A stretch of 33,739 nt of DNA from assembly GCA_025357055.1 (NCBI GenBank), contig JANXPZ010000187.1:1-33739 (forward strand), read 5' to 3'. Both the position numbers and the translations under genes were made by a program. Source of the DNA: Candidatus Eiseniibacteriota bacterium (lineage in GTDB: Bacteria > Eisenbacteria > RBG-16-71-46). Positions 1 through 33,739 of the stretch are shown piece by piece. Each line of letters begins with the position of its first letter. Position 1 is the stretch's first letter. The notes under the pieces are model-generated. The model was not told the DNA's origin, did no database searches, and worked only from the letters and a program-made list of their open reading frames with translations.

Positions 1-954
1 CCCTCCGGGTGGCACGGTCACATCGAGGACACGGCCTCGACCTCCACCTTCGCCGCGCTCGTCGCGGCGCGCGAAGCGGCACCCGGACGGCGCGTGGTGG
101 TGTGCTCCGAGCACGCGCACTCCTCGGTCGAGAAGGCCTGCCGCATGGCGCAGCTCGAGCTGCGCAAGGTCCCCGTGGACGCGGCCCATCGGATGCGCGT
201 GGATGCGCTCGACCTCACCGGCGCGTGCGCAGTGGTGGCGACGGTCGGCACCACCTCCACGACCTCGGTGGACCCCGTGCCCGCGATCGCGGACGCCTGC
301 GAGCGCGCCGGCGCGTGGCTGCACGTGGACGCGGCGTACGCGGGCTCGGCCATGGTCTGCCCGGAGTTCCGCTGGGCGTTCGCCGGCGTGGAGCGCGCCG
401 ATTCGCTGGTGGTGAACGCGCACAAGTGGCTCTTCACGCCGATGGACTGCTCGTGCTTCTGGAGTCGCCGGCCGGAGGCGCTGCGCCATGCCTTCAGCCT
501 GGTGCCCGATTACCTGCGCACCAGCGACACCGCCGAGGTGAACCTGATGGACTACAGCCCCGTGCTCGGCCGCCGCTTCCGCGCGCTCAAGCTCTGGGCG
601 GTGCTGCGCTGTCACGGGCGCGAGGGGCTGCAGTTGCTCATCCGCGAGCACGTGCGGCTCGCCGCGCTCTTCGAGGGTTGGGTGCGCTCGACGCCGGGCT
701 GGGAGGTCTGCGCCCCGCGGCCCTTCTCGGTGGTGTGCTTCCGGCGCGAGGCCAGCGACGAGGAGAACGCCGCCCTGCTCGAGCGCGTGAACCGCAGCGG
801 CGAGATCTTCCTCTCCGCCACGAGACTCGAGGGGCGCCTGGTCCTGCGGCTGGCGATCGGCAATGCCCGGACCACCGAGGCGGACGTGAAGTGCGCCTGG
901 GAGGTGCTCCTGCGGGAGGCGGGGGCGGGCTGCGGCCCCCGGGGACGTTCCTGA
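1..954 (+). CDS. PLP-dependent group II decarboxylase (aromatic-L-amino-acid decarboxylase-like), 5' truncated
   Basis: The open frame runs from the first base of the window and stops at TGA 952-954, so about the first 160 residues of a usual 470-480 residue enzyme are missing. Family knowledge: group II PLP decarboxylases remove the carboxylate of aromatic or related amino acids in the cytoplasm. Visible signs are an early GHIEDTAS segment, the PLP-ring-binding Asp in HVDAAYAG (D110 of the fragment), and the Schiff-base lysine in NAHKW (K142), followed by a typical C-terminal small domain. An internal ATG at 94 is not the real start because homology continues upstream of it. The substrate cannot be told from this part. 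The gene is separated from the sugar locus by a strong hairpin and 544 bp, so it is probably a separate unit. Confidence 0.88.
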   Translation, partial: PSGWHGHIEDTASTSTFAALVAAREAAPGRRVVVCSEHAHSSVEKACRMAQLELRKVPVDAAHRMRVDALDLTGACAVVATVGTTSTTSVDPVPAIADACERAGAWLHVDAAYAGSAMVCPEFRWAFAGVERADSLVVNAHKWLFTPMDCSCFWSRRPEALRHAFSLVPDYLRTSDTAEVNLMDYSPVLGRRFRALKLWAVLRCHGREGLQLLIREHVRLAALFEGWVRSTPGWEVCAPRPFSVVCFRREASDEENAALLERVNRSGEIFLSATRLEGRLVLRLAIGNARTTEADVKCAWEVLLREAGAGCGPRGRS

Positions 955-956
955 GG

Positions 957-1000
957 GGGTCCGCGGCGTGCCCCCGGGGCCGGTTCCGGGGGCCGGACCC
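957..1000 (+). terminator. Strong nested hairpin just after the decarboxylase stop
   Basis: An outer 7-bp stem (GGGTCCG 957-963 with CGGACCC 994-1000) encloses an inner 7-bp stem (CCCCCGG 971-977 with CCGGGGG 986-992). It begins three bases after the stop codon, which suggests transcription termination. There is no T-run after it, so this is not a classical intrinsic terminator. It could also be an mRNA 3'-end stabiliser. Confidence 0.45.
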
Positions 1001-1064
1001 ACGTTCCGGGCCTTCCTGGCACACCGGGCGGGGGGGCTTCCAGAGACCGCGGGCGACTCCGGAC

Positions 1065-1093
1065 TTGACGTGGACCTCACAGATATGTAAACG
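1065..1093 (+). promoter_or_regulatory. Putative sigma70-type promoter of the glucan operon
   Basis: TTGACG at 1065-1070 matches the -35 consensus in five of six bases. With a 17-bp spacer the -10 hexamer would be TAAACG (1088-1093), a weak match (three of six) that lies inside the LacI-type operator. The same spacing recurs at the second operator near 26990, which is the main support. A repressor bound here would block RNA polymerase directly. Inference from sequence only. Confidence 0.5.
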
Positions 1094-1099
1094 TTTTCA
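1086..1099 (+). promoter_or_regulatory. LacI-family operator, site 1
   Basis: TGTAAACGTTTTCA is a near-palindrome with the central CG typical of LacI/GalR-family operators. It differs by one base from the perfect palindrome at 26982-26995. Both stand out because AT-rich 14-mers are rare in this high-GC window. The likely regulator is the LacI protein encoded at 12578-13636. Confidence 0.75.
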
Positions 1100-1498
1100 T
1101 GAAGCAAAAAGGACCCGTCAAGGACGACGGAGGAGCCCGCGACGGATGGACCACGGCGGGCGCCGTCGGTGGAACGCGGGTCATGCCCCGCGAGTGCCTC
1201 CGCGGCGGCCGCAGGAAGCCGTGCGGAACCGGCTCCCCGGAAGGTCCAGGTGCGGCACGGCGCTCCGTTCAGGACGGGGATCGGCGTACTCCGGTCTTCG
1301 AGGTTCCCGGCAGGTCTGTGGCGTACCATCCTGCAGGTCAGCTCGAGTCGCGTCGCCTCAACCAGGAGGTCGGATGGAAGGAATGAGACTTTGGCGGGCG
1401 CGTCCGGCGTGACATTCATCGATCAGGCAGGCATCCCAACTTCCCGTGCATCCAGCCACTGTGGTCGCCCCATCATCCGCATCGCAGGAGGTCGCATC

Positions 1499-3418
1499 AT
1501 GAGAGTCCGACTCACCGCTGTACTGCTCCTGGGCGCGGCGCTCGCGTGTGTCTCGCCCGCCCTCGGGCAGTCGAAGCGCGAGGACGCCATCTGGGCGCGC
1601 TCGACCAACGGCGCCGCCATCACGCTCGACGGCGTGCTGAGCGAGCCGGGGTGGGCGGTCGCCGAATCCACGATCATCCGCTATGGCCGCGACAGCGGCA
1701 TCCCGGGGAGCGGCTTCCAGTACGAGGGTGGCAAGATCGTCAGGGACAGCACCTACGCCACGCTCAAGTTCCTGGTCTCCGGCAACTACCTGTACGTGTC
1801 GGCGGTGGTGCGGGACAGCTCCGTCGGCGGGGACGTCGATTTCAACCGCGTGGACGGCTTCCTCATGCAGATGAAGGACCACACCTCGCTGGCGCGCCCG
1901 GCGCCGCCGCGCGAGTACATGTACTCATGGTGGTTCCCCACGGACAGCCTGCACATGCACGACGCGGGCAGGCCCCCATGCATCCGCGGCTTCTGGACGA
2001 CCGATTCCTGCGGCGGGCCGCGCACCCCCGAGCAGATCGACGCGTGGGATGCCGCGTGTGTCGTGCAGGGCGTCGCGAACCAGGACTCGATCGGCACGAC
2101 CCCGACCTACGATCAGGGTTACACGGTCGAGATGAAGTTCGGCCTCACGCCGATGGGCTACGACGTGACCCGGCCACAGGGCGACGTCATCGAGTGGGGT
2201 GTCTCGATCAAGGATGCCGACTGGGTCTGGCCGATGAACCTGAAGCGGTTCGGCTCGAACCGGACCTGGTGGCAGAGCCCGTGGGGGCTGGACGCCTGGT
2301 ACGGCGAGGTCAAGATCTTCGCGCGGCCGGACGTGACCATCTCCTCCGGTCCCGTGGCGAACATCCCGCCCGAGGTGCGCGTGGCCAACGCCGCCGCCTG
2401 GCCGGCCCCGAAGATCGACGGCCACCTCAACGAGCCGGTCTGGAGCGCGGCGCCGAGCTTCGACATCCGCTGGGGGGACGACGCGCTGCGGAACAACTAC
2501 CCCGGGGTCGGACCCTGGCGGTCCGGCCAGTACCAGCCGACGGTGAACGGGGGGCAGGCCTACGTGTCCGACCCCGGTGACGCGACCGTGCGCTGGTTCT
2601 TCAAGGACGACACGCTCTACTTCGGCTTCGACGTGCGCGATCAGTGGGTCCAGTACGTCCCGCTGCTCGAGCGCTACGACGGCATCTCGGTGAACCTGAA
2701 CGACCGGGGGGCGCGCTTCCGCGACAACAACCTCGAAGCGCGCTGGCTGACCTACATCGTGGGCCCCACCGGCGCCGGGCTCGCCCTCGACTACCTGCCG
2801 TTCCTGCGCGACACCGCGCTGGGTGCGAGGGTGGCGCTCACGCTCAAGGGCAACACGTTCGTCGACACCATCGGCTTCTCGCCGGACTCCGGCTACACCA
2901 TCGAGATGGCGATCGACCTGACCAAGCTCGGCTATCCGCCGGGCCTCGGGGACCGGGCGCTGTTCGTGGGGATCAACCTGATGGACGGCGATTCCTTCGG
3001 GTCGTCCTCGACCGACTCCTACGCGACGCGCCAGTGGTGGTTCTGGCAGCAGCAGCGGGATTGCTGCCCCGCGTGGGCCTACCTGGACCCGAACCTCTAC
3101 GTGACGACGGACGTGCCGGGGCCGGAGAGCCCGGAGCGCTTCCAGCTCCTGGGCAACTATCCGAACCCGTTCCGGTCCCTGACCGCCGTCCGCTACGCGC
3201 TGGCGGCGGCCAGTGACGTGACGCTGGAGGTCTTCGATCTCCAGGGCCGGCTGGTGGTGAAGCGCGCGCTCGGGACGCAGTCGCCGGGCCCGCACCAGGC
3301 GACGTTCTCGAACCCGGGCCTGCGTGCCGGGATCTACCTGTACCGCATGCGCGCCGCCGATCCGCTCTCGGGGGCGGAGCGGGCGTCGCTGACGGGGAAG
3401 ATGCTGCTGGTGAAGTAG
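1499..3418 (+). CDS. Secreted protein with two CBM9/DOMON-like domains and a FlgD-like C-terminal sorting domain
   Basis: 639 residues. The start is ATG 1499, set by AGGAGGT six bases upstream and by an immediate signal peptide (MRVRLTAVLLLGAALACVS, then ALGQ). Residues about 36-270 and 290-545 are two related beta-sandwich repeats, each opening with a 'LDG.L.EPGW' or 'IDGHLNEPVW' motif as in family 9 carbohydrate-binding modules. The last 90 residues contain YPNPF, 'VFDLQGR' and 'GIYLYRM', ending GKMLLVK, the pattern of FlgD-like/T9SS type A C-terminal domains. No catalytic motif is visible. It is probably a surface glycan-binding protein, the first gene of the operon, and may stand in for a SusD/SusE-type binder. 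Binding to beta-glucan is inferred from context. Confidence 0.8.
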   Translation: MRVRLTAVLLLGAALACVSPALGQSKREDAIWARSTNGAAITLDGVLSEPGWAVAESTIIRYGRDSGIPGSGFQYEGGKIVRDSTYATLKFLVSGNYLYVSAVVRDSSVGGDVDFNRVDGFLMQMKDHTSLARPAPPREYMYSWWFPTDSLHMHDAGRPPCIRGFWTTDSCGGPRTPEQIDAWDAACVVQGVANQDSIGTTPTYDQGYTVEMKFGLTPMGYDVTRPQGDVIEWGVSIKDADWVWPMNLKRFGSNRTWWQSPWGLDAWYGEVKIFARPDVTISSGPVANIPPEVRVANAAAWPAPKIDGHLNEPVWSAAPSFDIRWGDDALRNNYPGVGPWRSGQYQPTVNGGQAYVSDPGDATVRWFFKDDTLYFGFDVRDQWVQYVPLLERYDGISVNLNDRGARFRDNNLEARWLTYIVGPTGAGLALDYLPFLRDTALGARVALTLKGNTFVDTIGFSPDSGYTIEMAIDLTKLGYPPGLGDRALFVGINLMDGDSFGSSSTDSYATRQWWFWQQQRDCCPAWAYLDPNLYVTTDVPGPESPERFQLLGNYPNPFRSLTAVRYALAAASDVTLEVFDLQGRLVVKRALGTQSPGPHQATFSNPGLRAGIYLYRMRAADPLSGAERASLTGKMLLVK

Positions 3419-3445
3419 CAGAGGCTGGATGAGGGAGCCCCGGCG

Positions 3446-3468
3446 GGGCGGGCCCGAGCGGCCCGCCC
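3446..3468 (+). other. Intercistronic hairpin between the CBM9-like gene and the TonB receptor gene
   Basis: A perfect 9-bp stem (GGGCGGGCC 3446-3454 with GGCCCGCCC 3460-3468) with a five-base loop lies 45 bp before the receptor start. There is no T-tract. It could reduce read-through or protect the upstream mRNA so that the first gene is expressed more than the rest. Confidence 0.4.
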
Positions 3469-3512
3469 TGCACGGGTTGCGACGAACAGGGACCCATGAG
3501 GGGCTGCAGGCC

Positions 3513-6194
3513 ATGCGTCGCCAGTGGAGCGCGGGAGCCGTACCGAGGGCGTCGCTCGTCGGCGCCCTGCTGCTGTCGCTGTTCATCGTCGCGGGCGCGC
3601 TCGCCGGCACCAGCGGCAAGCTCTCGGGCCGCGTGCTCGACAAGCGGAAGCAGCCCCTGGTGGGCGCGAACCTGGCCATCCCCGGCGCGCGATTGGGAGC
3701 GCTGAGCGACGCCGAGGGCCGCTTCGCCATCATCGGGATCCCCGTCGGCACCTACGAGGTGAAGGTCAACCTGCTCGGCTACGGTCCGGTCGCCGTGCGG
3801 GACGTGCGCATCTCCGCGGACTACACCACGGCCCTCGACGTCGAGCTGACCGAGGCCCCGTTGTTGATGAAGGAGGTCGTCGTCTCGGCGCAGCGCCCGG
3901 TCGTGGACCTCAAGCTCACCAGCACGGTCTCCACGCTGAGCCGCGAGGATCTGAAGACCATGCCGGTGCAGGAGCTGCAGGACGTCGTGAACCTGCAGGC
4001 CGGCGTGGTGGACGGCCACTTCCGCGGTGGGCGCCTGGGCGAAGTCCAGTACCAGGTGGACGGCGTGTCGGTGAACAACCCCTACGACAACAAGTCGAGC
4101 CTGCGCATCGACCGCTCGCTGATCGAGGAGGTGCAGGTCATCAGCGGCACCTTCGATGCCGAGTACGGGCAGGCCATGAGCGGCGTGGTGAACGCCGTGC
4201 TGCGTCGCGGGACCGACCGGTTCCGCTGGGACGCCGAGGCCCTGACGGGCGGCTACGTCTACTCCGGGGGCCGGCGGAGCGTGGCGCCCGAATTCCACCA
4301 GACCCGGCTGGCGGGCACCCAGAACTACCAGGCCAGCCTGAGCGGACCCGCCGGACCGTCGAAGACCTTCTTCCTCCTGAGCGGCCGGCGCTACGTCTCC
4401 GACGACTACCTGAGCGCGACGCGTCGGTTCAAGCCCACCGACAAGCCGGTCCTGAACCAGACCACGGGCCAGTACTTTCTACATCCCACGGGCGACGGTG
4501 AGAAGGTGCCGCTGGGCTACAGCCGCGAGTGGTCCGGTGTGGCCAAGCTCACGAACCGCTCGCTCGGGAACATCGAGCTGAACTACCAGGGCATCGTCAA
4601 CCTGGTGAACGCCCAGCGCGCGAACTACGCCTTCCGACTGGATCCCGACGGCCTGGCGACTCAGCGCACGTTCTCGGTCGTTCACGGGCTGGACGTGACC
4701 CACACGCTCACGAAGACCCGCTTCTACAACACCAGCCTGCGGCAGAACTACTTCGAGTACGAGGACATGAAATACGACGACGCCTACGACTGGAGCTACA
4801 ACGCCGCCGGCCCGCCCCTCGGGGATGTTTCCTATGAGAATGGCGCGAACTTCCAGGGTGTGGACTTCACGCGCTTCAGGCAGAAGACCAGCACGATCGT
4901 CTGGAAGAGCTCCTTCGTCAGCCAGGTGACGCGCGACCAGCAGATCAAGGTCGGGACCGAGTTCGAGTGGCCGCGGGTCTTCTTCGGGAATCCCGGCTTC
5001 CTGGACTACACGCAGCAGGGCGGGCGGAACGTTCTCAAGCGCTACGTGAACGACCCTCCGAAGCATCCGGGGGTCCGGGAGTACCGGCCGTACACGGCCG
5101 CGGCGTTCGCCCAGGAGGACCTCGAGTGGAACGACCTGAGGATCCGCGCCGGCTTGCGCTTCGAGTACTTCAACCCGCGTGCCATGCTGCCCGGCGACCT
5201 GGCGAACCCCGCGAACAGGCGCGAGCTGGGTCCGGTCGTCGAGGCGAGGGCCACCACCCGCAAGATGTCGCTGGCCCCGAGGCTGGGCGTGTCCTACCCG
5301 GTCACCCGTGATGCGGCGCTGTTCTTCGCCTACGGCCACTTCTACCAGATGCCGCCGCTGCGGGACATCTTCCAGAACAGCGACTACAACATCCTGCAGG
5401 ACCTGCAGGCGGGCGGGATCGACTACGGCGTGCTGGGCAACCCGGACATCCGTCCGGAGCAGACCGTGCAATACCAGTTCGGCTACAAGCAGGCGGTCAC
5501 CGAGTGGCTGGGCGTGGACCTGAACCTCTTCTACAAGGACATCCGCGACCTGCTCGGGGTGGAGTTCATCTCGACCTACAACGACGCCGAGTACGCGCGC
5601 CTGACGAACGTGGACTTCGGGAACGTCATCGGCTTCACGGTGGCCCTGGAGCAGCGCCGCCGCGGCCTGATCAGCACGGCGCTCGACTACACCTGGCAGG
5701 TGGCGCAGGGGAACTCGAGCGACCCGCGGGAGACCGCCACGCGGGCCGCGGCGGGCCAGGACCCGCGGCCCCGGCAGGTCCCCTTCAACTGGGACCAGAG
5801 GCACACGCTCAACCTGACCGTGATGCTCTCGCGCCCGGCCGATTTCTCGCTGAGCAGCATCGTGCGCGTGGCGAGCGGGCAGCCTTACACGCCCGCCATC
5901 GCGGCGGGCTTCCTCGGCAGCCTCGGGACGAACTCGGGGCACAAGCCGGTCGGGATGCTCGTGGACCTGCGCGGGGAGAAGAGCCTGCGCCCGGGCGGGC
6001 TGGGCGTGAACCTGTTCGCGCGCGCCTTCAACCTCTTCGATTCAAGGTTCTTCAACGGCTTCGTGTTCGACAACTCCGGGAGCCCCGACTATTCGCGCTA
6101 CCCGGTGACGGACCGGGCGCAGCTGGCAAATCCCACGCGCTTCTACGGGCCGCGGCGCATCGAGGTCGGCCTCACCTTGAACACGGGGCGTTAG
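3513..6194 (+). CDS. TonB-dependent outer-membrane receptor with carboxypeptidase-regulatory-like domain
   Basis: 893 residues from ATG 3513, chosen because a hydrophobic signal peptide follows at once (ASLVGALLLSLFIVAGALAG); the frame is open upstream to 3429 but that part is arginine-rich and not signal-like. Residues about 32-115 form a carboxypeptidase-D regulatory-like beta domain (GRVLDKRKQPLVGANL, GTYEVKVNLLGY). Next comes a plug domain with a VDGVSVNNPYDNK-type segment and the EVQVISGTFDAEYGQAMSGVVN motif, then a long beta-barrel ending in aromatic-rich strands. Family role: energy-driven uptake of oligosaccharides across the outer membrane with TonB/ExbBD, which are not encoded here. 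It resembles SusC in domain order, but no SusD-like lipoprotein follows it; the next gene encodes a 1218-residue surface protein instead. Confidence 0.9.
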   Translation: MRRQWSAGAVPRASLVGALLLSLFIVAGALAGTSGKLSGRVLDKRKQPLVGANLAIPGARLGALSDAEGRFAIIGIPVGTYEVKVNLLGYGPVAVRDVRISADYTTALDVELTEAPLLMKEVVVSAQRPVVDLKLTSTVSTLSREDLKTMPVQELQDVVNLQAGVVDGHFRGGRLGEVQYQVDGVSVNNPYDNKSSLRIDRSLIEEVQVISGTFDAEYGQAMSGVVNAVLRRGTDRFRWDAEALTGGYVYSGGRRSVAPEFHQTRLAGTQNYQASLSGPAGPSKTFFLLSGRRYVSDDYLSATRRFKPTDKPVLNQTTGQYFLHPTGDGEKVPLGYSREWSGVAKLTNRSLGNIELNYQGIVNLVNAQRANYAFRLDPDGLATQRTFSVVHGLDVTHTLTKTRFYNTSLRQNYFEYEDMKYDDAYDWSYNAAGPPLGDVSYENGANFQGVDFTRFRQKTSTIVWKSSFVSQVTRDQQIKVGTEFEWPRVFFGNPGFLDYTQQGGRNVLKRYVNDPPKHPGVREYRPYTAAAFAQEDLEWNDLRIRAGLRFEYFNPRAMLPGDLANPANRRELGPVVEARATTRKMSLAPRLGVSYPVTRDAALFFAYGHFYQMPPLRDIFQNSDYNILQDLQAGGIDYGVLGNPDIRPEQTVQYQFGYKQAVTEWLGVDLNLFYKDIRDLLGVEFISTYNDAEYARLTNVDFGNVIGFTVALEQRRRGLISTALDYTWQVAQGNSSDPRETATRAAAGQDPRPRQVPFNWDQRHTLNLTVMLSRPADFSLSSIVRVASGQPYTPAIAAGFLGSLGTNSGHKPVGMLVDLRGEKSLRPGGLGVNLFARAFNLFDSRFFNGFVFDNSGSPDYSRYPVTDRAQLANPTRFYGPRRIEVGLTLNTGR

Positions 6195-6195
6195 C

Positions 6196-9100
6196 ATGCG
6201 TGCACGAGGACTTTCGCGAAAGGAACATCGAGAGGTGCTCACGAAGCGTTTGCGGCTCGGCATCGGGATGTTCGCCCTGTCGTGGCTCGTCTGGGGACAT
6301 CCAGCCCTCGCCGACTGCCCGACGATCTCCGCCCCGCCAGACCAGTCCAAGTGCGAGGATGCCAGCGGGGCGACGCGGTTCAGTCTGAGCAGCAGCGGCG
6401 CCGATTCGTGCCGCTGGATCGTCCTGCCCGGCCGAACCATCGCCACCGGGTCGTACCAGGCGATCATCGGCGATCCGACCGCATGCGAGACGTACGTGGA
6501 CGTGATGACGGTCGGCCCCTGCACGGTGGCTCTGCAGTGGACGGCCAGCGCGGCGACCGCCCCGCCGTGCTCCGTGCGGGAGACCCTCTACGTCTCCGTC
6601 ACGCCCCGGCTGTCCCCGCGCGGGACCAGCGATGCCGAACGCTCCGGTTTCCACGACGCCAACCGGATCCGCACCGTGTTCTGGAACTACGGCATGGTCG
6701 GCGATTTTCCGCCGGACCCGGGCAAGGTGGACCTGAGCGTCTTCCACTCCGTCGAGGTTCCCAAGGGCAGCGGGATGAACTACACGGACGGGATCACGCC
6801 CTTCGTGATGGCCCGCATCGTCCAGACCACCGGTGACACCGCCATCGTCATGGAGACCGGGTTCCGCGAGCGGCAGGGCTCCAGCCCGCGCAACAACCGC
6901 ATCATGCGTTTCGAGCCGGTCCCCGGGTACTTCCAGGCCGACCCGAACATCAATCGGGGGCGCTCTCCGGCGATCAGCACCGACCGGCGGACCTGGCCGC
7001 CCGTCTGGCCGGGGAAGAAGTACGACCGCGACGATCCGGGCTGGCGGGGGAATGGGACGGACAATGCGCAATGGTGGGACGGCTACTTCGGCAAGCGCGC
7101 GGCGGCCGACCAGGAGAGTTTCACGGTCATGGATGACAACTTCTACGACGCCTGGGACTACGTCGCGAACGCGTGCGACCCCCCGCCCGGTCCCCCGCCA
7201 CCCCCGCTCCCGGGGCGCTACGGGCTCGGCCTGCGCGTCGAGGTGCGCGGGTTCCAGTGGGCGAACCCCCAGGCCGGGAACGTCATCTTCTGGCACTACG
7301 ACATCACCAACGAGAGCACGACCGACTACGCCGACAACGTCATCTTCGGCCTGTACGTGGACTCCGGGGTCGGCGGCTCGGCCGTCTCCTGCGACGGCAT
7401 CTATGAATCGGACGACGACAACGCGTACTTCGACCGGTCCTCGGGCCTCAACCTGGTCTACACTTGGGACACGGGGACGAACGGGGTGGGGCACGGCGTG
7501 GACCTCTCCGGCAACTGCGCGCTCACGGGCTACCTCGGCTACGCCTACATGGAGACGCCCGGGAACCAGTACGACGGGCTCGACAACGACCTGGACGGCA
7601 TCACCGACGAGAGCCGTGACGGTGGCCCCGGGATCCGGCTCGACGGCCCGCAGGCCATCCGGGACTACGTCTTCGCGCATTACGACATGGCCAGGTTCCA
7701 GGACTTCTACGGCCCGCTCGAGAACCGCCCGGCCTACCGTGCGGGCATCTGGTTCACGGGCGATGAGGACATGGACTGGACGGCGGAGTTCCACGACGTG
7801 GGCGCGGACGGTGTGGCCGGCACGAAGGACACGGGCGAGGGCGACGGGATCCCCACCGAGGGCGAGCCGAACTTCGACCGCACCGACAAGGACGAATCGG
7901 ACCAGATCGGCCTGACCGGCTTCAAGATGAACCGCATCAAGGCCGGCGCCGGCAACCCGGATCCGACGATCGACGACATCCTCTTCTACGAGCAGGCCAA
8001 ACGCTGGCCGACGCGGCTCTGGCAGCACTTCACCGATCCCAATCCTTCCGCCCGCTTCGACGCGGCGGTGGCGGCCAACTACAACATCGGCTTCCTGTTC
8101 GCCTCGGGACCGTTCAAGTTGCCGGCCGGGAAGCGCGAGCGCTTCAGCCTGGCGCTGGCCTACGGGCAGGACCTGACCGAGCTGCGCGAGACCGTGCGCA
8201 CCGTCCAGCTGATCTACAACGCGAACTACCAGTTCGCGGTCCCGCCGCCGCAGCCGACCGTGACGGCGGAGACCGGAGACGGCCGTGTACGGCTTTCGTG
8301 GGATGATGTCGCGGAGCGCGGGGTGGACCCCGTGACCAACACGTTCGACTTCGAGGGCTACCGCATCTACCGCTCGACCGACGCCGAGTTCCGCGATCCG
8401 CAGATCGTGGCCACGGGCTCGAACAGCCTCTGGCTCCCGAACGGGAAGCCCATCGCCCAGTTCGACCTCAAGGACGGCAAGACCGGCTACTCCCGCAAGG
8501 TCGTCGGCGGGATCGGCTACTACCTGGGGAAGGACACCGGCCTCACGCACACCTGGACCGACAGCACGGTGACGAACGGCCAGCAGTACTTCTATGCGGT
8601 GTGCGCCTACGACTACGGTTACGATCCCGGTTCCGACTCGCTCTCGATCTTCCCCTCGGAGAATTCGATCACGGTCTCGCGTACGCCGCGCGGTGGCCTC
8701 ATCCTGCCCAGCAACGTGGTCGTGGTGCGGCCCAACCCCCGGGTGTCCGGCTACCTTGAGGGCACCGCCAGCGATCCGGCGAAGGTGGCGGGGGACGGCA
8801 CCGGCTCGGTCCGCGTGGAGGTTCTCAACTCGGGGATCGTCCCGGATGGCAACCTGTTCCGGATCGGCTTCCTCGCGGACTCGCCGGACAGCGTCCACGC
8901 GACCTGGTACGAACTCCGGGACAGCACTTCGCACACCACGCTGTTCTCGCGTGGGACGGACTTCGATGGGCTGGGGACCGGCTCTACCGCCTCGGGCCTG
9001 CTTCCGGTCGTGAAGACCGGGCGGTTGGCCGTGGTGGACAACCTGGCCTCCCGGTTCCGTTCCGGGAGCTCCACGAACGCGGTCCTGTCCTCCTTCTACA

Positions 9101-9852
9101 CCGGCGCACTGTCGCAGAACCGGCGCCGCCTGGGCTACCCGGATGACATCCAGATCGTGTTCGAGGACGCGATCGTCGACACGGGGCTCGCGTGGGGGCC
9201 GGTCCCGCGGAATCCGGCGAGGTTCCGGGTCTTCGCCCGCACCGATACCGGCGACGTGCGGCTCCCGTTCCGTTTCCGTGACTACAACCGCAACGGCACG
9301 ATCGATTCGCTGGGCGAGTTCATCGAGGTCATCTCGCCCGGACCGCTGGTGCGCGTGGACTCGCTCGTGACCTGGCGCATCCAGCCCGTTTCCCGCGCCC
9401 CCACGGACCCACCCCTCCTGGCGCCCCGCGCGGGCGACATCTACGACCTGAAGATCGTCCGTCCGTTCGGCGTGTCGGATGTCTTCGTCTTCACCACCGC
9501 GGGCGAGGGCGTGGATCCCGCGAGGGCGCGCGCGGAGTTCGACCGGAAGCCCTACGTGGTGCCCAATCCCTACATCGGCGCGGCCAGCTTCGAACCCGGG
9601 CGCTATGCGATCTCGGGCCGGGGCGAGCGGCGCGTGGAGTTCCGCAACCTGCCCCAGAACTGCACGATCCGGATCTACACGGTGCGGGGCGACCTGGTGC
9701 GCACGCTGCGGCAGGACGGCTCGCTGGACGGATACGTCGCCTGGGACCTCCGCACGAAGGACAACCTGGAGGTCGCGCCCGGCCTGTACATCTACAACGT
9801 CGAAGCTCCCGGGGTGGGCGAGCAGACCGGGAAGCTCGCGGTCATCAAGTGA
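6196..9852 (+). CDS. Large secreted surface protein (1218 aa) with fibronectin type III-like and FlgD-like C-terminal domains
   Basis: ATG 6196 begins one base after the receptor stop; GTG 6235 is an alternative start that would place the signal peptide (hydrophobic stretch ending HPALA, before DCP) closer to the N-terminus and has AAAGGA upstream. I recognise no enzyme family. Visible parts are a long N-terminal region rich in Asp, Tyr and Trp, an Asp-rich calcium-binding-like stretch (DGLDNDLDGITDES, near residue 460), a fibronectin type III-like domain near 685-790 (VRLSWDD, GYRIYRSTD), and a C-terminal domain from about 1115 with VVPNPY, 'IRIYTVRGDLVRTLR' and GLYIYNV, ending KLAVIK. That end matches FlgD-like/T9SS-type sorting domains. 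Its place between receptor and PorV-like gene suggests a surface partner of the receptor. Confidence 0.7.
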   Translation: MRARGLSRKEHREVLTKRLRLGIGMFALSWLVWGHPALADCPTISAPPDQSKCEDASGATRFSLSSSGADSCRWIVLPGRTIATGSYQAIIGDPTACETYVDVMTVGPCTVALQWTASAATAPPCSVRETLYVSVTPRLSPRGTSDAERSGFHDANRIRTVFWNYGMVGDFPPDPGKVDLSVFHSVEVPKGSGMNYTDGITPFVMARIVQTTGDTAIVMETGFRERQGSSPRNNRIMRFEPVPGYFQADPNINRGRSPAISTDRRTWPPVWPGKKYDRDDPGWRGNGTDNAQWWDGYFGKRAAADQESFTVMDDNFYDAWDYVANACDPPPGPPPPPLPGRYGLGLRVEVRGFQWANPQAGNVIFWHYDITNESTTDYADNVIFGLYVDSGVGGSAVSCDGIYESDDDNAYFDRSSGLNLVYTWDTGTNGVGHGVDLSGNCALTGYLGYAYMETPGNQYDGLDNDLDGITDESRDGGPGIRLDGPQAIRDYVFAHYDMARFQDFYGPLENRPAYRAGIWFTGDEDMDWTAEFHDVGADGVAGTKDTGEGDGIPTEGEPNFDRTDKDESDQIGLTGFKMNRIKAGAGNPDPTIDDILFYEQAKRWPTRLWQHFTDPNPSARFDAAVAANYNIGFLFASGPFKLPAGKRERFSLALAYGQDLTELRETVRTVQLIYNANYQFAVPPPQPTVTAETGDGRVRLSWDDVAERGVDPVTNTFDFEGYRIYRSTDAEFRDPQIVATGSNSLWLPNGKPIAQFDLKDGKTGYSRKVVGGIGYYLGKDTGLTHTWTDSTVTNGQQYFYAVCAYDYGYDPGSDSLSIFPSENSITVSRTPRGGLILPSNVVVVRPNPRVSGYLEGTASDPAKVAGDGTGSVRVEVLNSGIVPDGNLFRIGFLADSPDSVHATWYELRDSTSHTTLFSRGTDFDGLGTGSTASGLLPVVKTGRLAVVDNLASRFRSGSSTNAVLSSFYTGALSQNRRRLGYPDDIQIVFEDAIVDTGLAWGPVPRNPARFRVFARTDTGDVRLPFRFRDYNRNGTIDSLGEFIEVISPGPLVRVDSLVTWRIQPVSRAPTDPPLLAPRAGDIYDLKIVRPFGVSDVFVFTTAGEGVDPARARAEFDRKPYVVPNPYIGAASFEPGRYAISGRGERRVEFRNLPQNCTIRIYTVRGDLVRTLRQDGSLDGYVAWDLRTKDNLEVAPGLYIYNVEAPGVGEQTGKLAVIK

Positions 9853-9866
9853 GCGCGGGGGCGGCC

Positions 9867-10877
9867 ATGAACGGGCGGATCCTGTCCTGGACGATGGTGA
9901 TGATGCTCGGGGCGCTCCCGGTGTTCGGCCAGAGCAAGACCGGCACGACGATCGGCCAGTTCCTGCTGATCGAGCCGAGCGCGCGCATCGCGGGCATGGG
10001 GAACGCCGGGGTGTCCTCGACGGGCGGGCTCGACGCGGTCTACTTCAATCCGGCGGTGATCGGGCTGCTGCACGGCTACAACCTGCAGTTCACCCACAGC
10101 GCCTGGCTCGCGGGCATCAGCTACGACTACGTCGCGGTCTCGCTCCCCACCGGCAAGTGGGGCAGCGTGGTCGCGAGCCTGACCGCCCTCAACTCCGGCG
10201 AGATCGACGTGCGCACGGTGGATCAGCCGCTGGGCACGGGCGAGCGCTACTCGGTCTCGGACGTAGCCATCGGCCTGGGGTTCGGGCGCCAGGTCACCGA
10301 CCGCTTCTCCGCGGGCGCGAAGGTGTCCTACGTGCAGGAGACCATCTGGAACACGTCGCTGAACACGGCGGTGTTCGACTTCGGCACGCTGTACCAGGTC
10401 TCGGAACGCGGCCTGCGGATCGGGGCGAGCCTCTCGAACTTCGGGACGAAGGGGCGCTTCAGCGGGCGCGACCTCAGCATCATCTACGACAACGATCCGA
10501 ACCGCTACGGTGACAACGGCGCGCTGCCGGGCGAGGTCTACACGGACGCCTTCGCCGTGCCCACGTTCTTCCGCGTGGGCGTCGGCATGCCCTTCCGCCT
10601 GGGCCCGCAGGCGGATCTCCAGGTGGCGGTGGACGCGTTCCACCCGAGCGACAACACCGAGGGGGTGAGTGCGGGGGCGGAATTGGAATACGCACGGCGG
10701 TTGGCGTTGCGCGCAGGCTGGCAGTCCGCCTTCCAGCGGGACACCGAGCTCGGGCTGACGCTGGGTGTCGGAGTGTGGGGCAAGCTGGACGTCTATGGCT
10801 ACAAGGTGGACTACGGCTGGGCGGACCACCGGCGACTCGGGGGCACGCATCGCGTGACCTTCGGACTGACGTTCTAG
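9867..10877 (+). CDS. PorV/PorQ-like outer-membrane beta-barrel protein
   Basis: 336 residues from ATG 9867; the frame also allows GTG 9849, overlapping the previous stop, but ATG puts the signal peptide (ILSWTMVMMLGALPVFG) at the start. The mature N-terminus carries the family hallmark 'FLLIEPSARIAGMGNAGVS' followed by 'YFNPAVIG', as in PorV/PorQ proteins (FadL-like barrels). Known role: PorV shuttles T9SS cargo from the translocon to the attachment complex at the cell surface. Here it lies within an operon making at least three proteins with T9SS-type C-termini (genes at 1499, 6196 and 10933), so a dedicated shuttle or anchoring role for this cargo is a reasonable inference. Translational coupling with the upstream gene is likely (14-bp gap). 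Confidence 0.82.
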   Translation: MNGRILSWTMVMMLGALPVFGQSKTGTTIGQFLLIEPSARIAGMGNAGVSSTGGLDAVYFNPAVIGLLHGYNLQFTHSAWLAGISYDYVAVSLPTGKWGSVVASLTALNSGEIDVRTVDQPLGTGERYSVSDVAIGLGFGRQVTDRFSAGAKVSYVQETIWNTSLNTAVFDFGTLYQVSERGLRIGASLSNFGTKGRFSGRDLSIIYDNDPNRYGDNGALPGEVYTDAFAVPTFFRVGVGMPFRLGPQADLQVAVDAFHPSDNTEGVSAGAELEYARRLALRAGWQSAFQRDTELGLTLGVGVWGKLDVYGYKVDYGWADHRRLGGTHRVTFGLTF

Positions 10878-10932
10878 CGCGGGGAAGCACCGGATCGGAT
10901 CACCGCTGACCGAGGTCGGCAGGAAGGCTCAC

Positions 10933-12507
10933 ATGCGAAGGATCATCCTGGCACTGACGCTGCTCGCGATCGGTGCCGCCGACGTCCGGGCCCAGACCAC
11001 CGCGGCCCTGCTGGACACCGTGCAACACAGCTCGTTCCTCTACTTCTGGAGCGAGGCCAATCCCGCGAACGGCCTGATCAAGGACCGCAGCACGTCCGGC
11101 TCGCCCGCCAGCATCGCCGCGGTCGGTTTCGGGCTCTCGTCCATCTGCGTGGGGATCGACCACGGCTGGGTCAGCCGTGAGGCGGGCCGTGACCGCGTGC
11201 GGACGACCCTGCAGACGTTCTGGACGGAGCCCCAGGGCAGCGGAGCGAACGGGTTCATCGGCTACAAGGGGCTCTTCTACCACTTCCTCGACATGACCAC
11301 CGCGGTCCGGACGTGGAGCAGCGAGCTGTCCACGATCGACACGGCGCTGCTGTTCGCCGGCATCCTGGACGCGAAGCAGTACTTCACGGGCAGCGACCCC
11401 GTCGAGACCGAGATCCGCGCCCTGGCCGACTCGATCTACTACCGCGCCGACTGGGAGTTCATGCGCAACGGCGCGCAGGGGATCTACATGGGCTGGAAGC
11501 CGGGCACCGGCTATTCGGGCTACGGCCTGTGGCAGGGCTACAACGAGGCCATGATCCTCTACCTCCTGGCGCTCGGCTCGCCCACCCATCCCGTCCCCTC
11601 GAGCACCTGGAACTACTGGATGAGCGGCTACCAGTGGACGACCCAGTACGGTCAGACCTACGTGATCTTCCCGCCGCTCTTCGGCCACCAGTACTCGCAT
11701 TGCTGGGTGGACTTCCGGCAGCGGCAGGACGCCTTCGGACGGGCCCGCAACATCACCTACTTCGAGAACTCGCGCCGGGCCACGCTGGCGCAGCGCGCCT
11801 ACGCGATGGCGAACCCGGGCGGCTGGGTCGGCTACAGCGACAGCCTGTGGGGTCTCACCGCTTCGGACATCAGGGGCGGATACAACGCCCGCGGCGCGCC
11901 TCCGGCGATGAACGACGATGGCACCATCACGCCCACGGCGCCGATCGGCTCCATCGCGTTCGCCCCGGACGAGGTCATCCCCGTCGTGCGGAACCTGTTC
12001 CAGAACTACCCGCTGCTGTGGGGGCCCTACGGTTTCCGGGACGCCTTCAATCCGAGCCTGGTCCCGGCGTGGTACGACACCGACTACCTGGGCATCGACC
12101 AGGGTCCCATCGTGCTGATGATCGAGAACTACCTCACCAACTCGGTGTGGAACCGGTTCATGCTCAACCCCGACATCCAGACGGGCCTCACGCGGGCCGG
12201 CTTCACGGGCATCCTGGGCGTGGATGACCCGCCGGTCGCCGCGCAGCACGAGTTGCTCGCCTGGAGCCAGCCGAATCCCTTCACGCGCTCGACCACCATC
12301 CGCTTCCGGCTGCCCGCTGCGGGCCCGGTCCGGCTGGGCGTGTATGATCTGGCCGGCCGCCTGGTGTCCCGCCTGCTGGACGAGGTGCGGCCGGCAGGGG
12401 AACAGGCGGTGGCCTGGCAGTCCGGCAGCGTGTCGAGCGGGGTCTACTACGTCAGGCTCGAGTCCGGCGGGCAGGTCGTCACCCAGCGCTGCGTGAAGCT
12501 CCAGTGA
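10933..12507 (+). CDS. Secreted GH144-like endo-beta-1,2-glucanase (glycoamylase-like family) with FlgD-like C-terminal domain
   Basis: 524 residues; ATG 10933 follows AGGAAGG with good spacing and opens a signal peptide ending DVRAQ. Residues about 24-430 form an (alpha/alpha)6-type domain of the 'glycoamylase-like'/GH144 group, whose studied members are endo-beta-1,2-glucanases. Recognisable blocks are FLYFWSEANP, SELSTIDTALLFAG (E131), WQGYNEAMILY (E205), PPLFGHQYSHCWVDFR, FENSRRATLAQRAYA, LWGLTASD, GPYGFRDAFNP and GIDQGPIVLMIENY. E131 and E205 are candidate catalytic acids by position; this needs alignment to a solved structure. The C-terminal 85 residues carry QPNPF, 'VYDLAGRLV' and 'GVYYVRL', so the enzyme is probably exported by T9SS and surface-bound. 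It is a paralogue of the lipoprotein at 13646-15112. Confidence 0.83.
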   Translation: MRRIILALTLLAIGAADVRAQTTAALLDTVQHSSFLYFWSEANPANGLIKDRSTSGSPASIAAVGFGLSSICVGIDHGWVSREAGRDRVRTTLQTFWTEPQGSGANGFIGYKGLFYHFLDMTTAVRTWSSELSTIDTALLFAGILDAKQYFTGSDPVETEIRALADSIYYRADWEFMRNGAQGIYMGWKPGTGYSGYGLWQGYNEAMILYLLALGSPTHPVPSSTWNYWMSGYQWTTQYGQTYVIFPPLFGHQYSHCWVDFRQRQDAFGRARNITYFENSRRATLAQRAYAMANPGGWVGYSDSLWGLTASDIRGGYNARGAPPAMNDDGTITPTAPIGSIAFAPDEVIPVVRNLFQNYPLLWGPYGFRDAFNPSLVPAWYDTDYLGIDQGPIVLMIENYLTNSVWNRFMLNPDIQTGLTRAGFTGILGVDDPPVAAQHELLAWSQPNPFTRSTTIRFRLPAAGPVRLGVYDLAGRLVSRLLDEVRPAGEQAVAWQSGSVSSGVYYVRLESGGQVVTQRCVKLQ

Positions 12508-12512
12508 GGCCC

Positions 12513-12533
12513 GGCCTGCAGTCGATCCAGGCC
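12513..12533 (+). other. Small hairpin between the GH144-like gene and the LacI gene
   Basis: GGCCTG (12513-12518) pairs with CAGGCC (12528-12533) across a nine-base loop, six bases after the stop. There is no T-tract, and the stem is short for this GC content. It may be a weak attenuator separating surface-protein genes from regulator and transport genes, or chance. Confidence 0.25.
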
Positions 12534-12577
12534 GTGGCGGGCCGCACAGCCGCGGTCCGTCCGTGAAGGAGACGGGA

Positions 12578-13636
12578 ATGGCGACCATCCGGGACGTGGC
12601 GCGTGCCAGCAACGTGTCGATCGCGACCGTTTCGCGCGTCTTCAACAAGAGCCCGCTCGTGAGCGAGGAGACGCGGCAGCGTGTCGCGGCCGCCGCCAGC
12701 ACGCTGGGCTACTGGCCGAACGGGATCGCCCGCAGCCTCATCACGAACCGGACGCACACGCTGGGGCTCCTGCTGCCCGACCTGCACGGGGAGTTCTTCT
12801 CCGAGGTGATCCATGGCGTGGACCTGATGGCGCGCGAGAAGGGTTTTCACCTGCTCGTCTCGAGGTCCAGCTCGAGCGCCGGGGAGTTGACCGACGTGCT
12901 GCGCTCGATGCGAGGGCGGGTGGACGGCCTGGTGGTGATGGCCCCGGACGTGGATGCCTCCCGCGCACTGCGGCACGCCGCCGGAAGCGTGCCCATCGTG
13001 CTGCTGAACCCCGAGGTCCAGCTGCCGGGCTGCGACACCGTGAGCATCGGCAATTTCCAGGGCGCGTACGGGATGGTGCGGCACCTGGCCGGTCTCGGGC
13101 ACCGCCCGATCGCCACCATCGCCGGTCCCACCCAGAACATCGACGCGCGCCAGCGACTCGACGGTTACCGGGCCGCGTTGCGCGATGCGGGGATCGAGGC
13201 GAGCCCCGAGCTCGAGTTCCACGGCGACTTCACCGAGCGCTCGGGATACGAGGCGGCGCTCGAGTTGCTGCGCCAGCGGGGCCGGCCCACGGCGATCTTC
13301 GTCGCCAACGACCACATGGCCCTGGGCGTGATGGGGGCGCTGCAGGAGGCCGGCCGGCGCGTTCCCGACGACATGGCGCTGGCCGGGTTCGACGACATCC
13401 CGATGGCGCGCTACCTGACTCCGGCGCTGACCACCGTGCACGTGGACATGCTTCAGATGGGCGAGCGGGCCGTCGAGCTGCTGCTCGATCCGGAGCGGGG
13501 AGCGGTGTCCCGGGAGAGCCGGCACGACGTGCTGTCCACGCGGCTGGTGGTGCGGGCCTCCTGCGGGGCGAGCCGTCCGCATGGCACGGGACCGGGCTGG
13601 GACCGCGGCGAACCGGTCCCCTCGGTGCCGCGCTAG
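12578..13636 (+). CDS. LacI-family transcriptional regulator
   Basis: 352 residues. ATG 12578 is chosen over GTG 12563 because it has AGGAG upstream (12567-12571) and starts directly on the DNA-binding domain. Residues 3-22 are the helix-turn-helix (TIRDVARASNVSIATVSRVF) and the hinge follows (PNGIARSL), as expected for proteins that bend a central CG step. The C-terminal two-thirds is a periplasmic-binding-protein-like effector domain (GLLLPDLHGEFFSEVIHGV, FVANDHMALGVMGAL, GFDDIPMARYLTPALTTV). It lies within the operon it probably controls. The two TGTAAACGTTT-type palindromes at 1086 and 26982 are its likely operators. The inducer is presumably a product of glucan breakdown (inference). Confidence 0.93.
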   Translation: MATIRDVARASNVSIATVSRVFNKSPLVSEETRQRVAAAASTLGYWPNGIARSLITNRTHTLGLLLPDLHGEFFSEVIHGVDLMAREKGFHLLVSRSSSSAGELTDVLRSMRGRVDGLVVMAPDVDASRALRHAAGSVPIVLLNPEVQLPGCDTVSIGNFQGAYGMVRHLAGLGHRPIATIAGPTQNIDARQRLDGYRAALRDAGIEASPELEFHGDFTERSGYEAALELLRQRGRPTAIFVANDHMALGVMGALQEAGRRVPDDMALAGFDDIPMARYLTPALTTVHVDMLQMGERAVELLLDPERGAVSRESRHDVLSTRLVVRASCGASRPHGTGPGWDRGEPVPSVPR

Positions 13637-13645
13637 GCTCTTCCG

Positions 13646-15112
13646 ATGGACTTCCGATCGCGCGACGGGATGGGCCTGCGGCGCCTGTTGCTGGTCGCGG
13701 CGCTGGTCGCGCTGGGCGCCGCCGGTTGCCGGGAAGCCGCCCGGGCGGATCGCGTGCGCCCGGCGCCCCGGACGCAGCTGGCCCGCGAGACGGCGTTCCT
13801 CGACACGCTCGAGCAACGCACGTTCCGCTGGTTCTGGGACCTCAGCGACCCGCGTACCGGCCTCACGCCGGACCGCGCGCCCACCCCTTCGTTCGCGAGC
13901 ATGGCCGCGGTGGGCTTCGCGCTCACCGCATACCCGATCGGTGCGGAGCATGGCTGGGTGACGCGTGCGCAGGCGGGTGAGCGCACGCTCACGACGCTGC
14001 GCTTCCTCTGGCGGGCGCCGCAGGGGCCCGCGCCGCAGGGCTGCGCCGGCTACCGCGGTTTCTTCTACCACTTCGTCGAGCCCGGGACCGGACATCGCTT
14101 CGAGCAGGTGGAGCTCTCCACCATGGACACGGCGCTGCTGCTGGCCGGGGCGCTCTTCTGCCAGTCGTACTTCGACCGGGACGAGCCGCGGGAGGCCGAG
14201 GTCCGCGCCCTGGCCGAATCGCTGTACGCGCGCGTGGACTGGCGCTGGGCGCAGGTGCGCCCGCCGATGATCGTGCACGGCTGGGATCCGGAGAGCGGCT
14301 TCCTGCCTTACGACTGGCGCGGCATGAACGAGTCCATGCTGGTGCCCATCCTGGCGCTGGCCTCGCCCACCTACCCGCTGGGGCCGGAGGTCTGGTCCGA
14401 CTGGGTGCGCGGCTGCCGCTGGGGCACCTTCCAGGGCATCGAGCACGTGGGGTTCGCGCCGCTCTTCGGCCACCAGTACTCGCAGGTCTGGCTCGACCTG
14501 CGCGGGCTCCAGGACAGCCTGATGCGCGCTCACGGCATCGACTGGTTCGAGAACTCGCGGCGCGCCACGCTCGCGCAGCGGGCCTACGCCGTCGCGAACC
14601 CGGGCGGCTTCAAGGGCTACGGCGAACGTCTCTGGGGGCTCACCGCGTGCGACGGACCGGTGAACGATTCCGTCATGGTGGGCGGGCGCCGGCTGGGGTT
14701 CAGCACCTATGCGGCGCGCGGGGCGTCCTTCCAGGAGATCGTCGACGACGGCACGATCTCGCCGGCGGCCGCCGGCGGCTCGATCGTCTTCGCGCCGGAG
14801 GTGGTGGTCCCCGTGCTGGTGGCGATGCGCGAGACCTACGGCGACCAGGTGTTCGGGCCCTACGGTTTCGTGGACGCGCTCAACCCGACGCTCGACGTCC
14901 CGACCAGGGTCCAGCACGGGCGCGTGGTCCCGGGCGTGGGCTGGTTCGACGTGGACCGCCTGGGCATCGACCAGGGGCCGATCCTCGCCATGATCGAGAA
15001 CCACCGCAGCGGGCTGGTCTGGAGGACGCTGCGGAGGAACCCGCACATCGTGCGCGGCCTGCGCGCCGCGGGGTTCACGGGCGGATGGCTGGACTCGACC
15101 CGGGTGAGGTGA
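13646..15112 (+). CDS. Lipoprotein GH144-like beta-1,2-glucanase (glycoamylase-like family)
   Basis: 488 residues from ATG 13646, nine bases after the LacI stop; ATG 13670 is an alternative and gives a tighter signal peptide (MGLRRLLLVAALVALGAAGC). The LGAAGC lipobox marks it as a lipoprotein, so it is membrane-anchored rather than carrying the C-terminal sorting domain of its paralogue at 10933. The catalytic domain repeats the family blocks: TFRWFWDLSDP, VELSTMDTALLLAG (E156), GMNESMLVPILAL (E229), APLFGHQYSQVWLDLR, FENSRRATLAQRAYAVANPGG, GPYGFVDALNP and GIDQGPILAMIENH. A pair of glucanases in two locations suggests staged cleavage: long chains outside, shorter ones in the periplasm. It may instead be outer-membrane, facing out. 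Its stop overlaps the next gene's ATG (ATGA). Confidence 0.82.
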   Translation: MDFRSRDGMGLRRLLLVAALVALGAAGCREAARADRVRPAPRTQLARETAFLDTLEQRTFRWFWDLSDPRTGLTPDRAPTPSFASMAAVGFALTAYPIGAEHGWVTRAQAGERTLTTLRFLWRAPQGPAPQGCAGYRGFFYHFVEPGTGHRFEQVELSTMDTALLLAGALFCQSYFDRDEPREAEVRALAESLYARVDWRWAQVRPPMIVHGWDPESGFLPYDWRGMNESMLVPILALASPTYPLGPEVWSDWVRGCRWGTFQGIEHVGFAPLFGHQYSQVWLDLRGLQDSLMRAHGIDWFENSRRATLAQRAYAVANPGGFKGYGERLWGLTACDGPVNDSVMVGGRRLGFSTYAARGASFQEIVDDGTISPAAAGGSIVFAPEVVVPVLVAMRETYGDQVFGPYGFVDALNPTLDVPTRVQHGRVVPGVGWFDVDRLGIDQGPILAMIENHRSGLVWRTLRRNPHIVRGLRAAGFTGGWLDSTRVR

Positions 15113-16629
15113 TGCGAATGCTCACCTGCTTCGGTCGCAGGGCCCGAGGCTGGCACGACGGCCTGGCGTTGGTGCCTGACCGGGGGGCCCGAGGCTGGTC
15201 CACGGGCCTCACGCGAGCGCTCGCCGGCGCCATCCTGGCGCCGGTTCGCTCTCCCGCGCTGATCCCGGCTCCGCCATCCCTGGCTTTGCCGGGGCGCGGA
15301 CGTCGCGTGAGGCCCGCGGACCAGCCTCGGGCCTGTGTGCGACGACCCGCGTGTCTGCTAGCGCTGCTCCTCGGGCTCGCCCTCGCCGGCTGCCGCGGCG
15401 CGGGGGACGGGCGCACGACGATCCGCTTCTGGGCCATGGGGCGCGAGGGCGAGGTCGTGCAGGAACTGGTGCGCGATTTCGAGCGCGAGAACCCCGCGAT
15501 CCACGTGGTGGTCCAGCAGATCCCCTGGGGCGCGGCGCACGAGAAGCTGCTCACCGCGCACGTGGGGCGCTCCACGCCCGACGTGGCACAGCTCGGTAAC
15601 ACGTGGATCGCCGAGTTCACCGCCCTGCGCGCGATCGAGCCGCTCGACCGCCGGATCGCCGCATCGTCCGTCGTCCGCCCGGACTGCTTCTTCAAGGGGA
15701 TCTGGGACACGAACGTCATGGATGGCGTGGCGTACGGCATCCCGTGGTACGTGGACACGCGCGTGCTCTTCTACCGGCGCGACCTGCTCGCGCGGGCGGG
15801 CTACGACTCCATGCCCGGTTCCTGGGACGAGTGGCGCCGCGCGATGGAGGCGGTCCAGCGCGTGGCGGGGAAGGGCCGCTTCGCCATCTTCCTGCCGACC
15901 AACGAATACACGCCGTGGATCGTGTTCGGGATGCAGGCGGGCTCGCCGCTGCTGAAGGAAGGCGACACGCGCGGGGCCTTCGGCGAGCCGGCCTACCGGC
16001 GCGCGGCGGCGTTCTATCTCGACCTCTTCCGGCGGGGCCTGGCCCCGGCCGTGCAGGGGGCCTCGATCGCGAACCGGTACCAGGAGTTCGAGCGCGGCAC
16101 GATCAACATGTACATCAGCGGACCGTGGGACGTGGGCGAGTTCCGGCGCCGGATCGCCCCCGCGCTGCAGTCCTCGTGGGCCACCGCACCGCTCCCCGGC
16201 CCCGATGGCCCCGCCACGGGTGTATCGACCGCGGGCGGCTCGAGCCTGGTGCTGTTCCGCGCCTCGCGGCACCCGGATGAGGCGTGGCGGCTGGTCGAGT
16301 TCCTGTCGCGGCCCGAGCAGCAACTGCGCTTCTGGCGGCTGACCGGCGACCTGCCGGCGCGGGTCGAAGCCTGGCGCGACACGGCCCTCACGAACGACCC
16401 GAACGTGCGCACGTTCGGCCGGCAGCTCGAGCGCGTGGTGTCCACGCCCAGGATCCCGGAGTGGGAACAGATCTCGCTGCGGCTGCAGGACAAGGTCGAG
16501 GCCATGGTGCTCGGCCACGCGCCGGCCGACTCCGCGCTCGCCGCGCTCGACCGTGACGTGGACCGCATCCTCGAGAAGCGCCGCTGGCTGGTGGAGCGCG
16601 CGCGCCGGCGCGCCGCAGGCGCGCGATGA
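15112..16629 (+). CDS. ABC sugar-transporter solute-binding lipoprotein (family 1, CUT1 type); start uncertain
   Basis: The frame begins at ATG 15112 in an ATGA overlap with the upstream stop, matching the coupling used by the next three genes. However, the signal peptide and lipobox (RRPACLLALLLGLALAGC) begin 75 residues later at GTG 15337, and the first 75 codons lie in a repeat-rich element. I therefore list the whole frame and regard 15337 as the likelier functional start, which gives about 430 residues. The mature part is a typical extracellular solute-binding protein: IRFWAMGREGEVVQELVRDFERENP, TPDVAQLGNTWIAEF, YGIPWYVDTRVLFYRRDLL, and a late STAGGSSLVLF segment. Family role: capture of oligosaccharides for the permeases encoded just downstream. 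The ligand is probably a glucan fragment, by context. Confidence 0.85.
   Translation: MRMLTCFGRRARGWHDGLALVPDRGARGWSTGLTRALAGAILAPVRSPALIPAPPSLALPGRGRRVRPADQPRACVRRPACLLALLLGLALAGCRGAGDGRTTIRFWAMGREGEVVQELVRDFERENPAIHVVVQQIPWGAAHEKLLTAHVGRSTPDVAQLGNTWIAEFTALRAIEPLDRRIAASSVVRPDCFFKGIWDTNVMDGVAYGIPWYVDTRVLFYRRDLLARAGYDSMPGSWDEWRRAMEAVQRVAGKGRFAIFLPTNEYTPWIVFGMQAGSPLLKEGDTRGAFGEPAYRRAAAFYLDLFRRGLAPAVQGASIANRYQEFERGTINMYISGPWDVGEFRRRIAPALQSSWATAPLPGPDGPATGVSTAGGSSLVLFRASRHPDEAWRLVEFLSRPEQQLRFWRLTGDLPARVEAWRDTALTNDPNVRTFGRQLERVVSTPRIPEWEQISLRLQDKVEAMVLGHAPADSALAALDRDVDRILEKRRWLVERARRRAAGAR
15141..15334. repeat. Inverted-repeat element with nested hairpins within the 5' end of the sugar-binding-protein frame
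   Basis: Arms at 15186-15216 and 15303-15333 are inverted copies matching in 30 of 31 bases, with an 86-bp middle. The first arm also contains its own GGCCCG/CGGGCC stem (15186-15191, 15203-15208). The middle has a perfect 8-bp stem (CCGGCGCC 15224-15231, GGCGCCGG 15237-15244) and a CCCGGC/GCCGGG pair (15264-15269, 15288-15293). A third, partial direct copy of the arm (13 bases) sits at 15141-15153. The frame stays open throughout. This looks like a REP/BIME-type or small non-autonomous element that landed just after the start codon; a folded attenuator is an alternative. Confidence 0.7.
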
Positions 16630-17516
16630 GGGGCGTGGTCGAGTCCCGCCAGAACCGCGCCGGCTGGGCGTTCGTCGCCCCGGCCCTGGCGCTCATCGGG
16701 CTCTTCTTCTTCGTGCCGGTGCTGGCCGGCCTGTTCCTCTCCTTCACCGATTTCGACATCTACGCCATCGGCCGGCCGGACACCGCGCGCTTCATGGGCC
16801 TGGAGAACTACCGCCAGGTGCTCTCGAATCCGCTCTTCTGGCAGGCGCTCGGCAACACATTCCTCTTCGTGATCGTCGGCGGGCCGCTCTCCGTGCTCAC
16901 CTCGCTCGTGGCGGCGCTGCTGGTCAGCGCGAAGCGCGTGCGCTATCCGGGGCTCTTCCGTTCGATCTTCTTCATGCCGGTGGTGACCACGCTGGTGGCC
17001 GTGGCGATCGTCTGGCGCTACCTCTACCACCCGCAGTACGGTCTGCTGAACTGGGCGCTGGGCGCGGTCGGGATCCACCCGGTGGACTGGCTCGGGGACC
17101 CGCACTGGGCGATGTTCGCCATCATCCTGATGGCGGTGTGGAAGAACTTCGGCTACAATATGCTCATCTTCATCGCGGGTCTGCAGAGCATCCCCGAGGA
17201 CCTCTACGAGGCGGCGCACCTCGACGGCGCAGGCGGCTGGGCCCGGTTCCGCCACGTCACGCTGCCGAGCCTGGCGCCGACCTTCCTGTTCGTGGGCGTC
17301 ATGACCATGCTCGGGAACTTCCAGCTCTTCGCCGAGCCCTACGTCATGACCCAGGGCGGCCCGCTCAAGGCCACCACCACCGTAGTGCTCCTGATGTACG
17401 AGGAGGGCTTCCGCTGGTGGCGCATGGGAATGGCGGCTTCGCTCGCCTTCGTGCTGTTCGTGATCATGTTGCTGGGCACGCTGATCCAGATGCGGCTGCA
17501 GGGGGAGCGCCGATGA
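16626..17516 (+). CDS. ABC sugar-transporter permease, MalF/UgpA-like (CUT1)
   Basis: 296 residues; ATG 16626 overlaps the binding-protein stop (ATGA), indicating translational coupling. There are six hydrophobic membrane segments, starting FVAPALALIGLFFFVPVLAGLFLSF. The cytoplasmic EAA loop (EAAHLDGAGGWARFRHVTLP, about residues 195-214), which docks the ATPase, is intact. Family role: one half of the inner-membrane channel for oligosaccharide import. The partner permease follows immediately. No ATPase gene is present in the window, so the pair presumably uses a shared MsiK/MalK-type ATPase encoded elsewhere, as is common for CUT1 systems. Confidence 0.92.
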   Translation: MRGVVESRQNRAGWAFVAPALALIGLFFFVPVLAGLFLSFTDFDIYAIGRPDTARFMGLENYRQVLSNPLFWQALGNTFLFVIVGGPLSVLTSLVAALLVSAKRVRYPGLFRSIFFMPVVTTLVAVAIVWRYLYHPQYGLLNWALGAVGIHPVDWLGDPHWAMFAIILMAVWKNFGYNMLIFIAGLQSIPEDLYEAAHLDGAGGWARFRHVTLPSLAPTFLFVGVMTMLGNFQLFAEPYVMTQGGPLKATTTVVLLMYEEGFRWWRMGMAASLAFVLFVIMLLGTLIQMRLQGERR

Positions 17517-18340
17517 GGCGCAGGGCCCTGCTCTCCACGCTCGTCCTGCACGCCGCGCTCGTGCTCGGGGCGCTCGTCACCCTCACGCCCCTGCTGTGGA
17601 TGGTCTCGGCCTCGTTCATGTCGCCCGGCGAGTCGAACAGCTTCCCGCCCCGGCTCCTGCCCCGGATCCCGACGCTGCAGAACTACGTGGACCTGTTCAC
17701 GCGCCTGAACCTGGCGCGCTACCTGCTGAACAGCACCGTGGTCGCGGTCTCGGCGACGCTCATCTCGCTCGTCATCAACTCGATGGCGGGCTACGCCTTC
17801 GCCAAGCTGCGCTTCGTGGGGCGCGAGCGCGTCTTCCACGTCCTGCTCGCCGCCCTCGTCATCCCGGGGCAGGTGGGCATGCTGCCGCTCTTCCTGCTGC
17901 TGAAGTCGATGGGCCTGGTGAACACCATGGCCGGCGTGGTCGTCCCGTTCATGGCGGGCATCTTCGGCATCTTCATGATCCGCCAGTACGCGATGAGCAT
18001 CCCCGATGACCTGCTGGACGCGGCGCGCGTGGACGGCGCGGACGAGTACCGGATCTTCTGGAACATCGTGATCCCCGTCATCCAGCCCATCCTGGTGACG
18101 CTCGCGGTCTTCACCTTCCTCTCCGCGTGGAACGACTTCATGTGGCCCCTGATCGTGCTGAGCGACGACGCGAAGTACACGCTGCCGGTGGCGCTCGCGA
18201 GCCTCTCGGGGGAACACGTGCAGGACACCGGCCTGATGATGGCGGGCTCGGTGCTCACGGTGCTGCCGGTCGTGGTGCTCTTCATCGTGCTCCAGCGCGC
18301 CTACATCCGCGGCGTGATGATGGGGAGCGTGAAGGGATGA
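17513..18340 (+). CDS. ABC sugar-transporter permease, MalG-like (CUT1)
   Basis: 275 residues from ATG 17513, again in an ATGA overlap with the upstream gene. The N-terminal segment (LVTLTPLLWMVSASFM) and the following helices are typical of MalG-type subunits. The EAA-type loop DAARVDGADEYRIFWNIVIP at about 169-188 would contact the ATPase, and WNDFMWPLIVL follows shortly after. It forms the inner-membrane heterodimer with the product of the preceding gene. Its stop overlaps the start of the next gene, a large exported enzyme-like protein. Confidence 0.92.
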   Translation: MRRRALLSTLVLHAALVLGALVTLTPLLWMVSASFMSPGESNSFPPRLLPRIPTLQNYVDLFTRLNLARYLLNSTVVAVSATLISLVINSMAGYAFAKLRFVGRERVFHVLLAALVIPGQVGMLPLFLLLKSMGLVNTMAGVVVPFMAGIFGIFMIRQYAMSIPDDLLDAARVDGADEYRIFWNIVIPVIQPILVTLAVFTFLSAWNDFMWPLIVLSDDAKYTLPVALASLSGEHVQDTGLMMAGSVLTVLPVVVLFIVLQRAYIRGVMMGSVKG

Positions 18341-21300
18341 GGGGCCGGCTGCGGGTGGCGCTGCTCGCCGTGCTGACGGTCGCGTGCGTCGCGCCCGCGC
18401 GGTCCGCACCCGCCCCGCCAGCGCCGGTCTCCGCCCCGGCCGCGGCGGCCACGGTGGTCACGGCGGTGCCGCCGGGCGCCACGGCGCCCTCCGCCGAGCT
18501 CGTGGATGGCTTCGACGACGACGCCGCGTGGACGGCGCAGCCTTCCGACGGCGTCGAGCTGAAGCTCTCCGGCGAAACGGCCCGCGCGGACTCCGCCGCT
18601 CCCGGGGGCGGCCGCTCGCTGCGGGTGGACTTCCGCTTCGTCAAGGGCGGCGGCTACGCCGTGCTCCACCGCAGACTCGACCTCGTCCTGCCGGAGAACT
18701 ACCGTTTCACGTTCCGCGTGCGCGGCGACTGCCCGCCCGAGAACCTCGAGTTCAAGCTCATCGACTCGACCGGGGCGAACGTCTGGTGGCACAACCAGCG
18801 TGACTTCCGCTTCCCGCGGGACTGGGAGACGGTCACGATCCGCCGGCGCCAGATCTCCTTCGCCTGGGGGCCGGCCGGAGGCGGCGAGTTGCGCCGCGCA
18901 GCCGCCATCGAATTCGCCATCACCGCGGGCAGCGGGGGCAGCGGCACCGTGTGGCTCGACGACCTCGTGATGACGCCGCTGCCGCCCTCGAGCGCCACGC
19001 CGCCGCCCGTGGTGGCCACGGCCTCGTCCGTCCGCCCCGGCTGCGCGGCGCAAGGCGCCGTGGACGGCGCGGCGCGGACCGCGTGGATCAGCGCGGTGGC
19101 GGACGGCGCTCCGTGGCTCGAGTTGGACCTGGGCGGATTGCGGGAGTTCGGCGGGCTGGTCGTGGACCGCGCGAAGGAGTGGCGCGCGTCGGGCTACCTC
19201 GCCGAGGTCTCCGACGACCGTGCGGCCTGGCGCGTGCTGCGGACCGTGGGGGCCGTGCGGCGCGGGCGCGATCACCTCGACCTGCCCGAGACCGAGGCTC
19301 GCTACCTCCGTCTGCGCGCGCTCGGGGAGGGCGCGATGGCCGTGAGCGAGGTGCGGGTGATGCCGCTCGAGTGGGCGGCCACGCCCGCAGCCTTCTTCCG
19401 CGCCGTCGCGGCCGACGCTCCGCGCGGCACCTATCCCCGTGCGATCACGGGCGAGCAGTCCTTCTGGACCGTGGTGGGGGCGGACGGTGACCGGCGGGAG
19501 GGACTCCTCGGCCAGGACGGGATGCTGGAGACCGGACAGGGCGCGTACTCGATCGAGCCGTTCCTCTTCAGCCGGGGGAAGCTGGTCGGCTGGGCCGACG
19601 TGAAGCCGGAGGCCGCGCTCGAGGAGGGCTCGCTGCCCATCCCCTCGGTGCGCTGGCAGCGCGACGACCTGGAATTGACCGTCACCGCGTTCGCCGACGG
19701 CGGAGCGGGCGCCTCGTCGCTGGTCGCGCGATACCGGGTGCGGAACCTGGGCACGGGGCCCGTGAGCGCCACGTTGTACCTGGCGCTGCGGCCCTTCCAG
19801 GTGAATCCGCCGGCGCAGTTCCTGGGGCTCCCAGGCGGGGTCGCGCCGTTGCGCTCGATCTTCGCCGACGGCCAGGTGATCCGCGTGAACGGGGACCGTG
19901 GCGTGGTCTGCCTCACCGCGCCCGACGGCTTCGGCGCGATCGGTTCCGCCGAGGGCGATGTCGTCGCCGACTACCTGCGCGAGGACCGCCTGCCACCGCG
20001 CACGCATGCCACCGACCTGCTCGAGCGGGCCTCGGGCGCGCTCGCCTGGCGGCTGGAGCTGGCGGCCGGGGCCGAGGACGAGGTGGACCTCGTCATCCCG
20101 CTGCACGACCGGCCCGCGGCCCCGCCCGAGCGCACCGACGGCGCCTGGCGCGCCGAGGTCGAGGCCCGGCTCGCTGCCTGCCGCGAGGCCTGGCGCACGC
20201 GCGCGGACCGCATGAGCCTGCGGCTCCCCGGGGCCGCGGCCGACATCGCCCGGGCACTCGAGGCCCAGCTCGGCTGGATCCTCGTGAACCGCGACAGCGC
20301 CGGCATCCAGCCGGGCTCGCGCTCCTACTCGCGTTCGTGGATCCGCGATGGCGCGCTGACCTCCGCGGCCCTGCTGCGTCTCGGCCAGCCGGAGCCGGTG
20401 AAGGAGTTCATCGAGTGGTTCGAGCCCTATCAGTATGCCGATGGCAAGGTGCCCTGCTGCGTGGACACGCGCGGCTCGGACCCGGTGCCCGAGCACGATT
20501 CGGGCGGCGAGTTCATCTACCTGGTGGCCGAGTACTTCCGCCACACCGGAGACCGCGCGCTGATCGAGCGGCAGTGGCCCGCGGTGGCGGCGGCCGCGGC
20601 GTACCTGGACTCGCTGCGGCAGCTGCGGCGCACTTCCGAGTGGCGCGCGCCGGGGAAGGAGGAGTTCTTCGGGCTGTTGCCGCCTTCGATCAGCCACGAG
20701 GGCTACTCGGCGAAGCCCATGCACTCCTACTGGGACGACCTCTTCGCCCTGCGCGGCTTCAAGGACGCCGCATTCCTGGCCGGGGTGCTCGGGCGCGAGG
20801 CCGACGCGCTGCGCCTCGCCGCCGTGCGGGACGAGTTCCAGAGGGAGCTGGTGGCTTCGGTCGGGGCCACGATGCGGAGGCACCGCATCGACTACCTCCC
20901 CGGCTGTGCCGACCTCGGCGACTTCGACGCCACCTCCACCACCATCGCGCTGGACCCCGTGCAGGCGGCGGACGTCCTGCCGCGCGCGGCGCTCGAGCGC
21001 ACGTTCGAGCGCTACTGGGAGTTCTTCCGCGAGCGTCGCGACGGCGTGAAGTCCTGGGAGGCCTTCACGCCCTACGAGATGCGCACCATCGGCGCCTTCG
21101 CGCGGCTGGGCTGGCGCGAGCGGGCCGACAGCCTGCTCACCTTCTTCCTGCGCTACCGCCGCCCGCCCGGCTGGCAGCAGTGGGCCGAGGTGGCCTGGCA
21201 CGACGAACAGACCCCGCACTTCATCGGCGACCTGCCTCACACCTGGGTGGGCTCGGACTTCGTGCGCTCGGTGCTGGATCTGTTCGCCTACGAGGACGAG

Positions 21301-21600
21301 TCGGACAGCACGCTGGTGATCGCGGCGGGCGTGCCGCTCGCCTGGGTCACGGAATCGCCCGGCCTGGCGTTGCGGGGGCTCTCGACCTCCTTCGGGCCGC
21401 TGAGCTACACCCTGCGCGGGCGCGGCCGGGGGATCGAGGCACGCATCGAGGCGGGCCTGCGCGTGCCCCCCGGTGGTATCGTGCTGCGCCCCCCGGGGAG
21501 CTTCGGAAGTGCCCGGGTGAACGGCTCGCCCGTCGCGGTCGGTCCCGCGGGCGAGGTGGTGCTGCGTGACCTGCCGGCCACGGTGGTGCTCAGGCCCTGA
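18337..21600 (+). CDS. Exported multidomain protein: carbohydrate-binding beta-sandwiches plus (alpha/alpha)6-barrel glycosidase-like domain
   Basis: 1087 residues from ATG 18337 (ATGA overlap). A signal peptide with Cys17 (LAVLTVACVAPARSA) could be a lipoprotein or cleaved signal. Residues about 45-215 look like a CBM11/CIA30-type beta-sandwich (ENYRFTFRVRG, WETVTIRRRQISF, GTVWLDDLVM). About 225-350 is discoidin/F5-8 type (WLELDLGG, YLAEVSDDRAAWRVL, ARYLRLRALGEG). After a further beta region, about 650-1010 is a six-hairpin barrel with SYSRSWIRDGALTSAALLRLG (D671), HDSGGEFIYLVAEYFRHTGD and GDLPHTWVGSDFVRSVLDLF. The RDGA motif occurs in several (alpha/alpha)6 glycosidases, but I cannot assign a numbered family. 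By position it is a candidate exo-acting enzyme on the imported or surface glucan. A pure binding or scaffold role is also possible. Confidence 0.7.
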   Translation: MRGRLRVALLAVLTVACVAPARSAPAPPAPVSAPAAAATVVTAVPPGATAPSAELVDGFDDDAAWTAQPSDGVELKLSGETARADSAAPGGGRSLRVDFRFVKGGGYAVLHRRLDLVLPENYRFTFRVRGDCPPENLEFKLIDSTGANVWWHNQRDFRFPRDWETVTIRRRQISFAWGPAGGGELRRAAAIEFAITAGSGGSGTVWLDDLVMTPLPPSSATPPPVVATASSVRPGCAAQGAVDGAARTAWISAVADGAPWLELDLGGLREFGGLVVDRAKEWRASGYLAEVSDDRAAWRVLRTVGAVRRGRDHLDLPETEARYLRLRALGEGAMAVSEVRVMPLEWAATPAAFFRAVAADAPRGTYPRAITGEQSFWTVVGADGDRREGLLGQDGMLETGQGAYSIEPFLFSRGKLVGWADVKPEAALEEGSLPIPSVRWQRDDLELTVTAFADGGAGASSLVARYRVRNLGTGPVSATLYLALRPFQVNPPAQFLGLPGGVAPLRSIFADGQVIRVNGDRGVVCLTAPDGFGAIGSAEGDVVADYLREDRLPPRTHATDLLERASGALAWRLELAAGAEDEVDLVIPLHDRPAAPPERTDGAWRAEVEARLAACREAWRTRADRMSLRLPGAAADIARALEAQLGWILVNRDSAGIQPGSRSYSRSWIRDGALTSAALLRLGQPEPVKEFIEWFEPYQYADGKVPCCVDTRGSDPVPEHDSGGEFIYLVAEYFRHTGDRALIERQWPAVAAAAAYLDSLRQLRRTSEWRAPGKEEFFGLLPPSISHEGYSAKPMHSYWDDLFALRGFKDAAFLAGVLGREADALRLAAVRDEFQRELVASVGATMRRHRIDYLPGCADLGDFDATSTTIALDPVQAADVLPRAALERTFERYWEFFRERRDGVKSWEAFTPYEMRTIGAFARLGWRERADSLLTFFLRYRRPPGWQQWAEVAWHDEQTPHFIGDLPHTWVGSDFVRSVLDLFAYEDESDSTLVIAAGVPLAWVTESPGLALRGLSTSFGPLSYTLRGRGRGIEARIEAGLRVPPGGIVLRPPGSFGSARVNGSPVAVGPAGEVVLRDLPATVVLRP

Positions 21601-21637
21601 GCGCAGCCGCAGTCGCAGGACGAAGAGGAGGCCGCCG

Positions 21638-23311
21638 ATGACCCGTGAACTGCGCCGCCGCATCGCCGTCACGCTGGGGCTCGTCGTGGCTGCCGAGGCC
21701 CTGCGTTGGATCCCGGTCCCGGGCGTGAATGCGGGGGTGCTCCTCGGGCTCGTCGCGGTCACGCCGGGCGCGCAAGTCTTCGACGGGCTCGCCGGGCGCG
21801 CTTCCATTGGCACGCTTGGGGTCGGCCCCTACGTCTCCGCTTCGATCCTGGCGGTGCTGGTCTTCCTGGCGCGGCGCCGCGACGCGCCGGGGGAGGCCAC
21901 AGGCTATCCATTCGAGGCGCACGCGATGTGGATCGCACTGCCCATCGCGCTGGTCCAGGGGTTCGCCTGGGCGGTCTTCCTGCAGAATCTGGGTCCTGCC
22001 GGCGGCCAGCCCATCGTCCCGTCGCCGGGGCCCGCGTTCCTCGCGACCGCCGCGCTGACCATCGCCGCCGGGGCGATGCTGACGGTGGCCCTGGCGCGGC
22101 TCATCTCGCGCCACGGCGTGGGCAACGGGCTCTGCGTGCTGCTGGCGGCGCAGTTGGCCCGGAGCCAGTCGGACGGACTCGCCGCGGACTGGCTCGGAGG
22201 CGGGGGCGGACTGCGGCAGAACGCCCCTGCGCTCGCGTTGCTGCTGGCGGTGTTCATGCTGCTGGCCGTCCTGTGGCTTTCGTCACGCTGGACGGCCACG
22301 GAGTCGCGCCCGGTGAAGGGTCCGGGGGCCCTGGAGCCGTGGTGGCTGCGCGCGAACGTCGCTGGCATCGCGGGGCTCTCGCTCGCGATGTCGATCCTGA
22401 CGGTGCCGGTGGTCCTGGCGAGCTACCTGCCCCCGGGGCAGGCAGCTCCGGGCTGGACGTCGGCGTTGGACCTCGCCCGACCGGCCGGGGCCATCTCCTT
22501 CGTCGTCCTGTCCGTCCTGGCCACGTGGCTGTTCACGGCCTGGGCGCTCGACCCGGACCGGCTGGTTCGCGCGCTCCCGGCGACCGGTGACGGCGACCCG
22601 GAGGCAAGCTTCGACGAACGTCGCTTTGAACGCAGGGCGCTCGCGGCGACCTTCTGGTTCGCGGTTGGCGCTCCCGTCGCCGTCGTGCTGTTCGGGTTGG
22701 CCACCCGCAGGTTGGGGGCCCCCAGTCTCTCGGCAGTCGCGCTTGCGGTGCTGGTGGCGGTGATCCTGGATACCATCCACCAGTTCCGTGCCCACACTGA
22801 GCTGGCGCGGGCCCTGGGCGCGCCCGCGGGCGGGGGGAACTGCGGGGACTGCGGGGGGCTGCTGGCCGGCGACGAGGCCTTCTGCCCGGCCTGTGGCGCG
22901 GCCTTCGAAGCTGCGCCCGCCTGCGCGTCCCACCCCGGCGAGCCGGCGCTCGCGCGCTGCGTGGTCTGTGCGAGGCCGCTCTGCGGCGAGTGCGCGCTCG
23001 AGCGCGAGGGCCGCTCGGCGTGCGGGGAGCACCCCGGGGTCGCGTTCGTCGAGGGCTGGGCGGTGGCCGCGGTCGCGGAGACCCCGGTCGAGGCCGAGGG
23101 CCTGCGGCGGCGGCTCGCGACGGCGGGAGTGGAGGGCAGGGTGCTGGCCGGCACCTGCACGGCGCTGCAGGGCACGCTCGGGCTCTACGACCTGACTCCG
23201 GTGATCCCGCTGCTGGCGCACGCCTCGTGCGGCGGCGGGTCGGTGCGCGTGCTGGTGCGCCCCGGTGAATATGGCCGGGTCGCGGAGCTGCTCGCCGCCC
23301 CGGCGGACTGA
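21638..23311 (+). CDS. Divergent SecY paralogue fused to zinc-ribbon, B-box-like and DUF2007-like domains
   Basis: 557 residues; ATG 21638 has AGGAGG six bases upstream (21626-21631). Residues 1-395 follow SecY through all ten membrane segments: RWIPVPGVN (23-31), a plug-like VFDGLAGRASIGTLG then GPYVSASIL (63-71), RHGVGNG (158-164; SecY has RGIGNG), NVAGIAGLSLAMSILTVPVVLASYLPP, and LFTAWALDPDRL before the last two helices. The cytoplasmic loop between helices 6 and 7, which in SecY touches SecA or the ribosome, is short and has lost the usual arginine-rich signature. After the channel come a CxxC/CxxC zinc ribbon (C402, C405, C416, C419), a B-box-like set (C429, H432, C441, C444, C449, C452, C462, H465) and a DUF2007-like domain (about 475-553). 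It is probably not the housekeeping translocon. The function is unknown; specialised export is possible. Confidence 0.72.
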   Translation: MTRELRRRIAVTLGLVVAAEALRWIPVPGVNAGVLLGLVAVTPGAQVFDGLAGRASIGTLGVGPYVSASILAVLVFLARRRDAPGEATGYPFEAHAMWIALPIALVQGFAWAVFLQNLGPAGGQPIVPSPGPAFLATAALTIAAGAMLTVALARLISRHGVGNGLCVLLAAQLARSQSDGLAADWLGGGGGLRQNAPALALLLAVFMLLAVLWLSSRWTATESRPVKGPGALEPWWLRANVAGIAGLSLAMSILTVPVVLASYLPPGQAAPGWTSALDLARPAGAISFVVLSVLATWLFTAWALDPDRLVRALPATGDGDPEASFDERRFERRALAATFWFAVGAPVAVVLFGLATRRLGAPSLSAVALAVLVAVILDTIHQFRAHTELARALGAPAGGGNCGDCGGLLAGDEAFCPACGAAFEAAPACASHPGEPALARCVVCARPLCGECALEREGRSACGEHPGVAFVEGWAVAAVAETPVEAEGLRRRLATAGVEGRVLAGTCTALQGTLGLYDLTPVIPLLAHASCGGGSVRVLVRPGEYGRVAELLAAPAD

Positions 23312-23336
23312 GGCCGAAGCGGCGAACCGGACGGGA

Positions 23337-25760
23337 TCAGCGCCCGGCGGTGCGGGGGCCGGTCCCTCGCGCCAGCCGCACCTCGACCGTGTGCTCCCTG
23401 CCGTCCCGGAACGCGGGGACGAGGTCCGAGCGCTGCGTCTTTCCGTCGACGCGCATCTCCCGCTCCGCCGCGCCGGTGCGGACCGTGATGCGGTACACGC
23501 AACCGCGGAACGTGCGCTTCATGGTGAAGCCCTTCCAGTGCGGTGGCAGGCAGGGGCGCACGAGCAGGCCCTCGTAGGTCGGACGCACACCCAGCAGCCA
23601 TTCGGTGCTGACGCGGAACATCCAGGCGGAGGAGCCGGTGTACCAGGTCCAGCCGCCGCGTCCATAGTTGGGCGAATCGGGACCGTCCACGTTGCCGGGC
23701 GTGACATAGGGCTCGACCTTGTAGAAGTCGGGCTTCATCCCGCGCAGGACCGGGCAGAAGGAGCGGTAGAGCTTCCAGGCCGCCTCGCCGCGGCCGAGCA
23801 GGCACTCGGCCTGGAGGGCCCACATCCCGGCGTGGGTGTAGAGCCCGCCGTTCTCCCGCGAGCCGGACGCGTAGCGCGTGAGGTAGCCGATCTCCGCGTC
23901 GGGCTCGCGATAGGCGGGCGCCAGCAGGAGCGGCCCGTAGTCGCGGTAGAGGTGGCGCTCCATGGCCTTCAGCATCCGCGGCAAGCGCCGCGGCGGAACG
24001 ACATCGCTCAGGATGGCCCAGGTCTGCGCGTTCAGGAAGATCCTGCCGTCGCGGCACTTCTTCGAGCCGATGACCTCGCCGCTGTCCTTGGTCGCCCGCA
24101 CGTACCAGTCGCCGTCCCAGAAGTGCCGGTTGACCGCGGCACGCATCTTCGCCGCCTCGCGCCGGTACTTCGTGATGGTCTTCGCGTCGGGCCGGGGCCG
24201 CTGCTCCTCGAGTTCCGCCCAGTCCTCGAGGATCCCGACCAGGAAGTGCGCGAGCCAGACGCTCTCGGACTTGAGCTTCAGGCCGATGGCGGAGAGCCCG
24301 TCGTTCCAGTCGCCGGCGCCCATGAGCGGCACGCCGCGCGGGGAGAGGCGCGTCCAGAACGTGTCGATGGCGCGCCGGCAGTGTTCGTAGAGCGTGCCCC
24401 GCTCGCGCGACGGCCTGCCGTTCGGGGCGAGGTAGGGGACGCGCTCGTCGAGCAGGGCGTAGTCCGCGGTCTCGCGCAGGTAATGGAGGACCACGAACGG
24501 GAGCCACAGCAGGTCGTCGTTGTACTTCTTCTTCGCGCCCTCCTCGGTGAGCGGGTGCCACCAGTGCCAGGTCGTGCCGTCCTGGAACTGGTGCCCGGCA
24601 CTCAGGAGGATCTGCTGCCTGGTCCGCTGCGGGTCGAGCGGCAGGAAGACGAGGCTGTCCTGCAGCTGGTCGCGGAACCCGTACGCGCCGCCCGGCTGGA
24701 AATAGCCGCTCCGGCCCCAGAGGCGGCTGGACATGGTCTGGTACTTGAGCCAGACGTTGGTGAGCAGGTCGAAGGCCGGATCCGGCGTCTTCACCTCGAG
24801 CGGGGCGAGCAGTGTCGCCCAGTGCCGCTCCATGCGTTTCCAGGCGGCCTCGACCGCGCGCGGTTGGAGATACTTGCGCGCCAGGCGCAGGGCCGCCGCG
24901 CGGTCATCGGCCAGGCCGAGAGTGAAGACGACTTCCTTCGTCCCGCCCGGCTCGATCTTCACCGTGACCTGCAGCGAGCCGATCGCGTCCTGTCCCGTGC
25001 CGGTGGTGTTCGAGAGACGCGGCCGCCCGAGGGCCGCAGGGCGAGCGAGCGAGCCGTACTGGCCGACGAACCGCTCCTTGTCGCTCTCGTGCGCGATCGG
25101 CTTCACGCTCGAGGCGTGGAAGGCCACGTGCGGCCACTCCGTGTTCCAGGGCTGGCCGCGGCCGTGCTCGGCGATGGTGTTCAGGCGCTTGGTGGCCACG
25201 AGCGCGTGGGCGGCCGCGGCGTAGCCCAGTTCGATGAAGAGCTTGTGGAACTCGCGGTGGGTGTCGGGCGCGGGGCCCAGGTTCCACTCGAGGTAGGTGA
25301 AGAGGTCGAGCTGCCGCGCGCGACGGGAGCGGTTCGTGAGCCTCACGCGCCAGATCTCGAGCGATTCGCCCGGCGGCACGAAGATCGTGGTCTCGCTCTC
25401 GATGCCGTCGTGGACCGCGATGATGGTGGTGTAGCCGATGCCGTGGCGGCACTCGTAACGGGAGACCTTCGCCTTCACCGGCTGCCAGCCGAGCGACCAG
25501 TGGCGGCCCGAGCCCCGGTCCCGGCAGTAGATCCACTTGCCCCACTCGTCGCGGACCAGGTCCTGCTCCCAGCGCGTGAGGCGGTTGAACGTGGCGTGTG
25601 TCATCCACGAATAGCCCGAGCCGGCCTGCGACACGATCGTGCCGTAATCGCCCGGGCAGATGACGTTCACCCAGGGCCGCGGCGTGTCGGGGCGCGTGAT
25701 CACGTACTCGCGTCCGTCGGCGCTGAAGTGCCCGTACTTCGTCTGGAACCGCTTCGTCAT
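23337..25760 (-). CDS. GH94 family glycoside phosphorylase (beta-glucan oligosaccharide phosphorylase)
   Basis: 807 residues; start at minus-strand ATG 25758-25760, where homology to GH94 begins at once (KYGHFSADGREYVI) and GGAG lies upstream. Family GH94 enzymes cleave beta-glucosidic disaccharides or oligosaccharides with phosphate, releasing glucose 1-phosphate in the cytoplasm; there is no signal peptide. Visible blocks are PWVNVI..GDYGTIVSQAGSGYSW, YGFRDQLQDS, LMGAGDWNDGL with the catalytic-acid Asp (D484), RENGGLYTHAGMWA and GGWTWYTGSSAWMFR. The length matches cellobiose/chitobiose-type phosphorylases, while the GAGDWNDG block and the WTWYTG block also resemble the GH94 domain of cyclic beta-1,2-glucan synthases. 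The substrate is not decided; sophoro-oligosaccharides fit the GH144 context. It is transcribed convergently with the SecY-like gene (25-bp gap). Confidence 0.88.
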   Translation of the reverse strand: MTKRFQTKYGHFSADGREYVITRPDTPRPWVNVICPGDYGTIVSQAGSGYSWMTHATFNRLTRWEQDLVRDEWGKWIYCRDRGSGRHWSLGWQPVKAKVSRYECRHGIGYTTIIAVHDGIESETTIFVPPGESLEIWRVRLTNRSRRARQLDLFTYLEWNLGPAPDTHREFHKLFIELGYAAAAHALVATKRLNTIAEHGRGQPWNTEWPHVAFHASSVKPIAHESDKERFVGQYGSLARPAALGRPRLSNTTGTGQDAIGSLQVTVKIEPGGTKEVVFTLGLADDRAAALRLARKYLQPRAVEAAWKRMERHWATLLAPLEVKTPDPAFDLLTNVWLKYQTMSSRLWGRSGYFQPGGAYGFRDQLQDSLVFLPLDPQRTRQQILLSAGHQFQDGTTWHWWHPLTEEGAKKKYNDDLLWLPFVVLHYLRETADYALLDERVPYLAPNGRPSRERGTLYEHCRRAIDTFWTRLSPRGVPLMGAGDWNDGLSAIGLKLKSESVWLAHFLVGILEDWAELEEQRPRPDAKTITKYRREAAKMRAAVNRHFWDGDWYVRATKDSGEVIGSKKCRDGRIFLNAQTWAILSDVVPPRRLPRMLKAMERHLYRDYGPLLLAPAYREPDAEIGYLTRYASGSRENGGLYTHAGMWALQAECLLGRGEAAWKLYRSFCPVLRGMKPDFYKVEPYVTPGNVDGPDSPNYGRGGWTWYTGSSAWMFRVSTEWLLGVRPTYEGLLVRPCLPPHWKGFTMKRTFRGCVYRITVRTGAAEREMRVDGKTQRSDLVPAFRDGREHTVEVRLARGTGPRTAGR

Positions 25761-25834
25761 CCGGGTCCGCTCCGATGGTCTGCGGGGAAGGCCGTGGGGC
25801 TGCCTGGGGCGACTTCGATGCGGCCTGGAAGATA

Positions 25835-25868
25835 CCGAAGCCCGCGTGCTTGCGCACGCGGGCTTCGG
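25835..25868 (-). terminator. Rho-independent-type terminator of the small secreted protein gene
   Basis: A perfect 15-bp stem (25835-25849 with 25854-25868) with a four-base loop lies 37 bases past the minus-strand stop at 25906. On the minus strand it is followed by TATCTTCC, a modest U-rich tail. It separates this gene from the GH94 gene, which therefore probably has its own weak promoter or depends on read-through. Confidence 0.75.
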
Positions 25869-25905
25869 GTCCACGGAAGACTTCCGAGGGAGGCTCTGCC
25901 GGTGA

Positions 25906-26748
25906 CTACCGGTACATGCTCTTCAGCTGGCCCCAGGTCGAACGGGTCGCCGGCGTGGCCGACGGTCCTTCGAAGTTGATGTTCTTCCACTCCCCCGTGA
26001 AGTTGAACAGGGCGCCGCCACTGCCGTTCGGCTCCTGGAGGAACCCGCCGGCCTGCGCCGGATACAGGGCACCGTACTCGCCATGGCCCTCGGCCGGGTT
26101 GCCCTGGTCGAAGGGAAGGACGGGGCTGTAGTAGCCAACGCCCTGATAGTAGATCCGGTAGCTGATCGTGGCCGGGGCTTCCAGGGTCAGGAGGTTCGGC
26201 GTGTAGACGATCTCCATCCAGATGTCCGTGCCGGGGGTGTAGGTCACGCCCCAGCCCGAGGTGAAGCTGTAGAACGGCAGCCGTCCGCCGAAGCAGGCGA
26301 TCTCGCCGTTGCCGCCGATGCGCACCATGAACCTGCCGTCAGCCTGCAGCGACCACCAGGGGGAGAGCCGGAGCCCGCCCTCGCCGACGCCGGCGCCGGA
26401 GAGGTTGCCGTTGAAGACGCACGAGAACTTGTAGTGGCTGCAGTTCTCGAACACGGCCGGGGTGACGCCGTCCTCCGAGAGGGCCCAGGTGTGCAGATTG
26501 GTCCAGCCCACGCATTCCACGTCCGTGTCGTTGATCGAGACCAGGGCCGGGTAGTTGTTGACGGTGGTGAGGGTGGAGGCGGGGCAATCGTTCCATACGC
26601 GAGGCATGATGACCGCGCTGTTGGCGGCGGGGGTGTTGACGGGCAGCGCGCAATTGATGCCGTCCGCTGCGATCGCGAGGGTGCTCGCGACCAGGCCCAG
26701 TGCCACGACTGCCGCGAACGCCAGACTGGAGTAGCTGTTCCGCTTCAT
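25906..26748 (-). CDS. Small secreted protein of unknown family, LacI-operator controlled
   Basis: 280 residues; minus-strand ATG 26746-26748 with AGGAGG about ten bases upstream. The N-terminus is a clear signal peptide (YSSLAFAAVVALGLVASTLAIAA, cut near DGINC). The mature protein has five or six cysteines, many aromatic and Gly/Asn residues, and alternating strands (MVRIGGNGEIACFGG, WMEIVYTPNLL, ISYRIYYQGVG), suggesting a beta-sandwich such as a concanavalin/LamG-like lectin fold; no catalytic motif is visible. It ends in a compact TRSTWGQLKSMYR tail. I do not recognise a family. It is preceded by the best operator in the window and followed by the best terminator, so it is a single-gene, strongly regulated unit, plausibly an abundant glycan-binding protein (inference). 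Confidence 0.75.
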   Translation of the reverse strand: MKRNSYSSLAFAAVVALGLVASTLAIAADGINCALPVNTPAANSAVIMPRVWNDCPASTLTTVNNYPALVSINDTDVECVGWTNLHTWALSEDGVTPAVFENCSHYKFSCVFNGNLSGAGVGEGGLRLSPWWSLQADGRFMVRIGGNGEIACFGGRLPFYSFTSGWGVTYTPGTDIWMEIVYTPNLLTLEAPATISYRIYYQGVGYYSPVLPFDQGNPAEGHGEYGALYPAQAGGFLQEPNGSGGALFNFTGEWKNINFEGPSATPATRSTWGQLKSMYR

Positions 26749-26981
26749 GGGTGTGGATCCTCCTTACAACGGGTGCGGGTACGGGGTGTGCGGATCCGAT
26801 GATCGACAACGGCCTGTTGACTCGCAGAAGCATGACACGCTGGCTGTCCGTAGGGAAGAGGCCCCCGTGCATTCGCACGCGATCTCACGGAACCAGCGCT
26901 TCTGCGGCGCCTGAATCGAGGCGCTGGTCCCGCGACGGCACACCCGGTCTTCCATCGGGCTGAGCAGCTGTCCTGTCTGCA

Positions 26982-26995
26982 TGTAAACGTTTACA
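26982..26995 (-). promoter_or_regulatory. LacI-family operator, site 2 (perfect palindrome)
   Basis: TGTAAACGTTTACA is a perfect 14-bp palindrome with central CG, identical to site 1 (1086-1099) except for one base. It overlaps the predicted -10 of the minus-strand promoter in the same way as at site 1. Because it is symmetric and lies between divergent genes, it could also affect the GH35 gene starting at 27335. Confidence 0.82.
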
Positions 26996-27016
26996 CAACG
27001 GTCATGCGCGTGTCAA
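26988..27016 (-). promoter_or_regulatory. Putative sigma70-type promoter of the small secreted protein gene
   Basis: On the minus strand a perfect -35 TTGACA (27016-27011) is followed by a 17-bp spacer and TAAACG (26993-26988) inside the operator. The distance from -35 to operator (15 bp) is the same as at the operon promoter near 1065-1099. The -10 is a weak match, so the exact start is uncertain. Confidence 0.6.
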
Positions 27017-27334
27017 CGACAATCGCTTCTCGTCAGGAACGGGTGGCGCCCCGAACGGGCGGCGCTCCCATCCGGGCGCGCAGGTCCGTGGCCGGGGAAG
27101 CCAGCGAAGCGGCCGTGCCGTCGCCCTGTGCCGATCCCATAACCTCATGGGCGCCAGAGGATAATGGGCAGAATCGGCTCCGGGAGCTTGGGATGCAGGT
27201 CAGGGCGATGTAGTCTGCCGGGCCACTGGATCCGAATCTGCTCCTGGCGGAGGGGGGTTCGTGGGGTGGGCCGTTCGGCCTGCGGGGCCACCGTGGCGCC
27301 GCCCCGGGACCGGCTGCAGAGGGAGTCCTCAGAC

Positions 27335-29704
27335 GTGATCAGCTGCGCTCGGGGCCAGTTCCTGCTGGATGGAAAGCCGTTCTTCATCTACTCGGGCGAG
27401 ATCCACTACTTCCGGCTCCGGCCGCAGGAGTGGCCCGTTCACCTGCGTGCCGCGCGCAGCGCGGGACTGAACACGGTGAGCTCCTACATCCCGTGGATCT
27501 GGCACGAGGCGACGGAGGGGCGCTTCGATTTCACGGGCCGGACCCATCCGCAGCGCGATCTTGCCCGCTATCTCGACCTGGTCGCCGGGCACGGGCTGCG
27601 CTTCATCGCGCGCGTGGGGCCGGTCTCGAACGCCGAGCTGGTCAACGAGGGCGTGCCCTCCTGGCTCATCCGCGAGCACCCCGAGGTCTTCGTGCGCGGA
27701 CGCGAGATCACGAACCTGCCCCACAACACTCTGCTCGCCTATCACGCCCCGGTCTTCCAGGAGTACGTCGGCCGCTGGTATGACGCGGTGCTGCCGGTGG
27801 TGGCCCGCAGCGCGCATCCCCGCGGGCCCACCATCCTGGTCCAGCTCGACAACGAGATCGGCATGGTGCACTGGCTGCAGAAGGCGGCCGACTACGGCAG
27901 CGGGACCGAGCGCATGTATCGCGAGTTCCTGCGCGAGCGCCACGGGGACGATCTCGCGCGGCTCAATGCCGCGCACGGCAGCGCCTGGGGCGCCTTCGAG
28001 GAGATCGTCCAGCCCGCCTCGGGCGATGACCGGCAGGACCCGCGGCTGCTGCGGGACTGGATGGCGTTCTATCAGAGCTACTACGCCGACTACTTCGGGA
28101 CGCTCCACGCGCGCTACGCGGCGCACGGGCTCACCCTGCCGGTGATGGCGAACATCCCCCAGTTCTACGACTTCGACGTGCGCGGCCGCGGCGTGTTCGC
28201 CCCCATGACCTCGATGATGTTCCGCGACTTCCCCGCGCGCGTGCCGGGCGTGATGTTCGGGGGCGCCTACCAGATGCGCCGCCTCGATCACGAGAACTTC
28301 CACGACATCGCCATCACCACCGAGGTGCTGCGCATGATCGGCGGCGCGGACGTGCCGGCGATGTGCGCCGAGTTGCAGAGCGGCATCATGCGCGACCGCC
28401 CGCGCCTCTACGCGCAGGACGTGGAGCTCAACCTCAAGACCTCGACCGCCCACGGGCTGGACGCGCTGAACGCCTACATGTTCTCGGGCGGGCGCAACGA
28501 GGAGGGCATGGGCGCCTTCGGCGCCTACCACGAGTGGCAGGCCGCGGTCGCGCCCGCTGGCCGCCGGCGCCCGCACTACGCGGCCCTGCGCGACTTCGGC
28601 CGCCAGGTGCGCGCCTTCGGGCCGCTGCTCGCCGCCACGCGCAAGCGCGCGGACGTGACGCTGGGCTTCTACGCCCCGTACTGGTCGACCGAGTACCTCA
28701 CCGGCCCCGCCATCGAGACCTGGGAGTGGAAGAAGCAGCAGTTGTTCTACGACGGTCTGGCCCGGCTGCTGCAGCTCGCGCACCTGAACACGTCGTTCCT
28801 CGACCTCGAGCGGGCGACGCTCGAAGAGTTGAAGCGCCTGCCCGCGCTGGTGGTGTTCACGCTCGACTCCATGGATGCCGCGACCCAGCAGAAGCTGGTC
28901 GACTACGTGCGCGCCGGCGGCAGGTTGCTGCTGAACCCCGAGCTTCCCCTGCGGGGCGCGGGCCGCGAAGCCTGCACCCTCCTGGCGGATTTCCTCGGCG
29001 CGAAGGTGGGCGGCACGCTCGCCGGGAACGTCCGCTACCGCGTGGACGGGCGCGAGGCGCTCGCCCAGGGCGAGCTCACCTGGTTCGAGGCGCCGGGGGC
29101 GGAGGTCATCGCCGAGACCCTGGATGGGAAGCCCTGCGGGCTGGATCTCCGCCCGGGAGGCGGGCAGGTGCTCCTGCTCGGCTTCGGCCTGAACCACATG
29201 TTCGACTACCAGGTCGCCCTGGTGCGCGATCTCGCGGCCCGGCTCGGGGTCCGCCCCTCGATCGAGACCGATCCCGACCTGCAGGTCTGCCTGCGCGAGA
29301 ACGGGAGCTACGGCTTCCTCTTCGTCGCCAACTTCCACGACGAGCCGCACTCCGGTCGCATCCGCATGGTGCTCCCGGGCGAGAAGCGGGTGAGCGTCTT
29401 CCCGTCGCGTGGCCGCATGGTGCTGGGGAATCGCCGCGGCTACGTGCTGCCGTTGAACCTGCCGCTGCCGGGCGGGGACGTCCTGCGCTACTCGACGGCC
29501 GAGGTGCTCGACGTGCAGGCCCGAGGCGGCGGGAAGCGCCTGGTCGTGACCGGCGCGCCCGGCGCCGCAGGCGAGGTGGAGCTGGTCACCGCGGCGCGGC
29601 GCGCCTCGCTCGATGGCCGCCGGGTCGAGGCCCTGCGCACGGGACGCCGGCTGCGCGTGCGCTTCACCGCGAGCGGGAAGCCGCAGACGCTGCTCGTGCG
29701 CTGA
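27335..29704 (+). CDS. GH35-family enzyme (annotated type beta-galactosidase; candidate beta-1,2-glucosyltransferase)
   Basis: 789 residues from GTG 27335, chosen because GAGGGAG lies about ten bases upstream and homology begins soon after (QFLLDGKPFFIYSGEIHYFRL); the frame is open back to 27164 but that part is arginine-rich and unconserved. No signal peptide, so probably cytoplasmic. The TIM barrel shows GLNTVSSYIPWIWHE, the acid/base Glu in ILVQLDNEIG (E174) and the candidate nucleophile in MCAELQSG (E346); a glutamine-amidotransferase-like and beta-rich C-terminal half follows. GH35 is best known for beta-galactosidases. I recall, however, a GH35 protein from Ignavibacterium album found beside GH144 genes that transfers glucose on beta-1,2 linkages, which fits this neighbourhood better. 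Assignment within GH35 needs phylogeny. Confidence 0.85.
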   Translation: MISCARGQFLLDGKPFFIYSGEIHYFRLRPQEWPVHLRAARSAGLNTVSSYIPWIWHEATEGRFDFTGRTHPQRDLARYLDLVAGHGLRFIARVGPVSNAELVNEGVPSWLIREHPEVFVRGREITNLPHNTLLAYHAPVFQEYVGRWYDAVLPVVARSAHPRGPTILVQLDNEIGMVHWLQKAADYGSGTERMYREFLRERHGDDLARLNAAHGSAWGAFEEIVQPASGDDRQDPRLLRDWMAFYQSYYADYFGTLHARYAAHGLTLPVMANIPQFYDFDVRGRGVFAPMTSMMFRDFPARVPGVMFGGAYQMRRLDHENFHDIAITTEVLRMIGGADVPAMCAELQSGIMRDRPRLYAQDVELNLKTSTAHGLDALNAYMFSGGRNEEGMGAFGAYHEWQAAVAPAGRRRPHYAALRDFGRQVRAFGPLLAATRKRADVTLGFYAPYWSTEYLTGPAIETWEWKKQQLFYDGLARLLQLAHLNTSFLDLERATLEELKRLPALVVFTLDSMDAATQQKLVDYVRAGGRLLLNPELPLRGAGREACTLLADFLGAKVGGTLAGNVRYRVDGREALAQGELTWFEAPGAEVIAETLDGKPCGLDLRPGGGQVLLLGFGLNHMFDYQVALVRDLAARLGVRPSIETDPDLQVCLRENGSYGFLFVANFHDEPHSGRIRMVLPGEKRVSVFPSRGRMVLGNRRGYVLPLNLPLPGGDVLRYSTAEVLDVQARGGGKRLVVTGAPGAAGEVELVTAARRASLDGRRVEALRTGRRLRVRFTASGKPQTLLVR

Positions 29705-29767
29705 CCCCGGGTCGGGGGGGCGCCTCCGGCTCCGCGTCCATGCCGGCAGGCCGCCGCGTCCGCGCTC

Positions 29768-30322
29768 CTACGGCGCCGCGCTGGTGTGGTCGTGGACCAC
29801 GCGCCAGCCCGCGTCGGGGAACCAGCGCAGCCAGAGCGTGAAGAGCCCGCGCGGCTCGCCGTCCTTCAGCTTGAGGCTCCAGCCGCCGCGCACCAGCGCC
29901 TGGCCCCGCGCCGGCAGCGTCACATCGTGCAGGTCGAAGACCAGCGTGCCCATCTCGCGACCTTCGGACTGGTAGCGCTTCCGGTAGCGGTCGAGGGTCG
30001 TCTGCCAGCCGTGGGAGACGTTCCCCCCCGAGTAGAAGGTGAGCGAGTCCGACCTCCAGTAGGCCTTCATGAAGCCTTCGAGGTCGCCGTGGTTCCAGGC
30101 GCTCACCTGCGCATCGAGCAACCGCCGCACGGCCGCGGGGTCCTGGTCCTCGGGGATCACGCACAGCGTCGGGGTGAGGGGCGACGCCACCGGCGCCACC
30201 AGCGCGCGCAGCAGGGAATCCTCCGGGCTGGCGCTCCCGGCCGCCTGCAACGGCCCGGCGGTGGCCAGTACCAGGGTGGGCGTGATGCACGCGAGCAGGA
30301 CCAGTCGCGATCGAGCGGTCAT
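29768..30322 (-). CDS. Exported SnoaL/DUF4440-like (NTF2 fold) protein
   Basis: 184 residues; minus-strand ATG 30320-30322 with GGAGGA upstream. A signal peptide (LVLLACITPTLVLATAGPLQAAG) indicates export. The rest reads as a SnoaL-like/DUF4440 cone-shaped fold: VRRLLDAQVSAWNHGDLEGFMKAYWRSDSLTFYSGG near residues 65-100, WQTTLDRYRKRY, and a closing WRVVHDHTSA. Members of this group are diverse and often lack known activity, so no reaction is proposed. It faces the GH35 gene convergently (63-bp gap with no obvious terminator) and is not clearly part of the glucan locus. Confidence 0.8.
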   Translation of the reverse strand: MTARSRLVLLACITPTLVLATAGPLQAAGSASPEDSLLRALVAPVASPLTPTLCVIPEDQDPAAVRRLLDAQVSAWNHGDLEGFMKAYWRSDSLTFYSGGNVSHGWQTTLDRYRKRYQSEGREMGTLVFDLHDVTLPARGQALVRGGWSLKLKDGEPRGLFTLWLRWFPDAGWRVVHDHTSAAP

Positions 30323-30341
30323 CGGTCATTCCTCCCTGGCA

Positions 30342-30434
30342 CTGGCGATTCATGAAGCGCAGCCTTGCAGTACGACCTGGAGCACGGCTGCTGCGTCGCG
30401 CCCCCTCTCGCACTCCCGGCTGGCGCTTCATGAA
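30342..30434. repeat. Paired CTGGCG-N-TTCATGAA boxes upstream of the DUF6526-like and SnoaL-like genes
   Basis: Two 15-bp direct copies, 30342-30356 and 30420-30434, differ at one base and lie 78 bp apart in a 250-bp divergent gap. Each contains the palindrome TTCATGAA, which also occurs at 32372-32379 upstream of the kinase gene. They could be regulator-binding sites, but no regulator is linked to them. No good promoter is seen in 30323-30572. Confidence 0.35.
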
Positions 30435-30572
30435 CAGCCGGGGTCAGTCCGTGAGGGTCGCGGGGAATGTGCGCCCGGCCCGGTCCCCTGGCAAACGCGA
30501 GCGTGGCCTTGACTCGCGCGGGAGCGGCGGGTTCTCATCCGGGCTGGTCTCGTCCCCGGAGAGGAATCCGCC

Positions 30573-31010
30573 ATGCCCGTCCGACCGCAGAATCTCGCGA
30601 ACCACGTCCGTTTCGTGCCCCTCTACCACCTGGTGCTGACGCTGCTGCTGCTGGCGAACCTCGTCCTCCGGATGCGCGCGATGCTCCTGGGCTTCACCGA
30701 GCTGCGCCTGGCGGGACTGTGCGTCGCGCTGGCGCTCCTCCTCCTCTTCTTCTACGCGCGCCAGTTCGCGATCACCGTGCAGGACCGCGTCATCCGCCTC
30801 GAGATGCGCCTGCGCATGGAGCGCCTGCTGCCAGCCGACCTGGCGGCCCGCTTCGGCGAGTTCGAGCCGCAGCAGCTCGTGGCCCTGCGCTTCGCGGGCG
30901 ATGGCGAGCTCGCCGATCTGGCGCGACGGGTGCTGGCGGGTGAACTCCGGTCGAGCGCCTCGATCAAGCAGCAGATCAAGGACTGGCAGGCCGACTGGCT
31001 CCGGGCCTGA
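30573..31010 (+). CDS. DUF6526-like small membrane protein
   Basis: 145 residues; ATG 30573 with GAGAGGA seven bases upstream. It opens with QNLANHVRFVPLYHLVLTLLLLANLVLR, followed by a second hydrophobic helix (LRLAGLCVALALLLLFFYARQFA), then a cytoplasmic helical part with VQDRVIRLEMRLRMERLLP, ALRFAGDGELADLARRVLAG and IKQQIKDWQADWLR. This order matches my recollection of the DUF6526 family, widespread and uncharacterised. No role in sugar use is suggested. Confidence 0.75.
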   Translation: MPVRPQNLANHVRFVPLYHLVLTLLLLANLVLRMRAMLLGFTELRLAGLCVALALLLLFFYARQFAITVQDRVIRLEMRLRMERLLPADLAARFGEFEPQQLVALRFAGDGELADLARRVLAGELRSSASIKQQIKDWQADWLRA

Positions 31011-31077
31011 CACACGCTCCCGCGGTCACCGTCCTCCTCCGGGACGCCAGCCCGGCGTCCCGCACGAAAGGTCCGAC

Positions 31078-32178
31078 ATGAACGCCCTCCCGCCGCTCGC
31101 CGCGTCCGCCACGCTCTTCGAGCCCCTCACGCTGCGTTCCGTGACGCTGCGCAATCGCATCGTGCTCGCGCCCATGGCGCAGTACTCCGCCGAGGACGGC
31201 ATGGCGAACGACTGGCACTTCGTCCACTACGCCAGTCGCGCTGCGGGTGGTCTGGGCGCGGTGGTGGTCGAGGTGACGGCCGTTTCTCCGCAGGGGCGCA
31301 TCTGCCCCGGGGAGCTGGGCCTGTGGCAGGACGGGCAGATCGCCCCGCTCGCGCGCCTCACCGCCCTGATCGCGGCGCAGGGCGCGGTGCCGGGCATCCA
31401 GATCGGACATGCGGGACGCAAGGCCTGCACGGCGCAGCCCTGGGAGGGCGGCGCCGCCGTGCCGCTCGACCGCGGTGGCTGGATCCCGCTCGGGCCCGGG
31501 ACGGAGCCGTTCGGCCCCGCGTACCATGCACCCCGCGCCCTGACGCACGCGGAGCTCGAGGCGCTGCCCGGGGTCTTCGCCGCGGCGGCGCGGCGGGCGC
31601 ACCGCGCGGGCTTCCGGCTGCTCGAGCTCCACGCCGCTCACGGCTACCTCATCCACCAGTTCCTCTCGCCGCTCGTGAACCGGCGCACCGACGGTCACGG
31701 GGGCGCATTCGAGAACCGCACGCGCCTGGCGCTGGAGGTCACGCGCGCGGTGCGCGCCGCGTGGCCCGCGGAGCTGCCGCTGTGGGTGCGTCTCTCGGTG
31801 ACCGACTGGGCCGCGGGGGGTTGGGACGTCGAGGAGGCGGTGCGGCTCGCGGGCCTGCTGCGGGACGAGGGCGTGGACCTGGTGGACTCCTCGAGCGGCG
31901 GGGTCGTGGCGCACCAGCGGGTCCCTGCGGCCCCCGGGTTCCAGGTGCCGTTCGCCGGGCGGATCCGGCGCGAGGCGGGGGTGCGCACCGGCGCGGTGGG
32001 ACTCATCACGGAGCCCGCGCAGGCCGACGCCATCCTGCGCGCGGGGCAGGCGGATGTCGTGCTGCTCGGCCGCGTGATGCTGCGCGATCCCTACTGGCCG
32101 CTGCACGCCGCGCAGGTCCTGGGCGTCGAGGGGCCGTGGCCGGTGCAGTACCTGAGGGGAGCCCCCGGGACCGTGTGA
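31078..32178 (+). CDS. Old Yellow Enzyme-family NADH:flavin oxidoreductase (YqjM-like)
   Basis: 366 residues from ATG 31078 with AAAGG upstream; homology begins at LFEPLTLRSVTLRNRIVLAPM. Family role: FMN-dependent reduction of activated C=C bonds in the cytoplasm using NAD(P)H. Seen here are the substrate-anchoring pair in HAAHGYLIHQF (H185, H188), LSPLVNRRTDGHGG, the phosphate-binding GAVGLITEPAQADAILRAGQADVVLLGR and a C-terminal PVQY segment typical of the YqjM class. The position equal to the YqjM redox-tuning Cys26 is alanine (A34 in APMAQY), while the following Tyr (Y36) is kept. The physiological substrate is unknown. It is downstream of the DUF6526-like gene with a 67-bp gap and may share its transcript. 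Confidence 0.9.
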   Translation: MNALPPLAASATLFEPLTLRSVTLRNRIVLAPMAQYSAEDGMANDWHFVHYASRAAGGLGAVVVEVTAVSPQGRICPGELGLWQDGQIAPLARLTALIAAQGAVPGIQIGHAGRKACTAQPWEGGAAVPLDRGGWIPLGPGTEPFGPAYHAPRALTHAELEALPGVFAAAARRAHRAGFRLLELHAAHGYLIHQFLSPLVNRRTDGHGGAFENRTRLALEVTRAVRAAWPAELPLWVRLSVTDWAAGGWDVEEAVRLAGLLRDEGVDLVDSSSGGVVAHQRVPAAPGFQVPFAGRIRREAGVRTGAVGLITEPAQADAILRAGQADVVLLGRVMLRDPYWPLHAAQVLGVEGPWPVQYLRGAPGTV

Positions 32179-32404
32179 CCCGGGGGCGTCGCGCCCGTTG
32201 CGGGGTCCGCCGCAGGCGCGTAGGCTGTCGGCGCAGGGTCGCATCCCTGCTTCGGGTGGGCGTGGCCTGACGCGCGCATCGCCCCAACAGCCTGGACGAC
32301 TCATGACCCGCTGCTGCGAACGCGATCGGACCGCGGCAGACCGCGCGCCGCTTCGCCATCCCGCAACGCGGTTCATGAAGTGTCCAGGCGGGCGAGGAGA
32401 CGCG

Positions 32405-33739
32405 ATGACCGATCGCGCTGGTGACGGATCCCGCGGCGGGGACGACCTCGCCGCGCAGCGCGCCTTCCTGCGCCAGGTCATCGACCTGAACCCCTCCTTC
32501 ATCTTCGCCAAGGACCGCGCGGGCCGCTTCACGCTCGTGAACCAGGCCGTGGCGGACAACTACGGCACCACCGTGGAGGACCTGGTCGGGAGGACCGACG
32601 CCGACTTCAACGCCAGCCCCGAACAGGTCGAGCACTTCCGCCGCGACGACCTCGAGGTGATGGACACCCAGCGTGAGAAGGTCATCCCCGAGGAGGTCAT
32701 CACCGACGCCACCGGCCGGCAGCGTTACCTGCACACCATCAAGCGGCCGATCGTGGGTCCGGATGGGGTGGCGAACCAGATCCTGGGCGTGGCCACCGAC
32801 ATCACGACGCGCAAGCGGCTGGAAGAGCAGCTCGCGCAGGCCCAGAAGATGGAAGCCGTCGGCCGCCTGGCGGGCGGCGTGGCCCACGACTTCAACAACC
32901 TGCTCACGGTCATCCTCGGTTCGGTCGAGTTGCTGCTCGACGGATTGGAGCCGGGGCATCCCGTCCAACCCAACGCCGAGGAGATCCGCAAGGCCGCCGA
33001 GCGCGCGGCGATGCTGACCCGGCAGCTGCTCGCCTTCAGCCGCAAGCAGGTCCTCCTGCCCGTCGTGCTGGATCTCAACCACGTCGTCCTGGACGGCACC
33101 CGCATGCTGCGCCACCTGATCAGCGAGGACATCGAGCTGCTCACCCTTCCCGATGCGCCCGGCGCGAGCGTGAAGGCCGACCCGACGCAGCTCACCCAGG
33201 TGATCCTCAACCTGGCGATCAACGCCCGCGACGCGATGCCCCACGGTGGCACCCTCACCATCCGCACCGCGAACACCTCGTTCGATGGGGCCTACGCCTT
33301 GACGCACCCCGGTGTCGTGCCGGGGGAGTACGTGACGATCGCGGTGAGCGACACCGGGCACGGGATCGCCCCCGAGGTGCTCCCGCACATCTTCGAGCCG
33401 TTCTTCACCACCAAGCCCCCCGGGCTCGGCACCGGGCTCGGCCTCGCGACCTCGTACGGGATCGTCGAGCAGAGCGGTGGCCATATCACGCTGGAGAGCG
33501 AGCCCGGCCGCGGCACGACCTTCTTCGTCCATCTGCCCCGGGAGGGGGACCCGGGCGGGGAGCCCGGTTCGCGTGCCGCCGGACCGCGCGGTGGCCAGGA
33601 GACCATCCTGCTCGTGGAGGACGAGGAGATGGTCCGCCTCGTCGCCTCGAGCCGGCTGCGGGCGAAGGGCTACCAGGTGCTCGAGGCCACGAACGGGCAG
33701 GAGGCCCTGGCCCTGGCCGCGGCCCACCAGGGTCCCATC
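32405..33739 (+). CDS. PAS-domain hybrid sensor histidine kinase with C-terminal receiver, 3' truncated by window end
   Basis: 445 residues visible from ATG 32405, with GAGGAGA just upstream; the frame is open to the last base. Residues about 20-140 form a PAS domain (FIFAKDRAGRFTLVNQAVADNYG, VGRTDADF, GVATDITTRKRLEEQL). The dimerisation/phosphoacceptor region has GGVAHDFNNLLTVI (H161), followed by the ATPase domain with N box NLAINARDAM (N273), G1 SDTGHGI, F box FEPFFTT and G2 GTGLGLA. A receiver domain begins near residue 400 (ILLVEDEEMVR) and is cut off before its phosphoacceptor Asp. No transmembrane segment is seen, so it is a soluble sensor. Signal and target are unknown; no link to the glucan genes is evident beyond distance. 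Confidence 0.9.
   Translation, partial: MTDRAGDGSRGGDDLAAQRAFLRQVIDLNPSFIFAKDRAGRFTLVNQAVADNYGTTVEDLVGRTDADFNASPEQVEHFRRDDLEVMDTQREKVIPEEVITDATGRQRYLHTIKRPIVGPDGVANQILGVATDITTRKRLEEQLAQAQKMEAVGRLAGGVAHDFNNLLTVILGSVELLLDGLEPGHPVQPNAEEIRKAAERAAMLTRQLLAFSRKQVLLPVVLDLNHVVLDGTRMLRHLISEDIELLTLPDAPGASVKADPTQLTQVILNLAINARDAMPHGGTLTIRTANTSFDGAYALTHPGVVPGEYVTIAVSDTGHGIAPEVLPHIFEPFFTTKPPGLGTGLGLATSYGIVEQSGGHITLESEPGRGTTFFVHLPREGDPGGEPGSRAAGPRGGQETILLVEDEEMVRLVASSRLRAKGYQVLEATNGQEALALAAAHQGPI

Follow-up and report, generated by a model that had tools for sequence, protein, structure and literature searches.

A SecY paralogue in a glucan-use locus

The window, that is, the whole stretch of 33,739 nucleotides analysed here, carries on its plus strand at positions 21638..23311 the gene of a 557-residue protein, P0001, a SecY paralogue whose C-terminal part consists of zinc and DUF2007-like domains. 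The gene starts with an ATG, six bases after a Shine-Dalgarno-like AGGAGG (21626..21631, plus strand), and it has coding composition, its GC content by codon position (0.76/0.58/0.905) being like that of the neighbouring genes. The preceding gene of the operon (18127..21600, plus strand) encodes an F5/8 type C and six-hairpin glycosidase-like protein. Its stop at 21600 leaves 37 bp before P0001, as stated in the original prediction. Also upstream are found secreted proteins with C-terminal sorting-like domains, a TonB receptor, two PF10091 glucoamylase-like proteins, a LacI regulator, a solute-binding protein, two ABC permeases and a hairpin glycosidase, and on the downstream side a GH94 phosphorylase is encoded by the opposite strand. 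The P0001 locus is a glucan-use locus and holds no gene recognisable as coding for SecE, SecG or SecA. A further gene of the window, at 6196-9852, is flanked by the TonB receptor gene and the glucoamylase-like genes; its product of 1218 residues has no Pfam match.

Residues 1-398 of P0001 (21638..22831, plus strand) constitute a SecY-like membrane domain. They match the Pfam SecY family (PF00344) with E 4.9e-19 and 69.3 bits, above the gathering cut-off of 32.2 (70.8 bits in a search of its own genome), and phmmer aligned residues 4-388 with solved SecY chains of the PDB, in agreement with the earlier claim that the first 395 residues follow SecY. The motifs claimed at the same time, PVPG, PYVSASIL, GVGNG and NVAG, are all found in the protein. 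Hydropathy gave ten peaks within residues 1-398, one of which (30-48) falls over the loop before helix 2, helix 5 remaining below threshold. All ten SecY helices were nevertheless placed by alignment, and the predicted ten-helix plan holds. The structure comparison that had been proposed as a check also recovered the SecY fold: Foldseek run with a predicted model of low confidence (pLDDT 53, pTM 0.49) retrieved SecY/Sec61 alone at E<=0.001, with a best value of 5.1e-11. Since the input alignment of this model consisted of window and housekeeping SecY sequences, the fold match is partly circular, but the independent phmmer match agrees with it.

The genome assembly (G000; 3.3 Mb, 96.8% complete, 234 contigs) contains an ordinary housekeeping SecY of 441 residues on contig C17, between rplO/rpsE and adk. 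P0001, which is 27% identical to it, is therefore a paralogue. It lies outside the ribosomal-protein cluster, and the cluster on C17 carries the other SecY. The idea that P0001 might be the sole SecY of its genome, raised in the original prediction as a reason to abandon it, was rejected on this basis.

Docking loops, pore ring and soluble domains

The cytosolic loops of SecY are bound by SecA, and the pore ring of the E. coli channel is made of six isoleucines (PMC8082313). Loop C4 of P0001, between helices 6 and 7, is reduced to a remnant (residues 215-236; 22280..22345, plus strand) that has lost the basic ribosome/SecA-docking block, keeping 2/9 near-invariant housekeeping columns with a net charge of +1 versus +6. 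Likewise, the C5 remnant between helices 8 and 9 (residues 305-336; 22550..22645, plus strand) has lost PGIRPG, which includes the R357 equivalent, and keeps 2/9 near-invariant columns with a net charge of -2 versus +3. The arginine of PGIRPG, kept in 45 of 47 housekeeping SecYs, aligns with a glycine in P0001 and with an alanine in its relative P0002, described below. Compared with the same 47 sequences, C4 and C5 together retain 4/18 near-invariant columns in P0001 and 1/18 in P0002 (0/9 in C4 for the latter), against 37/91 and 47/91, respectively, in the membrane core. This contrast between core and loops was significant for P0002 (Fisher, p 0.0002) and not for P0001 taken alone (p 0.19). 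The loss of the SecA/ribosome docking loops is supported, and it recurs in relatives. The C5 mutation R357E leaves SecA binding intact while uncoupling plug opening (PMC6021171), and it does not stop ribosome-induced gating (PMC3689939). Little can hence be concluded from the missing arginine alone; losing the loops as a whole carries more weight. The pore-ring positions read V V L L S V in P0001, five of the six being aliphatic with a serine at the I278 position, and L I V V I V, all aliphatic, in P0002.

The membrane domain is followed by exactly twelve cysteines and histidines that form two sites, as had been predicted. C402, C405, C416 and C419 make up a zinc ribbon (22841..22894, plus strand), recognised from the cysteine spacing, a Pfam DZR match (E 0.02) and its resemblance to P0003, a protein discussed below. 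The second site is a B-box-like finger with C429, H432, C441, C444, C449, C452, C462 and H465 (22922..23032, plus strand). All eight ligands are present, spaced as in P0003, and the Pfam zf-B_box score (PF00643; E 8.6e-5, 23.1 bits) falls just below the cut-off of 24.1.

Residues 470-557 (23045..23308, plus strand) form a DUF2007-like domain with a predicted beta-alpha-beta...beta-alpha pattern. DUF2007 (PF09413, 'putative prokaryotic signal transducing protein') is a common domain without known function, and its predicted strand-helix pattern is the same as that of the tails. It is the sole Pfam family matched by the tails, weakly in P0001 (E 0.13) and more strongly in two relatives, P0002 (E 0.005) and P0005 (E 8.8e-5); the scores of 12.9, 17.4 and 23.0 for P0001, P0002 and P0005 all remain below the cut-off of 25.7. 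The P0001 tail is nonetheless homologous to those of P0002 (shuffle p 0.001) and P0005 (p <0.001), which backs the earlier assignment where the match of P0001 itself is weak. A profile of three tails also matched a bona fide free-standing DUF2007 protein (E 5.6e-4). The tails of P0001, P0002 and P0005 differ from DUF2007 in their fusion to a membrane protein and in an extra block, 'G(S/T)..(Y/W)(D/E/S)(L/V)..P...L..H..LG.G', shared by all three. A fold search with the P0001 tail gave no significant match, the solved DUF2007 structure 2hfv being among the non-significant ones.

P0003 is a free-standing zinc ribbon and B-box protein encoded beside a YbbR-like gene in genome G020 (L053:8682-9275, minus strand). 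It is 35% identical to P0001 over 99 residues that span ribbon and B-box together, with the same spacing. A relationship of its own tail to the DUF2007-like tails was not supported (shuffle p 0.33). As P0003 shares the two zinc sites and has a tail not measurably related to the others, the zinc block of P0001 has, from these sequences, the look of a module that was inserted after SecY and ahead of the DUF2007-like tail. Among the fused soluble domains of the original prediction, the DUF2007-like tail is common to relatives whereas the zinc fingers are peculiar to P0001. Another membrane protein, at L054:1025-1783 (minus strand), combines a B-box-like finger with a set of hydrophobic helices after it that give a weak TM2-type match.

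Relatives and their distribution

Three relatives of P0001 were found in 47 genomes of its phylum and about 700 from elsewhere. Within the phylum, a second, low-scoring SecY occurs in 3/47 genomes (G000, G031 and G040), each of a different family, and no divergent second SecY was detected in the 133 genomes of a neighbouring phylum. The three-tail profile, run against 385 genomes across the domain, yielded one further true relative, in G414, to which two further searches around that genome added none. The broad searches scored no more than 13 candidates per genome, so that members can be missed. Viral contigs gave no relative, and the plasmid copies among the matches listed resemble housekeeping secY, found on megaplasmids or in chromosome records. 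In one Klebsiella plasmid record (L079, NZ_MK433207.1:91985-94543) a portion of the ribosomal-protein cluster, rpmD-rplO-secY-rpmJ-rpsM, is present through real transfer or assembly error. Eighteen loci from a scan of genome contigs were rejected as fusion relatives: 17 hold SecYs with housekeeping scores (15 beside rplO/rpsE, L019 beside rpsE alone and L017 without marker), and L020 has a zinc-ribbon match only. Weak matches of the tail profile in G229 and G464 were attributed to chance from their ORFs. Our literature search returned no paper pairing SecY with DUF2007.

P0002, from G031, has 530 residues, with a DUF2007-like tail after SecY and no zinc sites. Its gene and the end of a class II aldolase gene overlap, in a locus (L051:2145-10548, G031:C115) that also encodes two BMC shell proteins, EutN/CcmL, an aldehyde dehydrogenase and an RpiB-DeoC fusion, and which is a microcompartment sugar operon. 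The G040 copy (L052:1600-2480, G040:C137, minus strand) is decayed: it begins at helix 4 and is frameshifted before the tail. By eye, it adjoins an apparent duplicated fragment of a macrodomain-type gene.

P0005, from G414 and hence from another phylum, has 360 residues comprising an N-terminal 4-Cys ribbon, five helices and a DUF2007-like tail. Its helices 1-3 match SecY helices 1-3 (BLAST E 1e-11 to P0002; Pfam SecY E 2e-4) and its tail matches that of P0002 (BLAST E 7e-15 for the alignment including the tail). The last two helices match helices 9-10 of P0002 and no other part of it (p 0.006), and P0005 thus probably keeps SecY helices 9-10; helices 4-8 are missing. The part common to the three proteins is therefore SecY helices 1-3 with the DUF2007-like domain, which does not make a complete pore. 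All three are intact ORFs with coherent motifs at about 30% identity. P0005 sits in a methyltransferase/BNR locus. The suggestion that the substrates are proteins of the P0001 locus found no support, as the loci all differ (a beta-glucan operon, a microcompartment operon and a methyltransferase/BNR locus).

A housekeeping SecY was found in every genome bearing a relative, including a full SecY of about 454 residues in G414. In a tree with housekeeping SecYs, P0001 and P0002 grouped together (94/93, not starred), but both branches reached the length ceiling of the program, so neither their origin nor their grouping is safe. No second SecA was found: G031, G040 and G414 have one each, and the G000 assembly, which is fragmented, yielded none. 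Nor was any neighbour of the copies recognised as a SecE/SecG-like gene.

A possible anchor, sensor or channel

P0001 is a SecY-fold paralogue from which the SecA/ribosome docking loops are gone, with a cytosolic DUF2007-like end and two zinc sites inserted before it. It has in common with general SecY/Sec61alpha (PF00344, TIGR00967) the fold, the order of the ten helices and the motifs PxPG, PY(I/V)SASI, GVGNG and N.AG, and differs from it by the absence of the C4 and C5 docking loops and the presence of the C-terminal zinc and DUF2007-like domains. Its 67.7 bits against TIGR00967 are far below the equivalog cut-off of 253.6. The nearest functional parallel is the accessory SecY2 of streptococci and relatives, which, like P0001, is a divergent SecY present in addition to the housekeeping copy. 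P0001 scores 25.1 against the SecY2 model TIGR02920 (cut-off 249.6) and 35.3 against NF009082 (cut-off 353), about 225 and 318 bits short, respectively, and unlike SecY2 it was seen with no accessory-Sec genes and no SecA2 was found. To our knowledge, SecY2 has no fused domains, and the described SecY duplicates (SecY2, organelle systems) remain translocons.

We favour, at about an even chance, the view that P0001 serves its cytosolic domains as a membrane anchor or sensor derived from SecY. A SecY duplicate would have departed from the general secretion pathway, and its conserved job would be something other than polypeptide passage through a complete pore. The SecY-derived helices would tether the C-terminal domain to the inner side of the membrane, where this domain, with the zinc fingers in P0001, may act as a membrane adaptor or sensor by binding a partner, either a protein or a small molecule; in G000 and G031 the protein would be co-expressed with a sugar-catabolic operon. 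We prefer this anchor or sensor role because the docking loops are lost in P0001 and P0002, P0005 is devoid of helices 4-8, the three tails are homologous, G031, G040 and G414 have no second SecA, divergence is extreme, with branch lengths at the ceiling, a housekeeping SecY accompanies every copy and no SecE/SecG-like neighbour was recognised. Against it, the complete SecY layout is preserved in P0001 and P0002, including GVGNG, the N.AG of helix 7 and a mostly aliphatic pore ring, as in a retained channel, and P0005 might represent a side branch whose function has been lost.

The same retained features leave room for a specialised translocon, which we consider distinctly less probable: a ten-helix channel that would work with the housekeeping SecE/SecG, be gated by its own zinc and DUF2007-like domains instead of SecA or the ribosome, and export or insert few substrates. 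Besides the SecY fold and motifs of P0001 and the mostly hydrophobic ring, it has a precedent in accessory SecY2, a SecY duplicate that works with separate partners (PMC5076819). It agrees less well with the lost docking loops, with the lack of a dedicated SecA or of a recognised SecE/G-like gene nearby, and with loci that share no substrate gene. The specialised channel of the original prediction thus keeps its paralogy, its fusion and its docking-loop loss, but P0005, in which helices 4-8 are absent, argues against a pore as the function in common.

A recently freed duplicate drifting towards loss without maintained function would account for the pseudogene in G040, with its cut 5' end and its frameshift, for the patchy occurrence in 3/47 genomes and for the very long branches. 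We regard it as improbable in view of three intact proteins (557, 530 and 360 residues) with coherent motifs, of the good ribosome-binding site and normal codon-position GC of P0001, and of tails conserved across two phyla. A sequencing or assembly error that fused part of a secY gene with the gene of some unrelated zinc protein comes to mind for a genome in 234 contigs that seems to be a metagenome assembly. Such a chimera is very hard to credit given the single frame and uniform codon composition of P0001 and the recurrence of the SecY-tail union in G031 and G414 and, decayed, in G040.

Extended to the relatives, and held somewhat more tentatively than the anchor or sensor role of P0001, the proposal is that SecY is the ancestor of a family of membrane proteins that no longer translocate, lost the docking loops and were fused to a DUF2007-like, sometimes zinc-containing, module, one line without helices 4-8 having become a five-helix anchor for a cytosolic sensor. 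These rare relatives suggest the recycling of a universal protein channel for another job. The SecY fold could then serve another use without motor or ribosome docking and, in P0005, without its central helices, and these proteins would show, as experiments of nature, which portions of SecY are able to fold when the pore is missing. DUF2007 would in turn gain a membrane context for testing.
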